DNA from: Streptomyces sp. NBC_00271
GTDB taxonomy: Bacteria > Actinomycetota > Actinomycetes > Streptomycetales > Streptomycetaceae
Reading direction: 5' to 3'
Assembly: GCF_036178845.1 (NCBI RefSeq)
Contig: NZ_CP108070.1
Coordinates: forward strand, 7,936,001-8,000,000
Length of the DNA: 64,000 nt
Shown here: positions 1-64,000 of the stretch, in pieces
How the letters are laid out: each line of letters begins with the position of its first letter
Position numbering within the stretch: the stretch's first letter is position 1
Translations under genes and position numbers: made by a program
The notes under the pieces: model-generated
What the model was told of the DNA's origin: nothing
Database searches by the model: none
What the model saw: the letters and a program-made list of their open reading frames with translations, nothing else

Positions 1-1
1 C

Positions 2-334
2 AGCACACGGGGCCTGGTGAACGCCGAGTTCCTGGCCCGGATGAAGGACGGCGCACTGCTGGTGAACGTCGCCCGCGGGCCCGTCGTCGACACCAAGGCG
101 CTCCTCGCCGAGCTGGACAGCGGGCGCCTCACCGCGGCCCTCGACGTCACCGATCCGGAACCGCTGCCCCAGGGGCATCCCTTGTGGCAGGCGCCCGGCG
201 TGCTCATCAGCCCCCATGTCGGCGGCCCCACCTCCGCGTTCCTGCCGCGCGCCAAGCGGCTTCTGACCGCGCAGTTGAATCGTTTCGTGAACCGGGAACC
301 CCTGGGCAACGTGCTCCTTACGACGGGCGCGTAG
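2..334 (+). CDS. D-2-hydroxyacid dehydrogenase, C-terminal part
   Basis: This is the last 110 codons of a D-isomer-specific 2-hydroxyacid dehydrogenase; the 5' part lies outside the window. The visible piece is the end of the NAD-binding domain. It has the LVNVARGPVVD stretch, the acid of the catalytic triad in DVTDPEPLP, and the catalytic His in ISPHVGGPT, as in the glyoxylate/hydroxypyruvate reductase and phosphoglycerate dehydrogenase fold. The substrate cannot be told from this part. It is separate from the full-length serA in the window and lacks an ACT domain. Confidence 0.85.
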   Translation, partial: STRGLVNAEFLARMKDGALLVNVARGPVVDTKALLAELDSGRLTAALDVTDPEPLPQGHPLWQAPGVLISPHVGGPTSAFLPRAKRLLTAQLNRFVNREPLGNVLLTTGA

Positions 335-520
335 CCGACTTCGGGCACCCTCCGCAGTCCGGCGAATGCGGGCGGTGTCCGCGCCGCCTCTGATCGTCAC
401 GGAGCGTAGAGGCACTATGTCCCTGAGTGACGAGACTGGTGTATCGTCCCGACAGGGGCTGCGCCGCGCACCGTTCGGCGCCGGGGATGGACATTCGGAC
501 TGCGAGGGGGGCGACGGGCG

Positions 521-718
521 ATGCACGGCCTATGGACCAACGATCCGACGCGGCGGGGCCGCCGACGACCCTGGCGCGCGGCCGCGCGCAGACGCGGCCA
601 CGGCGTCCATGGTGGTCACGGTGGCCATCACCACCGCGGGCACAGCGGCCGCAGAAGGCATGCGCACCCAGCGCACACGGGCCAGCGGGACCCCGCCCGG
701 ACCGGGTGGGCCCGGTGA
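521..718 (+). CDS. small His/Arg-rich ORF coupled to the GGDEF gene
   Basis: This is a 65-codon ORF I do not recognise. ATG 521 follows a strong purine run (GAGGGGGG, about 504-511) at normal SD spacing. The product is very basic and His/Gly-rich in the middle (RGHGVHGGHGGHHHRGH), which could bind metal or simply be low complexity. Its TGA at 716-718 overlaps a GTG at 715 that is in frame with the downstream PAS-GGDEF-EAL protein, giving a GTGA junction of the kind used for translational coupling. That arrangement is the main reason to believe in it. It could also be a fortuitous frame in GC-rich DNA. Confidence 0.45.
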   Translation: MHGLWTNDPTRRGRRRPWRAAARRRGHGVHGGHGGHHHRGHSGRRRHAHPAHTGQRDPARTGWAR

Positions 719-3700
719 GTTCCCCCGGGGCGCTGCTGTCCCGTCGGCCGTCGTACGGCGGTGGAACGGGCCTGATTCCGCAACTCGTGCTGGCCCTGGT
801 GTGCGCGGGCTACGCCTTCGGGTCCGCGCTCGGCTGGGGCTCCGCGAGCCTCGCGCTGTTCATGGGCGACTTCGGGCTGAGCGCCGCCGCGGGCACCGCC
901 GCGGTCTCCTGCTTCCTCTACGCCCGCAGCCGCCGCAGCCGCTTTCGACCCGCATGGCTGCTGTTCGCGCTCTCCTCCACCATGGCCTCGCTGGGCAACG
1001 GAGTGTGGGGGTGGTACGAGGTCGTCCTCGACCGCCAGGTCCCGAGTCCCAGCTACGCCGATCTCTTCTTCCTCTGTTTCGCTCCGCCCGCCATCGTAGG
1101 ACTGCTCGTGCTAGCCAAGAGGCCCGTGACCAAGGCAGGTTGGGTCTGCCTGGCGCTCGACTCCTGGCTGATCGGCGGTTCCCTGCTCACGCTGTCCTGG
1201 AGCCTCGCGCTCGCCCAGGCGGCGAAGTTCGACGGGCCGAGCGTCGCGCACACCGCGCTCTCGCTGGCGTACCCGCTGCTGGACATCGCCCTGGTCAGCA
1301 TGGTGCTCGCGCTGCACTTCAGGCGCTCGTCGGTGAACCGCTCGGCGGTGAACACCGCGATCGGCGCGCTCGCCCTGACCGTGATGTGCGACGCCCTGTT
1401 CACCTCGCCCCTCCTGCACAACAACTACCACTCCGGGCAGCTCCTCGACGCGGGCTGGTTCGCCGGGTCACTGCTCCTCGCGTACGCCCCGTGGGTCGGT
1501 CCCCGGCTCGGGCAGTCGACCGCCGACGGTCACAGCACGGAGGAGCCCCGTAGGGACGGGCACGCGCGCGTGGCGCACGAGCACATCCCGGGGCCCCGCC
1601 AGGGCGGACCGGGGATCACCCAGGGATCTCAAGGGCCTCAAGGGCCTCAGGGGCCTCAGGGGCCTCAGGGGCCTCAGGACGGTGGCCACAACCGGTACCC
1701 GATCACCCGTCCGATCGCCGGATCGCTGGCCGCACTCACGCCCTACCTGGCCGCCGCCGTGTGCACGCTGGGCATTCTCTACAACGTCCTGAACGGCCGC
1801 AGCGTCGACCGCGTCGTGCTCATCACGGCCGGCCTCGTCGTACTCGCCCTCGTGGTGCGCCAGGGCATCATGCTGCTCGACAACATCACCCTCACCCAGG
1901 AGCTGGCCCAGCAGGAGAACCACTTCCGCTCCCTGGTGCAGGGCTCCAGCGACGTCATCATGATCGCCGCACCGAACGGCATCCTGCGGTACGTCAGCCC
2001 GGCCGCCGCCGGGGTCTACGGCCGCAACGCCGAGGACCTCGTCGGCTCCGAGCTCGCCTCCCTCATCCACCCCGAGGACCTCGGCTGCGTGATGCACGAG
2101 GTGCGCCGCTTCCTGGCCGCCAGCCACCTGGAGGAGCCCACCACCCGCATCGAGTGCCGCTTCAAGTCCGGCGACGACGGTTGGCTCAATGTGGAGTCCA
2201 CCGTCAACCGACACCACGGCGGCCTCATCTTCAACAGCCGTGACGTGACCGAGCGGGTCCGGCTCCAGGCGCAGCTCCAGCACAACGCCGAACACGATCC
2301 GCTCACCGACCTGCCCAACCGCGCGCTGTTCACCCGGCGCGTCCAGCAGGCCCTGTCCGGCCGTCGCTCCACCGACCGCGGCGCCGCGCTGCGCGGCACG
2401 GCCGTCCTCTTCATCGACCTCGACGGCTTCAAGGCCGTCAACGACACGATCGGGCACCAGGCCGGCGATGAGCTCCTCGTCCAGGCCGCCCGCAGACTCC
2501 AGGACTCGGTGCGGCAGGGCGACACCGCCGCCCGCCTCGGCGGCGACGAGTTCGCGGCGCTCATCGTGGGCGACGGCAGCCGCGACCGGAACGCGCGCGA
2601 ACAGCAGATCCTGGAGCTCGCCGACCGGCTGCGGATCAAGCTCTCCCAGCCGTACGCCATCGGCGGCAACGATGTCCGCGTCGCCGCGTCCATCGGCGTC
2701 GGCTTCGCCGAACCGGGCCTGGGGGCGGGCGAGTTGCTGCGCAACGCCGACCTCGCGATGTACCGGGCCAAGGCGGCCGGAAAGGGCCGCGTCGAGCTGT
2801 ACGCGCCCCAGATGCAGCAGGACGTCGTACGGAAGGCGGAGCTGGCCACCCGGCTGCGCTCCGCACTCCAGGACGGCGAGTTCGCACTGCTCCACCAGCC
2901 CGTCGTCTGCCTCGGCAATGGCCGGATCGTGACGGTCACCGCCCAGGCCCGCTGGCGTTCCTCCCAAGGGGTGCTCTTCACGCCGGCGGAGTTCCTGCGC
3001 GTCGCCGAGGACAGCGACAAGACCGCCGAGCTGGGCCGATGGATGCTCGAGGAAGCCGTCGAGCAGGCCGCCGAGCGGGCCGCCGCGGGTGTCACGGTGC
3101 CCGTCGCCGTGCGGATGAGCGCCCGGCGCCTGCTGGACCGCTCGATGCCTCTCGGCTCCGTGGAGGCCCTGCTGACCCGGCACGGGCTCGCCTCCGGCTC
3201 CCTGATCGTCGAGCTGGCCGACACCGACCCCCGGGTCTCCCTGGACGAGCTGGAGCGGCGGCTGAACACGCTGCGGCGGCTCGGCATCCGGATCGCCCTG
3301 GACGGATTCGGCAGTGGTTACGCGGCCATCACGACGCTCAGAAGGCTGCCCGTCGACGTACTGAAGCTCGACCGGGGCCTCGTCGAGGGTGTCGTCGAGT
3401 CCGCCCGGCTGCACAAGATCACCAGCGGGCTGCTGCGGATCGCCACCGACCTCGGGCTGCAGTCCGTGGCCGACGGTGTGGACCTGCCCGAGCAGGTCGT
3501 CGCCCTGCGCGCGATGGGCTGCACGCACGGACAGGGCATGGCCTTCTCCGGCCCGCTCGACGAGTACCGGCTGCGCAGAGCGCTGTCCTGCGGCCACTAT
3601 CCGGTGCCGCACGGCCCGGCCGAGCCCGCGTTCGCGGGCGGCGGCGCGGGGGTGTATACGAGTGGTGTGCCCGCAGTCTTCGGAGGCGGTACGGCCCTCC

Positions 3701-3735
3701 GCTCACATAATGAGACTCCCGTCCCACCCACTTGA
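715..3735 (+). CDS. membrane PAS-GGDEF-EAL protein, likely diguanylate cyclase
   Basis: This predicted cyclic-di-GMP enzyme has about eight or nine hydrophobic segments in the N-terminal half, then PAS, GGDEF and EAL domains. GGDEF is intact (nt 2539-2553) and is preceded by an RxxD inhibitory site (RQGD, nt 2512-2523) at the usual five-residue spacing, so cyclase activity with product inhibition is expected. The EAL domain looks degenerate: the EAL triplet reads TAQ (nt 2938-2946) and DDFG reads DGFG (nt 3301-3312), so phosphodiesterase activity is unlikely. A collagen-like Gly-Pro-Gln run lies in a linker between membrane segments. GTG 715 is chosen because it overlaps the upstream small ORF. 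The frame is open back to GTG 427, but that part is Arg/Pro-rich and coding-poor. Confidence 0.85.
1624..1677 (+). repeat. 9-bp tandem repeat encoding Gly-Pro-Gln
   Basis: Six consecutive 9-bp units follow the pattern GGGCCTCAG or GGGCCTCAA; the first unit is degenerate (GGATCTCAA). They encode GSQ followed by five GPQ triplets inside the linker of the membrane GGDEF protein. The units are nearly identical at the nucleotide level, which suggests recent slippage and possible length variation between strains. Confidence 0.9.
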
Positions 3736-3768
3736 CAGTCAGTGCGTGCCGGGGGGAGGGTCAATGCC

Positions 3769-3810
3769 ATGCGCACCCGAATTCTCGTACTTGGAAAGCG
3801 CGTCGGCTGA
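3769..3810 (+). CDS. ilvB leader peptide (Ile-Leu-Val-Leu), attenuator
   Basis: This 13-codon ORF reads [13 protein letters not shown] and then stops. A strong SD run (GGGGGGAGGG, 3751-3760) lies eight bases before ATG 3769. It carries Ile, Leu, Val and Leu in a row, written with codons rare in Streptomyces (ATT, CTC, GTA, CTT). It is followed by a palindrome GGTGGCCACC (3815-3824) and an intrinsic terminator (3865-3898) before ilvB. This is the classic layout of a branched-chain amino acid transcription attenuator: slow translation of the ILVL codons when charged tRNA is scarce should prevent terminator formation. Attenuators of this kind ahead of actinobacterial ilvB have been predicted in the literature. 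Confidence 0.85.
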
Positions 3811-3864
3811 AGCTGGTGGCCACCGGACGGACCCGGAACACCCAGCGACCGCACCCGGCGCGCT

Positions 3865-3898
3865 CCCCTCGCTTGCCTCACGGCACGAGGGGTTTTTT
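3865..3898 (+). terminator. ilvB attenuator terminator
   Basis: The stem CCCCTCG (3865-3871) pairs with CGAGGGG (3886-3892). An inner stem TGCC/GGCA closes a four-base loop, with a two-base bulge between the two stems. Six T residues follow (3893-3898). It lies between the leader peptide stop (3810) and the ilvB start, so it is read as the conditional terminator of the attenuator. Confidence 0.88.
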
Positions 3899-3967
3899 GT
3901 TGCACAGGCACCAGTCGTACACCGCACAAAACTCGCAAAAACCCTCAGCATCGAGAAGAGAATGCCG

Positions 3968-5818
3968 ATGACCGAGCAGGCCACCGGGGCCCATCACCCG
4001 CAGCCGCGGCCCCGTTCCGGAGGACAGCAGTCCGCCCCCGAGCACGTCACGGGAGCGCAGTCCCTCATCCGCTCGCTTGAGGAGGTCGGGGCCGAGACGG
4101 TATTCGGCATTCCCGGCGGCGCGATCCTTCCGGCGTACGACCCGCTGATGGACTCCACGCGTGTGCGGCACGTGCTCGTGCGGCACGAGCAGGGCGCGGG
4201 TCACGCGGCCACCGGTTACGCGCAGGCCACCGGCAAGGTCGGCGTCTGCATGGCGACCAGCGGCCCGGGTGCCACCAACCTGGTGACGCCGATCGCGGAC
4301 GCGCACATGGACTCGGTGCCGCTCGTGGCGATCACCGGGCAGGTCGCGTCCAAGGCGATCGGCACGGACGCCTTCCAGGAGGCGGACATCGTCGGCATCA
4401 CCATGCCGATCACCAAGCACAACTTCCTGGTGACCAAGGCCGAGGACATCCCGAGGACGATCGCGGAGGCCTTCCACATCGCCTCCACCGGCCGCCCGGG
4501 TCCCGTCCTCGTCGACATCGCCAAGGACGCCCTCCAGGCGCAGACCGTCTTCCAGTGGCCGCCCACCCAGGACCTGCCCGGCTACCGCCCGGTGACCAAG
4601 CCGCACGCCAAGCAGATCCGCGAGGCCGCCAAGCTGATCACCCAGGCCAAGCGGCCCGTCCTCTACGTCGGCGGCGGCGTCCTCAAGGCCAAGGCCACCG
4701 CCGAGCTGAAGGTCCTCGCAGAACTCACCGGAGCGCCCGTCACCACCACCCTGATGGCGCTCGGCGCATTCCCCGACAGCCACCCGCTGCACGTGGGAAT
4801 GCCGGGCATGCACGGTGCGGTCACCGCCGTCACCGCGCTGCAGAAGGCCGACCTGATCGTCGCCCTCGGAGCCCGCTTCGACGACCGCGTCACCGGCAAG
4901 CTGGACAGCTTCGCCCCGTACGCCAAGATCGTCCACGCCGACATCGACCCGGCCGAGATCGGCAAGAACCGCGCCGCGGACGTGCCGATCGTCGGTGACG
5001 CCCGCGAGGTCATCGCCGACCTGGTCCAGGCCGTGCAGAAGGAGCACAGCGAGGGCCACGCCGGCGACTACGCCGCCTGGTGGAAGGACCTCAGCCGCTG
5101 GCGCGAGACCTACCCGCTGGGCTACGAGCAGCCGGACAACGGCTCCCTGTCCCCGCAGCAGGTCATCGAGCGCATCGGACAGCTCGCCCCCGAGGGCACC
5201 ATCTTCGCGGCGGGCGTCGGCCAGCACCAGATGTGGGCCGCGCACTACGTCCAGTACGAGCAGCCCGCGACCTGGCTGAACTCCGGCGGCGCCGGAACGA
5301 TGGGCTACGCGGTCCCGGCCGCGATGGGCGCCAAGGCCGGTCAGCCGGGCAGGACGGTCTGGGCGATCGACGGTGACGGCTGCTTCCAGATGACCAATCA
5401 GGAGCTCACCACCTGCGCCCTGAACAACATCCCGATCAAGGTCGCCATCATCAACAACGGCGCCCTCGGGATGGTCCGCCAGTGGCAGACCCTCTTCTAC
5501 AACCAGCGCTACTCCAACACCGTGCTGCACTCCGGCCCGGACGCGGACGGCAAGCAGCCGAGCGCCGGCACCCGCGTCCCCGACTTCGTGAAGCTGTCGG
5601 AGGCCATGGGCTGCTACGCGATCCGCTGCGAGTCCCCCGAGGACCTCGACAAGGTCATCGCGGAGGCGAACTCGATCAACGACCGCCCCGTCGTGGTCGA
5701 CTTCATCGTGCACGAGGACGCCATGGTGTGGCCGATGGTCGCCGCCGGCACCTCGAACGACGAGATCATGGCCGCCCGGGACGTCCGCCCCGACTTCGGC
5801 GACAACGAAGACGACTGA
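3968..5818 (+). CDS. ilvB: acetolactate synthase, large (catalytic) subunit
   Basis: This is the ThDP-dependent enzyme that condenses two pyruvates to acetolactate, or pyruvate with 2-ketobutyrate to acetohydroxybutyrate, the first common step to Val/Leu and Ile. It has 616 residues, normal for the family. Visible motifs are [10 protein letters not shown] and the ThDP catalytic Glu in [12 protein letters not shown] at the N-terminus, GPGATN, and the ThDP/Mg motif GDGCFQM...NN near the C-terminus. ATG 3968 is preferred over ATG 3962 because the GAGAAGAG ribosome site is too close to 3962. The 27-bp gap to ilvN indicates one transcript. Transcription is expected to be attenuated by the upstream leader. 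Confidence 0.97.
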
Positions 5819-5845
5819 GACCGAGAGAGAGCCGAGTCCACCACC

Positions 5846-6376
5846 ATGAGCACCAAGCACACCCTCTCCGTCCTCGTCGAGAACAAGCCGGGTGTCCTCG
5901 CCCGGATCACCGCCCTGTTCTCCCGCCGCGGCTTCAACATCGACTCGCTCGCCGTCGGTGTCACCGAGCACCCCGACATCTCGCGCATCACCATCGTGGT
6001 GAACGTGATCGAGGCGCTGCCGCTCGAACAGGTCACCAAGCAGCTCAACAAGCTCGTCAACGTGCTGAAGATCGTCGAACTGGAACCCGGCTCGGCGGTG
6101 CAGCGCGAACTCGTTCTGGTGAAGGTGCGCGCCGACAACGAGACGCGCTCCCAGATCGTCGAGATCGTCCAGCTGTTCCGCGCCAAGACCGTGGACGTCT
6201 CTCCGGAGGCCGTCACCATCGAGGCCACCGGCGGCAGCGACAAGCTGGAGGCCATGCTCAAGATGCTGGAGCCGTTCGGCATCAAGGAGCTCGTCCAGTC
6301 CGGCACGATCGCGATCGGACGCGGGGCGCGTTCGATCACGGACCGCTCGCTGCGCGCGCTCGACCGATCAGCCTGA
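5846..6376 (+). CDS. ilvN: acetolactate synthase, small (regulatory) subunit
   Basis: This 176-aa regulatory subunit binds the catalytic subunit and confers valine feedback inhibition. An N-terminal ACT domain is visible from residue 4 (TLSVLVENKPGVLARI, then RRGFNIDSLAVG). A second ALS_ss C-terminal domain covers about residues 80-165. A GA-rich ribosome site (GAGAGAGCCGAG) precedes ATG 5846. It follows ilvB closely and is followed by a hairpin and then ilvC. Confidence 0.96.
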   Translation: MSTKHTLSVLVENKPGVLARITALFSRRGFNIDSLAVGVTEHPDISRITIVVNVIEALPLEQVTKQLNKLVNVLKIVELEPGSAVQRELVLVKVRADNETRSQIVEIVQLFRAKTVDVSPEAVTIEATGGSDKLEAMLKMLEPFGIKELVQSGTIAIGRGARSITDRSLRALDRSA

Positions 6377-6386
6377 TCCTTGGTAG

Positions 6387-7490
<1,104 letters not shown>

Positions 7491-7497
7491 GCCGTAC

Positions 7498-7537
7498 GGC
7501 CGAAGGGGCCGGAGCATCCGCTCCGGCCCCTTCGGCC
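7498..7537 (+). terminator. terminator after ilvC
   Basis: An 18-bp perfect stem (7498-7515 with 7520-7537) closes a four-base loop (ATCC) eight bases after the ilvC stop. No T-run follows, which is common for Streptomyces terminators. Confidence 0.85.
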
Positions 7538-7540
7538 AAC

Positions 7541-7859
7541 CCTGGGTAACGCCCGCGAGCGCGACGTTGTCCACCCCGTCCAGCCACGGACGGGTGATCC
7601 TTCCACGGAGGCGCAAGAAGGCCCCCGTAGCGGCACTACACTGCTGCACAACATACGCGTCAGGCCCACAGCGTCGTGCGTCTTCCACGCGGCTCGAGCG
7701 ACCCCGAAGAAATGTAGGCACGCCCCCACGCCGCCCGGCACGCACTGTCGCCGCACCGAACGACGCGGGAACGCACCTACACTTCCCCGGGGCCGTTACA
7801 ACCCTCCACCGCATGCGGCCGTCGGGACGGCCGTCCGCATTGGACCTGTGAGGACTCAC
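7541..7859. other. intergenic region upstream of serA
   Basis: About 320 bp without a supportable gene. It holds a bulged inverted repeat around 7571-7595 (CACCCCGTCC with GGACGGGTG) and another near the serA start (about 7812-7840, ATGCGG...CCGCAT with CCGTC/GACGG inside). Two TACACT hexamers (7637 and 7778) could be -10 boxes but lack convincing -35 partners. I cannot assign a promoter or riboswitch. Confidence 0.5.
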
Positions 7860-9449
7860 GTGAGCTCGAAACCTGTCGTACTCATCGCTGAAGAGCTGTC
7901 GCCCGCGACCGTCGACGCCCTGGGCCCGGACTTCGAGATCCGGCACGCGAACGGCGCGGACCGCGCCGAGCTGCTGCCCGCGATCGCCGACGTCGACGCG
8001 ATCCTGATCCGTTCGGCCACCAAGGTCGACGCGGAGGCCGTCGCCGCCGCGAAGAAGCTCAAGGTCGTCGCACGAGCCGGCGTCGGCCTGGACAACGTCG
8101 ACGTCTCCGCCGCCACCAAGGCCGGCGTGATGGTCGTCAACGCCCCCACCTCGAACATCGTGACCGCGGCCGAGCTGGCCTGCGGCCTCCTCCTCGCCAC
8201 CGCGCGCCACATCCCGCAGGCCAACTCTGCGCTGAAGAACGGCGAGTGGAAGCGCTCGAAGTACACCGGAGTCGAGCTCGCCGAGAAGACCCTCGGTGTC
8301 GTCGGCCTCGGCCGCATCGGCGCGCTGGTCGCCCAGCGCATGTCCGCGTTCGGCATGAAGGTCGTCGCCTACGACCCCTACGTCCAGCCTGCCCGGGCCG
8401 CGCAGATGGGCGTCAAGGTCCTCTCCCTCGACGAGCTGCTCGAGGTCTCGGACTTCATCACCGTGCACCTGCCCAAGACCCCCGAGACGGTCGGTCTCAT
8501 CGGCGACGAGGCGCTGCACAAGGTCAAGCCGTCGGTGCGGATCGTCAACGCCGCGCGCGGCGGGATCGTCGACGAGGAGGCGCTGTTCTCGGCGCTCAAG
8601 GAGGGCCGCGTCGCCGGCGCCGGCCTCGACGTGTACGCGAAGGAGCCCTGCACGGACTCCCCGCTCTTCGAGCTCGACCAGGTCGTCTGCACCCCGCACC
8701 TCGGCGCCTCCACGGACGAGGCGCAGGAGAAGGCCGGCGTCTCCGTCGCCCGCTCGGTGCGCCTTGCGCTCGCCGGTGAGCTCGTCCCGGACGCGGTGAA
8801 CGTGCAGGGCGGTGTCATCGCCGAGGACGTCAAGCCCGGTCTGCCGCTCGCCGAGAAGCTCGGCCGCATCTTCACCGCCCTCGCGGGCGAGGTCGCGGTC
8901 CGCCTCGACGTCGAGGTGTACGGCGAGATCACCCAGCACGACGTCAAGGTGCTCGAACTCTCCGCGCTCAAGGGTGTGTTCGAGGACGTCGTCGACGAGA
9001 CGGTGTCCTACGTCAACGCCCCGCTGTTCGCGCAGGAGCGCGGCGTCGAGGTCCGTCTGACCACGAGCTCGGAGTCCCCCGACCACCGCAACGTGGTCAC
9101 CGTGCGCGGCACGCTCGGCGACGGCCAGGAGATCTCGGTCTCCGGCACGCTGGCCGGCCCCAAGCACCTGCAGAAGATCGTCGCCGTCGGCGAGTACGAC
9201 GTGGACCTCGCGCTCGCCGCCCACATGGTCGTGCTGAGCTACGAGGACCGTCCCGGTGTCGTCGGCACCGTCGGCCGCATCCTCGGCGAGGCGGGCATCA
9301 ACATCGCCGGCATGCAGGTCGCGCGTGCCGCCGCGGGCGGCGAGGCCCTAGCGGTCCTCACCGTCGACGACACGGTCTCGCAGAACGTGCTGAGCGATGT
9401 GGCCGAGGAGATCGGCGCCACCTCGGCGCGCTCGGTGAACCTCGTCTGA
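7860..9449 (+). CDS. serA: D-3-phosphoglycerate dehydrogenase, long ACT form
   Basis: This enzyme oxidises 3-phosphoglycerate to 3-phosphohydroxypyruvate, the first committed step to serine. It has 529 residues from GTG 7860, the long actinobacterial type. Residues 1-310 hold the catalytic and NAD-binding domains (GVGLDNVDV, GLGRIGALVA, catalytic PHLGAST). They are followed by an allosteric substrate-binding domain and a C-terminal ACT domain from about residue 455 (VLSYEDRPGVVGTVG) for serine control. An in-frame GTG at 7848 is an alternative start. A bidirectional terminator separates it from the convergent LAL gene. Confidence 0.97.
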   Translation: MSSKPVVLIAEELSPATVDALGPDFEIRHANGADRAELLPAIADVDAILIRSATKVDAEAVAAAKKLKVVARAGVGLDNVDVSAATKAGVMVVNAPTSNIVTAAELACGLLLATARHIPQANSALKNGEWKRSKYTGVELAEKTLGVVGLGRIGALVAQRMSAFGMKVVAYDPYVQPARAAQMGVKVLSLDELLEVSDFITVHLPKTPETVGLIGDEALHKVKPSVRIVNAARGGIVDEEALFSALKEGRVAGAGLDVYAKEPCTDSPLFELDQVVCTPHLGASTDEAQEKAGVSVARSVRLALAGELVPDAVNVQGGVIAEDVKPGLPLAEKLGRIFTALAGEVAVRLDVEVYGEITQHDVKVLELSALKGVFEDVVDETVSYVNAPLFAQERGVEVRLTTSSESPDHRNVVTVRGTLGDGQEISVSGTLAGPKHLQKIVAVGEYDVDLALAAHMVVLSYEDRPGVVGTVGRILGEAGINIAGMQVARAAAGGEALAVLTVDDTVSQNVLSDVAEEIGATSARSVNLV

Positions 9450-9479
9450 CCCTCTCGCGGTACGCGGGCGCAGTACGCG

Positions 9480-9518
9480 GGCCGGGGCCCGGTCACCTGA
9501 GGTGACCGGGCCCCGGCC
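9480..9518. terminator. bidirectional terminator, serA / LAL regulator
   Basis: A near-perfect palindrome of 19-bp arms (9480-9498 and 9500-9518) sits midway between the convergent serA and LAL genes and can fold on either strand. Confidence 0.85.
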
Positions 9519-9532
9519 ATGTGCGGGGTCAG

Positions 9533-12529
9533 TCAGGCGCGGGAGTCCCGGGGCGGCTCGACCAGCCCCTCCCGGTAGGCGATGGCCACGGCCTCGGTAC
9601 GGCCCGAGGCGCCCAGCTTGGCGAGGATGTTGGAGACGTGCACGCTCGCCGTCTTGCCCGTGATGAACAGCTCCTCACCGATCTGACGGTTGGTGCGGCC
9701 GCGCGCCAGCAGCCTCAGGACATCGCTCTCGCGGGCGGTCAGCGCCGGGACACGGTCCGCGGCGGACGGTGAGTCGGCGAGCCGACCGCGCCGGATCAGG
9801 GTGTCCAGCTCCTCGCGCAGCGGTACGGCGCCGAGCCGGTCGGCGGTGTCGCGCGCCGCGCGGGCCCGCTCGGCGGCCTCTTCCCGACGGTCCGCCACGA
9901 GCAGCGCCTCGGCCAACCGTCTTTCGCAGCGGGCCAGTTCATAGGGATCGCCGTAGTCGAACGCGGCGACCGCCTTCTCCCAGGCGGCCACCTCGGGACC
10001 CGAGTGCGCGCGCAGCCACTCCGCCTCGGCGCGGGCGAGCCAGGCCAGCCCCTCCGGTCCCTGCCGCGTGCCGTCCTCCCCCTTCGCGGCCGTGCGCCGG
10101 GCCACCTCCACCAGCTCGGTCGCGAGGTCCGCCCAGTGCCGGGCGCCCGCCCCGCCGCCGGTCAGACGCAGCTCGACGGCGGCGTCCGCGACCGCCGACA
10201 GAGCCAGCGCCGCGAGCCGCACACCGATGTCGGGCCGCCCGCTGCCGGAGCCTTCGCTGAGTGCCGCGAGTGTCGTCCGCACGGAGGTCACGGCGCCCTC
10301 GGGGTCGCCGCGCAGGGCGGCGGCGTCGGTCAGCACGATGCCCGCCACGAGCGTGGCCATCCAGTCGAAGGGTCCGTCGAGCAGCGCGTGGGCCCGCTCG
10401 GCGGCTCCTTCCTCGCCGCGCGCCAGGGCGACGTACAACGCGGGCCCGACGGCGAAGCCGCCGGCCGGTGGCAGCCGTTCGGCATCGACGGCGGCCGCCC
10501 GCGCGCACTCGTCCCAGCGGCCCAGGGTGTAGAGGATCAGGGACTGCAGGTAGCGCAGCTCCAGCGCGTACGGGGAGGAGACGAGGCCGGAGCGGTTCGC
10601 CCACTCGAGTCCCTCGGCGAGCCAGGTCAGGCACTCGTCCAGGGCCCCGGATTCGTAGGCCCCGATGGCGAGGTTGAACAGGGCGCGCATCTCGATGGAG
10701 ACATTGCCGGCGTGCCGGGCCAGGTCACGGGCCTGCCGAAGCCGCTCCCGGCCCTCGGCCGTACGCCGGTTGTGGTCCTCCAGACCGACCAGGGAGATGA
10801 TCAAGTCGGCCTGGGCGTCGGCGAGTCGGAGCTCCTCGGCGGTGCGCAGCGCCTGCCGGGCGACGCGCTCCGCGTCCTCGTCGTGGCCCATGTACCGCGC
10901 GGCCATGACATGGGTGGCCGCCGCCCACACCCAGGTGTGCGACGGGGGCTCGGCCGGGATCATGGCCAGTGCCTCGCTGCTGTAGGTGAAGGCGGCCTTC
11001 AGACTGTCGACGCGCATCAGATTGCCCGCGAGGGTGTAGCGGACGCGGGCGGCGAGCTCCGAGTCCGCGTCCGACCCCGCCCTGGCGAGTGCGGCGCGGG
11101 TGAGGGAGACCGCCCGGTGGGTCTCCCCGGCGTGCGCGGCGGCGGCGGAGGCGCGCAGGGTGAGCGTGACCGGGTCGCCGGTGCGGGGGCGGGCGCCGGG
11201 GTCCACGGCGGGCCACAGTTCGAGCGCGGCCTCCACGTGGTGCAGCTCCTCGGCGGGCGCGCCGACCCGCTGGGCGTGGTCGGCGGCTTCCAGTGAGGCG
11301 GTCAGCGCGTCCGCGAGATCGTGGCTCTCCCGCGAGTGGTGGGCGCGCTCGGCCGCGCTCTTCGCCGTGTGACCGCGACCGGCGAGGAGTTTGGCGAACG
11401 CGCCGTGCAGCCGGACCCGCTCGCCGGGCAGCAGATCGGTGTAGACGGCCTCACGGGCGAGGGCGTGCCGGAAGGAGTACGTGGCGTCGTCGCCGGGGAC
11501 CAGCAGCTGCCGTCCTACGGCCTCCCGCAGCGCCGACTCCAGCTCGTCCTCCGGCAGTTGTACGGCGTCACGAAGCAGGTCGTGCTCGACGCGCCGCCCG
11601 GCGACCGCGGCCGTGCGCAGTACCTGCTGGGCGGTGTCGGAGAGTTGCTCGATCCGGATGAGGAGGAGGTCGGCGAGGCCGCTCGGCATGGCGGGCGCCG
11701 CCGGGTCGAGGTCGCCCGGGAGCGCGGCGAGCAGCTCCTCCGCGTAGAAGGCGTTGCCCTCGGCGCGGTCGACGATGCGGCGGACGGTGGTGTCGGAGAG
11801 GGCGTCCGTGCGCAGGGCGCGCACGAGGCGGGCCACTTCGGCGTCGGCCATGGGGCGCAGTTCGAGCCGGTCCACGGAGGGCAGCCGGGCCAGTTCGGCG
11901 AGCAGGGGGCGCAGGGGGTGGCGGCGGTGCAGGTCGTCCGAGCGGTACGAGGCGAAGAGGGCGAGGTGGTGGGTGGGGGAGCCGGGGGTCGGATTCTGCA
12001 GGACGCCTCGGCTGAGGAGGAAGCGCAGGAGGTCCCTCGACGACTGGTCCGCCCAGTGGAGGTCTTCGAGGACCAGGAGGAGGGGGGTGATGTCGGCGGC
12101 GTCCGCCAGCAGGCCGGCCACGCCCTCGAAGAGTCGCAGTCGGCTGCCGGAGTCCGTGTCCGTCCCGCTGCCGGAGCCCAGCAGGCGGTCGACCGCCGGG
12201 TGGGCCGCGAGGGCGGCGGCGAACCGCTCGTCTCCGCCGAGCACGCCGAGGATCTCCGTGAACGGCAGATAGGGCAGGCCCACGTCGCCGAGGTCCACGC
12301 AGTGGCCGGTGAGCACCGTCATGCCGGTGCGCGTGGCGTGTGCGGCGGCCTCCGTCAGGACGCGGGTCTTGCCGACGCCGGCGTCTCCGGAGAGGACGAC
12401 GGCGCGGGGGGTGCCTGCGCGGGCGCGGTCCAGCACGCCGGTGAGCCGCGCGAGTTCGTCGTCCCGGCCGATGAACGGCGTACCGGATGTCTGTGCCACG
12501 CCGCCCATCCTGACACGCCCCACCGACAC
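9533..12529 (-). CDS. LuxR-family ATP-binding regulator (LAL type)
   Basis: This large transcriptional regulator has an N-terminal AAA/NTPase domain: Walker A SGDAGVGKTR near residue 45 and Walker B-like LLVLEDLHWADQSS. A long helical TPR-like middle follows, then a C-terminal LuxR helix-turn-helix (LTARESDVLRLLARG, SVHVSNILAKLG). At 998 aa it is within the LAL/MalT-like size range. The start is GTG 12529; ATG 12508 (MGGVAQ) is an equally good alternative just before the first conserved segment FIGRDDEL. Its targets are unknown. It stands alone, convergent with serA and followed upstream by a repeat-rich spacer. Confidence 0.9.
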   Translation of the reverse strand: MSVGRVRMGGVAQTSGTPFIGRDDELARLTGVLDRARAGTPRAVVLSGDAGVGKTRVLTEAAAHATRTGMTVLTGHCVDLGDVGLPYLPFTEILGVLGGDERFAAALAAHPAVDRLLGSGSGTDTDSGSRLRLFEGVAGLLADAADITPLLLVLEDLHWADQSSRDLLRFLLSRGVLQNPTPGSPTHHLALFASYRSDDLHRRHPLRPLLAELARLPSVDRLELRPMADAEVARLVRALRTDALSDTTVRRIVDRAEGNAFYAEELLAALPGDLDPAAPAMPSGLADLLLIRIEQLSDTAQQVLRTAAVAGRRVEHDLLRDAVQLPEDELESALREAVGRQLLVPGDDATYSFRHALAREAVYTDLLPGERVRLHGAFAKLLAGRGHTAKSAAERAHHSRESHDLADALTASLEAADHAQRVGAPAEELHHVEAALELWPAVDPGARPRTGDPVTLTLRASAAAAHAGETHRAVSLTRAALARAGSDADSELAARVRYTLAGNLMRVDSLKAAFTYSSEALAMIPAEPPSHTWVWAAATHVMAARYMGHDEDAERVARQALRTAEELRLADAQADLIISLVGLEDHNRRTAEGRERLRQARDLARHAGNVSIEMRALFNLAIGAYESGALDECLTWLAEGLEWANRSGLVSSPYALELRYLQSLILYTLGRWDECARAAAVDAERLPPAGGFAVGPALYVALARGEEGAAERAHALLDGPFDWMATLVAGIVLTDAAALRGDPEGAVTSVRTTLAALSEGSGSGRPDIGVRLAALALSAVADAAVELRLTGGGAGARHWADLATELVEVARRTAAKGEDGTRQGPEGLAWLARAEAEWLRAHSGPEVAAWEKAVAAFDYGDPYELARCERRLAEALLVADRREEAAERARAARDTADRLGAVPLREELDTLIRRGRLADSPSAADRVPALTARESDVLRLLARGRTNRQIGEELFITGKTASVHVSNILAKLGASGRTEAVAIAYREGLVEPPRDSRA

Positions 12530-12542
12530 GGCCCCGCCCTTT

Positions 12543-12600
12543 TGTCCTCGCCCCCGCCGCCCCTACCCGTCCCATCCCCGGAGGCTGCGCCCCCAGACCC
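12543..12600 (-). repeat. dispersed intergenic repeat, family A (copy 1)
   Basis: Read on the minus strand this gives GGGATGGGACGGGTAGGGGC followed by GGCGGGGGCGAG. Near-identical text occurs at 42236-42267 on the plus strand, and a diverged copy at about 47578-47606. In all three places it lies immediately beyond or before a gene end. Its function is unknown; it may be a folded GC-rich intergenic repeat. Confidence 0.7.
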
Positions 12601-12619
12601 CCGCTATCGGCCTGAACGG

Positions 12620-12735
12620 CCTCGTCCTCAAACGCCGGACGGGCTGGGTGGTGTGGGTCCGGGGTGGGTGGGTTGAGCGGGGTGGGTGGGGTATCGGCCT
12701 TCGGCCTGGTCCTCAAACGCCGGACCGGCTGGATG
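12620..12735 (-). repeat. dispersed 'GTTTGAGGAC' repeats
   Basis: Two copies of a motif that reads GTCCGGCGTTTGAGGAC (or close to it) on the minus strand lie around 12625-12645 and 12710-12728. A plus-strand copy is at about 42143-42160. This is a short GC-rich intergenic repeat family shared by separate loci in the window. Confidence 0.65.
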
Positions 12736-12758
12736 GCGTGGGCCGGGGCCGGGCTTTT

Positions 12759-13225
12759 AGGGGCGCGGGGAACTGCGCGCTCAGCCCCACGGGCCCGCAG
12801 GCAAGGCACTTCGGGCGGGTGGGGTTTCGGGGCGTAGCCCCGTCCGAGGGGCGCGGGGAACTGCGCGACCGGCCCCCACCGGCCTGCAGGCAAGGTACCT
12901 CGGGTGGGCGGGGTTTCGGGGCGCAGCCCCGTCCGAGGGGCGCGGGGAACTGCGCGACCGGCCCCCCACCGGCCTGCAGGCAAGGTACTTCGGGTGGGCG
13001 GGGTTTCGGGGCATAGCCCCGCTTGAGGGGCGCGGGGAACTGCGCGCTCAGCCCCCACCGCCCGCAGGCACAGCACTCCGGAAGGTCGGGGATCCGGGGC
13101 ACAGCCCGGCTCGAGGGGCGCGGGGAACTGCGCGGTCGGCCCCCACCGGCCCGCAGGTAAAGCACTCTGGGAGGGCGGGGGTCCGGGGTTGCAGCCCGCC
13201 CGAGGGGCGGGGAGCTGCGTGATCG
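12759..13225. repeat. 89-bp tandem intergenic repeat array, six units
   Basis: A 21-bp core beginning AGGGGCGCGGGGAACTGCGC starts at 12759, 12847, 12936, 13026 and 13114. A degenerate copy starts at 13203. The periods are 88, 89, 90, 88 and 89 bp. Units also share a GGCCTGCAGGCAAGGTAC-like block and a GGGGC...GCCCC hairpin. An inverted single core occurs at 42096-42116. Reading frames cross the array only because the unit is GC-rich, so I treat it as non-coding. Confidence 0.85.
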
Positions 13226-13291
13226 GACCCCGCCCCCCGTAGTCGGAGCGCACTGCCGGGGTTCCAAGGGCGTAGCCCTGGTGAACGGCCG

Positions 13292-14857
13292 TCAGGCGGG
13301 CGCCTGTTCAGGGTGCGGGGCCTCGGCCCCGACTTCGCGCACCCGCACGCGCCGCAACGTCGCAGCCGCCACCCCCGCCGCCCCCAGCAACAACACCGCC
13401 CCCGCGATCGCCGCCGCCTGCATCCCACTGGTGAACGCCTCCCGCGCGGCCCGCACCAGCGCATCGCCCGCGCCGCCCGGCAACTGATGGGCGACCGCCA
13501 GCGCGCCGCCCAGGGTCTCCTGGGCCGGCGCCGGGGCGCCGGACGGAATCTCGTGGCGGTAGACGGCCGTACCGATGGACCCGAGGACCGCCATACCGAG
13601 CGCCCCGCCGAACTCGGCACCCGTCTCCAGCAGCGAGGCCGCGGCGCCCGCGTTGCCGACGGGGACGGTGCCCAGCGCCAGATCCATCATCTGGGACATC
13701 ACGGTGACGATCCCCGAGGCGAGGACTCCGGCCCCGGCGAGGACCAGCCACATCGAGTCGGTCCCGGTGAGGGCCAGCAGCCCGTAGCCGCACGCGCCGA
13801 GGACGAAGCCGCCGGAGACGACGTGGGCGCGGTGGACGCCCTTCTGCACCAGCTGCGCGGCGACCGGCGCGGCGACCCCGACCAGGACCGTCGGCAGCAG
13901 TGACCACAGGGCGGCCTCCATGGAGCTCTTGCCGAGGACCGACTGCATGTACTGAGTGGTGAAGTACGCCGACCCCATCATCCCGAACGCGGAGACCAGG
14001 TTGAGCACGACGGCGGGCGCGAAGCCCCGGCCCCGGAACAACTCGGGTGAGATCAGCGGGGACTTGGCGGTGCGCTGCCGCTGGACGAAGAGCGCGGCGA
14101 AGACGAGACCGACGACGATCGAGGCGCCGTACTCCAACTTCCATCCCTCGGACGGGATTTCCTTCACGCCGTAGATGACGGGCAGCACGGCGGCCATCGA
14201 CAGCGGCACGCTGAGCAGGTCGAAACGGCCCGGTTCCGGGTTCCTGGACTCGGGGAGCAGGATCGGGCCGAGGACCAGCAGCAGCACCATCGCGGGCAGG
14301 TTGACGAGGAAGACCGAGCCCCACCAGAAGTACTCGACGAGGACCCCGCTCATCACCGAACCGAGCGCGATACCGCCGGTCATGACGCCGGACCACAGAC
14401 CGATCGCCTTCGCGCGCTGCCCGGGGTCGGTGAACATCGTGCGGATGATCGCCATCGTCGACGGCATGAGGGTGGCGCCACCGATGCCGAGGACCGCGCG
14501 GGCCGCGATCAGCATCTCGGCGCTGTCGGCGTAGGCGGCCATGACCGAGGCCGTGCCGAAGGCGGCGGCGCCGAAGAGAAGGAGCTTGCGGCGGCCTATG
14601 CGGTCGCCGAGCGAGCCCATCGTCATCAGCAGTCCGGCGAGCACGAACGCGTAGATGTCGAAGATCCACAGCTGCTGGGTACCGCTCGGCTCCAGGTCCG
14701 CGCTGATCGCGGGGATCGCGAAGTAGAGGACCGAGACATCCATCGAGACCAGGAGCAGCGGAAGCATCAGGACGCTGAGGGCGGTCCATTCGCGGCGGCC
14801 GGCGAGGCCTCCGCCGGGTGCGGGGGTGGTGCTCGTCGAGTGCTTCGAGTTCGTCAT
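13292..14857 (-). CDS. MFS drug/H+ antiporter, DHA2 (14-TM) family
   Basis: This 521-aa exporter of the EmrB/QacA type has about fourteen hydrophobic segments. Motif A is seen as GSLGDRIGRRK in the loop after segment 2. The VSMDVSVLYFAIPAI stretch in the first helix is the DHA2 version of motif D1. It is divergent from a TetR gene; the 97-bp spacer has four ACGnnnGTCT repeats likely to be the operator. The expected job is regulated export of a toxic or antibiotic compound; the substrate is not predictable. Confidence 0.93.
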   Translation of the reverse strand: MTNSKHSTSTTPAPGGGLAGRREWTALSVLMLPLLLVSMDVSVLYFAIPAISADLEPSGTQQLWIFDIYAFVLAGLLMTMGSLGDRIGRRKLLLFGAAAFGTASVMAAYADSAEMLIAARAVLGIGGATLMPSTMAIIRTMFTDPGQRAKAIGLWSGVMTGGIALGSVMSGVLVEYFWWGSVFLVNLPAMVLLLVLGPILLPESRNPEPGRFDLLSVPLSMAAVLPVIYGVKEIPSEGWKLEYGASIVVGLVFAALFVQRQRTAKSPLISPELFRGRGFAPAVVLNLVSAFGMMGSAYFTTQYMQSVLGKSSMEAALWSLLPTVLVGVAAPVAAQLVQKGVHRAHVVSGGFVLGACGYGLLALTGTDSMWLVLAGAGVLASGIVTVMSQMMDLALGTVPVGNAGAAASLLETGAEFGGALGMAVLGSIGTAVYRHEIPSGAPAPAQETLGGALAVAHQLPGGAGDALVRAAREAFTSGMQAAAIAGAVLLLGAAGVAAATLRRVRVREVGAEAPHPEQAPA

Positions 14858-14869
14858 GACAGGGACTGT

Positions 14870-14931
14870 ACGGACGTCTTAAACGCTTGTCTAGTACGAT
14901 TGTTTAAAACGGTCGTCTGGGACGGTTGTCT
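14870..14931. promoter_or_regulatory. operator region between MFS and tetR
   Basis: Four copies of ACGnnnGTCT lie at 14870-14879, 14883-14892, 14909-14918 and 14922-14931. An inverted repeat TTAAAC (14879-14884) / GTTTAA (14902-14907) spans the middle. The position between divergent exporter and regulator genes suggests the TetR binding region. Promoter hexamers are not clear. Confidence 0.6.
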
Positions 14932-14954
14932 GTATCGGGGGTACGCTGATCGGC

Positions 14955-15542
14955 ATGGGACACCGTGAGGATCTGCTCGAAGGCGCCAAGCGCTGCCTGC
15001 TGGAGAAGGGGTTCGTGCGCACCACGGCGCGCGACATCGTGAAGGAGTCCGGGACGAACCTGGCGTCCATCGGCTACCACTACGGGTCGAAGGACGCGCT
15101 GCTGACGCAGGCCTTCGTGGAACTGGTGCAGGAGTGGGGCGAGAAGTTCGCCCCGCACCAGGAGCACGAGGGCGCGCCCGGGGGTTCCGTGGAGCGGTTC
15201 CATGACGTGTGGGCGCGGATGCTGGAGTCCTTCGAGGACTTCAAGCCCGTGTGGGCGGCCAGCATGGAGATCGTGACGCAGGGGGAGCGGGTGCCGCAGC
15301 TGCGGGACCTCATGGCGAAGGCGCAGATCGAGGGACGGTCCGGGCTCGTCGCGATGCTCACGGGCCTGGACGAGGAGACGCTCGACGAACGCACCGTCCA
15401 GTCCCTCGGCGGCTTCTACCAGGCGCTGCTCAACGGTCTGATGGTGCAGTGGCTCTTCGACCCGGCGAGCGCCTCCACGGCCGACGACCTCACGGAGGGG
15501 CTGCGACGGGTGATCGAGGGGGCGACCGGCTCGCGGGACTGA
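14955..15542 (+). CDS. TetR-family transcriptional regulator
   Basis: A 195-aa repressor. The N-terminal helix-turn-helix is visible (TTARDIVKESG, LASIGYHYGSKDALLTQAF, residues about 20-55), followed by a variable ligand-binding domain with a TetR_C-like segment. It is divergent from the DHA2 exporter at 14857 and very probably controls it and itself through the ACGnnnGTCT sites. Confidence 0.92.
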   Translation: MGHREDLLEGAKRCLLEKGFVRTTARDIVKESGTNLASIGYHYGSKDALLTQAFVELVQEWGEKFAPHQEHEGAPGGSVERFHDVWARMLESFEDFKPVWAASMEIVTQGERVPQLRDLMAKAQIEGRSGLVAMLTGLDEETLDERTVQSLGGFYQALLNGLMVQWLFDPASASTADDLTEGLRRVIEGATGSRD

Positions 15543-15633
15543 GGCGTCACCCGCCCACGACTCCGGTCGGCGTGGCGCCGGACCCGCGATCGGCTCGCGC
15601 ATCGCGGTATGCCGGGATCAGCGCCACCAGCAT

Positions 15634-15789
15634 CAGTACGCGCGCGCACGGTCCGTCGGCCTGTACGGGATGAGCGCCTGTCGCTCGAACCGGGCGACGG
15701 CGCCGCCCCAACTCGTCCTGGGCTTCGGTGACGTGGGGGAACGCGCGATCACGGAGGGCATCGCGACGATCGGCGACCTGCTCGCCGGG
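15634..15789 (+). pseudogene. remnant of a MocR-type (GntR-aminotransferase) regulator C-terminus
   Basis: In one frame this stretch reads QYARARSVGLYGMSACRS, then APPQLVLGFGDVGERAI and TEGIATIGDLLAG. This resembles the extreme C-terminus of the aminotransferase-like domain of MocR regulators (SVGLYGxSxYR, LVLGFG). No N-terminal GntR helix-turn-helix or rest of the domain precedes it, and no matching stop follows soon. I read it as a decayed fragment in the 406-bp gap between tetR and the PucR gene. The rest of that gap holds nothing I can support. Confidence 0.5.
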
Positions 15790-15948
15790 GCTCGTCGACC
15801 CGGACGGCTCATGGCCGGCCAGGACCTGCCCCAGGATCGAGGACCTTTCCTAGGACCGGCGCAGGGCCCCCTGCGCAGCGCACCGTCGCCCGAGCCCGCG
15901 GCGGGCGTTTCGACGGCACACCGTACGGCTGATCGCCGTGCGTGGGCG

Positions 15949-17232
15949 TCACAGTCGCGCCCCCTTCAACGCCATGTGCAGCAGCAGGCGGTCCTCGCCG
16001 TCGTCCAGGTCGAGGCCGGTCAGCTGCTCGACGCGGGACAGCCGGTAGTAGAGGGTCTGCCGGTGGATGCCCAACTCCGCCGCCGTGCGCCCCGCCTGGC
16101 CCGCGCAGTCCAGGAACACCTCGGCGGTGCGGGCGAGTTCGCGGTGCGCGGGGGAGAGGAGGGTGCGGACGGCGGGGTCGTGGGCCGCCTCCGGAGGGAG
16201 GGCCGTGAGGAGACGGAACGGGCCGATGGAGGCCCACTCGGCGACCGGGCCGAGGCGGGGCTCCGCGAGGACCGCGCGGGCGGCGGCGGACGCCTCCTGC
16301 CAGGCCGCCCCCAGCTCGGCGAGGCCCACCCGGGCGCCGGCGACTCCGGCGGCCACGGTCGTCCCGGCACCCTTCGCCGTTCCCTGCCCGCCCCCGCGCT
16401 CCCCGTCCGCCTCCCGTACGAAGCGTGTCGCCGCCGTGCGTGCCGGAGTCAGTACGTCCGCCGAGCGCAGCCGTACGAGAAGGGCGAGGCTCTGGCCGGT
16501 GGCCCCCCACGGCACCGTGCACAGCGCGGTCGCGCCCGGCACCGTACGGACCGAAGGGGCGTCGTCCGGGTCGGCGGAGGGCCAGGGGGCGACGCACACC
16601 ACCGCGTGCAGGCCGTCGCCGCGCGGGCCGAGGGCGGTGCGCAGCTCGGCCACCGCCATGTCCCGCTGCCAGCCGCGCTCGGCGGTGAGGACCGCCCGCA
16701 GCTCGCGGGTGAGGTCCGCGCCCGCCTGTGCCTCGTCCGCGAGCAGGTCGCCGATGCGGGCGGCGACCTCCATCGCCGCGGAGAGCTGTGCCTCGGACGG
16801 GCCGGGGTCGTCCTCCAGCAGCCAGACGTAGCCGAGGACGACACCCCGATGGCGTACCGGCAGACAGATCCGGCCCCGGTACACGCCCGCCTCCGGGGTG
16901 GGCGGGATGTGCACGGGGGCCGTCGCGCGCGTGATGCCGAAGCCCTCGAACCAGGTGCGGACCGCCGCCGTGGAGCGACGGGTGAGGATCGAGCGGGTCC
17001 GTACGGGGTCCAGGGCCGACGCGTCGAGCTCGCCCTCGCTGTCGTAGGCGCCGAAGGCGATCAGCTCGAAGTCCCGGTTCTCCAGCGTCGCGGGCACGCC
17101 GAGGAGCGCCGAGATCTCGTCGACCAGCTCCTGGTAGCCGCCGTGGTCGCCACGGTGATCTCGGTGCTCCCGGTGTTCCCGGGGCTCTTTGTGATCCCTG
17201 TGTTCGTCGCTCACCCGGGCATTCTCCCGCAA
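15949..17232 (-). CDS. PucR/CdaR-family regulator of proline catabolism
   Basis: A 427-aa regulator with a C-terminal PucR helix-turn-helix ([26 protein letters not shown]). A GAF-like sensory region and a central GGDEF-like CdaR region precede it. It is divergent from the proline dehydrogenase gene, which fits the known association of PucR-type regulators with proline utilisation in actinobacteria. It probably activates that operon in response to proline (inference). The N-terminus has a charged His-rich run ([14 protein letters not shown]). The start is ATG 17232, with GTG 17211 an alternative. Confidence 0.85.
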
Positions 17233-17395
17233 TTCCGCAGCCCTTCATACATCTGTCTGAGATCCAGGGCACGGATGCGTGACAGCTGTCGATGGCTCAG
17301 GATCGGAGGGATCCTTAGGTTTCACGGTGGTTCTCCGTGCCGTACCCGAATGGTCGGGATACGGCCTTCTGCTCGCCTTGTTGTGGAGGTGCCCC

Positions 17396-18322
17396 GTGCT
17401 GGGTCCCGTGATTCTCGCCGCGTCGCGCAGCGACCGGATGCGTCGCTTCGTGTCGGCGGCCCCCGGCACCAAGCAGGTGGTCGCCCGCTTCATCGCCGGT
17501 GAGAGCGTCGACCAGGTCGTTCCGGTCGTTCAGGACGCCGTCGCCAAGGGCCTGGAGGTCACCCTCGACGTCGTCGGCGAGGACATCACCACCCGCGAGC
17601 AGGCCTTCGCCGCCCGGGACGCGTACCTGGAGCTCATCGAGCATCTGAAGGTGCTGGACCTCGGCACCAAGGCCGAGATGTCGATCAAGCTGTCGATGTT
17701 CGGGCAAGCGCTGGAGGGCGGCCACGAGCTGGCCCTCGCCAACGTGCGCCCCGTCGTCGAGGCAGCCGCCGCCATCGGTACCACCGTCACCCTGGACGCC
17801 GAGGACCACACCACCCTCGACTCGATGTTCGCCATCCACGAGGAGCTGCGGAAGGACTTCCCGCAGACCGGCTGCGTCATCCAGGCCTACCTGTACCGCA
17901 CCGAGGCCGACGCCCGCCGCCTCGCCGCGAGCGGCAGCCGCGTCCGCCTGGTGAAGGGCGCCTACAAGGAGCCCGCCGAGGTCGCGTACCAGGACAAGGC
18001 CGAGACCGACAAGGCGTACGTCCGCGTCCTGCGCGTCCTGATGGAGGGCGAGGGGTACCCGATGATCGGGTCCCACGACCCGCGCCTCATCTCCATCGCG
18101 CAGGAGCTGGCGCGCAAGGCCGGGCGCAAGCTGGACGAGTACGAGTTCCAGATGCTGTACGGCATCCGGAGCGAGGAGCACCTGCGGCTCGCCGCCGAGG
18201 GCCACCGGATGCGGGTCTACACCGCGTACGGCACCGACTGGTACGGCTACTTCATGCGCCGCCTCGCCGAGAAGCCGGCCAACCTGCTGTTTTTCGCCCG
18301 CTCGATTCTGACCAAGGGCTGA
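17396..18322 (+). CDS. proline dehydrogenase (monofunctional)
   Basis: This FAD enzyme oxidises proline to pyrroline-5-carboxylate. It has 308 residues from GTG 17396, preceded by GGAGG-like TGGAGGT, matching the short actinobacterial PutB-type family. The beta-alpha barrel motifs are visible: LDAEDHTTLDS, QAYLYRTEADARRLA, RLVKGAYKEPAEVAY, and near the C-terminus EFQMLYGIR and RVYTAYGTDWYGYFMRRLAE. It is followed 49 bp later by the P5C dehydrogenase gene, so the two steps are made together. Confidence 0.95.
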   Translation: MLGPVILAASRSDRMRRFVSAAPGTKQVVARFIAGESVDQVVPVVQDAVAKGLEVTLDVVGEDITTREQAFAARDAYLELIEHLKVLDLGTKAEMSIKLSMFGQALEGGHELALANVRPVVEAAAAIGTTVTLDAEDHTTLDSMFAIHEELRKDFPQTGCVIQAYLYRTEADARRLAASGSRVRLVKGAYKEPAEVAYQDKAETDKAYVRVLRVLMEGEGYPMIGSHDPRLISIAQELARKAGRKLDEYEFQMLYGIRSEEHLRLAAEGHRMRVYTAYGTDWYGYFMRRLAEKPANLLFFARSILTKG

Positions 18323-18371
18323 TCCACGGGCCGAGCCCGAACCACCCGCTCATAAAGGAGTTACGGACACC

Positions 18372-20003
18372 ATGGACGCTGTGACCCAGGTCCCCACCCC
18401 CGTCAACGAGCCGGTGCACGGCTACGCCCCCGGTTCGCCCGAGCGCGCCCGCCTGGAGGCCAAGCTCAAGGAGCTGGCGGAGAACCCGATCGAGCTGCCG
18501 ATGACCATCGGCGGCGAGAAGCGGCTCGGCGGCGGTGAGCGCTTCGAGGTCGTGCAGCCGCACAACCACAAGGCCGTCATCGGCACCGGCGCGCACGCCA
18601 CCCAGCAGGACGCGCAGGACGCCATCGACGCGGCCCTCGCCGCCGCGCCCGCCTGGCGCGCGATGTCCTTCGACGACCGCGCCGCGATCATCCTGCGCGC
18701 CGCCGAGCTGCTGGCCGGCCCCTGGCGCGAGACGCTGGCCGCCTCCACCATGCTCGGCCAGTCGAAGACCGCCCAGCAGGCCGAGATCGACTGCCCCTGC
18801 GAGCTCGTCGACTTCTGGCGCTTCAACGTCCACTACGCCCGCCAGATCCTCGCCGAGCAGCCGCCGGCGAACTCCCCGGGCGTGTGGAACCGCATGGACC
18901 ACCGTCCGCTGGAGGGCTTCGTCTACGCGATCACGCCCTTCAACTTCACGGCGATCGCGGGCAACCTGCCCACCGCTCCGGCGCTCATGGGCAACGTCGT
19001 CGTGTGGAAGCCGTCCCCGACGCAGACCCACGCCGCCGTGCTGCTGATGCAGCTCCTGGAGGAGGCGGGCCTGCCCAAGGGTGTCATCAACCTCGTCACC
19101 GGTGACGGCATCGAGGTCTCCAAGGTCGCCCTGGAGCACCGCGACCTCGCCGGCATCCACTTCACCGGCTCGACCAAGACCTTCCAGTACTTGTGGAAGA
19201 CGGTCGGCAACAACATCGAGAAGTACCGCTCCTACCCGCGTCTGGTCGGCGAGACCGGCGGCAAGGACTTCGTGGTCGCCCACCCGTCGGCGGACCGCGC
19301 GGTCCTCAAGACCGCTCTGACCCGCGGTTCCTTCGAGTACCAGGGCCAGAAGTGCTCGGCGAGCTCCCGCGCCTACGTCCCGGCCTCCATCTGGAACTCC
19401 GGTTTCAAGGAGGAGTTCGCGGCCGAGGTCGACTACCTGACCATGGGTGACGTCACCGACCTGTCGAACTTCATCGGCGCGGTCATCGACGAGCGCTCGT
19501 TCGCCAAGAACAAGGCGGCCATCGACCGCGCGAAGGCCGACCCGACCTGCACGATCGTCGCGGGCGGCTCGTACGACGACTCCGTCGGCTACTTCGTGCG
19601 CCCGACCGTCGTCGAGTGCTCGGACCCGGAGAACGAGGTCTTCACGACCGAGTACTTCGGCCCCTTCCTCGCCGTCCACGTCTACGAGGACGACAAGTAC
19701 GACGAGATGCTGACCCAGATGGAGTCGGCGTCCGACTACGCGCTCACCGGCGCGGTCATCTCCGGCGACCGCGCGGCGGCCGCGTACACGATGGAGAAGC
19801 TCCGTTACGCGGCGGGCAACTTCTACATCAACGACAAGTCGACCGGCGCCGTCGTCGGCCAGCAGCCCTTCGGCGGCGGCCGTTCCTCCGGCACCAACGA
19901 CAAGGCGGGCGCCCCGCAGAACCTGATGCGCTGGACGCTGACCCGCGCCATCAAGGAGACCCTGGTCCCGCCGACCGACTACACGTACCCGCACATGGGC
20001 TGA
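18372..20003 (+). CDS. L-glutamate gamma-semialdehyde (P5C) dehydrogenase
   Basis: This NAD-dependent aldehyde dehydrogenase converts glutamate semialdehyde (hydrated P5C) to glutamate, the second step of proline degradation. It has 543 residues. The catalytic Glu is in LVGETGGKDFVVAH and the catalytic Cys in YQGQKCSASSRAYV; the C-terminal GQQPFGGGRSSGTNDKAG motif is typical of P5CDH. A good AAAGGAG ribosome site precedes ATG 18372. It is operonic with proline dehydrogenase and followed by a terminator hairpin. Confidence 0.97.
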   Translation: MDAVTQVPTPVNEPVHGYAPGSPERARLEAKLKELAENPIELPMTIGGEKRLGGGERFEVVQPHNHKAVIGTGAHATQQDAQDAIDAALAAAPAWRAMSFDDRAAIILRAAELLAGPWRETLAASTMLGQSKTAQQAEIDCPCELVDFWRFNVHYARQILAEQPPANSPGVWNRMDHRPLEGFVYAITPFNFTAIAGNLPTAPALMGNVVVWKPSPTQTHAAVLLMQLLEEAGLPKGVINLVTGDGIEVSKVALEHRDLAGIHFTGSTKTFQYLWKTVGNNIEKYRSYPRLVGETGGKDFVVAHPSADRAVLKTALTRGSFEYQGQKCSASSRAYVPASIWNSGFKEEFAAEVDYLTMGDVTDLSNFIGAVIDERSFAKNKAAIDRAKADPTCTIVAGGSYDDSVGYFVRPTVVECSDPENEVFTTEYFGPFLAVHVYEDDKYDEMLTQMESASDYALTGAVISGDRAAAAYTMEKLRYAAGNFYINDKSTGAVVGQQPFGGGRSSGTNDKAGAPQNLMRWTLTRAIKETLVPPTDYTYPHMG

Positions 20004-20020
20004 TCAGCCCTTCTGAACCC

Positions 20021-20059
20021 GGGCCGGGAAGCCCGACCTCCGAGCAGGCTTCCCGGCCC
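20021..20059 (+). terminator. terminator after P5C dehydrogenase
   Basis: A 13-bp stem (20021-20033 with 20047-20059) closes a 13-base loop, 17 bases after the stop codon. It has no T-run. Confidence 0.75.
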
Positions 20060-20096
20060 GTCTCCATGTCCGGGCGCCTGCGGGCAGAATTTCCCC

Positions 20097-20960
20097 ATGG
20101 CCCGGACGCGAAGTGAGACGGTCGAGACCGACGACGGCGTACGTCTGTGGGCGCAGCAGTCGGGTGAAGGCCCCCCGCTCGTGCTGTGCCACGGCGGCCC
20201 CGGTCTGTGGGACATGTTCGAGGACGTGGCCGGATCACTGACGGACCGGGCCGCCGTGCACCGCTGGGACCAGCGCGGTTGCGGACGGTCGGGGCCGTGC
20301 GCCGGGCCCTGGACGAGCGAGCGGTTCGTCGCCGACCTGGAGGCCGTACGGCGGCACTTCGGGCTGGAGCGGATGACGCTGCTCGGCCATTCGTGGGGCG
20401 CGCAGCTGGCGCTGAGCTATGCGCTGGCCCATCCCGAGCGGGTGAGCGCGCTGGTCTATGTGAGCGGTACGGGGATCGGACCCGACTCCGACTGGTTCGA
20501 CGGCTTCAAGGCGAACCTCGTCGCCCGGCTCGGCGAGCGCCCCGAACGCCTGGCCCGCTGGCGCGAGTTGACGGACCGTCCGGAGCGCTCCGAGGCGGCG
20601 GAACGGGAGCGTGCGGTGCTGCAGTGGTCCGCCGAGTTCGTGGACCGCGAGCGGGACCTGGAGCAGGCCGGGCGGATGGCCGAGCGCTGGTTCGACATCA
20701 ACACCGAGTGCAACAAGGCGTTCAACGCCGAGCGGAGAAGGTCCTGGGGCACCCCGGAGCTGTACGCCGCCTGCCGACAGCTCGACCTGCCCGTGGTCGT
20801 CGTCGACGGGGCGCTCGACATCCGGCCGCGCTCGGCGGTCGACTCACTGGAGAGGGCGCTGCCCCGGGTGCGCCGGGTGATCCTGCCGGAGGCCGGGCAC
20901 CTGCCGTGGGTCGAGGACCCGAGGGGCTTTCGGGAGGCGGTGACGGCAGCGTTGCGGTGA
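20097..20960 (+). CDS. alpha/beta hydrolase, prolyl iminopeptidase-like (S33)
   Basis: This 287-aa hydrolase carries the two signatures of the S33 prolyl iminopeptidase family: an oxyanion-region HGGPG (residues about 31-35) and DQRGCGRS. The nucleophile elbow is GHSWGAQ, the likely acid is in VVDGALDIRP and the His in EAGHLPWVEDP. Release of N-terminal proline from peptides would feed the neighbouring proline catabolic genes, so context and motifs agree. It lies beyond a hairpin, so it may have its own promoter. Another small ester or amide hydrolase remains possible. Confidence 0.75.
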   Translation: MARTRSETVETDDGVRLWAQQSGEGPPLVLCHGGPGLWDMFEDVAGSLTDRAAVHRWDQRGCGRSGPCAGPWTSERFVADLEAVRRHFGLERMTLLGHSWGAQLALSYALAHPERVSALVYVSGTGIGPDSDWFDGFKANLVARLGERPERLARWRELTDRPERSEAAERERAVLQWSAEFVDRERDLEQAGRMAERWFDINTECNKAFNAERRRSWGTPELYAACRQLDLPVVVVDGALDIRPRSAVDSLERALPRVRRVILPEAGHLPWVEDPRGFREAVTAALR

Positions 20961-20991
20961 TCCGCCGTCCCTCGCCGTGGCGGAGGTGGCG

Positions 20992-21198
20992 TCAGCCGGC
21001 GAACTCCGTCCGCTCCCACCACTCGTACACGGGCAGCCTGCCCTCCGGCGTGTCCGCCTGTCGTGGGGTCGCCCTGAAGTGTTCGTATCCACCGCGCAAC
21101 TCGATCTTCACGTCCGTTCCAGGAGGCGGGACCGGGACGATCCGCTCGGGCAGATCGTCCGGGCCGCCCTCGAGCAGTGCTTTGGTCGTGTCGCTCAT
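20992..21198 (-). CDS. DUF5988 family small protein
   Basis: A 68-aa conserved actinobacterial protein of unknown function. It reads MSDTTKALLEGGPDDLP at the start and ends PVYEWWERTEFAG, which I recognise as the DUF5988 family. ATG 21198 gives the usual family start; an in-frame ATG at 21216 would add six residues. It is convergent with the hydrolase gene. No catalytic motif or membrane segment is seen. Confidence 0.8.
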   Translation of the reverse strand: MSDTTKALLEGGPDDLPERIVPVPPPGTDVKIELRGGYEHFRATPRQADTPEGRLPVYEWWERTEFAG

Positions 21199-21354
21199 GA
21201 CGTCACCGTTCCCCATGCCGGAGCCCGATGTCGCATGCCGCGCGGAGGATCAGTCGTGTGGGCGATCCACTTCTTGGCCTTCGGCGGTCGCCGGGCACGG
21301 ACGGCTCCCCCGACCCCGTTCGGGGCCAGGGGAGCGGTGGGTCGCTTCGGGGGG

Positions 21355-23289
21355 TCAGTTCTCGCAGGTCGTACGGCCTTCGTGCGCGCGACAGGCGAGC
21401 GCCGCGAAGCCGCCGTCCGCCACGACGGGTACGGCCAGCGTGCCGCCGCCCCGGACGAGGTGCGTCTCGCGCACCAGGCCCGACGGACCGTCCGTCAGGG
21501 TCTCCACCAGCCAGCGGCCCGCGCCCAGCCGCAGCGGTAGGTCGACCGTGCGGGCCGCGCCCGTGAACGTGCCGCCGATGAACCACCGGCCGTCGGCGGC
21601 GCGCCGGGCGAGGACCGCCGAGCGGCCCGGATCGCCGGTCAGCAGCCGGGTCTCCTCCCAGCGGGCGGGAAGCTGCTCCAGATAGCGGCGGGCCTCGGGC
21701 CGCGCGTCGTACGACTCCGGGGTGCCGGAGAGGTTCTGGATCCCGGACTCGTACAGGACGCTCAGGCCCAGCTCACCCGCGTCCGAGGCGACGTTCGGGC
21801 GGTACGGGCGGTGGAAGGCGCCCGGGGTGAAGTCCATGGAGCCGATGACATTGCGGGTGAAGGGGAGCGAGGCCAGCTGCTCCGCCGTGTTGTTGCGCTT
21901 CTCCTCGCCGCCGACGCCCTCCATCGACATGACCTGCGGCCAGGTGCGCTGGATGCCCTTGGGGATCGTGGAGCCGTGGAAGTTCACCATGAGGTGGTGG
22001 CGGGCCGTGGACTCCAGCACGTCGTCGTACCAGCGCATCCGCTCCTGGGACTCGGAGTCCATGAAATCGATCTTCACGCCCTTGATGCCCCAACGCGCCA
22101 GCGTGGAGAGCCACTTCTCGCGCTCGACGGGATCGGTCAGCAGGCTGTAGTGCAGCCAGACGTGGATGCCCACGCCCTTGGCCGCCGCATAGCGCACCAG
22201 CTCCGGCATCCAGCTGTCCGTCTGCCACTGCGGATCGATCACCTCCCACTCGCCGGTCTTGAAGTACCAGCCCGCGTCCACCACTTCGTACGGCCAACCG
22301 CGCTCGGCCGCGTAGTCCACGTACTTCTCCTGCGCGGCCAGGCTCTGCCCCGCCTCTTTGCCGCCCGCCAGCCAGGTCCACAGCGCCGGGCCCGGCTTGA
22401 TCCAGGACGTGTCGCGGACCCGGGACGCCGGGGCGAGGTCGTCCACGAAGGTCGACTCGGTGACGGTCGCGAGATCACCGGTGACGAGCGCGCGCCAGGG
22501 GGTGGTGAGCGGGCCGGTCGTCAGGATCGGCTCGTCGTTCCACAGACTCAGCCCGTACGTCGACGAGTCCGCGCTGTGCGTCAGGTGGGCCCCCGCGTAG
22601 GTGCCGTTGACGTCCGACTCGGCGAGCAGGGCGTAGTCGCCGTCGGCGGCGGCACCGTTGCCCCCGTCCGTCCTGAACAGGCCCTGCATCATGTACGCGC
22701 CCGCCGGCGCCGCCGCCGCGGAGTCGTAGCGGGTGAAGCGGAGCTCGTTGTCGGCGCGGTAGCCGCCGAGGAGGGCGTTCGCGCCGGTGGGCAGGGTGAA
22801 GGCGGAGGCCTCGCGCAGTACGTTGCCGTGGTTCCGCGGCAGGACGTAGCGGTAGGCGACGCCGTCACGGGCGACCCGTGTCACCAGGTCGAGCCGGGCG
22901 CCGTCGGCGGTGCGGAAGCGGAAGCGGGCCTCGGTCATGCGGGCGACACGGTCGCGGGATTTGCCGGTCGGGCTCGTGTAGCGCTCGGTGATCGTGTGTT
23001 CGGAGCGTCCGGTGAGGGTCAACCCCCGGGAGAAGTCGGTCTGTTCGGTGACCAGGCCGAGGGGGGAGGGCTCCAGGACCGTTCTGCCCTCGCGTCTCAC
23101 GGCGAGCGTGGGATGTCCGTCGGTCCGATCGAGCGCGACGACCGCCGTGGGTGAGCCGTGCGGCCCCTTCACCTCCCAGGCGGCCCGCGCCGTGGCCTCG
23201 GCGCGGGCGGGGAGCGCCGCCACCGCCGTGGCGAGCAGGGTGGAACAGAGCGTCAACACGATGGTGCGGGCCCGTAACTGGACCGACAT
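21355..23289 (-). CDS. secreted glycoside hydrolase family 97 enzyme
   Basis: A 644-aa exo-glycosidase, probably alpha-galactosidase or alpha-glucosidase-like. A Sec signal peptide covers about residues 1-31 (hydrophobic core, then LPARAEA). A GH97 N-terminal beta-sandwich follows, then a barrel (PGPALWTWLAG, YEVVDAGWYF). The likely retaining nucleophile Asp is in GVKIDFMDSES and a downstream Glu in MSMEGVGGEEK; the GH97 C-terminal domain ends the protein. An Asp in that position points to the retaining branch. It is preceded by GAAGGAGGG and a promoter with an overlapping palindrome. Confidence 0.88.
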   Translation of the reverse strand: MSVQLRARTIVLTLCSTLLATAVAALPARAEATARAAWEVKGPHGSPTAVVALDRTDGHPTLAVRREGRTVLEPSPLGLVTEQTDFSRGLTLTGRSEHTITERYTSPTGKSRDRVARMTEARFRFRTADGARLDLVTRVARDGVAYRYVLPRNHGNVLREASAFTLPTGANALLGGYRADNELRFTRYDSAAAAPAGAYMMQGLFRTDGGNGAAADGDYALLAESDVNGTYAGAHLTHSADSSTYGLSLWNDEPILTTGPLTTPWRALVTGDLATVTESTFVDDLAPASRVRDTSWIKPGPALWTWLAGGKEAGQSLAAQEKYVDYAAERGWPYEVVDAGWYFKTGEWEVIDPQWQTDSWMPELVRYAAAKGVGIHVWLHYSLLTDPVEREKWLSTLARWGIKGVKIDFMDSESQERMRWYDDVLESTARHHLMVNFHGSTIPKGIQRTWPQVMSMEGVGGEEKRNNTAEQLASLPFTRNVIGSMDFTPGAFHRPYRPNVASDAGELGLSVLYESGIQNLSGTPESYDARPEARRYLEQLPARWEETRLLTGDPGRSAVLARRAADGRWFIGGTFTGAARTVDLPLRLGAGRWLVETLTDGPSGLVRETHLVRGGGTLAVPVVADGGFAALACRAHEGRTTCEN

Positions 23290-23323
23290 CAGGAACCCTC
23301 CTTCTCGCAGTCATCTCCTGTAG

Positions 23324-23334
23324 TCATCCGATGA
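23324..23334 (-). promoter_or_regulatory. putative operator at the GH97 transcription start
   Basis: The inverted repeat TCATC-C-GATGA lies just downstream of the predicted -10 box of the GH97 gene, where a repressor would block initiation. The regulator is unknown; sugar-responsive GntR or LacI proteins are candidates. Confidence 0.45.
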
Positions 23335-23339
23335 TTGTG

Positions 23340-23368
23340 AGAGTGAAGGTGCGCAATGAGCCTGTCAA
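23340..23368 (-). promoter_or_regulatory. promoter of the GH97 gene
   Basis: On the minus strand a perfect -35 TTGACA (23363-23368) is followed after exactly 17 bases by CACTCT (23340-23345). The spacing and the -35 are those of a housekeeping sigma promoter; the -10 is weak. Confidence 0.5.
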
Positions 23369-23394
23369 GGCGTCCGACGGCATTAGAGATAGGA

Positions 23395-24351
23395 TCAATT
23401 TTCGGCGGCGCGCCCGACCTCCTCCGCCACCCGCGCCAGTGCCCCCCGCAGCCACCGGTGCGCCGGATCCGTGTCCAGTCGTACGTGCCATGCCTGGCCC
23501 GACGAGAACCCCGGCAGGTCCAGCGGAACCTCCAGCACCGCCAGCGGCATCCAGCGCGCCGCCTCCCTCGCGACCTCCGCCGGGACGAGCGCCAGGGCGT
23601 CGGTGCGCAGGACGAAGAAGCAGGCCGCGCCGTAGGTGGGGGCCGTCGCCAGGACGTCGCGGCGCAGGCCGAGCCCGGCGAGGTGTTCGTCCACCACGCT
23701 GTGCGTCCGGCCGCGCCGTGTCACCGTGATGTGCGCCAGCGCGGCGAACCGCTCCGGCGTCAGCGGCTCGCCCGCGAACTCCGCGCCGGCCCGCGCCACC
23801 GCCACCATCCGGTGTTCCTGCAGCGTCGAGGCGCGCACGTCGTGCGGCAGCGGGTCCGGCAACTCGCCCACGTCCAGGTCGACATGGGTGCGCAGATCCG
23901 CCGGGTCCTCCTCGCCCTCGGGCAGCAGCCGCAGCCGTACGCCGGGTGCCTCCCGGGCCACCAGTTCCAGCAGCGGGGCGCCGAGGGACAGGGCGGCCCC
24001 GTCGTTGGCGCGGATTCTGAACTCCCTTCGCACGGAGGAGAGTTCGACATCGGCCGGTGGTCGCAGCGCCGCCACCGCGCCCGCCAGCGCGGCCTGCACC
24101 TGAGGCTGCATCTCCCGCGCGCGGGGCGTCAGGGTCAGCCCCCGCCCCGACGGGACGAGGAGCGGGTCGCCGACCACCCGGCGCAGCCGGCCCAGGGTGC
24201 GGCTCATCGCCGAGGGGGAGACGTTCAGTTCGGCCGCCGCCCCCGCCACGCTGCCCGCGCGCAGCAGGGCGTCGAGGGCGGGCAGGAGGTTCATGTCGGG
24301 GAGGGGAGCGGTCAGCCCGGACCCGGACGACGCATGCGCTGAATGCTGCAT
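23395..24351 (-). CDS. LysR-family transcriptional regulator
   Basis: A 318-aa LysR regulator. The N-terminal winged helix is clear (MNLLPALDALLRAGSV, LNVSPSAMSRTLGRLR), followed by the substrate-binding domain with two alpha/beta lobes. ATG 24351 is used; the family consensus could also start at ATG 24294 (MNLLPALDA). It is divergent from the MFS gene starting at 24418 and likely controls it. Confidence 0.9.
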   Translation of the reverse strand: MQHSAHASSGSGLTAPLPDMNLLPALDALLRAGSVAGAAAELNVSPSAMSRTLGRLRRVVGDPLLVPSGRGLTLTPRAREMQPQVQAALAGAVAALRPPADVELSSVRREFRIRANDGAALSLGAPLLELVAREAPGVRLRLLPEGEEDPADLRTHVDLDVGELPDPLPHDVRASTLQEHRMVAVARAGAEFAGEPLTPERFAALAHITVTRRGRTHSVVDEHLAGLGLRRDVLATAPTYGAACFFVLRTDALALVPAEVAREAARWMPLAVLEVPLDLPGFSSGQAWHVRLDTDPAHRWLRGALARVAEEVGRAAEN

Positions 24352-24382
24352 GGGACGCAAGGCTACGTGAAGCAATCGGACC

Positions 24383-24395
24383 TTGTGTGCAGCAA
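24383..24395. promoter_or_regulatory. possible LysR box
   Basis: TTGTGTGCAGCAA is a T-N11-A type interrupted palindrome (TTG...CAA) in the 66-bp spacer between the divergent LysR and MFS genes, the usual place for a LysR site. Confidence 0.4.
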
Positions 24396-24417
24396 TGGGC
24401 GCCCCGAACCTGGACCC

Positions 24418-25860
24418 ATGACGGATTCTCACCCGCGCGGCACCGCGACCGCGCTCCTCGTCGCGGGCTGCTTCTTCATGGAGATGCTCGACGGCACGAT
24501 CGTGTCGACCGCTGCTCCACAGATAGCCCGGGACCTGCACACCGCCCCCACGTCCGTGGGCCTGGTCATCACCGCCTACCTGGTCACCCTCGCCGTCCTC
24601 ATCCCCCTCTCCGGCTGGCTCACCGCCCGCTTCGGCCCACGCCGGGTCTTCCTCACCGCGATCACGGTCTTCACCCTCGCCTCCCTGGCCTGCGCGTTCG
24701 CCCCGAACCTCGGCGTGCTCGTCGGCACCCGTGTGCTGCAGGGCGTCGGCGGCGCCATGATGGTGCCGGTCGGCCGGCTGGTCGTCCTGACCGGCACCGC
24801 CAAGCGGGAACTGCCGCGCATGGTCGCGTACATCGTGTGGCCCGGCCTCGTCGCCCCGGTGCTCGCGCCCCTGCTCGGGGGCCTGATCACCACGTACGCC
24901 TCCTGGCACTGGATCTTCCTGCTGAACGTGCCCCTCGGCGCGGTCGCCCTGCTCGTCGCGCGCCGCCTGATCGCGCCGGCCCCGCGGGACGAGACACCCC
25001 CGCTGGATCTCGTCGGCACCCTGCTCACCTGTACCGGTCTGGCCGCCCTGACCTGGACCGCGCACCTGCTCTCCGCCCCGACCGGAGGTGCTCCGGCGCG
25101 GACGGTGGCGGCCGGCGCGATCGCCGCCGTGGCGCTCACCGCGGCCGTACGGCATCTGCTGCGCACCCCGCACCCGCTGGTCAACCTGCGCACCCTGGAC
25201 GTCCAGTCCTTCCGCGCGTCGGCGCTCGACGGCTCGCTCTACATGGCGGTCGTCGCCGCCCTGCCCTTCCTCCTTCCGCTGCTCTTCCAGGAGGTGTTCG
25301 GCTGGAGCGCGGTGAAGTCGGGCGCGGTGGTGCTGTTCGTCTTCGTCGGGAACATCGGGGTCAAGCCCGCGACCACGTATCTGATCAACCGCTTCGGCTT
25401 CCGTCCGCTGCTGATCGTCTCCACGCTCGGGCTCGCGGTCACCACCGCGGCCTGCGCGCTGTTCACGCGGGGGACGCCGGTCGCGGTGATCGCGGTCGTC
25501 GCGGTGCTCTCCGGTGTCGCCCGTTCGGTCGGTCTCAGCGGCTACGCGACCATCGCCTTCAGCGAGACCCCGCCGGAGCGGCTGCGCGACGCCAACGCCC
25601 TCTTCGCGACCTCCCACCAACTGGCCGCGGGGCTGGGCGTGGCCGTCACCGCCCTCGCGCTGCGCGGGGGCGCGGCGCTCACGGACGGGACGCGCTCGGC
25701 GTATGCCGTCGCGTTCGTGGTGCTCGGCGTGCTGTGCCTCGTCGCGACGGCGGGCGCCCTGCGGCTGCACCCGGCGGCGGGCGATGCCGCGCGCACTGTT
25801 GTCCCAGCTCAGGGCCGTGTGACCCAATCCACCGTCTCAGATAGTAGGAAGTCCGAGTAA
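24418..25860 (+). CDS. MFS transporter, DHA2 family
   Basis: A 480-aa multi-drug type permease with about fourteen membrane segments. Motifs include MEMLDGTIVSTAAPQIA in helix 1 and SGWLTARFGPRRVF (motif A). ATG 24418 begins just before the first helix; no strong ribosome site is seen. It is divergent from a LysR gene, its likely regulator. The substrate is unknown; export of a small toxic molecule is the family default. Confidence 0.9.
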   Translation: MTDSHPRGTATALLVAGCFFMEMLDGTIVSTAAPQIARDLHTAPTSVGLVITAYLVTLAVLIPLSGWLTARFGPRRVFLTAITVFTLASLACAFAPNLGVLVGTRVLQGVGGAMMVPVGRLVVLTGTAKRELPRMVAYIVWPGLVAPVLAPLLGGLITTYASWHWIFLLNVPLGAVALLVARRLIAPAPRDETPPLDLVGTLLTCTGLAALTWTAHLLSAPTGGAPARTVAAGAIAAVALTAAVRHLLRTPHPLVNLRTLDVQSFRASALDGSLYMAVVAALPFLLPLLFQEVFGWSAVKSGAVVLFVFVGNIGVKPATTYLINRFGFRPLLIVSTLGLAVTTAACALFTRGTPVAVIAVVAVLSGVARSVGLSGYATIAFSETPPERLRDANALFATSHQLAAGLGVAVTALALRGGAALTDGTRSAYAVAFVVLGVLCLVATAGALRLHPAAGDAARTVVPAQGRVTQSTVSDSRKSE

Positions 25861-25862
25861 CT

Positions 25863-25940
25863 GTGGAGACAGATGCCCCTTCCTCGCTTAGTTTTGTAGG
25901 AGCCGAACGTCTCGCTAGACCAAGCGAATGGCGGTCGTGA
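25863..25940 (+). CDS. possible 25-aa leader ORF
   Basis: A short frame from GTG 25863 reads VETDAPSSLSFVGAERLARP and then SEWRS before TGA at 25938-25940. It begins two bases after the MFS stop and ends four bases before a nested stem-loop. Whether it is translated is unknown. I list it because the ORF, stem-loop and downstream 42-aa gene together look like a regulated leader. Confidence 0.3.
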   Translation: METDAPSSLSFVGAERLARPSEWRS

Positions 25941-25943
25941 GCC

Positions 25944-25979
25944 GGAGCCCCTGGCAGGCAACCCCTGCGGCACCGCTCC
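25944..25979 (+). promoter_or_regulatory. nested stem-loop in the leader of the 42-aa gene
   Basis: An outer stem GGAGC (25944-25948) / GCTCC (25975-25979) encloses a hairpin GCAGG (25954-25958) / CCTGC (25964-25968) with loop CAACC. The segment GGCAACCCC recalls SAM-clan riboswitches only superficially, and I cannot assign a class. It lies about 90 bases upstream of ATG 26068. Confidence 0.4.
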
Positions 25980-26067
25980 CCCGCCCCCGGCGTCTCGTAT
26001 CCCTCCCTCATCGCACTTCCGGTGGTCCGTTCAGGGCCGCTTTCCGGAGGCAAGGAGTCGATTCATC

Positions 26068-26196
26068 ATGGCCGAGACGACCGTCCGCCGAGTCCGCCAC
26101 GTGTCCCGCAGCAGCGAGTCCGACCGCAAGAACGCGGCCGCCGCCCTCCAGCGCGCCCTCGACCGCAGGGACAACGGCGGCGAGACGGGTCACTGA
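26068..26196 (+). CDS. 42-aa basic small protein
   Basis: This short gene starts at ATG 26068, ten bases after CAAGGAG. It encodes MAETTVRRVRHVSRSSESDR, then KNAAAALQRALDRRDNGG and a short tail ETGH. The product is charged and predicted helical (AAALQRALDRR) with no signal or membrane segment. A structured 5' leader precedes it. I do not recognise a function. Confidence 0.6.
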   Translation: MAETTVRRVRHVSRSSESDRKNAAAALQRALDRRDNGGETGH

Positions 26197-26305
26197 CCCG
26201 CCCGCACCACACCACCCTCATACCGGGAGCCGCACCCGCACGGGGTGCGGCGCGGGGGTTCACGCCCCGCGCCGCACCTCGGAGTGCTCAGCCGCCGCCG
26301 TGTGC

Positions 26306-27874
26306 TCAGTGACCGCGCCGCACCTCGAAGTGGTCGATGCGCCTGCCGCTCTCCGCGAGCGCCGACACCTTGAGCCGGGGCGTCGTGCCCGCCTCCGCCT
26401 CCACCGAGAGGAAGGAGAAGCCGGCGTACCGCACCCGGGACCACTCCACCGTCTCCCGCTGCTGGTCCTGCGACTTGGTCCAGTGGAAGCTGCTCACGGA
26501 CTCGTGGCGGCCGACGTGCCCCTCGTAGCTGTCCTTCACGCCCGACGGGAAGCCGTACAGATCCTTGCCGCCGCCGCCCGCGGTGACGTAGACGATCCCG
26601 TCCCGCGTCGGGTCCGTCGAGCCGCCCACCGGCACCGCACGGCCCACCGCACCCATCTTGACGGCGTCCGTCCGCTCGTACACGTGGTTGTGCCCGTTGA
26701 TCACCAGATCCACCTGGTGCTTGGCGAACAGCGGCAGCCACGCCGCGCGCACCCCGCCGTCGGAGGCGTGCGCGGATGTCGAATAGGCGCAGTGGTGGAA
26801 GAAGACCACGATGAAGTCCACCGCCGCCGAGGAGCGCAGCTCGCCCAGCTTCCTGTCCAGCCACTTCGTCTGCTTCCCGCCCGTGTAGCCCTGGTTGGCG
26901 GGAATCTCGTACGACACGTCGTTCGCGTCCAGTGCCACGACGCCGACGTTGCCGTACGTGAAGGAGTAGACGCTCGGTGCCGTCCGCGGGTCGAAGCCGC
27001 TGTCCGGGAGGGAGAAGCGGGCCGCCTGGCCGCCGTAGCCGTCCGGCGAGTACCAGGCCTCCATGTCGTGGTTGCCGGTCGTCACCATCCACGGCACCGA
27101 CTTCGCCACCGGCTCGGTCTGCTTGAGGAACAGGTCCCAGTACCCGGGGTCGAACCCGTCCGACGTCTTGCCGCGCCCGGTCCCGTCCGCGTAGCAGATG
27201 TCACCCGCGTGGAGGTGGAAGGCGGGCTTCTGGCGCAGCAGCACCTTGTCGTTGGCGAGCGCGGCCGAGCTGACGCCCTGGTCACCGAAGGCGGTGAACG
27301 CGAACTTCTCCGGGTTCGCGGGTGCCGTGCGGAAGGAGCCGACGGTCGACCTGTGCGCCGGTGAGGCCGGGTCGAAGCCGTCGTGGCCGACGCCGTAGTA
27401 GTACGTCGTGCCGGGCCGCAGACCGTCCAGGGCCGCGTGCACGTAGTACTGGTCCAGTGCCAGCCGCACGCCCGTGACCCCCGGCGTGTGCAGGGCGCGG
27501 ACCTCGGCCCCGACCTTCAGGCTCAGCTGTCCGGGATGCGTGCCCACCCGCAGATACGGCCTGCGGACCGCGAGCGGCACCTGCCAGGAGACCCGCATCT
27601 GGGTCTTCGGGTCGGCGCCGAAGGCGAGGTGGCGGCCGAAGGGGGTGACGACGGAACCGTGCACCTGCCCGGTGACGCTCGTGCTCGGGGCGGAGCCGCG
27701 CGTCACCGTCCCCGACGGGGACGAGCAGCCGGCCAGCAGCCCGCCGCCCGCGAACGCACCCGCCGACACCAGGGCGCGGCGCCGCGTGAGCTTCGTACGC
27801 AGGTACTCGTACTGCTCCGCCATGCTCATCCGGCTCGCGAGCTGCCGCGGAATGCCCAAGTCGGGAATGTCCAT
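26306..27874 (-). CDS. Tat-exported lipoprotein purple acid phosphatase
   Basis: A 522-aa metallophosphoesterase. The N-terminus has a twin-arginine signal (TRRRALVSAGAFAGG) ending in a lipobox LLAGC, so it should be exported folded and lipid-anchored. A fibronectin-like purple acid phosphatase N-domain follows (residues about 70-180). The dinuclear-metal motifs are FGDQG, HAGDICYADG, TTGNHDMEAW, FFHHCAYS and INGHNHVYER. It probably releases phosphate from extracellular esters. ATG 27874 is used; ATG 27829 (MSMAEQYEYL) is an alternative. Confidence 0.9.
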   Translation of the reverse strand: MDIPDLGIPRQLASRMSMAEQYEYLRTKLTRRRALVSAGAFAGGGLLAGCSSPSGTVTRGSAPSTSVTGQVHGSVVTPFGRHLAFGADPKTQMRVSWQVPLAVRRPYLRVGTHPGQLSLKVGAEVRALHTPGVTGVRLALDQYYVHAALDGLRPGTTYYYGVGHDGFDPASPAHRSTVGSFRTAPANPEKFAFTAFGDQGVSSAALANDKVLLRQKPAFHLHAGDICYADGTGRGKTSDGFDPGYWDLFLKQTEPVAKSVPWMVTTGNHDMEAWYSPDGYGGQAARFSLPDSGFDPRTAPSVYSFTYGNVGVVALDANDVSYEIPANQGYTGGKQTKWLDRKLGELRSSAAVDFIVVFFHHCAYSTSAHASDGGVRAAWLPLFAKHQVDLVINGHNHVYERTDAVKMGAVGRAVPVGGSTDPTRDGIVYVTAGGGGKDLYGFPSGVKDSYEGHVGRHESVSSFHWTKSQDQQRETVEWSRVRYAGFSFLSVEAEAGTTPRLKVSALAESGRRIDHFEVRRGH

Positions 27875-28016
27875 GCTGGTGAACTTCCCAGCACGTCCCA
27901 ACGCCCGCCATACGTACGGGTGAACGCGCGTCGACGAAACGGTTTGCGACACCCCGAGGATGTCCGGATGGCGGACACCTCGTGTCATTCCATGGGACAC
28001 GGAGTACGGTGCCTTC

Positions 28017-29060
28017 ATGTCTCGCAGCATCAATCTCGCAGTGATCCCCGGTGACGGCATCGGCCAGGAGGTCGTGGCCCAGGGGCTGAAGGTGCTCTCC
28101 GCCGTCCTTCCGCAGGATGTGAAGCTGGAGACCAAGGAGTTCGACTTCGGGGCCAAGCGCTACCACGCCACCGGTGAGACCCTCACCGAGGCCGACCTCG
28201 ACGCCCTCAAGCAGCACGACGCGATCCTGCTCGGCGCGATCGGTGACCCCTCGGTCCCGTCGGGCGTCCTGGAGCGCGGCTTCCTGCTCAAGCTCCGCTT
28301 CGCCTTCGACCACCACGTCAACCTGCGTCCGTCGAAGCTCCTTCCGGGTGTCGCCACCCCGCTGGCCGGCCAGCCGGAGATCGACTTCGTCGTGGTCCGC
28401 GAGGGTACCGAGGGCCCGTACACGGGCAACGGCGGCACGATCCGCAAGGGCACCGAGCACGAGGTCGCCACCGAGGTCTCCGTCAACACGGCCTTCGGTG
28501 TCGAGCGTGTCGTCCGTGACGCCTTCGCCCGCGCCCAGGCCCGCCCGCGCAAGAAGCTCACGCTGGTCCACAAGAACAACGTGCTGACCTTCGCGGGTCA
28601 CCTCTGGACGAACGTCTTCAACAAGGTGGCCGAGGAGTTCCCCGAGGTCACTACGGACTACATCCACGTGGACGCGGCGACGATCTACCTCGTCACGGAC
28701 CCCGCGCGCTTCGACGTGATCGTCACCGACAACCTCTTCGGCGACATCATCACCGACCTCGCCGCGGCCGTCTCCGGCGGCATCGGCGTCGCCGCGAGCG
28801 GGAACATCAACCCCTCCGGCGAGTTCCCCTCGATGTTCGAGCCCGTGCACGGCTCGGCGCCCGACATCGCGGGCCAGGGCAAGGCCGACCCCAGTGCCAC
28901 CGTCCTGTCCGTCGCCCTCCTGCTGCGCCACCTCGGCTACGAGGCCGAGGCCGCCCGCATCGAGGACGCCGTCTCGGCCGACCTCGCCGAGCGCGTGGGC
29001 AAGCCCGCCCGCAGCACCGAGGAAATCGGCGACGCGCTCGCCGTACGAGTAGCCGGCTGA
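28017..29060 (+). CDS. leuB: 3-isopropylmalate dehydrogenase
   Basis: This NAD-dependent enzyme oxidises and decarboxylates 3-isopropylmalate in leucine synthesis. It has 347 residues, the short actinobacterial form. Motifs are [13 protein letters not shown] at the N-terminus, [27 protein letters not shown] and the metal-binding [19 protein letters not shown], then [18 protein letters not shown] 28017 follows a GGAG at a rather long spacing. A T-tailed terminator follows. The same family also covers 3-methylmalate dehydrogenase in the citramalate route to isoleucine, which cimA in this window would feed. Confidence 0.95.
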
Positions 29061-29088
29061 CCCGCCGCGCCACTTACCTTTCGTAGGA

Positions 29089-29121
29089 GCCGCCGGGTCG
29101 CATCCGCACCCGGCGGCTTTT
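29089..29121 (+). terminator. terminator after leuB
   Basis: The 10-bp stem GCCGCCGGGT (29089-29098) with ACCCGGCGGC (29108-29117) closes a nine-base loop and is followed by TTTT. Confidence 0.88.
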
Positions 29122-29187
29122 CCTATGCCCTCGCCGGGTGCCACCATCAACAACCCCTGGGCAACCCCTGGGCCGTGTTCACCCCGT

Positions 29188-29216
29188 TTCGTCCAAGGCT
29201 TCGCGCGCGCGATAAT
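29188..29216 (+). promoter_or_regulatory. possible ilvE promoter
   Basis: TTCGTC (29188-29193) and GATAAT (29211-29216) are separated by 17 bases, about 110 bases upstream of the ilvE start. The -10 is close to consensus, the -35 weak. A short inverted repeat GTACTG/CAGTAC (29260-29279) lies between it and the gene. Confidence 0.4.
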
Positions 29217-29325
29217 CGAACGCGGAGCCGCGGGAATGAGGGAATGCTCGGACGTCCTAGTACTGGCCACTGGCAGTACAGGCGTGAGCGCGGCCCGTCA
29301 CACACAACCGGTGAAGGACAACCAC

Positions 29326-30414
29326 ATGACGACGCCCACGATCGAGCTCAAGCCCTCTTCGCAGCCCCGCTCCGCGGCGGAGCGCGAGGCGATCCTCGCC
29401 AACCCCGGGTTCGGCCGCCACTTCACCGACCACATGGTGACGATCAAGTGGACCGAGGGCCGCGGCTGGCACGACGGCCAGCTCGTCCCGTACGGCCCGC
29501 TCTCCCTCGACCCCGCGAACATGACCCTGCACTACGCGCAGGAGATCTTCGAGGGCCTCAAGGCCTACCGCCAGCCCGACGGCTCCGTCGCCACCTTCCG
29601 CCCGGACAAGAACGCCCGGCGCTTCCAGGCCTCCGCCCGTCGGCTCGGCATGCCGGAGCTGCCCGTGGAGACGTTCATCGAGGCCTGTGACGTGCTGGTC
29701 CAGCAGGACTGCGCCTGGGTCCCGGCGCACGGCGGCGAAGAATCCCTCTACCTGCGCCCGTTCATGATCGCGACCGAGGTCGGCCTGGGTGTGAAGCCCG
29801 CCAACGAGTACCTCTTCCTGGTCATCGCCTCCCCGGCCGGCGCCTACTTCCCCGGCGGCGTCAAGCCCGTCTCCATCTGGGTCTCCGAGGACCACGTCCG
29901 CGCCGTCCCCGGCGGCATGGGCGACGCCAAGACCGGCGGCAACTACGCGGCCTCCCTCCTCGCCCAGGCCGAGGCCGCCGAGCAGGGCTGCGCCCAGGTC
30001 TGCTACCTCGACGCGGTCGAGCACAAGTGGATCGAGGAGCTCGGCGGCATGAACCTGTACTTCGTGTACGGGGACAGGATCATCACCCCCTCCCTCACCG
30101 GCTCCATCCTGGAGGGCGTCACCCGCGACTCCCTCCTCACCGTCGCCCGCGACCTCGGCTACACCTCCGAGGAGGGCCGCGTCTCCATCGACCAGTGGCA
30201 GCGCGACGCGGAGAACGGCAGCCTGACGGAGGTCTTCGCCTGCGGCACGGCCGCGGTCATCACCCCCGTCGGCACGGTCAAGCGCACCGGCACCGAGTGG
30301 CAGCAGTCCGGCGGCGAGCCCGGCGAGGTCACCATGAAGCTGCGCGAGGCGCTCCTCGACATCCAGCGCGGCACCAGCGAGGACAAGCACGGCTGGATGC
30401 ACCCGCTGGGTTAG
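29326..30414 (+). CDS. ilvE: branched-chain amino acid aminotransferase
   Basis: This class IV PLP transaminase makes Leu, Ile and Val from their keto acids. It has 362 residues from ATG 29326, after AAGGA. The PLP-lysine segment is [16 protein letters not shown], with [16 protein letters not shown] before it and [14 protein letters not shown] after it, typical of BCAT. The frame stays open upstream to ATG 29236 ([17 protein letters not shown]...), so a longer form cannot be excluded, but the family start and ribosome site favour 29326. It follows leuB after a terminator. Confidence 0.95.
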
Positions 30415-30482
30415 GACGACCCTCGCGACCCTCGCGCCCGGCACGCCCCGCGCGCCCGTCGGTCCACGGCAACCCACGACTC

Positions 30483-30525
30483 CCGCCGGTCCCTCTCTCC
30501 CCAACAGGAGTGCGGGGACCGGCGG
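30483..30525 (+). terminator. hairpin after ilvE
   Basis: An 11-bp stem CCGCCGGTCCC (30483-30493) with GGGACCGGCGG (30515-30525) and a 21-base loop lies about 70 bases after the ilvE stop. Confidence 0.6.
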
Positions 30526-30627
30526 TTCGTTCGACGCGTAGCGGCTCCGCGACACGGGTATCCACAGATTCCACGGGGGGAGCGTGCCGCCCTCCTGTGT
30601 GCCCGCACGGCCACGGAGGGAGCGCAG

Positions 30628-31698
30628 GTGAGCGCAGGGTCGCCGATACCACGACTGCGCTGGCTGCTGCGCACCTTACGCACCCCACGTCGCCCCCAGA
30701 GCCTCACCGTCCTCGTCCTGCTCGCCGCCGTCGCAGCCCTCCTCCTGTGGAGCAGCTCGCGGATGGACAACTACGAGGAGAACCTCACCCTCAACCTCGG
30801 CACCGACATCGTCGGCGTCGTCGTCACCGTCTTCGTGATCGGCCCGCTGATCAGCCGCGCCCAGGAGGGCCGGGTCCGCGAACACACTCGGCTGGACTAC
30901 GAGTGGTTCAGCGCCCAGGTCTACGGCTCGACCTCGAACGTGAAGGTCCTCGACACCTTCTCCAACGTGTTCGGCCCGCAGTTCTCCGAGCGCCTCTTCC
31001 GCGGCATCAAGGCGGCCACCGAGCACGGCGCCCGCGTGCAGATCCTCCTCCTCGACCCCGACTCCCTCGCGGTCATCCTGCGCGGCCGTGAACTGGGCGA
31101 GCAGAGCGCCGACATCCGCCGCGACATCATGCGCAACCTGCGCACGCTGGACCGGTTCGCGCTCCGGCTCGACGAGAACTCCCGTCAGCTCCTCGAAGTG
31201 CGCCTCTGCTCCACCTCGCCCGGTGTGACCCTCTACCGCTGGGACGAGCGCTCCCTGGTCTCCTTCCTGACCGTCGGGCGTCTCTCCGGCGAGGGAGTCC
31301 AGCTGGAGGTCGCCGTCCACTCCCCGCTCGGCACCTTCGTCGAACAACGCTTCGACGAACTGTGGCAGCAGAGCAAGCCGATGGAGCGATTCACCCATCT
31401 GCCGCTGACCCTGGTCGACGCGACCGACGGCCGCCGGGCGTTCAGCTGTCGCTTCGTCTACGTGGACGACTGCCTGTACGTTGCCGGACACGACCTCGTG
31501 TCGTACATGGCCCGCCACCGCCTCGACCAACTCTCCGCCTACAGCGAGGCCTTGACCGCCGCCGGCGCGCACGAGCTGATCGTCGTGGACGACGAGAGCG
31601 AGCTGCACGGGCTGCTCATGCAGCGCTTCGCGGAGAAGTACGATGCGTCGGCGGGCGCCTTTGTCGAGTTGCGGCCGTTGGTCCTGGTCAGGGAATAG
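30628..31698 (+). CDS. membrane-anchored PLD-like (DUF5919-like) protein with a TTA codon
   Basis: A 356-aa protein with two N-terminal membrane segments (about residues 26-44 and 58-75) and a cytoplasmic domain. The piece VKVLDTF...GARVQILLLDPDS and the tail CLYVAGHDLVSYM recall the DUF5919/phospholipase-D-like nucleotide-signal effectors; catalytic HKD motifs are not evident. GTG 30628 follows GGAGGGAGCGCAG. Codon 17 (30676-30678) is TTA, the only in-frame TTA I found in this window, so translation should depend on the bldA tRNA. It ends 14 bp before the KamA-like gene, implying co-transcription. Confidence 0.7.
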   Translation: MSAGSPIPRLRWLLRTLRTPRRPQSLTVLVLLAAVAALLLWSSSRMDNYEENLTLNLGTDIVGVVVTVFVIGPLISRAQEGRVREHTRLDYEWFSAQVYGSTSNVKVLDTFSNVFGPQFSERLFRGIKAATEHGARVQILLLDPDSLAVILRGRELGEQSADIRRDIMRNLRTLDRFALRLDENSRQLLEVRLCSTSPGVTLYRWDERSLVSFLTVGRLSGEGVQLEVAVHSPLGTFVEQRFDELWQQSKPMERFTHLPLTLVDATDGRRAFSCRFVYVDDCLYVAGHDLVSYMARHRLDQLSAYSEALTAAGAHELIVVDDESELHGLLMQRFAEKYDASAGAFVELRPLVLVRE

Positions 31699-31712
31699 AG
31701 GCCGCGGCACAC

Positions 31713-33095
31713 ATGAGTTCAGCGCTCCACCCCGCTCAGCCCGCGAGACCCGGCTCCGCGCACCTGAGCCTCCGGTCTCCGGACACCAGCTCCCGGTCTT
31801 CGCACCCGAGCCCCCGCTTTCGCGCCTTCACGCCCCGTGACCTGGACGGCCTGCTGAGGCGCGTGTCCCTGCCGCCCGCCGAGCGACTCGCCCTGCGGGC
31901 CGTGGCGGCCGTCCTGCCGTTCCGTACGAACTCCTACGTGGTCGACGAGTTGATCGACTGGTCGGCCGTGCCCGACGACCCGATCTTCCGGCTGACGTTC
32001 CCGCAGGCCGAGATGCTGCCCGAGCCCGACCTCAAGCAGATGGCGGAACTGCTGGCGCGGGACGCCCCGAAGGCCGACGTGCTGCGCGCGGCCCACGAGA
32101 TCCGGATGAAGCTCAACCCGCATCCCTCCGGCCAGCTCGACGCCAACGTCCCCGTGCACGAGGGGCGGCGCCTCACCGGCCTCCAGCACAAGTACCCGGA
32201 GACGGTGCTGATCTTCCCGCGCCAGGGCCAGACCTGCCACGCCTACTGCACGTACTGCTTCCGCTGGCCCCAGTTCGTCGGCGAGTCCGACCTGCGCATC
32301 GCCACCGACGACATCGCCACCACATCCGCCTATCTGCGCGCCCACCCGGAGGTCACCAGCGCGCTCATCACGGGCGGCGACCCGATGGTGATGAGCACCG
32401 AGGTGCTGCGCCGCTACGTCGAACCGCTCCTGGAGATCGAGTCGGTCCAGTCGATCCGCATCGGCACCAAGTCGCTCGCCTTCTGGCCGTACCGTTTCCT
32501 CACCGACCGCGACGCCGACGACGTGCTGCGCCTGTTCGAGAAGGTCGTCGCGAGCGGCCGCCACCTCGCGCTGATGGCCCACTTCACCCATCCCCAGGAG
32601 CTTGGGCCCCCGGTGGTGCGGGAGGCGATGCGCCGGGTGCGTGACACGGGTGCCGTGATCCGCTGCCAGGGGCCGCTGGTCAGGGGCATCAACGACCGTG
32701 CCGAGGCGTGGGCCGCGCTGTGGAACGAGACGACCGCGCTGGGGGCGGTGCCGTACTACCAGTTCGTGGAGCGGGACACCGGCCCGCAGGGCTACTTCGG
32801 GGTGCCGCTCGCCCGGAGTCACCAGATCTTCCGTGACGCCTACGCCCAGGTGTCCGGACTCGCGCGGACCGTGCGCGGCCCGGTCATGTCGGCGATGCCG
32901 GGCAAGGTGTGCGTGGACGGGATCACGGAGGTGGCTGGTGAGAAGGTCTTCGTGCTCCACCTCATCCAGGCTCGCGACCCGGAGCTGGTGGGCCGCCCGT
33001 TCTTCGCCGCGTACGACGAGAACGCCACCTGGTTCAGCGACCTAAAGCCCGCTTTCGGCGCGAGCCAGTTCCTGCCCGGCCTCGACCCGGTGTGA
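31713..33095 (+). CDS. KamA-family radical SAM protein
   Basis: A 460-aa radical SAM enzyme of the lysine 2,3-aminomutase family. The 4Fe-4S cluster motif is CHAYCTYCFRW (CxxxCxxC) near residue 175, then ALITGGDPMVMS and RIGTKSLAFWP. A Lys in SAMPGKVCVDG may be the PLP site, though it differs from the PGGGGK of true lysine 2,3-aminomutase. No partner subunits or EF-P gene lie nearby, so the substrate is open: lysine, arginine or a related amino acid. It is co-directional with the TTA-containing gene, and its 3' end overlaps the convergent permease by 54 bp. Confidence 0.85.
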   Translation: MSSALHPAQPARPGSAHLSLRSPDTSSRSSHPSPRFRAFTPRDLDGLLRRVSLPPAERLALRAVAAVLPFRTNSYVVDELIDWSAVPDDPIFRLTFPQAEMLPEPDLKQMAELLARDAPKADVLRAAHEIRMKLNPHPSGQLDANVPVHEGRRLTGLQHKYPETVLIFPRQGQTCHAYCTYCFRWPQFVGESDLRIATDDIATTSAYLRAHPEVTSALITGGDPMVMSTEVLRRYVEPLLEIESVQSIRIGTKSLAFWPYRFLTDRDADDVLRLFEKVVASGRHLALMAHFTHPQELGPPVVREAMRRVRDTGAVIRCQGPLVRGINDRAEAWAALWNETTALGAVPYYQFVERDTGPQGYFGVPLARSHQIFRDAYAQVSGLARTVRGPVMSAMPGKVCVDGITEVAGEKVFVLHLIQARDPELVGRPFFAAYDENATWFSDLKPAFGASQFLPGLDPV

Positions 33096-34475
33096 CGCCC
33101 GCTTCGGTGGGAGGGCCACATAGGCGAGGCCGCCGACCAGGCCCGACAGGACGAAGCTGCAGTCCACTCCACCGGTGAGGGACAGCAGCGGTCCCTGGTA
33201 CGACGGGAGGGAGACGGCCAGGAGGCCGGCGAACGCGCCCAGCGCCCAGGAGACCGTCGCCTGGACGTTCCAGCCGGCGCGGTACCAGTAGATCCCGCCC
33301 CGGGAGCGGCGGTTGAAGACCTGGAGGGCGTCCGGGTCGTAGATTCCGCGGCAGCGGGCGAAGCCGATGAGGGTGATGACCGCCCACGGGGTGCCGATGG
33401 CGGTCAGGAGAAGGACGAAGGACGTCATCGCGGACTGCGCGTTCCAGGCGTAGTGGCCGACGAAGACACAGACGGTGGCGACGACGGCGACCGTGAGGGT
33501 GGCCCGGGCGCGCGAGGCCTTCGGCAGGATCGCGTCCAGGTCCAGGCCCATGGAGTACAGCATCAGGCCCGCGTTGCCGACCGACCCCGCGGAGGCGGCG
33601 AGCAGCAGCGGGACCAGGTACCAGGTGGGGGAGGCGGAGACCAGCGGCCCCGCGTAGTCGAGGGCCGCGCGGGCGGCGTACGCCGTGAAGGTGCCGAAGA
33701 GCTGCGGGACCAGCAGCCCGGCGATCAGGCCCAGCCAGGTGGCGTGCAGAACCGTACGGGAGGAGTGCCGGGACGGGGAGATGTAGCGCGTGTAGTCGCC
33801 GAGCAGGGTGATGAACGCGATCGGTCCTGACAGGCCCGCCGCGATCGCCGCCAGCAGCCAGGTCGGCCAGAACGAGCCCAGCAGATAGCCGCCGGTCTCC
33901 GGGAGCGCGGCGGTGGTGAAGTGCGGCGCGTAGGCGAGCACACCGAGCGCGAGGAGCGCGGTCATGCCGACCGCGAGGACCCGGGACATCGCGAGCAGCA
34001 CGCGGTAGCCGTACACCGCGCCCGCGACGGTGGCGGCGGCGAGGACGGCGTACACGGCGGCGTACGACAGCCCGTTCGCCGGCAGCCCGAACAGGCGGCC
34101 GAGCACGCTCACCATCACATCGCCGCCGATCCAGACGGTCAGCGCGGTGTAGCCGAGGGCGAGCAGCAGCCCGACGACCGAGCCGACCAGGCGCCCGCGC
34201 ACGCCGAACTGGGCGCCGGAGGAGGTGGAGAGGTTCGTCGCCGTGCGCAGGGAGACCAGCGCGAGCGGCGCGGTGAGCGCCGTGCCGATCACCGTGCCCG
34301 CCACGATCGCGCTCACCGACGACCACCAGTCGAGCCCGAAGGAGGGTGGCAGCCAGCCGAAGATGATCACGCCCAGACAGAGGTTCGACCCCAGCAGGAT
34401 CGAGACGAGGTCCCCCGGCCCGCTGGTCCGTTCCTCGTCGGGGATGGTGTCGACTCCGCGCTGTTCGATCGGCAT
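33042..34475 (-). CDS. NCS1-family permease (cytosine/purine/allantoin type)
   Basis: A 477-aa transporter with about twelve hydrophobic segments. Features are IPDEERTSGPGDLVSILLGSNL before helix 1 (shown in part here), the NLSTSSGAQFGVRG stretch and FITLLGDYTRYIS, as in NCS1 nucleobase:cation symporters. AAGGAG precedes ATG 34475. It is divergent from the urease-like operon and shares its regulatory spacer, so the cargo is probably a nitrogen-rich compound used by that operon. Candidates are allantoin, hydantoin, a nucleobase or a guanidino/ureido compound. Confidence 0.88.
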   Translation of the reverse strand: MPIEQRGVDTIPDEERTSGPGDLVSILLGSNLCLGVIIFGWLPPSFGLDWWSSVSAIVAGTVIGTALTAPLALVSLRTATNLSTSSGAQFGVRGRLVGSVVGLLLALGYTALTVWIGGDVMVSVLGRLFGLPANGLSYAAVYAVLAAATVAGAVYGYRVLLAMSRVLAVGMTALLALGVLAYAPHFTTAALPETGGYLLGSFWPTWLLAAIAAGLSGPIAFITLLGDYTRYISPSRHSSRTVLHATWLGLIAGLLVPQLFGTFTAYAARAALDYAGPLVSASPTWYLVPLLLAASAGSVGNAGLMLYSMGLDLDAILPKASRARATLTVAVVATVCVFVGHYAWNAQSAMTSFVLLLTAIGTPWAVITLIGFARCRGIYDPDALQVFNRRSRGGIYWYRAGWNVQATVSWALGAFAGLLAVSLPSYQGPLLSLTGGVDCSFVLSGLVGGLAYVALPPKRASHRVEAGQELARAESGL

Positions 34476-34503
34476 GGCTGGTCTCCTTCGACGGCCGCCT
34501 GAG

Positions 34504-34591
34504 AGTTAGAGCGACGTTCAATGTCTGTGACCGAATACCGGATGTCAATGTTTCCTTTCCATGAATCTCGCGTTTAGAGTGGTGCTCTAAA
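34504..34591. promoter_or_regulatory. operator region between permease and urease-like operon
   Basis: A perfect palindrome TTTAGAG-TGGTG-CTCTAAA lies at 34573-34591, and a related half site TTAGAGC at 34506-34512. One lies near each divergent gene. The TetR encoded at the end of the operon (38132) is the obvious candidate ligand. Confidence 0.6.
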
Positions 34592-34618
34592 TCGAGGAAG
34601 GCAAGGAGGTGCCCGGAC

Positions 34619-35392
34619 ATGAGACTGACCCCCACGGAACGTGACCGGCTGCTGCTCTTCGGGGCCGCCGAGCTGGCCCGTGCCCGCCGGGCCCGGGGCC
34701 TCAGGCTGAACGTTCCCGAGGCGACCGCCCTCATCGCGGACACCGTGTGCGAGGCGGCCCGGGACGGGCGTCGGCTCGCCGAGGCGATCGCGGCGGCCCG
34801 GGCGGTGCTCGGCCCGGACGACGTCCTGCCGGGCGTCGCCGACGTCGTCACCGAGGTGCACGTCGAGGCCGTCTTCGACGACGGGTCCCGGCTCGCGGTC
34901 GTCAGCGACCCCCTCGGGGGCGGGCTGGGGGAGCGGGCGCCGGGCGCGCTGCTGCCGGGGCCGGCGCACGCCGAGCCCGCCGCGGTCGTCCGGCTGACGG
35001 TCACCAACACCGCGACCGTGCCCGTCTCCGTCACCTCGCACTTCCACTTCTTCGAGACCAACCCGCGGCTCGACTTCCCGCGGGCGGCGGCCTACGGGAT
35101 GCGGCTCGCGGTCCCCGCCGGGTCCTCCGTGCGCTTCGGGCCGGGGGAGAGCATCGAGGTCGGGCTGCTGCCCATCGGCGGTGAGCGGATCGCCATCGGC
35201 TTCGCGGGACTGGTCGACGGGCCCCTGGACGCGCCCGGGGCCAGGGAAGAGGCCCTGCGCAGGGCCGCCGCCTGCGGATACCTCGGAGCCGGGGATGCCG
35301 GGGACGCCGAGGGTGCCGAAGACGGCGGGGACGCCGGAGACGGTGGGGACTCCGGGGAGACCGGGGAAATTCAGGGAGCTGAGCCGCGATGA
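34619..35392 (+). CDS. urease gamma-beta fusion subunit, non-canonical
   Basis: A 257-aa fusion. Residues 1-100 match urease gamma (MRLTPTERDRLLLFGAAELA, ALIADTVCEAARDG, LPGVADVV). Residues about 110-225 match urease beta (VVRLTVTNTATVPV, SHFHFFETNPRLDF, AIGFAGLVDGP). The C-terminal 30 residues are a Gly/Asp/Glu repeat (GDAGDAEGAEDGG) written in near-repeated nucleotides. A strong AAGGAGG precedes ATG 34619. Fusion of gamma and beta is known in Helicobacter-type ureases. It overlaps ureC by ATGA. No ureD/E/F/G is found in the window. Confidence 0.88.
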   Translation: MRLTPTERDRLLLFGAAELARARRARGLRLNVPEATALIADTVCEAARDGRRLAEAIAAARAVLGPDDVLPGVADVVTEVHVEAVFDDGSRLAVVSDPLGGGLGERAPGALLPGPAHAEPAAVVRLTVTNTATVPVSVTSHFHFFETNPRLDFPRAAAYGMRLAVPAGSSVRFGPGESIEVGLLPIGGERIAIGFAGLVDGPLDAPGAREEALRRAAACGYLGAGDAGDAEGAEDGGDAGDGGDSGETGEIQGAEPR

Positions 35393-37065
35393 ATCCTTAC
35401 GAGTACGCAGCCACCCACGGCCCCCGCGCCGGCGACCGCGTCCGCCTCGGTGACTCAGGGCTGACCATCCGCGTCGAGTCCGACGCCCAGCGCTACGGCG
35501 ACGAGTTCCTCGCCGGCTTCGGCAAGACCGCCCGCGACGGACTGCACCTCAAGGCCGCCGCCGTCCGCGAGACCTGCGACGTCGTCATCAGCAACGTCGT
35601 GGTGATCGACGCGGCCCAGGGGATCCGCAAGGTCTCCATCGGCATCCGCGAGGGGCGGATCTGCTCGATCGGGCGGGCCGGGAACCCCGACACCCTCGAC
35701 GGGGTCGACGTGGTGGTGGGTACGGGGACGTCGATCGTCTCGGGCGAGGGACTGATCGCCACCGCCGGAGCCGTCGACACCCATGTGCACCTGCTGTCGC
35801 CGCGCATCATGGAGGCCTCGCTCGCCTCCGGCGTCACCACGATCATCGGCCAGGAGTTCGGGCCGGTGTGGGGCGTCGGAGTCAACTCGCCCTGGGCGCT
35901 GCGCCACGCCTTCAACGCCTTCGACGCCTGGCCGGTCAACATCGGCTTCCTGGGCCGGGGTTCGTCCTCTGACGCCGCCCCCCTCGTCGAGGCCCTGGCC
36001 GAGGGCGGCGCGAGCGGCTTCAAGGTGCACGAGGACATGGGCGCCCACACCCGCGCCCTCGACACCGCGCTGCGCGTCGCTGAGGAGCACGACGTCCAGG
36101 TCGCCCTGCACAGCGACGGGCTGAACGAATGCCTGTCGGTCGAGGACACCCTGCGCGTCCTCGAAGGCCGGACCATCCACGCCTTCCACATCGAGGGCTG
36201 CGGCGGCGGTCACGTGCCGAACGTCCTGAAGATGGCGGGGGTCCCGAACGTCATCGGCTCGTCCACCAACCCCACCCTGCCTTTCGGCCGGGACGCGGTC
36301 GCCGAGCACTACGGCATGATCGTCTCCGTCCACGACCTGAAGACCGACCTGCCCGGCGACGCGGCCATGGCCCGCGACCGGATCCGCGCCGGGACCATGG
36401 GCGCCGAGGACGTGCTGCACGACCTGGGCGCGATCGGGATCACCTCCTCGGACGCGCAAGGCATGGGACGCGCGGGCGAGACCGTACGCCGCACCTTCGC
36501 GATGGCCGGAAAGATGAAGGCCGAGCGCGGCGCCCCGGCGGACGTGGACCACGACAACGAGCGCGTCCTGCGCTACATGGCCAAGCTCACCATCAACCCG
36601 GCCATCGCGCACGGGCTCGCCCACGAGGTCGGCTCGATCGAGGTCGGCAAGCTCGCCGACATCGTCCTGTGGCGCCCGGAGTTCTTCGGCGCCAAGCCGC
36701 AACTCGTCCTCAAGTCCGGCTTCCCGGCGTACGGCGTCGTCGGCGACCCGAACGCCGCCACCGACACCTGCGAACCCCTCGTCCTGGGACCGCAGTTCGG
36801 GGCGCACGGCGCGACGCCCGCCGAGATCTCGGTCGCCTTCGTCGCCCAGGCCGCGCTCGACCAGGGCAACGACCTCATGCCGACGCGCCGGCGCCGGGTC
36901 GCCGTGCGCGGCACCCGCGGGATCGGCCCCGCCGACCTGCGCCTCAACTCCCGTACCGGATCCGTCGACGTCGACCAGCGCACCGGCCTGGTCACCCTCG
37001 ACGGCGACCCGCTGCGCTCCGAGCCCGCCGATTCGGTCTCCCTCAACCGCCTCTACTTCCTGTGA
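35389..37065 (+). CDS. urease alpha-like amidohydrolase with altered flap
   Basis: A 558-aa UreC homologue. The di-nickel ligands are all present: DTHVHLLSP, the carbamylated Lys and neighbours in GFKVHEDMGA, VALHSDGLNE, HIEGCGGGHVP and the Asp in TSSDAQGMGR. The mobile flap differs. Canonical MVCHHLD reads VSVHDLK (His codon at 36331), so the flap Cys is replaced by Val while the catalytic His stays. The Ala in SDSQAMGR is Gly here, and the GGGTGPAAGTHATT segment is shortened to GQEFGPVWGVG. I infer an active metal hydrolase with a remodelled pocket, perhaps for a substituted urea. It overlaps the next gene by one base (TGATG). Confidence 0.9.
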   Translation: MNPYEYAATHGPRAGDRVRLGDSGLTIRVESDAQRYGDEFLAGFGKTARDGLHLKAAAVRETCDVVISNVVVIDAAQGIRKVSIGIREGRICSIGRAGNPDTLDGVDVVVGTGTSIVSGEGLIATAGAVDTHVHLLSPRIMEASLASGVTTIIGQEFGPVWGVGVNSPWALRHAFNAFDAWPVNIGFLGRGSSSDAAPLVEALAEGGASGFKVHEDMGAHTRALDTALRVAEEHDVQVALHSDGLNECLSVEDTLRVLEGRTIHAFHIEGCGGGHVPNVLKMAGVPNVIGSSTNPTLPFGRDAVAEHYGMIVSVHDLKTDLPGDAAMARDRIRAGTMGAEDVLHDLGAIGITSSDAQGMGRAGETVRRTFAMAGKMKAERGAPADVDHDNERVLRYMAKLTINPAIAHGLAHEVGSIEVGKLADIVLWRPEFFGAKPQLVLKSGFPAYGVVGDPNAATDTCEPLVLGPQFGAHGATPAEISVAFVAQAALDQGNDLMPTRRRRVAVRGTRGIGPADLRLNSRTGSVDVDQRTGLVTLDGDPLRSEPADSVSLNRLYFL

Positions 37066-38117
37066 TGAAGGTGCACGTCATGACCCCTGCCGCCGACGGT
37101 TTCCGGATGCCCGCCGAGTGGACCCCGCACGAGCGCACCTGGATGGCGTGGCCGGGCCCCAACCCCACCTTCGACAACCCCGGCGACCTCGCCGAGGCGC
37201 GCGAGGCCTGGGCGGCGGTGGCGCGCGCGATCCGCCGGTTCGAACCGGTGACGGTCGTGTGCGGGCCGGGCCAGTCGCAGGCGGCCCGGGCGCTGTTCGG
37301 CCCGGACGTCGACACCGTCGAACGCGAACTCGACGACGCCTGGATGCGTGACATCGGCCCCACCTTCCTCACCAACGGGAAGGGCGAACTGGCCGCCGTG
37401 GACTGGACGTTCAACGGCTGGGGCGAGCAGGACTGGGCCCGCTGGGAGCACGACGCCAAGATCGGCGCGTATGTCGCGGACCTCGCGGGGGCGAAGACGT
37501 ACGCCTCGAAGCTGGTCAACGAGGGCGGTGCGATCCACGTCGACGGCGAGGGAACCGTGCTCCTGACCGAGACCGTGCAGCTCGGCGCCGAGCGCAACCC
37601 CGACTGGACGCGCGAGCAGGTGGAGGCGGAGATCCACGCCCACCTGGGCACCCGCAAGGCGATCTGGCTGCCGCGCGGGCTGACCGGCGACTACCCCCCG
37701 TACGGCTTCGGCACGCTCGGCCATGTCGACATCGTGGCCGCCTTCGCCCGCCCCGGAGTCGTGGTCGCGCACTCCCAGCCGGACCCGGCGCACCCCGACC
37801 ACGAGGTGACCAAGGAGGTCATCGGCCTGCTCAAGGCCGCGACCGACGCGCGCGGGCGCCGCCTGGAGGTCGTCGAGGTCCAGGCCCCGACGATCCTGGA
37901 GGCCGACGGTCACTGGGCCGACTACTCCTACATCAACCACTACCTCTGCAACGGCGGCGTGGTCCTGTGCGGCTTCGACGACCCGCGCGACGAGCTCGCG
38001 GCCGGCATCTTCCGACGGCTCTTCCCCGAGCGGACGGTGACACTGGTGGACGCACGTACGATCTTTGCCGGAGGCGGTGGCATCCACTGCATCACCCAGC
38101 AGCAGCCGAGGATCTGA
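37065..38117 (+). CDS. aguA: agmatine deiminase
   Basis: A 350-aa guanidino-group hydrolase of the PAD_porph family converting agmatine to N-carbamoylputrescine and ammonia. Motifs are FRMPAEWTPHERTWMAWP at the N-terminus, DDAWMRDIGPTFL, NEGGAIHVDGEG, the catalytic His in FGTLGHVDIV, and the catalytic Cys in GGGGIHCITQQQP at the C-terminus. ATG 37065 shares a base with the ureC stop; ATG 37080 is an alternative. No N-carbamoylputrescine amidase (aguB) is adjacent; a urease-like enzyme occupies that place. Confidence 0.95.
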   Translation: MKVHVMTPAADGFRMPAEWTPHERTWMAWPGPNPTFDNPGDLAEAREAWAAVARAIRRFEPVTVVCGPGQSQAARALFGPDVDTVERELDDAWMRDIGPTFLTNGKGELAAVDWTFNGWGEQDWARWEHDAKIGAYVADLAGAKTYASKLVNEGGAIHVDGEGTVLLTETVQLGAERNPDWTREQVEAEIHAHLGTRKAIWLPRGLTGDYPPYGFGTLGHVDIVAAFARPGVVVAHSQPDPAHPDHEVTKEVIGLLKAATDARGRRLEVVEVQAPTILEADGHWADYSYINHYLCNGGVVLCGFDDPRDELAAGIFRRLFPERTVTLVDARTIFAGGGGIHCITQQQPRI

Positions 38118-38131
38118 ACCAGGAGTCGCAC

Positions 38132-38734
38132 GTGGCAGGGGACAGCACGCCGCGGAGGAAGAACGCGCCTCCGCGCGAGGACGTGCTGGCCGCCGCCATG
38201 GACATGATCGCCGAGCGTGGTCTGGAGAAGCTCACCATGGCGGCGCTCGGCCGCGAGGTCGGCATGAGCAGCGGTCATCTCCTCTACTACTTCCACTCCA
38301 AGGACGAGCTGCTGTTGCAGACCCTGGAGTGGAGCGAGGGGCGGCTCGGCGCCGAGCGCGGCCGGTTGCTCGCCGCCCGGGGCACCGCCCGTGAGCGGCT
38401 CGACGCGTACGTCGACCTGTACGTCCCCGACGGCCACCGCGACCCGCACTGGACGCTCTGGCTGGAGGTCTGGAACCGCTCGCAGAACGCCGACGACGCC
38501 GCCCGCGAGCGGCAGGTCGCCATCGAGGGCGCCTGGCACCGCGACCTGGTCGCGCTGATCGCCGAGGGTGTCTCGCGCGGCGAGTTCCGGCCCGTCGACC
38601 CGGACCGCTGCGCCGCCCGGCTGCGGGCCCTGCTCGACGGCTTCTCCATCCATGTGGCGATCGGACTGCGCGGCACGGACAGAGAGCGGATCCTGCGCCA
38701 CGTAAGGGAGTTTCTGGACGAATCCCTGAGCTGA
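38132..38734 (+). CDS. TetR-family regulator of the agmatine/urease-like operon
   Basis: A 200-aa repressor from GTG 38132, with CAGGAG seven bases before it. The helix-turn-helix is visible (GLEKLTMAALGREVG, MSSGHLLYYFHSKDELL), as is a BetI-like C-terminal domain (RCAARLRALLDGFSIHVAIG). It follows agmatine deiminase by 14 bp, so it is the last gene of the operon. It probably represses it through the TTTAGAG/CTCTAAA palindrome upstream of ureAB (inference). Confidence 0.9.
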   Translation: MAGDSTPRRKNAPPREDVLAAAMDMIAERGLEKLTMAALGREVGMSSGHLLYYFHSKDELLLQTLEWSEGRLGAERGRLLAARGTARERLDAYVDLYVPDGHRDPHWTLWLEVWNRSQNADDAARERQVAIEGAWHRDLVALIAEGVSRGEFRPVDPDRCAARLRALLDGFSIHVAIGLRGTDRERILRHVREFLDESLS

Positions 38735-38821
38735 CCGTCACTCGGCCGAACGTGATGAACGCAATGAACAAAACGTGAGGCGCCCTTGTCTCGGCAGTGA
38801 TCAGCGGGCACGTTACGGCTC

Positions 38822-40141
38822 ATGGCACTCACGGGACGAGAGCACTGGAAGAAGATCTGGGTCGGCTCGGCGGGCAACATGGTGGAGTGGTTCGACTGGT
38901 TCGTGTACGCGAGCTTCGCCACCTACTTCGCCGGAGCCTTCTTCCCCGACGACAACCCCACCGCCCAGCTCATGAACACCGCGGGCATCTTCGCGGTCGG
39001 CTTCTTCATGCGCCCGGTCGGCGGCTGGCTGCTCGGCCGGATCGCCGACCGCAGAGGCCGCAAGACCGCCCTGACGCTGACCGTCACCCTGATGTCGCTG
39101 TCGGCGCTCCTCATCGCCTTCGCACCGACCTACGCGGTGGCGGGCTACGGCGGCGCCGTCGTCCTGCTCGTCGCCCGCCTGCTGCAAGGGCTCTCGGTGG
39201 GCGGCGAGTACGCGGCCAGCGCCACCTACCTCACCGAGGCCTCCGCCCCCGAGCGGCGCGGATTCGCCTCCAGCTTCCAGTACGTGTCGATGACCGCAGG
39301 GCAGATCCTCGGCCTCGGCCTGCAGATCATCCTCCAGCGCACCCTGTCCGACGACGCGCTGCACAGCTGGGGCTGGCGCATCCCCTTCATCGTGGGCGCG
39401 CTCGGCGCCGCCGTCGTCTTCTATCTGCGGCGCACGATGCTGGAGACCGAGGTGTACGAGGAGGCCGCGTCCGGCGAGGAGCGGGGCACGATGCGCGCGC
39501 TGTGGCAGCACCGGAGGGAGGCCTTCCTGGTCATCGCGCTCACGATGGGCGGCACGGTCGCCTACTACACGTACACCACCTACCTGACGAAGTACCTCTC
39601 CAACTCGGCGGGCCTGCCCAAGGAGACCGCGACCCTCGTCTCCTTCACCGCGCTGATCGTCTTCGCCTGTCTCCAGCCGCTCGCGGGACGCCTCTCCGAC
39701 CGTGTCGGTCGCCGGCCGCTGCTCATCACCTTCGCGGTGGGCTCGACGCTGCTGACGGTCCCGATCATGACGATGCTGGGGCACGTGGGCAGCTTCTGGC
39801 CCGCCCTCGGCCTGGCCCTGCTGGCCCTGGTGGTGGTCACCGGCTACACCTCCATCAACGCCTGTGTGAAGGCGGAGCTGTTCCCGACCGGCGTCCGCGC
39901 GCTGGGTGTCGCCCTCCCGTACGCCATCGCCAACGCCCTCTTCGGCGGTACGGCCGAATACGTCGCCCTGTGGTTCAAGGACGCGGGCATCGAGTCCGGC
40001 TTCTCCTGGTACGTGGCGGGGTGCGCGGCGGTGTCGCTGGTGGTCTACGTCACCATGCGGGAGACCCGCGACCTGGATCTCAACCGGGTCGGCACCGGCC
40101 GGGAACCCTCCTCGGAGCCCAAGGCGCGGCTCGCATCCTGA
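38822..40141 (+). CDS. MFS transporter, metabolite:H+ symporter (MHS) family
   Basis: A 439-aa permease with twelve predicted helices. SAGNMVEWFDWFVYASF at the N-terminus and LGRIADRRGRKTAL (motif A) are hallmarks of the MHS group, which takes up carboxylates, alpha-ketoglutarate, proline/betaine and similar metabolites. RLLQGLSVGGEYAASATYLTE is also typical. It lies 87 bp after the tetR gene in the same direction, so it may join that operon or be independent. A long hairpin follows the stop. Confidence 0.9.
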   Translation: MALTGREHWKKIWVGSAGNMVEWFDWFVYASFATYFAGAFFPDDNPTAQLMNTAGIFAVGFFMRPVGGWLLGRIADRRGRKTALTLTVTLMSLSALLIAFAPTYAVAGYGGAVVLLVARLLQGLSVGGEYAASATYLTEASAPERRGFASSFQYVSMTAGQILGLGLQIILQRTLSDDALHSWGWRIPFIVGALGAAVVFYLRRTMLETEVYEEAASGEERGTMRALWQHRREAFLVIALTMGGTVAYYTYTTYLTKYLSNSAGLPKETATLVSFTALIVFACLQPLAGRLSDRVGRRPLLITFAVGSTLLTVPIMTMLGHVGSFWPALGLALLALVVVTGYTSINACVKAELFPTGVRALGVALPYAIANALFGGTAEYVALWFKDAGIESGFSWYVAGCAAVSLVVYVTMRETRDLDLNRVGTGREPSSEPKARLAS

Positions 40142-40151
40142 GACAACCCGT

Positions 40152-40190
40152 GAGCACGGGGGCGGTATGTGCCAGACTGCCCCCGTGCTC
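40152..40190 (+). terminator. hairpin between the MHS transporter and the cimA leader
   Basis: A perfect 12-bp stem, GAGCACGGGGGC (40152-40163) with GCCCCCGTGCTC (40179-40190), has a 15-base loop. It most likely ends the transporter transcript and has no T-run. Confidence 0.7.
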
Positions 40191-40199
40191 TCGTTCGCC

Positions 40200-40235
40200 A
40201 TGATTATTGGCAGCAGGCGCGCCGGTCCGCAGTGA
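40200..40235 (+). CDS. cimA leader peptide with Ile-Ile (attenuator)
   Basis: An 11-codon ORF reads MIIGSRRAGPQ and stops at 40233-40235. The two Ile codons are both ATT, rare in Streptomyces. A clear hairpin (CCGCC-A-CGTAC / GTACG-GGCGG, 40236-40262) begins right after the stop, and an intrinsic terminator (40291-40321) follows, before cimA. In-frame starts upstream (GTG 40185, ATG 40167) would lengthen the peptide but keep the Ile pair. No strong ribosome site precedes ATG 40200, which is the weak point. Confidence 0.65.
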   Translation: MIIGSRRAGPQ

Positions 40236-40262
40236 CCGCCACGTACCACCACGTACGGGCGG
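40236..40262 (+). promoter_or_regulatory. pause/anti-terminator hairpin candidate
   Basis: The stem CCGCC/GGCGG plus CGTAC/GTACG with loop CACCAC lies between the Ile leader stop and the terminator. This is the position of the pause hairpin in classic attenuators. Confidence 0.5.
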
Positions 40263-40290
40263 ACATCGTCGTCCTCGACCCGCGCGCAGA

Positions 40291-40321
40291 CCTCTCGCAC
40301 CCGCGAGAGGTTTTTCGTTTT
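40291..40321 (+). terminator. cimA attenuator terminator
   Basis: CCTCTCGC (40291-40298) pairs with GCGAGAGG (40303-40310) around a four-base loop. TTTTTCGTTTT follows (40311-40321). It stands about 100 bases upstream of cimA and downstream of the Ile leader. Confidence 0.9.
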
Positions 40322-40425
40322 CCTGGCCCACCTCAAGCCGGGAAGGGAGCGCGAGGGATCATTGGAGGACGGTGGAGCCGGTCATTCCGGTACAGACCGA
40401 GATCCAACATCAGGAGCCGAACACC

Positions 40426-42030
40426 ATGACCGAAACCAGCGAGCTCGACGATTCTTTCCACGTCTTCGACACGACCCTGCGCGACGGCGCGCAGCGTGAG
40501 GGCATCAACCTCACCGTGGCGGACAAGCTGGCCATCGCACGGCACCTGGACGACTTCGGCGTGGGCTTCATCGAGGGCGGCTGGCCCGGCGCCAACCCGC
40601 GCGACACCGAGTTCTTCGCCCGCGCCCAGCAGGAGATCGACTTCAAGCACGCCGAGCTGGTCGCGTTCGGCGCCACCCGCCGCGCGGGCGGCAAGGCGAG
40701 CGAGGACCCGCAGGTCAAGGCCCTTCTCGACTCCGGCGCCCAGGTGATCACCCTGGTCGCCAAGTCCCACGACCGCCACGTCGAACTCGCACTGCGCACC
40801 ACCCTCGACGAAAACCTGGAGATGGTCCGCGACACGGTCTCCCACCTGTGCGCGCAAGGCCGCCGGGTCTTCGTCGACTGCGAGCACTTCTTCGACGGCT
40901 ACCGCGCGAACCCCGAGTACGCGAAGGCGGTCGTCCGCGCGGCCTGGGAGGCGGGCGCCGACGTCGTCATCCTCTGCGACACCAACGGCGGCATGCTCCC
41001 CGCCCAGGTCCAGGCGGTCGTCGCCACGGTCCTCGCCGACACCGGCGCCCGGCTCGGCATGCACGCGCAGGACGACACGGGTTGCGCGGTCGCCAACACC
41101 CTGGCCGCCGTCGACGCGGGCGCGACCCACGTCCAGTGCACCGCGAACGGCTACGGCGAACGGGTCGGCAACTCGAACCTGTTCCCGGTCGTGGCCGCCC
41201 TGGAACTGAAGTACGGCAAGAAGGTCCTCCCCGACGGCGCCCTGCGCGAGATGACCCGCATCTCGCACGCGATCGCCGAGGTCGTCAACCTCACCCCCTC
41301 CACGCACCAGCCGTACGTCGGCGTCTCGGCCTTCGCCCACAAGGCGGGCCTGCACGCTTCCGCGATCAAGGTCGACCCGGATCTCTACCAGCACATCGAC
41401 CCCGAGCAGGTCGGCAACACCATGCGGATGCTGGTCTCCGACATGGCGGGCCGCGCGTCGATCGAGCTCAAGGGCAAGGAACTCGGCATCGACCTCGGCG
41501 ACGACCGCGAGCTGGTGGGCCGCGTCGTGGAGCGCGTCAAGGAACGCGAACTCAAGGGCTACACGTACGAGGCGGCGGACGCCTCCTTCGAACTCCTGCT
41601 TCGCGAGGAGGCGGAGGGACGGGCCCGCACGTACTTCCAGGTCGAGTCCTGGCGCGCGATCGTCGAGGACCGTCCCGACGGCACCCACGCCAACGAAGCC
41701 ACCGTCAAACTCTTCGCCAAGGGCGAGCGCATCGTCGCCACGGCGGAGGGCAACGGTCCGGTGAACGCCCTCGACCGCGCCCTGCGGGTCGCCCTCGAAA
41801 AGATCTACCCCCAGCTCGCCAAGCTGGAGCTCGTGGACTACAAGGTCCGCATCCTCGAAGGCAAGCACGGCACCCAGTCCACCACCCGCGTCCTCATCTC
41901 CACGTCCGACGGCGCGGGGGAGTGGTCCACGGTGGGCGTGGCGGAGAACGTGATCGCGGCGTCCTGGCAGGCACTGGAGGACGCGTACACGTACGGCCTG
42001 CTGCGCGCAGGCGTAGAACCGGCGGAGTAG
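40426..42030 (+). CDS. cimA: (R)-citramalate synthase
   Basis: This DRE-TIM metallolyase condenses pyruvate and acetyl-CoA to citramalate, giving 2-ketobutyrate for isoleucine without threonine. It has 534 residues, the CimA/LeuA2 length. The N-terminal FDTTLRDGAQREGINLT holds the metal and catalytic residues, with GARLGMHAQDDTGCAVANT and TANGYGERVGN in the barrel. A C-terminal LeuA allosteric domain (about residues 400-534) should bind isoleucine. Close homologues of the same fold include 2-isopropylmalate and homocitrate synthases; the Ile leader peptide supports the citramalate assignment. Confidence 0.93.
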   Translation: MTETSELDDSFHVFDTTLRDGAQREGINLTVADKLAIARHLDDFGVGFIEGGWPGANPRDTEFFARAQQEIDFKHAELVAFGATRRAGGKASEDPQVKALLDSGAQVITLVAKSHDRHVELALRTTLDENLEMVRDTVSHLCAQGRRVFVDCEHFFDGYRANPEYAKAVVRAAWEAGADVVILCDTNGGMLPAQVQAVVATVLADTGARLGMHAQDDTGCAVANTLAAVDAGATHVQCTANGYGERVGNSNLFPVVAALELKYGKKVLPDGALREMTRISHAIAEVVNLTPSTHQPYVGVSAFAHKAGLHASAIKVDPDLYQHIDPEQVGNTMRMLVSDMAGRASIELKGKELGIDLGDDRELVGRVVERVKERELKGYTYEAADASFELLLREEAEGRARTYFQVESWRAIVEDRPDGTHANEATVKLFAKGERIVATAEGNGPVNALDRALRVALEKIYPQLAKLELVDYKVRILEGKHGTQSTTRVLISTSDGAGEWSTVGVAENVIAASWQALEDAYTYGLLRAGVEPAE

Positions 42031-42050
42031 CCGCCCGCGCCCGCTCAGCT

Positions 42051-42089
42051 CCCCGCCCACCCGATTCGTTTGTCTGCGGGTGGGCGGGG
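42051..42089 (+). terminator. terminator after cimA
   Basis: A 12-bp stem CCCCGCCCACCC (42051-42062) with GGGTGGGCGGGG (42078-42089) lies 20 bases after the stop. Confidence 0.8.
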
Positions 42090-42095
42090 GCTGGT

Positions 42096-42270
42096 CGCGC
42101 AGTTCCCCGCGCCCCTGAGGCGGCGCTGCGCGCATCTTTCAGCCCGTCCGGCGTTTGAGGACGAGCCCTTCGGGCGATGCGGGGGTCCAGGGGGCGCAGC
42201 GCCCCTGACGGGGTTGAAGGGGCGGAGCCCCCGGGGGATGGGACGGGTAGGGGCGGCGGGGGCGAGAAAA
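42096..42270 (+). repeat. cluster of dispersed intergenic repeats
   Basis: The cimA-GH30 spacer contains three elements found elsewhere in the window. One is an inverted copy of the 89-bp array core (42096-42116). The second is the GTCCGGCGTTTGAGGAC motif (about 42143-42160). The third is the family A block around GATGGGACGGGTAGGGGC (about 42236-42267). Several GGGGGC/GCCCCC hairpins lie between them. Confidence 0.7.
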
Positions 42271-42284
42271 GAGGGCGAGCCCCG

Positions 42285-44153
42285 TCAGCGCAGCGCCCAC
42301 TTCTGGTTGGCCGCCCCCGTGCAGGACCAGATCTGCGCCCGAGCCCCATTCACCCCCGAATTGCCCGTCACATCCAGACACTTACCCGCCGCCGAATTGA
42401 CCACGTCACCCGTCGCCCCGTTGTACGACCACCGCTGCGCCCCCGTTCCATTGCAGTCGTAGAGCTGCACCTTCGCCCCATCAGCCGTGGACGCCGACGT
42501 GACGTCGAGGCACTTGCCCAGCGCCTGGACCGACCCGTCCCCCGCCACAGTCCACCGCTGCGCGTCCGAGCCATTGCAGTCGTACAACTGAACCGCCGTA
42601 CCGTTCGCCGACGACCCCCCGGCCACATCAAGGCACTTGCCCGCGAGCCCCACGAACGCCCCGGTCTGTCCACCCCCACCGGCCTGCGTCCCGGCCCAGG
42701 TGAACGTCGCGGACGTCTTCCCCGGCAGCGAGTACGTCGCGTGCTGCGAGCCCCAGTTGATGGTCACGGTCTTCGCGGACGAGGAGTCGTTGTAGGCGAT
42801 CAGCGCCTTGGAACCGTCAGGATTGCGCCACGCCACGTTCGGCACGGACGCACTCGCCGTAGAGGCCACCCGCTGCGCCCCCGGCCGCACGAACTTCGTC
42901 AACTGCCCCATCGTGTAGTACTCGATCGTGTAGTCGACCTGCCCACTTGCCCCGTCCCCGTTGTGGACGGTGATCAGCCCGGAGCACGTCCCGCACCCCC
43001 CGTTGTGTGGCCCCCGGTTCTGATCGACGGCCAGCGACCACTTCGTCACCGACTTCGCCCAGTTCCGCGTGTAGTCGACGATGTTGAGCATGTCCTCGCG
43101 CTGCTGGTTGGCGATCCAGGTGCCACCGGAGTGCTCGGTCCCGAAGGCGTCCACCCCCGGGTACTGGTTGTGCACGCTCGTCTGTTTGCCCACGTCCCCG
43201 CCGTACCCGTGCCAGGCGATCCCCCCGAAGTTCGGATGCGCGCGCACGGCCGCGTCGTCGACGGTCTGGGCGGCGTACGAGTCGTACACGTCCCAGTTCC
43301 AGTCGTGCGCCAGCACCTTCGTGGACAGCCCCGCGGCCTGCAGCTTCGGCAGCAGCTCACTCTTCGTGAAGTACGCGAGCCCCGACGCGTTCCAGCTCAT
43401 CGACGGATACCCCGAGCAGCACGTCGGCTCGTTCTGCGCGGTGACGTAGGAGACCGGCACCCCCTGGTCCCGGTACGCCTGGAGGTACTTGACGAAGTAC
43501 GAGGCGTACGCCCCGTAGTCCTCCGACTTCAGCCAGCCCCCGTTGAGCTGCCCGCTGTCCTTCATCCAGGCGGGCGCCGTCCACGGCGAGGCCATCACGG
43601 TCAGCGAGGGGTTCAGCTGGAGCGCCTGCCTGGTCAGCGGCACCACGTCGGCCAGATCGTGCGCGATCGAGAACGACGAGAGGGACGGATCGCTCTGCCC
43701 GGCCGGCACGTCGTCGTACGTGTACCCGTACCGGGCGAGGTCGGACGCGCCCATCGGATTGCGCAGGAACGAGAGCCCGATGCCCTCGGTCGGCGAGAAC
43801 AGCTTGCGCATCGTCGCGTCCCGGGTGGCCGCCGACAGCGCCCCGCTGCTGTTCATCAGCCAGGCCGCGGTGTCGGTGAAGGACGCGCCGCCGCCCGTGA
43901 AGGTCTGGTAGCGGGTGTTCTCGTCGACGGTGATGTTCTCGCCGCTGCCACCGGTACCGGACTGGAAGGCGAACGGCGTCTGGGCCTGCAGCCCGCGTAC
44001 GACATGGCGTCCGCCGTCGTCGTCCGTCGTGGTCAGCCAGGCCGTGACGGGTTCGCCCGCGGCGTGCGCGGGCGCCGCCGTGACGGCGGTCAGTCCGGCG
44101 GTGGTGAGCAGTCCGGCGAGAAGAAAACGGACCGCCCGAGTGGATCTCCTCAT
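42285..44153 (-). CDS. secreted GH30 glucanase with ricin-type CBM13
   Basis: A 622-aa extracellular enzyme. A signal peptide (MRRSTRAVRFLLAGLL, cleavage near PAHAAG) is followed by a GH30 barrel. The acid/base Glu is in YVTAQNEPTCC and the nucleophile Glu in DAFGTEHSGG. A beta-sandwich follows, then a ricin B-type CBM13 (three QLYDCNG/QxW repeats: QLYDCNGSDAQRW, QLYDCNGTGAQRW, QIWSCTGAANQKW). GH30 covers beta-1,6-glucanases and glucosylceramidases. The divergent GH3 partner suggests beta-glucan breakdown. ATG 44153 follows GAAGGGCGA. Confidence 0.9.
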   Translation of the reverse strand: MRRSTRAVRFLLAGLLTTAGLTAVTAAPAHAAGEPVTAWLTTTDDDGGRHVVRGLQAQTPFAFQSGTGGSGENITVDENTRYQTFTGGGASFTDTAAWLMNSSGALSAATRDATMRKLFSPTEGIGLSFLRNPMGASDLARYGYTYDDVPAGQSDPSLSSFSIAHDLADVVPLTRQALQLNPSLTVMASPWTAPAWMKDSGQLNGGWLKSEDYGAYASYFVKYLQAYRDQGVPVSYVTAQNEPTCCSGYPSMSWNASGLAYFTKSELLPKLQAAGLSTKVLAHDWNWDVYDSYAAQTVDDAAVRAHPNFGGIAWHGYGGDVGKQTSVHNQYPGVDAFGTEHSGGTWIANQQREDMLNIVDYTRNWAKSVTKWSLAVDQNRGPHNGGCGTCSGLITVHNGDGASGQVDYTIEYYTMGQLTKFVRPGAQRVASTASASVPNVAWRNPDGSKALIAYNDSSSAKTVTINWGSQHATYSLPGKTSATFTWAGTQAGGGGQTGAFVGLAGKCLDVAGGSSANGTAVQLYDCNGSDAQRWTVAGDGSVQALGKCLDVTSASTADGAKVQLYDCNGTGAQRWSYNGATGDVVNSAAGKCLDVTGNSGVNGARAQIWSCTGAANQKWALR

Positions 44154-44199
44154 GACGCGTCGCCCTTCTGGGTGTGGGGGAGGGGGCGTGCGAGCCGTG

Positions 44200-44228
44200 A
44201 GTAAATGACGGCTTCGGGCCCACGTCAA
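44200..44228 (-). promoter_or_regulatory. GH30 promoter
   Basis: On the minus strand TTGACG (44223-44228) is separated by 17 bases from TTTACT (44200-44205), about 45 bases before the start codon. Confidence 0.6.
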
Positions 44229-44310
44229 GGGGTCTCGCGTTCAGAGCGTGAAAGAACAACTGCCCTGATCCGGCCGCACATTGCCCGTGTACCGGTTCTG
44301 ACGTGAAGTC

Positions 44311-44339
44311 TTGACGGCCTCCCGGGACGCCAGTTAACT
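44311..44339 (+). promoter_or_regulatory. GH3 promoter
   Basis: TTGACG (44311-44316) is separated by 17 bases from TTAACT (44334-44339), almost a mirror copy of the GH30 promoter in the same spacer. The 327-bp spacer otherwise holds short direct repeats (44385-44445) and no gene. Confidence 0.6.
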
Positions 44340-44384
44340 CACGCCGTGATCTAAGTCGTAAGAGACCAACCGGAAGAGACGCCG

Positions 44385-44445
44385 CCCGGCATCCAGTCAG
44401 GCGTCCAGCCCGGCATTCAGTCAGGGATCACCAGGGATCACCAGG
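44385..44445 (+). repeat. direct repeats in the GH3 5' leader
   Basis: CCCGGCATCCAGTCAGG (44385-44401) recurs with one mismatch at 44409-44425. It is followed by two copies of GGATCACCA. They lie between the GH3 promoter and start codon and could be binding sites or slippage products. Confidence 0.6.
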
Positions 44446-44480
44446 TATTACAGGGACTACGTAGAGTCGAGGGAAGGTCC

Positions 44481-47400
44481 ATGCGAAGAACCGCCCTGCT
44501 CGCCTCCGCCGCTTTGCTCACGGGGCTGCTGCCGCTCCTGTCGGCCGGAGCGGCCACGGCCGACGAACCGGCCCCCGTCCCCGTCGACCGCTTCGAGGGC
44601 GAGGTCCCCTTCGCCAATCCCCCCGCCGGGGGCCTGTTCACCTGGGGCGGTGACGCGGACGACCCGCCCGCGCTCGCCCTGACCACCCGCACCGACGCCC
44701 CCGAGGGCACCAAGGCCCTCACCGGCACCTACGACATCAGCGGCTACGGCGGCTTCACCCACGACTTCGCCTTCGACCAGCCGGCCCACGACTGGTCGGC
44801 CCACAAGGGCATCCGCTTCTGGTGGGACGGCCAGAACAACGCCAAGAAGGTCGCCTTCGAGATCAAGGACGGCGGTGCCAACGGCGAGGCCTCCGAGCTG
44901 TGGACGACGTCCTTCACCGACGACTTCACCGGCTGGAAGCAGATCGAGATCCCCTTCACCGACTTCACCTATCGCACGGACTACCAGCCCGTCGGCGGCA
45001 TCGACCAGGTCCTCGGCCTCACCCAGATGTGGGGGTACGCCCTCACGCTCCCGGTCGGCGTCCATGGCCGGTTCGCCATGGACGACGTCGAGTTGTACGG
45101 CAAGGCCGACCAGTCCCTGCGGGCCTCCGTCACCGCCGACTCCGCCGTCCACCCGGTGAAGGAGGGAGCGACGGCGACGGTGAAGCTCTCCGTCGCCACC
45201 ACCGGAGCCGCCCCGATCGACGAGCCCGTGACCGTCGCCTACGAGAGCGCGGGCGGCACCGCCGAGCCCGGCAAGGACTACACACCGGTCAAGGGCGAGA
45301 TCACCTTCCCGGCGGGCACCACCTCCGGCACCACCCGCACCATTCAGGTCCCGACACTGCGCGACAAGTCCGCCGAACCCGCCGAGACGATCCCCCTGAA
45401 GCTCACGGTCACCGGCGCGAAGGCTCCCGCCGAGACCCCGCAGATCGTCATCGACGCTCACGGCCTGCCGTACCTGGACCCGAAACTGCCCGTGAAGAAG
45501 CGGGTCGCCGACCTCGTGTCCCGCATGTCCCTGGAGGAGAAGGCCGGGCAGATGACCCAGGCCGAGCGCGGCGCGCTCACCGCGCAGGGCGACATCGCGA
45601 CGTACGACCTCGGCTCGCTCCTGTCCGGTGGCGGCTCGACCCCGACGCCCAACACCCCCGAGGCCTGGGCGAAGATGATCGACGCCTTCCAGCTCCGGGC
45701 GCAGGCGACACGGTTCCAGATCCCGCTGATCTACGGCGTGGACGCGGTGCACGGCCACAACAACCTCACCGGCGCGACGATCATGCCGCACAACATCGGC
45801 ATCGGCGCGACCCGTGATCCCCAGCTGGCCGAGCGGACCGGTTCCGTGACGGCGGCCGAGGTGCGCGCCACCGGCATCCCCTGGGACTTCGCCCCCTGCC
45901 TCTGCGTCACCCGCGACGAACGCTGGGGCCGCTCCTACGAGTCCTTCGGCGAGGACCCCGCGCTCGTCGAGTCCATGGAGACGATGATCCAGGGCCTCCA
46001 GGGCGCCGCGAACGGCAAGGACCTGAAGGACAACAACAAGGTCCTGGCCACCGCCAAGCACTTCGTCGGCGACGGCGGCACGGAGTACGGCTCGTCCACG
46101 ACGGGCTCGTACACCATCGACCAAGGCGTCACGAAGGTCACCCGGCAGCAGTTGGAGGCCGTCCACCTGGCGCCGTACCAGACGGCGGTCGACCGTGGCA
46201 TCGGCTCGGTCATGCCGTCCTACTCCTCCCTCGACATCCTCGGCGACGGCCAGGGCCCGGTGAAGATGCACGCCCGCGCGGACATGATCAACGGCGTGCT
46301 CAAGGACCGCATGGGCTTCGACGGATTCGTCATCAGCGACTGGGCCGCCATCGACCAGATCCCCGGCGACTACGCGTCCGACGTCCGTACGTCGATCAAC
46401 GCGGGCCTGGACATGATCATGGTTCCGTACGCCTACAAGGACTTCCGTACGACGCTGGTCGACGAGGTACGGGCGGGCCGCGTCAGCGAGGCGCGGGTGA
46501 ACGACGCCGTGTCCCGCATCCTCACCCAGAAGTTCAAACTCGGCCTCTTCGAGAAGCCGTACGCGGACACGAGCGGCGCGGCACAGATCGGCTCCGCCGG
46601 CCACCGGGCGGTCGCCCGCGAGGCGGCGGCCAAGTCCCAGGTCCTCCTGAAGAACGCGGCCGGCGTCCTGCCCCTGAAGAAGTCCCAGAAGGTGTATGTG
46701 GCCGGTTCGAACGCCGACGACCTCGGCAACCAGACCGGCGGCTGGACGATCACCTGGCAGGGCGCGTCCGGGAAGCACACGGACGGTACGACGATCCTGC
46801 AGGGCATGCGGAACGCCGGCGGTGACGTCACCTACTCGAAGGACGCCTCGGCACCGACGTCCGGCTACGACGTGGGTGTGGTCGTCGTGGGCGAGACCCC
46901 CTACGCGGAGGGCGTCGGCGATGTGGGCAACGGCAACGACCTCGCTCTCACCCCCGCCGACCAGGCCGCCGTGGACAAGGTGTGCGCGGCCATGAAGTGC
47001 GCGGTCCTGATCGTCTCGGGCCGCCCACAGCTCATCGGTGACCGGCTGGGTGAGATCGACGCCCTGGTGGCCTCGTGGCTGCCCGGCACGGAGGGCGACG
47101 GCGTGGCGGACGTGCTGTACGGCAAGCGCGCCTTCACCGGCCAGCTCCCCGTCACCTGGCCCAAGTCGCAGACCCAACTCCCCATCAACGTCGGCGACGC
47201 GTCCTACGATCCCCAGTTCCCCTACGGCTGGGGCCTGACCACACTCACGAAGGCCCCCGGGGGCGGCGAGGCCACACTCAAGGCCCTCACCCTCCTCGCC
47301 CGGACAGCGGACCGAACCGGCTCGGCGCGACTGGGCCGCGCCGCGGTCACCAAGGCCCGCCTCCTGGTCCAGCAGAGCACGGGCTCAACCATCACCCCAG

Positions 47401-47498
47401 CCCTCGCCAAGCCCTTCGCGGAAGCCGACCACCTACTCCTGACCGCCCACTACACCCAGGCACTGACAAAACTCCTGGAGGCCTACCGAGCCAGGTGA
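44481..47498 (+). CDS. secreted multidomain GH3 beta-glucosidase
   Basis: A 1005-aa exo-glycosidase. A signal peptide (about residues 1-28) is followed by a CBM11-like carbohydrate-binding domain (about 35-205) and a Calx-beta domain (about 210-320; SAGGTAEPGKDYTPVKG, AEPAETIPLKL). The GH3 N- and C-domains begin near residue 330. The GH3 nucleophile Asp is in GFVISDWAAID and the substrate-binding KHFVGDGGTEYG precedes it. Cellobiose or laminari-oligosaccharides are likely substrates. It is divergent from the GH30 gene with a matching promoter, so co-regulation is expected. Confidence 0.92.
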   Translation: MRRTALLASAALLTGLLPLLSAGAATADEPAPVPVDRFEGEVPFANPPAGGLFTWGGDADDPPALALTTRTDAPEGTKALTGTYDISGYGGFTHDFAFDQPAHDWSAHKGIRFWWDGQNNAKKVAFEIKDGGANGEASELWTTSFTDDFTGWKQIEIPFTDFTYRTDYQPVGGIDQVLGLTQMWGYALTLPVGVHGRFAMDDVELYGKADQSLRASVTADSAVHPVKEGATATVKLSVATTGAAPIDEPVTVAYESAGGTAEPGKDYTPVKGEITFPAGTTSGTTRTIQVPTLRDKSAEPAETIPLKLTVTGAKAPAETPQIVIDAHGLPYLDPKLPVKKRVADLVSRMSLEEKAGQMTQAERGALTAQGDIATYDLGSLLSGGGSTPTPNTPEAWAKMIDAFQLRAQATRFQIPLIYGVDAVHGHNNLTGATIMPHNIGIGATRDPQLAERTGSVTAAEVRATGIPWDFAPCLCVTRDERWGRSYESFGEDPALVESMETMIQGLQGAANGKDLKDNNKVLATAKHFVGDGGTEYGSSTTGSYTIDQGVTKVTRQQLEAVHLAPYQTAVDRGIGSVMPSYSSLDILGDGQGPVKMHARADMINGVLKDRMGFDGFVISDWAAIDQIPGDYASDVRTSINAGLDMIMVPYAYKDFRTTLVDEVRAGRVSEARVNDAVSRILTQKFKLGLFEKPYADTSGAAQIGSAGHRAVAREAAAKSQVLLKNAAGVLPLKKSQKVYVAGSNADDLGNQTGGWTITWQGASGKHTDGTTILQGMRNAGGDVTYSKDASAPTSGYDVGVVVVGETPYAEGVGDVGNGNDLALTPADQAAVDKVCAAMKCAVLIVSGRPQLIGDRLGEIDALVASWLPGTEGDGVADVLYGKRAFTGQLPVTWPKSQTQLPINVGDASYDPQFPYGWGLTTLTKAPGGGEATLKALTLLARTADRTGSARLGRAAVTKARLLVQQSTGSTITPALAKPFAEADHLLLTAHYTQALTKLLEAYRAR

Positions 47499-47559
47499 CG
47501 GAAACGGCCAGAGGCTGATGCGGCGGGGCCGGGGGGCAAGCCTCTCCCTCCCCCGCCGC

Positions 47560-47610
47560 CCCTCCGGCTGAGGATGCGGGGAGGGTAGGGACGGCGGGGG
47601 CGAGACCCCC
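47560..47610 (+). repeat. dispersed intergenic repeat, family A (diverged copy)
   Basis: The text GAGGATGCGGGGAGGGTAGG and then GACGGCGGGGGCGAG matches the blocks at 12543-12600 (reversed) and 42236-42267. It lies just after the GH3 gene. Confidence 0.55.
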
Positions 47611-47686
47611 CTAGGACCACCCCACCCCCACCACCCCCACCAGCCTCGATGCCCAATTTTGCGCACGTTCAGGTAGCTTCGGAGAT

Positions 47687-49033
47687 ATGAAGGCCGCACT
47701 GATCCGAGGACTCCCCGGACTGCTGATCGCGCTGACACTCGCCGCCCTCACGGTGCTCACTCTCACCGCACCCCCCGCCCGCGCGACCACAGACGTGGGA
47801 ACAGTGGCGGCAGCCCTCCGCGAGAGCCCCGTCTACGTGGACCCAGCGGCCTCCGCGCAGCTCTCCAAGGCGGACGCCGACACCCTGGCCAAGAAGATCA
47901 AGAACGCGAACAAGCCCGTCTTCGTGGCCGTCCTCCCCGCGGACTTCCCCACCCAGAACCTCTTCCAGAACCTCCGCACCGACACCGGCGTCACAGGCCT
48001 GTACGCCATCAGACTGGGCACCCGCTTCGACGCCCGCGCCGACACCGCCGTCATGCCCCGCACCGCCGTCCAGAACCTCGTCACCAGCGTCCAGGGCGAA
48101 CCCACGAAGACCCAGCTGAACAACTTCACGGACCGCGCCCTGGCCAACATCAACGGCTCGGCCCCCAAGAGCTGGGGCACGACCGACGGAAACGGCGTCT
48201 CCACCAGCGCCCTCATCGCGGTGGCCGCGGTAGCCGTGGCCGGCGGCGCGGGCGCCTACACCCTCGTACGCCGCAACCGCCGCCGCAAAGAGCAGGAACA
48301 ACAGGAAGCACTGGACAAGCTCCGCGTGGTCGTCGACGAGGACATCACCGCGTTCGGCGAGGAACTCGACCGGCTCGACTTCCACCCCGCCGAGGCCGGC
48401 GCCGACGACGCGATGCGCGCCGACTACGAACGCGCGCTCGACGCCTACGAACAGGCGAAGTCGTCCATGGCAGCGGCCCGCCGCCCGGAGGACGTACGCG
48501 CCGTCACCCAGTCCCTGGAGGACGGCCGCTTCTCCCTCGCGCTCCTGTCCGCCCGTCGCGAGGGCAGGCCCCTGCCCGAACGCCGCGCCCCCTGCTTCTT
48601 CGACCCCCGACACGGCCCGTCGGTCGCCGACGCGACCTGGACCCCGGCAGGCGGCGCTCCCCGCGAGGTCCCGGTCTGCGCGGCGGACCAGGCCCGTCTG
48701 GCGGACGGCCGCGCCCCGGCGGTCCGCGAGGTCGACACCGACTACGGCCGCCGCCCGTACTGGGACGCCGGCCCGGCCTACGGCCCCTGGGCGGGCGGCT
48801 ACTTCGGTGGCGGCCTGCTCCCCGGCCTCCTCGTCGGCACCCTGCTCGGCAGCGTGATGGCCACCCCCTCCTACGCGTCCGACTACGGCTCCGGTTACGG
48901 AGACTTCGGCGGTTACAGCGGCGGTGATGTCTCCGGCTCCGACTTCGACCCCGGCGACTTCGGCGGCGGTTTCGGGGACGGCGGTGGCGGCGACTTCGGC
49001 GGCGGAGGAGGAGACTTCGGCAGTGGCTTCTGA
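47687..49033 (+). CDS. exported membrane protein with Gly/Asp-rich tail
   Basis: A 448-aa protein I do not recognise by function. Residues 1-34 are a signal or anchor segment and about 170-190 a membrane helix (ALIAVAAVAVAGGAGAYTLV), followed by basic RRNRRRKEQEQ and a coiled-coil-like region. A conserved block CFFDPRHGPSVADATW and EVPVCAADQARLADG (about 300-345) follows. The last 50 residues are Gly/Asp/Phe/Tyr-rich (GGGFGDGGGGDFGGGG). The N-terminal extracellular part resembles TPM-like domains. It is probably anchored in the cell envelope. Confidence 0.75.
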   Translation: MKAALIRGLPGLLIALTLAALTVLTLTAPPARATTDVGTVAAALRESPVYVDPAASAQLSKADADTLAKKIKNANKPVFVAVLPADFPTQNLFQNLRTDTGVTGLYAIRLGTRFDARADTAVMPRTAVQNLVTSVQGEPTKTQLNNFTDRALANINGSAPKSWGTTDGNGVSTSALIAVAAVAVAGGAGAYTLVRRNRRRKEQEQQEALDKLRVVVDEDITAFGEELDRLDFHPAEAGADDAMRADYERALDAYEQAKSSMAAARRPEDVRAVTQSLEDGRFSLALLSARREGRPLPERRAPCFFDPRHGPSVADATWTPAGGAPREVPVCAADQARLADGRAPAVREVDTDYGRRPYWDAGPAYGPWAGGYFGGGLLPGLLVGTLLGSVMATPSYASDYGSGYGDFGGYSGGDVSGSDFDPGDFGGGFGDGGGGDFGGGGGDFGSGF

Positions 49034-49125
49034 AGCGAAGGTCTCTGAAACGCAGCAGTCGACAGATCTGATGCGCAGCCGTCCCCGACAGATCTGAAGC
49101 GCACAGCAGTCCCGGCCAAGGCCTT

Positions 49126-49587
49126 CTACAGCGCGGCCGTCCCGGACGAAGTCCCCCGAGGCTCGGTATCCGCAAGGCGGTCCATCAGCGCCCCCGCCAG
49201 TCGCAACACCTCACGTTCGGTCTCGTTCAACGTGCCGAGCGCCGCCGCCAGCCAGGCATCCCGCTCAGCCATGTCCCGCTCCAGCGCCCGCAGCCCCTCC
49301 GCGGTGAGCGTCAGCACCGACTGACGCCGGTCCGCGCTGTCGGCCGTCCGCGCGATCAGCCCGTCCGACTCCAGCTCGGCGAAGACCCGCGTCAACGACT
49401 GCGGCCGCTGCCGCTCGGCCGCCGCGACCTCGCCGGGCGTCGCCGCCCCGTGCCGACGCAAGTGCCCCAGCACCCCCAGCTGATTCGGACTGAGGCTGCC
49501 CTCGCCCCGCTCCTGCCGCAGCCGCCGATTGAGCCTGACGACACCACGCCGGACCTGGGCCGCGTAGGAGAGATGATCCATCCACAT
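49126..49587 (-). CDS. MarR-family transcriptional regulator
   Basis: A 153-aa winged-helix repressor. It shows SLSPNQLGVLGHLRRHG, then TPGEVAAAERQRPQSLTRVFAEL (recognition helix; shown in pieces here) and the wing DSADRRQSVLTLTAEG. ATG 49587 or ATG 49581 can start it. It is divergent from a FUSC permease gene with a palindrome in the 53-bp spacer, a common arrangement of an exporter and its repressor. Confidence 0.92.
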   Translation of the reverse strand: MWMDHLSYAAQVRRGVVRLNRRLRQERGEGSLSPNQLGVLGHLRRHGAATPGEVAAAERQRPQSLTRVFAELESDGLIARTADSADRRQSVLTLTAEGLRALERDMAERDAWLAAALGTLNETEREVLRLAGALMDRLADTEPRGTSSGTAAL

Positions 49588-49590
49588 ATC

Positions 49591-49606
49591 GTAAGCGAAA
49601 ACTTAC
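49591..49606. promoter_or_regulatory. MarR operator candidate
   Basis: The perfect inverted repeat GTAAG-CGAAAA-CTTAC lies four bases upstream of the MarR start and 35 bases upstream of the FUSC start. It is AT-rich for this genome. Confidence 0.65.
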
Positions 49607-49640
49607 TAATGGCCACCCGAATCCCCATACCATCAGCATC

Positions 49641-50687
49641 ATGCCCGTCAAACACATACGCAATGCTTACGAAGCGGCGCTGACCATGACGGCCGTGCTG
49701 CTCTCCTACTCCCTCGCCCTGTGGCTGGAGGACACCGCCGCACTGCACACGGACGTCCTCGTCCTCGCGGTCGCGCTGACCCTCACCCTGGCCCGCACCC
49801 AACGGACCGCCGACGCCCGCGGTCGCCTCATGGCCTGCGTCCTGCTGCCCGCCCTGGCCGGCGCGGCGACCTTGCTCGGCCACCTGATCGCCGACCATTA
49901 CGCAGTCGGCGCCGCGGTGTTCACCCTCGCCATCTCCCTGCCGATCTGGATCCGCCGCTTCGGCCCGGCCGCGACGAAGGCAGGCACGCTGATGACGTTG
50001 CCACTGGTCGCCCTGCTCGTCGTCCCCGGCCCCGCGCTGCCGCCCGGGGCCCAGAACGCGCTGGTGAACTGGGGCTGGTCGGCGGTGATCGGGCTGCTGG
50101 CCTGCGGCTGCGTCTGGCTGGTCCAGATGTCCGCCGACCGCCTCGGCCCCTGGCACCCCGACCCGGAACCCGACCGCCCCCGACGAGCCTCCCGACTGCG
50201 CCCCGTCCCCAGCACCCGCATGGCGTGGCAGATGGCCGTCGCCATCGCCGCTGCCTTCACCCTCGGACGGATCCTCTTCGACCACCACTGGCCGTGGATG
50301 GTCCTGACCGTGTATGTGGTCGCGAGTGGCAACCGCGGTCGCGCCGACGTCATACGCAAGGGAGCCGAGCGCCTGGTCGGCGCCTGCGCCGGCACACTGC
50401 TCGCCACCGCGGTGGCCGCCGCCGGCATCACCGGCCGGACCTCCGTCGTCCTGATCTTCGCTGTCCTGGCCGTCGCCCTGTGGCTACGTCCGCTGAACCA
50501 CGCCTACTGGGCCGCCGGCATGACCACCGCCCTCTCCCTCCTCCTCGGCTACTTCGGCCAGGACGCGCAGGACCTGCTGCCCACCCGTCTCGAGGCGATC
50601 GCGGTCGGCGCGGTCCTGGCGATCGCGTCGGCCTGCTGCGTTCTGCCGATCCCACGCCGCCGCACACCGGCCCCCAGCCCCGCCTGA
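49641..50687 (+). CDS. FUSC-family membrane protein (aromatic acid exporter-like)
   Basis: A 348-aa inner membrane protein with two halves of four to five helices and a cytoplasmic linker rich in Pro/Arg. The second half carries the FUSC_2 signature (ILFDHHWPWMVLTVYVVAS, then RGRADVIRKGAERLVG and GTLLATAV). This family includes fusaric-acid and aromatic-acid efflux proteins. It is regulated presumably by the divergent MarR. The stop codon abuts the stop of the convergent response regulator with no spacer. Confidence 0.88.
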   Translation: MPVKHIRNAYEAALTMTAVLLSYSLALWLEDTAALHTDVLVLAVALTLTLARTQRTADARGRLMACVLLPALAGAATLLGHLIADHYAVGAAVFTLAISLPIWIRRFGPAATKAGTLMTLPLVALLVVPGPALPPGAQNALVNWGWSAVIGLLACGCVWLVQMSADRLGPWHPDPEPDRPRRASRLRPVPSTRMAWQMAVAIAAAFTLGRILFDHHWPWMVLTVYVVASGNRGRADVIRKGAERLVGACAGTLLATAVAAAGITGRTSVVLIFAVLAVALWLRPLNHAYWAAGMTTALSLLLGYFGQDAQDLLPTRLEAIAVGAVLAIASACCVLPIPRRRTPAPSPA

Positions 50688-51491
50688 CTACCCCCGCGGC
50701 CCATGCCCACGCAGTCCCTCCCCGCTCGGTCTCATCCCGCGCCCGTCCTCCCCCCGCGGATCCTGCCGCCCGAACGCCTCCGGAGCCGCCGCACGCGGCA
50801 CGACCAGCCCCGTCTCGTACGCCGTCACGACCGCCTGCGTACGGTCGCGCAGCCCCAGCTTGGACAGCACCCGGCTGACATGGGTCTTCACCGTCTCCTC
50901 GCCCACCTGAAGCCGCGCGGCGATCTCCGGGTTGGACAGCCCTTCCGCCAGCAGACGCAACACCTCCGTCTCGCGCGGGGTGAGCATGCCGAGCGCCGTC
51001 CCCGTCGGCGCCCTGGGCTTGAGTCGGGCGAACTCGGCGATCAGCCGCCGGGTGATGACGGGCGCGAGCAGCGCCTCCCCGGCGGCCACGACCCGTACCG
51101 CCTCGAACAGCCGCTCCGCCGTCACGTCCTTCAGCAGGAACCCGCTCGCCCCGGCCGCGAGCGCGTCATACACATGCTCATCCAGATCGAAGGTGGTGAG
51201 GATGAGTACGCGCGGTGCGTCCCCGGCCTCCGGCCCCATCAGCTCGGCGGTGGCCTGGATCCCGTCCATGACCGGCATCCGTACGTCCATGAAGATCACG
51301 TCGGGACGCTCCTCCCGGCAGACCCGCACCGCCTCGGCGCCGTCGCGCGCCGTGCCGACGACGGTGAAGTCCGCCTGGGTGGCGAGAAGTCCGGCGTACC
51401 CGGCGCGCACCACCTCGTGGTCGTCGGCCACCACGATCCGCACGGCAGGGACCCGTCCTTCGGCTTCCGAGGCCTCTACGGCGGTCGTCAT
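50688..51491 (-). CDS. NarL/LuxR response regulator (module 1)
   Basis: A 267-aa response regulator. The receiver domain starts near residue 17 (VRIVVADDHEVVRAG); the phospho-acceptor Asp is in DVIFMDVRMPVMDG and the conserved Lys in GFLLKDVT. The C-terminal LuxR helix-turn-helix is LTPRETEVLRLLAEG...ETVKTHVSRVLSKLG, followed by about 35 extra residues. The start overlaps the kinase stop by ATGA, so the pair is translationally coupled. It likely regulates the divergent ABC transporter operon at 52837. Confidence 0.93.
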   Translation of the reverse strand: MTTAVEASEAEGRVPAVRIVVADDHEVVRAGYAGLLATQADFTVVGTARDGAEAVRVCREERPDVIFMDVRMPVMDGIQATAELMGPEAGDAPRVLILTTFDLDEHVYDALAAGASGFLLKDVTAERLFEAVRVVAAGEALLAPVITRRLIAEFARLKPRAPTGTALGMLTPRETEVLRLLAEGLSNPEIAARLQVGEETVKTHVSRVLSKLGLRDRTQAVVTAYETGLVVPRAAAPEAFGRQDPRGEDGRGMRPSGEGLRGHGPRG

Positions 51492-52678
51492 ACGAGAGCC
51501 TCCGCCCGCACCGGCAGCCGCGCCTCGACCAGGAAGCCACCACCGCGTGCCGGCCCGGTGCGCAGGGTGCCGCCGACCGTGGCGGCCCGCTCGCGCATGC
51601 CGAGCAGACCGTGCCCGGCGGTCGGGGACGCGGGCCCCGGCCCGTTGTCGCGCACACGGATCGCCAAGTCGTCCTCCGCGTAACGAAGTTCGACATCGAC
51701 GGCGGCACCCGGAGCATGCCGGCGGGCATTGGTGAGGGCCTCCTGCACGATCCGGTACGCGGTGACCTCGATGCCCGGGTCGAGCGGGGCGACCGGCCCG
51801 CTGACGATCAGCCGCGTACGGGAGCCGGAGGCGTCCCGGGACTCGTCGACGAGCTCCAGGAGCTGGCGCAGCCCCGGCTGCGGACGCCGGTTGACCCCCG
51901 TGTCGGCGTCCTCCCGCAGCACCCCCAGCAGGCGCCGCATCTCCGTCAGCGCGGTCCGCGCGGTGTCCCCGATGGCGAGCAGCCGGGTGGCGCCGTCGGC
52001 CGGGAGCCCTGCCGTGGTCAGCCGGGCCGTCTCGGCCTGCACGGCGATCATCGAGATGTGGTGCGCGACCACGTCGTGCAACTCTCTTGCGATGCGCGCC
52101 CGTTCACCCCGCGCGGCGTGGGCGAGGAGCGTGTCCGCGAAGGCCCGCTCCGTCGCGCTGTGGGCCAGCGCGGCGCTGCGGACGTGATGCGTGATGCCCG
52201 TCGCGGCCGCCGCCGAGGCGAGCGTGGCCACCAGCACGGCCATCACCCGGGTGGTGAGGTCGTCCTGACTGACGAGTGCCAGCACGACGTACGGCACGAC
52301 GAGTATTCCGCTGAGCCGGGGCGCCCCCGCCCGTCCCAGCCAGTACACCGAGGCCAGCTGGGCCGCCACCCCCGCCAGCGTGAGGGTGCGGAACGGCGCC
52401 AGCGCCAGCACGCCCGCCGAGGTCACGGCCACGGCGGCCCCGGCCCGCGCCGGCAGGACCCGGTCGGTGCCGAGCACGAAGGTGAGCGGAAGGGTGGTGC
52501 AGACCCCGAGCAGCAGGGCGAGCGACAGGTTCTCGCGCAGGCCCCCGAGTCGGATCAGGACCTCGGCGCAGGCGAGGAGCGCGAGGGCAACCGGGTAGGT
52601 CACGGAGGCGGGGAAGTGCCGCAGCAACTTCCGCACCCCCGCGATTCCTTCGCCGTGTCGCGCCGTGTCCTCGCCCAT
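51488..52678 (-). CDS. sensor histidine kinase, NarL type (module 1)
   Basis: A 396-aa kinase. Five to six N-terminal membrane segments are followed by the HisKA_3 dimerisation motif with phospho-His (RIARELHDVVAHHISM) and a HATPase domain (VRDNGPGP, GHGLLGMRERAATVGG). ATG 52678 is chosen; the frame stays open to 52735. It has little extracellular sequence, as in intramembrane-sensing kinases paired with ABC transporters. Confidence 0.92.
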   Translation of the reverse strand: MGEDTARHGEGIAGVRKLLRHFPASVTYPVALALLACAEVLIRLGGLRENLSLALLLGVCTTLPLTFVLGTDRVLPARAGAAVAVTSAGVLALAPFRTLTLAGVAAQLASVYWLGRAGAPRLSGILVVPYVVLALVSQDDLTTRVMAVLVATLASAAAATGITHHVRSAALAHSATERAFADTLLAHAARGERARIARELHDVVAHHISMIAVQAETARLTTAGLPADGATRLLAIGDTARTALTEMRRLLGVLREDADTGVNRRPQPGLRQLLELVDESRDASGSRTRLIVSGPVAPLDPGIEVTAYRIVQEALTNARRHAPGAAVDVELRYAEDDLAIRVRDNGPGPASPTAGHGLLGMRERAATVGGTLRTGPARGGGFLVEARLPVRAEALV

Positions 52679-52836
52679 GCCGCCATTGTGCCGTCGGACG
52701 CGCCGCGGCGCGTCACCCTGGGGTTTGTCCCTCACGCGGGGGACCCGGCCGACGATCCGTCCCTCGTGACAGGGGTGCCGAAGACGGCTCCGTGGCGGGA
52801 CGACGTCGAGGCCCGCCCGTCCCTAATCTCGCTGGC

Positions 52837-53781
52837 ATGAGCGATGCAACGATCGAAGTCCAGGACCTGCGCAAGCGGTTCGGGCGGACCGTCGCGGTCG
52901 ACGGACTCACCTTCACCGTCCGGCCGGGACAGGTCACCGGTTTCGTGGGTCCGAACGGGGCGGGCAAGTCCACCACCATGCGGGCCGTGCTCGGACTGGA
53001 CACTCCCGACGAGGGGCGCGCGCTCATCGGCGGCCGTCCCTACCACGCCCTGCGGTCACCGCTGTTGGAGGTCGGCGCGCTCCTCGACGCGGCCGCCCTG
53101 CACCCCAGCCGGCGCGGACGCGACCATCTGCGCTGGCTGGCGCACTCGCACGGGCTGTCCCTGCGCCGGGTCGACGAGGTGCTCGAACAGGTGGGCATGG
53201 ACCAGGCCGCCCGCCGCCGCGCGGGCGGCTACTCACTCGGTATGCGCCAACGCCTGGGCATAGCGGCCGCGTTGCTCGGAGACCCTCCGGTGCTCCTGCT
53301 CGACGAACCGGTCAACGGCCTTGATCCCGAGGGCATCCAGTGGATCCGCGGCCTGCTGCGCCGACTGGCCGGGGAGGGCCGCGCCGTCCTGGTCTCCAGC
53401 CACCTCATGAGCGAGCTGGAGGACACCGCTCACCACCTGCTGGTCGTCGGCCGCGGCCGCCTCATCGCGGACACCTCCGTCGCCACCCTGCTCGCCGCCG
53501 CGTCCGGCGACCGCGTGGCCCTGCGCACGGGCGCCCGCACGGAGGCGATGGAGCTGCTCACCCGGGAGGGCGGCACGGTCGCGGTCACCAGCGCCGACAC
53601 CCTCACGGTCACCGGTCTGCCCGCGGAGCGGATCGTCGCGCTGCTCGCCGCGGCCGGCGTCCCCTTCGCCGAGGTCGGCGCGCACCGGGCCTCGTTGGAG
53701 GAGGCGTACATGGAGCTCACCAGGGACGCGGCGGAGTTCACGTCGACTCCGAACCTGACGGACGGCGAGGTGACCCGATGA
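52837..53781 (+). CDS. ABC transporter ATPase (module 1)
   Basis: A 314-aa ATPase of the ABC-2/DrrA type. Walker A is GPNGAGKST, the signature YSLGMRQRLGIAAALL, Walker B VLLLDEPVNGLDPEG and the switch His is in LVSSHLMSE. A C-terminal regulatory extension follows residue 230. It overlaps the next permease by ATGA. It is strongly similar in sequence to the ATPase at 57624. Confidence 0.95.
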   Translation: MSDATIEVQDLRKRFGRTVAVDGLTFTVRPGQVTGFVGPNGAGKSTTMRAVLGLDTPDEGRALIGGRPYHALRSPLLEVGALLDAAALHPSRRGRDHLRWLAHSHGLSLRRVDEVLEQVGMDQAARRRAGGYSLGMRQRLGIAAALLGDPPVLLLDEPVNGLDPEGIQWIRGLLRRLAGEGRAVLVSSHLMSELEDTAHHLLVVGRGRLIADTSVATLLAAASGDRVALRTGARTEAMELLTREGGTVAVTSADTLTVTGLPAERIVALLAAAGVPFAEVGAHRASLEEAYMELTRDAAEFTSTPNLTDGEVTR

Positions 53782-55328
53782 CCTCGACCTTCACTCCCTA
53801 CCGTTCCCCGCTCAAGCCCGCCCGCGAGGGATTCGCGCGCCTGTTGCGCGCGGAATGGAGCAAGTTCTGGACGGTACGCGTGTGGGTGCTGGCGCTCGTC
53901 GTGGCGGCCGCGGTCACGGTCGCCATCTCCCAGCTCGCCGCGAGCGGCTCCGTCGACGATTCCAACGAGCACCCGCTCACCGTCGGGCCCGACGGCACCC
54001 GCGTCAACGACAGCTTCCACTACGTCCACCAGTCCCTCCCGGCGGACGGCGGCGTGACGGTCCGCGTGTCCGACCTGAAGGGCGGCGGCGGCCGGGACCC
54101 GGAGCCGTGGGCGAAGGCCGGCGTGCTGGTCAAGGCGAGCACGAAGGCCGGCAGCCCGTACGCGGCCCTGATGCTCACCCCCGACCACGGCGTCCGCCTC
54201 CAGTGGAACTTCACGCACGACAAGGCGGGCAGTGCCGCCTCCGGCACGGCCCCGCACTGGCTGCGCATGACCCGCTCGGGCACCCGCCTTACCGGATACG
54301 AGTCCTCCGACGGCGCCCACTGGACGAAGGTCGGTTCGGTCACCCTGCCGGAGCTGCCGAACACGGCACAGGCGGGCCTGTTCGTCGCCACACCGCTGCA
54401 CAACAATCTGCGCCGCTCGTTCGGCGGCACGTCGGTGACGGCCGGTAGCGCGACCGCCGGGGCGACCTTCGACCACCTGGCCCTGAGCGGCGCCACCGCG
54501 ACCGGCTCGGCCGCCTGGACGAGCACGGACGTGGGCGCCCCCGATCCGAACGACCCGAACACACCGCAATCCGGCCCCGCCCGCCCCGAGCCGGGCACCA
54601 CCACCGTCTCCGCGACCGGTGTCTACACGCTCACCGGTCAGGGCGACATCGCCCCCGACGAGACCGGCGGCGACATGGTCCAGATGAGCTTCCAGGGCGT
54701 CTTCGTGGCCGTCCTCTTCATGGTCGCCCTGGGGGCCCTGTTCATCACGACGGAGTACAAGCGCGGCATGATCCGTACGACGTTCATGGCGACCCCGCGC
54801 CGGGTTCGGGTCCTCACCGCGAAGGCCCTGGTGATCGGAGGCGTCACCTTCGCCATCAGCTTGCCGGCCACGGCGATCGCCTTCCTCCTGGCCCAAAGCA
54901 CGATGCGTTCCCACGGCTTCGCGCCACCCGCCTACCCCGACCTGTCACTCCTCGATTCACCCGCCCTGCGCGCGGTGGTGGGCAGTGCGGCACTGCTGTC
55001 CCTGGTGGCGGTCCTCGCCCTCGCCCTGGGAGCGATACTCCGCAACAGCGCTGGCGTGATCACGGCCGTCGTGGTCCTCGTGATCCTGCCGCAGATCCTC
55101 GCCTTCGCCCTCCCGCTCCCGGTGGGGCACTGGCTGCTGCGCGCGACCCCGGCGGCCGCCTTCGCGGTCCAGCAGGGCAAGACGTACTACCCCCAGGTGC
55201 AGCACAACTGCCTCCCGGAGAGCGGCTGTTACCCCATGGCCCCGTGGAGCGGCTTCGCCGTGCTGTGTGCGTACGCGGCCGTGGCGCTCGCCCTCGCGGC
55301 CTGGCGCCTGCGCAGGAGGGACGTATGA
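53778..55328 (+). CDS. ABC-2 permease with large extracytoplasmic beta-sandwich insert
   Basis: A 516-aa permease. One membrane helix near residue 35 is followed by about 260 mostly soluble residues (60-320), then five further helices. The insert resembles DUF1349/concanavalin-like lectin domains (DPEPWAKAGVLVKAS, WLRMTRSGTRLTGYESSDG, HWTKVG). Being bounded by helices 1 and 2, it should lie outside the membrane. The C-terminal helices and TTEYKRGMIRTTFMATPRR are typical of ABC-2 permeases. It overlaps the genes on both sides by ATGA. Confidence 0.85.
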   Translation: MTSTFTPYRSPLKPAREGFARLLRAEWSKFWTVRVWVLALVVAAAVTVAISQLAASGSVDDSNEHPLTVGPDGTRVNDSFHYVHQSLPADGGVTVRVSDLKGGGGRDPEPWAKAGVLVKASTKAGSPYAALMLTPDHGVRLQWNFTHDKAGSAASGTAPHWLRMTRSGTRLTGYESSDGAHWTKVGSVTLPELPNTAQAGLFVATPLHNNLRRSFGGTSVTAGSATAGATFDHLALSGATATGSAAWTSTDVGAPDPNDPNTPQSGPARPEPGTTTVSATGVYTLTGQGDIAPDETGGDMVQMSFQGVFVAVLFMVALGALFITTEYKRGMIRTTFMATPRRVRVLTAKALVIGGVTFAISLPATAIAFLLAQSTMRSHGFAPPAYPDLSLLDSPALRAVVGSAALLSLVAVLALALGAILRNSAGVITAVVVLVILPQILAFALPLPVGHWLLRATPAAAFAVQQGKTYYPQVQHNCLPESGCYPMAPWSGFAVLCAYAAVALALAAWRLRRRDV

Positions 55329-56257
55329 GGCGCGCGAGGCCGGCGCTCCGCGCCCACCCCGCAGAACCCGCACCCCACACCGCAGGACCCCCACCCCACC
55401 CCACGGGGCCCTCACCCCACCCCACAGGACCCGCACCCCGAGCCCGCCCTCCACTCCGCACACAGCGCGCGCTTCGCGCACTCCACGCCGAGTGGACCAA
55501 ACTCCGCACGCTGCCCAGCAGCTGGCTGCTGCTGGCCGCGACGGTGGTCCTGACCTTCGCGGTGGGCACGGCCGCGGTGTCCTCGGTCAGCACCCGGGAG
55601 TGCGCGAGCGCCGCGGCCTGCCACGAGGACACGGTGAAGCTCGCCCTGACGGGTGTGTGGCTCGGTCAGGCGACCGTCCTCGTCCTGGGCGCCCTGTCGA
55701 TGGGAGCGGAGTACGGCACGGGCACGGTACGGACGACGCTGACGGCGATCCCGCGCCGGGCGACGGTCCTGGCGTCGAAGGCGGCGGTGCTGGCCGCGGC
55801 GACGGGCATCGCGGCCGGTACGGCGATCCTCGCCTCCCTCGCCACGGCCCGTTGGATCCTCCCGGCCAACGGCTTCACCCCCGAGGCGGGCTATCCCCTC
55901 CTCTCCCTCACCGACACCCCCACCCTCCGGGCCGCCGTCGGCTCCACCCTCTGCCTGATCCTCATAGCCTTCCTGGGCCTGGGGCTGGCGGTCCTGCTCC
56001 GGGACAGCGCGGCGGCGATCACCACGGGCCTGGGAGTCCTCTACGTGGTCCCGCTCCTGTCGGACCTCCTGGGCTCACCCACCTGGAAGGACCGCCTCGA
56101 ACGCTGGGCGCCCATACCGGCGGGTCTCGCCATCCGCGCGACGAAGGACCTCGCCCGCCTGCCGATCGGCCCCTGGCCGGGGCTGGGGGTGCTGGCGGCA
56201 TACGCGCTGGGGATGCTGCTGGTGGGCGGCGCGATATTCACACGCCGGGACGCGTAG
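55325..56257 (+). CDS. ABC-2 permease with Pro-rich N-terminus (module 1)
   Basis: A 310-aa six-helix permease. The first 50 residues are Pro/Arg/His-rich (APHTAGPPPHPTGPSPHPTG), written by a nucleotide repeat at 55371-55440. Then ALHAEWTKLRTLPSSWLLL starts the membrane part. MGAEYGTGTVRTTLTAIPRR is the conserved ABC-2 loop. It overlaps the preceding permease by ATGA. Together the two permeases and the ATPase may form a heterodimeric exporter. Confidence 0.87.
   Translation: MRRARPALRAHPAEPAPHTAGPPPHPTGPSPHPTGPAPRARPPLRTQRALRALHAEWTKLRTLPSSWLLLAATVVLTFAVGTAAVSSVSTRECASAAACHEDTVKLALTGVWLGQATVLVLGALSMGAEYGTGTVRTTLTAIPRRATVLASKAAVLAAATGIAAGTAILASLATARWILPANGFTPEAGYPLLSLTDTPTLRAAVGSTLCLILIAFLGLGLAVLLRDSAAAITTGLGVLYVVPLLSDLLGSPTWKDRLERWAPIPAGLAIRATKDLARLPIGPWPGLGVLAAYALGMLLVGGAIFTRRDA
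55371..55440 (+). repeat. short tandem repeat in the permease N-terminus
   Basis: Imperfect units of about 21 bp (CACCCCACCCCACAGGACCC and variants with ACGGGGCCCT) are repeated three to four times, encoding (Pro-His-Pro-Thr-Gly-Pro) runs. Confidence 0.7.
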
Positions 56258-56307
56258 CCGGGAAATCCGTGGCCCACAGGACGCCTTCATGCCTAACCTC
56301 GATGCTC

Positions 56308-56670
56308 ATGAGCACCCTGCAGACGATCCATGACGTACCCGTGATGATGTGCGCCGCCGAGGGCGAGGTCATCGGAGGCGAGGGCGACGTCCTGGATCTC
56401 ATCGGCAACGCCTCCTACCAGGGCGCCCAGTGGGTGGTCATTCCCGTCGAGCGGTTCGACGAGGCGTTCTTTCAGCTGCGTACCCGCGTGGCCGGCGGCA
56501 TCGTCCAGAAGTTCGCCAACTACCGGATGGCACTCGTCGTCCTCGGCGACATCTCCCGTCACACGGAGGCCAGTTCGGCGCTGCGGGACTTCGTCCGTGA
56601 GTGCAACCGGGGGCGGCAGACCTGGTTCCTCACCGATGTCGAGGAACTGCGGGAACGCCTGAAGGGCTGA
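56308..56670 (+). CDS. DUF4180 family protein
   Basis: A 120-aa protein matching the DUF4180 family: VIGGEGDVLDLIGNA, WVVIPVERFDEAFF, LRTRVAGGIVQKFANYRM and RQTWFLTDVEELRERL. The function is unknown. ATG 56308 or ATG 56302 may be the start. It lies 50 bp after the ABC operon and may be co-transcribed. Confidence 0.85.
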   Translation: MSTLQTIHDVPVMMCAAEGEVIGGEGDVLDLIGNASYQGAQWVVIPVERFDEAFFQLRTRVAGGIVQKFANYRMALVVLGDISRHTEASSALRDFVRECNRGRQTWFLTDVEELRERLKG

Positions 56671-56749
56671 CGGCTGAAGGGTCAGTGGCTGGGGGCACTG
56701 GCTGAAGGGCTGGGCGTGTTTTGGGCCGTGGCGTTGTCGGCATGCGAGC

Positions 56750-57409
56750 TCATGACCGCTCCGGCTTTCGGGCGAGGAACGTGGCGACCGTCCTCTTGGC
56801 CCCCTCGCCGGGCTCCTGCACCAGTCGCGCGGTGACGACGAGCCCGGCCTGCTCCAACAGCTCGGCGACCCGGTCCGGCGGCAACAGGTAGGACTCGAAG
56901 GACACCGGATGGCCGCCGTACGCCTGCGTCGGACACAGACGTTCTCCGGCTCCCACATAACCGGCGATCATCAGACGGCCGCCGGGCGCGAGCGTGCGAC
57001 GGAATTCGGCGAACACGACGGGCAACAACTCCGGTGGCGTGTGGTGGACGGAGTAGTAGGCGAGGATGCCGCCGAGCTCGTCGTCATCGAGGGGCAGCTC
57101 GGTCATCGACCCGACGGTGAAACGCAGACCCGGGTGGGCCCGACGGGCCAGCTCGACCATCGCGGGCGAGAGGTCGATGCCGAAGGCGGACACCCCCAGG
57201 TCGGCGAGATGAGCCGTCACCAGGCCGGGCCCGCACCCCAGGTCCGCGAGGGCGCCGACGTCGGCCGTCCGCACCATCTCGGCGAACGCGACGAGCATCG
57301 CGCGCGACAGCGGATCCAGCTGCGCCGGGGTCTTGACCTGTTCGGCGTAGTCGGCGGCGACCCTGTCGTACGACTCCCGGACGGCGGCTAGGTAGGCGAG
57401 ATCAGTCAC
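56750..57409 (-). CDS. SAM-dependent class I methyltransferase
   Basis: A 219-aa methyltransferase from GTG 57409. The SAM motif is LADLGCGPGLVTAHL (about residue 55), followed by FGIDLSPAMVELAR and FRRTLAPGGRLMIAGY. The substrate is unknown. The frame is open upstream to 57484, but YLAAVRESYDRVAADYAE is the usual N-terminal helix, so the shorter start fits. It is divergent from the second ABC module. Confidence 0.88.
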   Translation of the reverse strand: MTDLAYLAAVRESYDRVAADYAEQVKTPAQLDPLSRAMLVAFAEMVRTADVGALADLGCGPGLVTAHLADLGVSAFGIDLSPAMVELARRAHPGLRFTVGSMTELPLDDDELGGILAYYSVHHTPPELLPVVFAEFRRTLAPGGRLMIAGYVGAGERLCPTQAYGGHPVSFESYLLPPDRVAELLEQAGLVVTARLVQEPGEGAKRTVATFLARKPERS

Positions 57410-57623
57410 GCGGGCGACTGTAGGGGAGGGCCCTCGACCTCCGTAACCACCAGCGCGTATGCGGGAGGTGACGTCATCCCCCACGCAGGGCCCCGTCGTA
57501 CCTCGGTACTACGGGCCGCACCTCATTGAGCTCCCGGGTACCACGGATCCCGGTCCGCGGGCCCCTAGCGTGGCGAGTGAGCAGTCTGGCGGGGTCAGGC
57601 CCCCCGAGCGTGAGGAAAGAGCG

Positions 57624-58559
57624 ATGATCGAGGCACATCAGCTGACGAAGCGGTACGGGGAGAAGACGGCGGTCGACCGGCTCGACTTCGTCGTCAGGCC
57701 CGGCACGGTCACCGGCTTCCTGGGCCCGAACGGCGCGGGCAAGTCCACCACCATGCGCATGATCGTCGGACTGGACGCGCCGTCCGACGGCAGCGTGACG
57801 GTCAACGGCAAGCACTACGCCGCGCACACCGCGCCGCTCCAGGAGGTCGGCGCGCTGCTGGAGGCCAAGTCGATCCACCCCGGCCGCTCCGCGTTCGACC
57901 ACCTGATGGCGCAGGCCTACACCCACGGCATTCCGCGCCGCCGGGTGGCGGAGGTCATCGAGCTGACCGGTCTGCAGTCCGTGGCCAAGAAGCGCGCGGG
58001 CGCCTTCTCCCTCGGCATGGGCCAGCGGCTGGGTATCGCCGCCGCGCTCCTCGGCGACCCGGCCACCATCATGCTCGACGAGCCGGTCAACGGACTGGAC
58101 CCCGAGGGCGTGCTGTGGATCCGCAACCTGCTGACCGGACTCGCGGCGGACGGCCGTACGGTCTTCGTCTCCTCGCACCTGATGAGCGAGATGGCGCTGG
58201 TGGCCGACCACCTGATCGTCGTCGGCCGCGGTCGCCTGCTCGCCGACACCACGGTGCAGGAGCTGGTTCAGCAGGCCGGCGGCGACACCGTGACCGTGGC
58301 CTCCGACCAATCGGCCCGCCTGCGCGAGGTGCTGGCCGGCCCCGGCGTCGAGATCACCGGCGCGGTCGGCTCCGAGGAGCTGCACGTGACGGGCCTGTCC
58401 GCACGGGCCATCGGTCTCAAGGCCGCCGAGCACGGCATCCCCCTGTTCGAGCTCAGCTCCCGGACCGTCTCGCTGGAACAGGCCTTCATGGACCTGACCC
58501 GTGACGCCGTCGAGTACCACGCCACCGCCACCGTCGAGGCCCCCGGGAGGGCGGCATGA
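57624..58559 (+). CDS. ABC transporter ATPase (module 2)
   Basis: A 311-aa ATPase with Walker A GPNGAGKST, signature FSLGMGQRLGIAAALL, Walker B IMLDEPVNGLDPEG and switch His in VSSHLMSE. It is nearly collinear with the module 1 ATPase along its length, including the EVGALL segment. ATG 57624 follows GAGGAAAG. It overlaps the permease by ATGA. Confidence 0.95.
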   Translation: MIEAHQLTKRYGEKTAVDRLDFVVRPGTVTGFLGPNGAGKSTTMRMIVGLDAPSDGSVTVNGKHYAAHTAPLQEVGALLEAKSIHPGRSAFDHLMAQAYTHGIPRRRVAEVIELTGLQSVAKKRAGAFSLGMGQRLGIAAALLGDPATIMLDEPVNGLDPEGVLWIRNLLTGLAADGRTVFVSSHLMSEMALVADHLIVVGRGRLLADTTVQELVQQAGGDTVTVASDQSARLREVLAGPGVEITGAVGSEELHVTGLSARAIGLKAAEHGIPLFELSSRTVSLEQAFMDLTRDAVEYHATATVEAPGRAA

Positions 58560-59404
58560 GCACCATCACCGTCACCGACAGCTCCGCGCCCGCACCGGCG
58601 CGGACCGCACGTCCCGAGTACAAGGTCACCGGTCGGCGCGTGCTGCGCTCGGAGTGGGCCAAGCTGTGGTCCCTGCGCTCCACCTGGATCACCCTCGGTC
58701 TGGGCCTGTTGTTCCTGGTCGCGTTCGGCGTGATCGCCGCCGCGCACTACAAGTCCCAGATCAACTCCGGTGGGCGGCTGCGCCCGGACGACGCCACGGC
58801 CACCGCGCTCAGCCTCTCCGTGTTCGGCACGAACTTCGCCCAGCTGGCGCTCGGCGTCCTGGGCGTGCTGGTCACCGCCGGCGAGTACTCCACCGGCATG
58901 ATCCGCTCCACGCTGGCCGCCGTCCCGCGCCGCCTGCCGGTGCTGTGGTCCAAGTCGGCGGTGTTCGGCCTGGTCGCCCTCGCCGTCTCCACCATCGGCG
59001 TCTTCGTCGCGTTCATGATCACCAGCGGGATCGTCTCCGGCACCCCGGCGGCCCTCACGATCTCCCACTCCGGTGTCGTGCGCAGCCTGCTGGGCGCGGG
59101 TCTCTACCTGGGCCTGGTCGGCGTGATCGGCACCGCCCTGGGCGCCCTGCTGCGCTCGGTCGCCGGCGGCATATCGGTCCTGGTCGCCTCGCTGATGCTG
59201 ATCCCCGGCCTGATCTCGCTGCTGCCCACCTCGTGGCAGGACAACATCAGCCCGTACCTGCCCAGCAACGCGGGTGAGTCGATGTTCGCGCTCACCCACG
59301 ACTCGACGACCCTCGCGCCCACGGCCGGGCTCCTGGTCTTCCTCGGCTGGACCGTGCTCGCCCTGGCGGGCGCCGCCTACCGCCTCCTGCGCACCGACGC
59401 CTGA
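58556..59404 (+). CDS. ABC-2 permease (module 2)
   Basis: A 282-aa six-helix permease. LRSEWAKLWSLRSTWITLG precedes helix 1, and TAGEYSTGMIRSTLAAVPRR is the conserved ABC-2 loop. It lacks the large insert seen in module 1. Its last codons and stop merge into a 7-bp tandem repeat. Confidence 0.92.
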   Translation: MSTITVTDSSAPAPARTARPEYKVTGRRVLRSEWAKLWSLRSTWITLGLGLLFLVAFGVIAAAHYKSQINSGGRLRPDDATATALSLSVFGTNFAQLALGVLGVLVTAGEYSTGMIRSTLAAVPRRLPVLWSKSAVFGLVALAVSTIGVFVAFMITSGIVSGTPAALTISHSGVVRSLLGAGLYLGLVGVIGTALGALLRSVAGGISVLVASLMLIPGLISLLPTSWQDNISPYLPSNAGESMFALTHDSTTLAPTAGLLVFLGWTVLALAGAAYRLLRTDA

Positions 59405-59460
59405 CGCCTGACGCCTGACGCCTGACGCCTGACATCTGACGTCTGACGTCTGACGTCTGA
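59395..59460 (+). repeat. heptamer tandem repeat at the permease stop codon
   Basis: About nine 7-bp units start with a degenerate CGACGCC. Four TGACGCC, one TGACATC and three TGACGTC follow, ending TGA at 59460. The permease stop codon is the first TGA. The remaining gap to the kinase start at 59550 shows nothing else. Confidence 0.9.
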
Positions 59461-59549
59461 GGGAGAGACACCCCAAGAGACACGCGGACGGGGAGGCGGA
59501 CGGACACACAATGGACAGGTGACACCCATGAACGCGGACCAGTGACCCC

Positions 59550-60944
59550 ATGAGCATCGACGACACCGCCCACCCGGGGGCACCCTCCGACCTGCCCCTG
59601 GCGGAGGCGGAGCTCCCCTGGAACCACCCCCTGGCCCGCGGACTGTCCCGGCTCGGCCGACGTCTCAAGCAGGGCGACCGGAACCATCCGTGGGTCCTGG
59701 ACACGGGTGTGATCGTGGTCGTGGCGCTGATGTTCTGCGTGCCGGACCTGGTGCACGACGACGACGGCCGACGACACGCCTTCGACACCCAGGTCACCCA
59801 CCTCCCCTGGCCGGTGACCGTCGCGCTGCAGGCCGGACTGGTCCTGCCGCTGCTGTGGCGGCGGCGAAGGCCGTCACTCGCCTTCGCCGTGATCGCCGCG
59901 GTGCTCTTCCTGCAGGTGGCGCTGGGAGTCTGGCTGCGCGCCGACGTCGCCCTGCTGATCGCCCTCTACAGCCTGGTGCTGCACGGACAGCTCCGGCGGC
60001 TGCCCGTCGCCTGCGCGGTCACCGCGGCCGCCCTCGGCCTGGTCGCCCTGCGGCTGCCGTCCGCCGTGTCCGTCCTGGACGCGCTGTTCTTCCTGTTCAG
60101 CACGATCACCGCGGCGGTCGCGCTCGGTCTGGCCGTACGGATCCGGCGCGCCCAGCTCGCCGTCCTGCGCGACCGTGCGACCCGCCTGGAGATCGAACGC
60201 GACCAGCGCAGCAAGCTCGCCGCCGCCGCCGAACGCACCCGGGTGGCCCGCGAGATGCACGACATCGTCGGCCACAACCTCTCCGTCATCATCACGCTCG
60301 CCGACGGTGGCGCGTACGCGACCGACATCGCACCGGAACGCGGCAAGCAGGCCCTGCTGCTCATCGGTGACACCGGGCGTCAGGCGCTGGGCGAACTGCG
60401 CCGCATGCTCGGCGTGCTGCGCGAGCAGACCCAGACCCCCGCCGCGCCCCAGCTCAGCCCCCAGCCGGGCATCGCGGACATCGACGCCCTGTGCGCCCGG
60501 ATCCGCGCCGCCGGTCCCCAGGTCGTCTATCGCACGGGCGGCGAGCTGGACACCCTGGACCGCGGGGTCCAGCTGACGGTGTACCGCATAGTGCAGGAAG
60601 CACTCACCAACGCCCTCAAGCACGCGGGCCACGACACCCGCGTCGAGCTCGCGGTCGGTGTCAAGGACACGCGGCTGCACATCGACGTCCACGACACCGG
60701 CCGGGGTGGCGGTACGGTCCGTCCGGGGCCGCCACAGGTGGAAGGACACGGACTCGCCGGTATGAGAGAACGCGCAGCCCTCTACGGCGGGACCGTCAGC
60801 GCGGGACCCGCCCCCGGCGGAGGATGGACGGTGCGGGCCACCCTCGACCTCACCCCCCTGGCCGAGACCCTGGCCGAGACCCCGGCCGAGACCCCGGCCG
60901 AGACCGATGTCACCCCGCCGGCCGCCACAGGAGGTGCGGTGTGA
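59550..60944 (+). CDS. sensor histidine kinase, NarL type (module 2)
   Basis: A 464-aa kinase with about five membrane helices (residues 50-195), a coiled-coil linker and the HisKA_3 motif [16 protein letters not shown]. The HATPase domain contains VHDTGRGGG and [16 protein letters not shown]. The C-terminus carries a 12-bp repeat encoding [12 protein letters not shown]. It overlaps the response regulator by GTGA. It follows the module 2 transporter, suggesting autoregulation of the ABC system. Confidence 0.93.
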
Positions 60945-61636
60945 CCACCGTGCTCATCGTGGACGACCAGCCACTGCAACGCCTCGGCTTCCGGATGCTC
61001 CTGGAGAGCACCCCCGACACCGAAGTCGTCGGCGAGGCGGCCCACGGCGCCGACGCCGTCCGCAGGGCCGCCGAACTGCGCCCGGACGTGATCCTCATGG
61101 ACGTACGGATGCCCGGCATGGACGGCATCGAGGCCACCCGTCGCGTGGTCGCCTCCGGTGACCGCTCCCGCGTCCTCATCCTGACCACGTTCGATCTGGA
61201 CGAATACGCCCACGCGGCGCTGCGCGCGGGAGCCAGCGGATTCCTCCTCAAGGACGCCCACCCCGAGGAACTGCTGGCCGGTATCCGCGCGGTCGCGGCG
61301 GGCGACGCGGTGATCGCCCCCGCACTGACCCGCCGCCTCCTGGACGCCTACGCCAAGCACCTGCCCCGGAATGCGTCCGGTCGGCCGGGTGCGTCGGGTC
61401 CAAGGACGGCGGACGACCCCCGGGTGCGCGCTCTCACCGAACGGGAGTACGAGATCTTCGTCGCCATAGGCCAGGGCTGGAGCAACAGCGAGATCGCCGA
61501 ACGCCTGGTCGTCGCGGAATCCACCGTGAAGACCCATGTCGGCCGGGTCCTGGCGAAGGTGGGAGCCCGCGACCGCGTCCAGGCGGTCATCCTCGCCTAC
61601 GACCTCGGCCTCGCCCACCCGAACCCACCCGACTAG
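60941..61636 (+). CDS. NarL/LuxR response regulator (module 2)
   Basis: A 231-aa regulator from GTG 60941 with GGAGG upstream. The receiver has [13 protein letters not shown], phospho-acceptor Asp in [13 protein letters not shown] and Lys in FLLKDAHP. The helix-turn-helix is [17 protein letters not shown]...[15 protein letters not shown]. It is coupled to the kinase and probably controls the module 2 ABC genes. Confidence 0.94.
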
Positions 61637-61678
61637 CCAGGCGGCGGGGCGGCGGGGTGGCGTACGCGGGCATGCCGA

Positions 61679-61717
61679 GCGCCCGCCCTCCCGCTGGGGG
61701 AGTCAGAGGGCGGGCGC
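61679..61717. terminator. bidirectional terminator, module 2 / YceI
   Basis: The 12-bp stem GCGCCCGCCCTC (61679-61690) with GAGGGCGGGCGC (61706-61717) lies between the convergent response regulator and YceI genes. Confidence 0.8.
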
Positions 61718-61745
61718 GCTCAGGACACCGGCGTGAGTCGAGGGC

Positions 61746-62360
61746 TCAGGCCTTCTTGATCGCCGAGATGTCGAAGGTCAGCTTGATCTTGTCGGAGACG
61801 AGGACGCCACCGGTCTCCAGGGCCGCGTTCCAGGTGAGGCCCCACTCGGACCGCAGGATCTCCGCCTTGCCCTCGAAACCGACGCGCTCGTTGCCGAAGG
61901 GGTCCTTCGCGGAGCCGTTGAACTCCAGGTCGATGGAGAGCGGCTTGGTGACGCCGAGGATCGACAGGTCGCCGGTGATCCGGTAGTCGTCGCCGCCGAG
62001 GGCCTCCGCCTTGGTGGAGCGGAAGGTCATGGTCGGGAACTCGTCGATCTTGAAGAAGTCGGAGCTCTTCAGGTGGCCGTCACGGTCCGCGGAGCCCGTC
62101 TCGATGCTTTCCATCTTGACGTCGATCGTGGCGGTGGACTTGGACGGGTCCGTGCCGTCCAGGTGCAGGGTGCCGTCGAAGTCCTGGAAGTAGCCCTTGA
62201 CGTTCGTCACCATGGCGTGACGGGCGACGAAACCGATCTCCGAGTGGGACGGGTCGATCGTGTATTCGCCGGTGAGCGCGGCGAGTTCGGGGCTCACAGC
62301 GGCGGGGGCGGTGGTCGCGGCGGCGGGGGTGTCGGTGGTCTTGCGGCCGAAGATGCCCAT
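61746..62360 (-). CDS. YceI-family lipid-binding protein
   Basis: A 204-aa protein of the YceI/TTHA0802 polyisoprenoid-binding lipocalin-like family. The conserved start is YTIDPSHSEIGFVARHAMV; HLKSSDFFKIDEFPTMTF and GDLSILGVTKPLSIDLE follow. There is no signal peptide; the N-terminus is a short Ala/Thr-rich arm after GIFGRK. A sigma-R-like promoter and two TTCAAC-type sites precede it, so oxidative or thiol stress control is possible. Confidence 0.93.
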   Translation of the reverse strand: MGIFGRKTTDTPAAATTAPAAVSPELAALTGEYTIDPSHSEIGFVARHAMVTNVKGYFQDFDGTLHLDGTDPSKSTATIDVKMESIETGSADRDGHLKSSDFFKIDEFPTMTFRSTKAEALGGDDYRITGDLSILGVTKPLSIDLEFNGSAKDPFGNERVGFEGKAEILRSEWGLTWNAALETGGVLVSDKIKLTFDISAIKKA

Positions 62361-62424
62361 GACGTGCTCCTAGGGGGACGGGTCGCGGTTTCGTCGGGAA
62401 GCCGAAAGCCGCGGCAGAGAGTTT

Positions 62425-62438
62425 GTTGAAGATTCAAC
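62425..62438 (-). promoter_or_regulatory. TTGAA-type palindrome before YceI
   Basis: GTTGAA-GA-TTCAAC is a perfect inverted repeat just downstream of the predicted YceI promoter. A related GTTCAAGTTTCAAC lies at 62471-62484 on the other side. MarR-type repressors bind sites of this form; none is encoded next to it. Confidence 0.5.
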
Positions 62439-62444
62439 GAGGCC

Positions 62445-62470
62445 AACAAGGGAGACAGTAGACCTATTCC
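62445..62470 (-). promoter_or_regulatory. sigma-R-like promoter of YceI
   Basis: On the minus strand GGAAT (62466-62470) is followed after exactly 18 bases by GTT (62445-62447), the published S. coelicolor SigR consensus GGAAT-N18/19-GTT. It lies about 85 bases upstream of the YceI start. Confidence 0.55.
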
Positions 62471-62484
62471 GTTCAAGTTTCAAC

Positions 62485-62787
62485 ATCATCCGCCATGTGT
62501 TTACGACGTTACGTCGCGCTTCGTCGACCCGCTTCCCGGCGGTCACTCTCCGCTCTCCCGCGGCAGCCCGCGTATCCTCGCTCCACCTGGACGGGGGTCG
62601 GGCGGACGGTGCGGTGTACGCCGAACGGGTGCCGTGCAAGGCGCCGTGTCACTCTAGGGATGGCATGGGCCCCTCACGAATGTGAGCGGACTCTCAGCCC
62701 GCGGCTTTGTGTGACCTCTACAAGCCAGATGCCCTCTGAGCAGTCAGATCGCCTGCATCCCGTCGCGGTTCTGTTCAGGGGTACCAG
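62485..62787. other. intergenic region upstream of accB
   Basis: About 300 bp without a supportable gene. It contains small inverted repeats (GACGT-T-ACGTC near 62509 and CTCAC-GAAT-GTGAG near 62674), but no promoter pair I can defend. Confidence 0.5.
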
Positions 62788-62832
62788 GAAAACGGGCCGG
62801 AGACTGTACGGAGTCGACGGCCCGGTTTTCTT
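62788..62832 (+). promoter_or_regulatory. T-tailed hairpin just upstream of accB
   Basis: GAAAAC-GGGCC pairs with GGCCC-G-GTTTTC with a bulged base, and an inner GACT/AGTC stem closes the loop. The 3' side ends in TTTTCTTGTT. It lies about 25 bases before the accB start and could be an intrinsic attenuator or a terminator of upstream transcription. Confidence 0.45.
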
Positions 62833-62855
62833 GTTCGACTTCGTATGGTCGCTAC

Positions 62856-64000
62856 ATGACCGTTTTGGATGAGGCCGCACCCTCAGGCGAACCCACGGAC
62901 GCACGCGGGCGCGTGGCCGAACTGCACGCGATTCGTGCGGCGGCGCTGCGAGGACCCAGCGAGAAGGCGACCGAGGCGCAGCACGCCAAGGGCAAGCTGA
63001 CCGCCCGGGAGCGCATCGCCCTGCTGCTGGACGAAGGCAGCTTCCAGGAGGTCGAGCAGTTGCGCCGGCACCGGGCGACCGGGTTCGGTCTGGAGGCCAG
63101 GAAGCCGTACACCGACGGTGTCGTCACCGGCTGGGGCACGGTGGAGGGCCGTACGGTCTTCGTCTACGCGCACGACTTCCGTATCTTCGGCGGTGCGCTG
63201 GGCGAGGCGCACGCCACGAAGATCCACAAGATCATGGACATGGCCATCGCGGCCGGCGCGCCGCTGGTCTCCCTCAACGACGGTGCGGGCGCCCGCATCC
63301 AGGAGGGCGTGAGTGCGCTCGCCGGCTACGGCGGCATCTTCCAGCGCAACACGAAGGCGTCGGGCGTCATCCCGCAGATCTCGGTGATGCTCGGCCCGTG
63401 CGCGGGCGGCGCCGCCTACAGTCCCGCGCTGACGGACTTCGTGTTCATGGTCCGCGAGACCTCGCAGATGTTCATCACCGGCCCCGACGTCGTCAAGGCG
63501 GTCACCGGCGAGGAGATCACCCAGAACGGGCTCGGCGGCGCCGACGTCCACGCGGAGACCTCCGGTGTCTGTCACTTCGCGTACGACGACGAGGAGACCT
63601 GCATCGCGGAGGTGCGCTACCTCCTGTCGATGCTCCCGCAGAACAACCGCGAGAACCCGCCGCACGCGACCTCGCAGGACCCCGCGGACCGCCGCTCGGA
63701 CGTCCTCCTGGACCTGGTCCCGGCGGACGGCAACCGGCCGTACGACATGACGAAGGTCATCGAGGAGATCGTCGACGACGGCGACTGCCTGGAGGTCCAC
63801 GAGCGCTGGGCCCGCAACATCATCTGCGCGCTGGCCCGCCTTGACGGCCAGGTGGTGGGCATCGTCGCCAACCAGCCGCAGTCCCTCGCGGGCGTGCTGG
63901 ACATCGAGGCCTCCGAAAAAGCTGCGCGCTTTGTCCAGATGTGTGACGCTTTTAATATTCCGATCGTCACCCTCCTGGATGTTCCCGGATTCCTGCCCGG
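62856..64000 (+). CDS. accB: acyl-CoA carboxylase carboxyltransferase beta subunit, 5' part
   Basis: The first 381 codons of the beta subunit that transfers carboxyl from biotin to acetyl- or propionyl-CoA for malonyl- and methylmalonyl-CoA supply. The frame runs off the window. Motifs are QHAKGKLTARERIALLLDEG, DFRIFGGALGEAHA, LNDGAGARIQEGV, the oxyanion GPCAGGAAYSPALTDF, and the start of the second half (IVANQPQSLAGVLDIEASEKAARF in pieces, DVPGFLP). The N-terminus MTVLDEAAPSGEPTDARG resembles the SCO5535-type AccB rather than PccB as I recall them. No strong ribosome site precedes ATG 62856. Confidence 0.92.
   Translation, partial: MTVLDEAAPSGEPTDARGRVAELHAIRAAALRGPSEKATEAQHAKGKLTARERIALLLDEGSFQEVEQLRRHRATGFGLEARKPYTDGVVTGWGTVEGRTVFVYAHDFRIFGGALGEAHATKIHKIMDMAIAAGAPLVSLNDGAGARIQEGVSALAGYGGIFQRNTKASGVIPQISVMLGPCAGGAAYSPALTDFVFMVRETSQMFITGPDVVKAVTGEEITQNGLGGADVHAETSGVCHFAYDDEETCIAEVRYLLSMLPQNNRENPPHATSQDPADRRSDVLLDLVPADGNRPYDMTKVIEEIVDDGDCLEVHERWARNIICALARLDGQVVGIVANQPQSLAGVLDIEASEKAARFVQMCDAFNIPIVTLLDVPGFLP

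Follow-up and report, generated by a model that had tools for sequence, protein, structure and literature searches.

A urease-like lineage repeatedly linked to guanidino deiminases in Streptomyces and distant Actinomycetota, with a possible role in the hydrolysis of ureido compounds

Ureases are treated as nickel enzymes acting on urea only, for which dedicated chaperones are required. The iron urease UreA2B2 of H. mustelae is helper-independent, and its substrate is again urea. Agmatinase-family ureohydrolases make urea, and the N-carbamoylputrescine amidase AguB is a protein of the nitrilase fold, unrelated to urease. The ureABC genes of B. subtilis are described as encoding a urease in the absence of accessory genes, with very low intrinsic activity (PMC8600894). 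In S. coelicolor and S. avermitilis one cluster consists of ure(AB)C only, and their UreC has been placed with a proteobacterial group (PMC2492869). Similarly, SCO5525-5526 appear as urea-utilizing genes and SCO5527 as a homologue of the ADC pathway in PMC3293853; at odds with both sources, PMC4991794 gives SCO5526-5524 as nrdABS. In a literature search with most subscription journals outside its scope, no account was found of a deiminase link, of an altered pocket or of another substrate for such genes.

The window analysed here is a stretch of 64,000 nucleotides of Streptomyces sp. NBC_00271 (NZ_CP108070.1, positions 7,936,001 to 8,000,000). A fusion of ureA and ureB, a ureC-like gene, a PAD_porph deiminase gene and a tetR gene follow one another head to tail, the first two overlapping by 4 nt and the ureC-like and deiminase genes by 1 nt, and an NCS1 permease gene is divergent (Table 1). 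The coordinates confirm the arrangement claimed in the initial annotation. The genome, 12.3 Mb in size, hosts one copy of the deiminase, and a second, canonical ureC, 47% identical to the UreC-like protein of the window, at about 2.58 Mb of C1. The MFS symporter-like gene is an optional neighbour, found in two (L055 and L056) of the five loci L053-L057, which carry ureAB, ureC and the deiminase. On the opposite side, the interval between ilvE and the permease gene (30628-33095) holds one ORF of no assigned family and a gene for a radical SAM protein similar to KamA (127 bits against a cut-off of 199), which shares 54 bases with the 3' end of the gene of the permease. Neither had a tblastn match in 17 related loci, some of which end at contig ends.

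Table 1. Features of the urease-like/deiminase locus (window positions)
Feature	Position	Strand	Remarks
NCS1-family permease (PF02133)	33042-34475	-	divergent from ureAB; Pfam 345 bits
Operator-like site TTAGAGCGACGTTCAAT, permease side	34506-34522	+	
Palindromic operator-like site TTAGAGTGGTGCTCTAA, ureAB side	34574-34590	+	
Urease gamma/beta fusion (ureAB)	34619-35392	+	NF009671 317 bits, cut-off 243
Urease alpha-like (UreC-like), altered flap and shortened pocket loop	35389-37065	+	
PAD_porph guanidino deiminase, under the agmatine deiminase cut-off	37065-38117	+	
TetR/BetI-type regulator	38132-38734	+	PF13977 and PF00440
MFS metabolite:H+ symporter-like gene, optional neighbour	38822-40141	+	

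The UreC-like protein of the window keeps H134, H136, K217, H219, D221, H246, H272, H320, R336 and D360, in Klebsiella numbering. The flap reads VSVHDLK, and the motif SDSQAMGR has become SDAQGMGR. Relative to the canonical urease of the same genome, the loop that follows the first metal ligands has 4 residues fewer. The residue claims made earlier from the sequence, including retention of the metal ligands and of the catalytic His, hold on alignment. Compared with the canonical nickel urease UreABC of K. aerogenes and S. pasteurii, the window enzyme thus has Val in place of Cys319 and Gly in place of Ala363, lacks UreD and UreG genes beside it, and falls outside the canonical clade. The ten metal and catalytic residues, among which the lysine that is carbamylated, are kept in 278 of 278 urease-like proteins, and so are Gly363 and a loop of 21 residues; position 319 is Val in 277 and Ile in one. 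In 57 controls, Cys319 was found in 49, Ala363 in 50, Gly363 in 7 and the 21-residue loop in none. Flap positions 321 and 323 vary among subgroups of the urease-like proteins. The window UreC scores 636 bits against the urease equivalog model TIGR01792, below the cut-off of 680, as do three relatives (497, 621 and 652 bits), and passes the cut-off of the broader subfamily NF009686. In a midpoint-rooted tree, 20 canonical urease rows form a 100/100 clade which excludes the urease-like proteins.

Some of these features occur elsewhere. The Haloarcula urease, whose gene is adjoined by accessory and urea-transport genes, has a 21-residue pocket loop, the flap VCHHLN and Ala363; the Haloquadratum urease carries the flap VVHHLN and Gly363, and its pocket loop is shortened as in Haloarcula (L138:7001-8662; L194:3947-5653). 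A Ktedonobacterales copy (L109:7001-8623), perhaps a decaying or misread gene, has the changed motif SSDSLGMGL and the broken motif HVEGAGGGH. Ala363Gly and the short loop were considered as hallmarks of a new substrate, a notion weakened by Gly363 in 7 of the 57 controls, by Ala363 in relatives linked to nonribosomal peptide synthetases (NRPS), and by the Haloarcula enzyme, which combines the 21-residue loop with a normal flap. For these reasons, pocket changes are no proof of a different substrate.

The association with the deiminase was surveyed in 245 genomes of the order of the window, at thresholds of E <= 1e-100 for UreC and E <= 1e-60 for the deiminase. UreC of some kind was found in 231 genomes, the deiminase in 193. 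Among the matches listed, the window's own aside, UreC-like and deiminase genes each occur in 149 genomes and both in 130; in 130 out of 130 they are no more than 400 bp apart. The arrangement is beyond chance, and the pairing, on which the original proposal depended, is conserved. Nineteen genomes have a listed UreC-like protein and no listed deiminase, yet 18 of them do have a deiminase match; the sole listed carrier out of 149 with no deiminase match is G077, whose UreC lies at a contig edge. In the 19 genomes with a listed deiminase and no listed UreC-like protein, the latter is cut by a contig end in two (G174 and G220) and gives a partial match in a third (G184). In nine loci (L042-L047, L050-L052) ilvE is followed by the deiminase within 1.0 kb, then by tetR and cimA, with no match to ureAB, ureC or the permease in 18 kb; a tenth deiminase-only locus (L041) runs to the contig edge. 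The seven of these ten included in a tree form one clade, and one loss suffices to explain them. Within the order, the urease-like gene therefore seems to depend on the deiminase: it is found with the deiminase, which can do without it. All but five of the same-genus carriers show at least two UreC matches, so that another ordinary urease would in many cases be superfluous. The operon-type deiminase resides in 13 of 49 same-genus genomes having a canonical urease alone, versus none of 13 without UreC (Fisher p 0.053, no correction for kinship). As a pointer to urea, this comparison is suggestive, not significant, and confounded by kinship.

The name agmatine deiminase, initially given to the partner enzyme, is not earned by the sequence. 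Fold and family are those of agmatine deiminase (AguA/AIH), with which the window protein shares the pentein catalytic Cys, His and Asp and the equivalents of Trp91 and Trp125. Yet, it scores 318 bits against TIGR03380, under the cut-off of 381.8, and the five linked deiminases scanned all remain below it (253-318 bits). By comparison, the control agmatine deiminases L166 and L167 score 562 and 589 bits; they reside at other loci of the genomes of L092 and L083, respectively, which carry urease-like genes too. The window deiminase further differs in having Gly in place of an Asn near the catalytic Cys, and a gate loop shorter than that of MtAIH by about 15-18 residues. Asp220 of MtAIH holds the amine of agmatine (PMC6447857). 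Its equivalent, positioned by our own count, is Gly in the window deiminase and in every aligned linked deiminase but that of L097, and Glu in SmAIH. Agmatine deiminase was thus rejected as a firm identity, in view of the curated score, the gate loop and the residue holding the amine. A split with 100/100 support divides the linked deiminases, with Streptomyces and Solirubrobacter on one side, L086, L087 and L097 on the other, on long branches beside true agmatine deiminases; a warning of the tree program indicates that L087 and L097 are possibly joined falsely.

Outside the genus, one genome per species was scanned with an alignment of soil relatives. From 169 relatives the best 80 loci were taken; the first 33 (L086-L118) were classed as urease-like on the basis of their motifs, and the remaining 47 served as controls. 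By tblastn, a deiminase was found beside the urease-like genes in 7 of the 33 loci, several of them short: downstream in L086, upstream in L087-L091 (L088 and L089 share one strain number), and divergent in L097. In distant Actinomycetota the two genes are thus again paired, arranged in different orders, and the deiminases involved belong to two lineages. Other settings exist. No PAD_porph gene was found in 14 of 31 carrier genomes, where the substrate must have another source, and in Pseudonocardia (L110) the deiminases found lie outside the urease-like locus. In a Solirubrobacteraceae metagenome bin (L092:1545-4884) genes resembling a putrescine carbamoyltransferase and an APC antiporter are divergent from the ureAB/ureC-like genes; the carbamoyltransferase has its best match in the putrescine model (455 bits against a cut-off of 500), and passes the ornithine model as well. 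In L114, L116 and L118 the urease-like genes are near agmatinase-family ureohydrolases, those near L114 and L118 exceeding the agmatinase cut-off and that near L116 being similar. A urea-amidolyase-associated-like protein is also present in L114 and L116, a PotB-like permease and an amidase in L118. In four bins that seem aquatic from their titles (L096, L098, L103 and L107) the ureAB/ureC-like pair sits beside genes of housekeeping type, as judged by eye, and these genomes have no PAD_porph, UreD or UreG match. L101 is a bin with the title Bifidobacterium breve, which is probably wrong, since its urease-like gene clusters with genes from aquatic bins of actinobacteria.

UreG and UreD genes are found in the window genome solely beside the second, canonical ureC, which bears out the claim that none belongs to the urease-like operon; none was found beside the urease-like genes in the 33 loci described above either. 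The 31 carrier genomes chosen comprise seven of the same genus, five of them selected because a second UreC was missing, as well as two from other Actinomycetota and 22 reached through the loci. UreG was found in seven, UreD in the same seven, and both are absent in 24. Nine carriers have quality figures, all being at least 96% complete, and five of these (G010, G134, G206, G234 and G445) lack both; absence is weaker evidence in the other 22, which have no completeness figure and include several small metagenome bins. The urease-like gene is kept in four genomes having neither a second UreC nor UreG. Since both helpers are absent in most carriers looked at, the urease-like enzyme probably matures without UreD and UreG. 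That a helper-free urease is possible is indicated by B. subtilis ureABC, which resembles the window operon in that the urease genes present are structural ones alone; to our knowledge, it has no deiminase partner. The iron urease UreA2B2 of H. mustelae (3qga) is not the closest structural match of the window enzyme.

Relatives of UreAB and UreC, 66-67% identical, were identified in four plasmid records, from Embleya, S. anulatus, Streptomyces NBC_00637 and Kitasatospora (L188-L193; NZ_CP108786.1, NZ_CP109401.1, NZ_CP109408.1 and NZ_CP109047.1). In the three annotated records, genes with adenylation and condensation domains are followed by a phosphotransferase gene, a hypothetical gene and the urease-like genes; in NBC_00637 a resemblance of the hypothetical protein to B12-binding proteins falls short of the Pfam cut-off, and a gene for a 2OG-Fe(II) oxygenase comes after. 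A similar order was seen by eye in our own gene calls of the unannotated Kitasatospora record. Such a setting suggests a nonribosomal peptide cluster of small size. The metal site is kept in these proteins, the flap is ATVHRLD, the loop has 21 residues and Ala363 is present; no deiminase was found nearby.

The permease gene is divergent from ureAB in 36 of the 41 same-genus loci examined, and was not found in the other five (L016, L024, L057, L061 and L062). Its product scores 49 bits against TIGR00800 (cut-off 353). The tetR gene adjoins the deiminase also in genomes which lack ureABC. Two operator-like sites lie between the divergent permease and ureAB genes. At two mismatches or fewer the site pattern has three matches in the window (two sites, one on both strands) versus 0.08 expected, and at one mismatch or fewer just these two sites occur in the whole 12.3 Mb genome; no further members of the TetR regulon are thus available as a clue to the substrate. 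Exact matches were found in 48 of 187 loci, a count in which the window's own sites recur as L001, L186 and L187. In the nine deiminase-only loci a site (two mismatches or fewer) precedes the deiminase by 60 bases at most, and none was found by this pattern in L087 and L088. The regulator probably binds the two sites, and is proposed to act as repressor of the module.

The reading we favour, at a probability of about 0.43, is that the urease-like complex is a helper-independent hydrolase acting downstream of the deiminase on the ureido product of guanidino breakdown. The NCS1 permease likely imports the substrate, which would be a guanidino compound. The deiminase, judging from its family and the catalytic residues kept, would convert C=NH into C=O, yielding a ureido compound R-NH-CO-NH2 and ammonia; the UreAB/UreC-like complex, maturing without UreD and UreG, would then hydrolyse the ureido compound to R-NH2, CO2 and ammonia at a urease-type bimetal centre built on the carbamylated lysine. 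For this last step the metal-site residues are seen in the proteins, and the substrate we infer. TetR may be released from its two sites by a compound of the pathway. The scheme draws on the adjacency to the deiminase in 130 of 130 listed genomes and its recurrence beyond the genus (7 of 33 loci), on the subordination of the urease-like gene to the deiminase and the frequent company of a second UreC, on pocket differences seen in 278 proteins versus 57 controls, on the absence of both helpers in 24 of 31 carriers, and on relatives in nonribosomal peptide clusters, a setting with no obvious use for the hydrolysis of urea. Against it stand the ureohydrolases near L114, L116 and L118, the canonical urea-acting residues kept, the carriers without PAD_porph, the location of the L110 deiminases, the variable flap positions and ambiguous pocket changes, and the existence of accessory-free ureases acting on urea, of which B. 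subtilis offers an example (PMC8600894). The same observations could be accommodated by a helper-independent true urease, fed with urea derived from free guanidine by the deiminase, or by ureohydrolases in other genomes. The altered flap and loop would then point to a different metal or to activation of the enzyme by itself, rather than to another substrate. The full set of catalytic residues, the ureohydrolases near L114, L116 and L118, retention of the gene in four genomes without a second UreC and UreG, the uneven occurrence of the deiminase in genomes with and without canonical urease, the equally short loop of the Haloarcula urease, and the B. subtilis and H. mustelae precedents speak for such an enzyme, which is the chief alternative and which we rate somewhat lower: a second UreC is often present alongside, only one of 149 listed carriers of the order lacks a deiminase, relatives reside in NRPS clusters as well, and no guanidine riboswitch was detected (13.5 kb of the window and nine loci gave no hit to Rfam).

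In the initial annotation the complex was suggested to hydrolyse N-carbamoylputrescine, made from agmatine, or a related ureido compound; in the former case putrescine, CO2 and ammonia would be formed, with the same net reaction as AguB and in its place. Part of this proposal stands, namely the conserved module, the altered pocket and the probable position downstream of the deiminase. The absence of N-carbamoylputrescine amidase was also borne out: the best score in the window genome against TIGR03381 is 262 bits (cut-off 410), and AguB exceeds the curated cut-off in none of the 245 genomes of the order. Two aguB-like genes (262 and 259 bits) were dismissed as AguB; with aminotransferase-like and hydantoinase-like genes (by eye) and an NCS1 permease gene as neighbours, they probably encode beta-ureidopropionases of pyrimidine breakdown. 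The fold and family of the deiminase agree with the agmatine route, and the putrescine-carbamoyltransferase-like and APC-antiporter-like genes of L092 are a weak hint to it, but the former passes the ornithine model too. N-carbamoylputrescine is not supported as the substrate, and is one candidate among others. The five linked deiminases scanned score under the AguA cut-off, which the two controls exceed, the gate loop is shortened, the amine-holding Asp is lost except in L097, and in L083 and L092 a true agmatine deiminase is encoded in another part of the genome. The permease is of the NCS1 type, and we know of no NCS1 carrier for polyamines. The agmatine route is accordingly improbable. The type of permease is in turn a clue to a further alternative, an amidohydrolase catalyzing a different reaction on the urease scaffold, as the opening of a cyclic ureide, to which we assign a very low probability.

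Whatever the substrate, the initial observation is confirmed and proves wider than first described: a separate urease-like lineage, often helper-free, is tied to guanidino deiminases time and again. More tentatively than the hydrolysis of a ureido product, these proteins may constitute a new class of enzymes built on the scaffold of urease and lying outside all canonical ureases, namely ureidases which need no helpers and act on N-substituted ureas. Such enzymes would have joined guanidino deiminases repeatedly, in the salvage of nitrogen, and would have been drawn into the biosynthesis of nonribosomal peptides. If true, the urease fold would have a second substrate, guanidino nitrogen would follow a new route, and a bimetal site would mature without helpers. 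In the same case, annotations of urease in Streptomyces, as that of SCO5525-5526, may overstate ureolysis.
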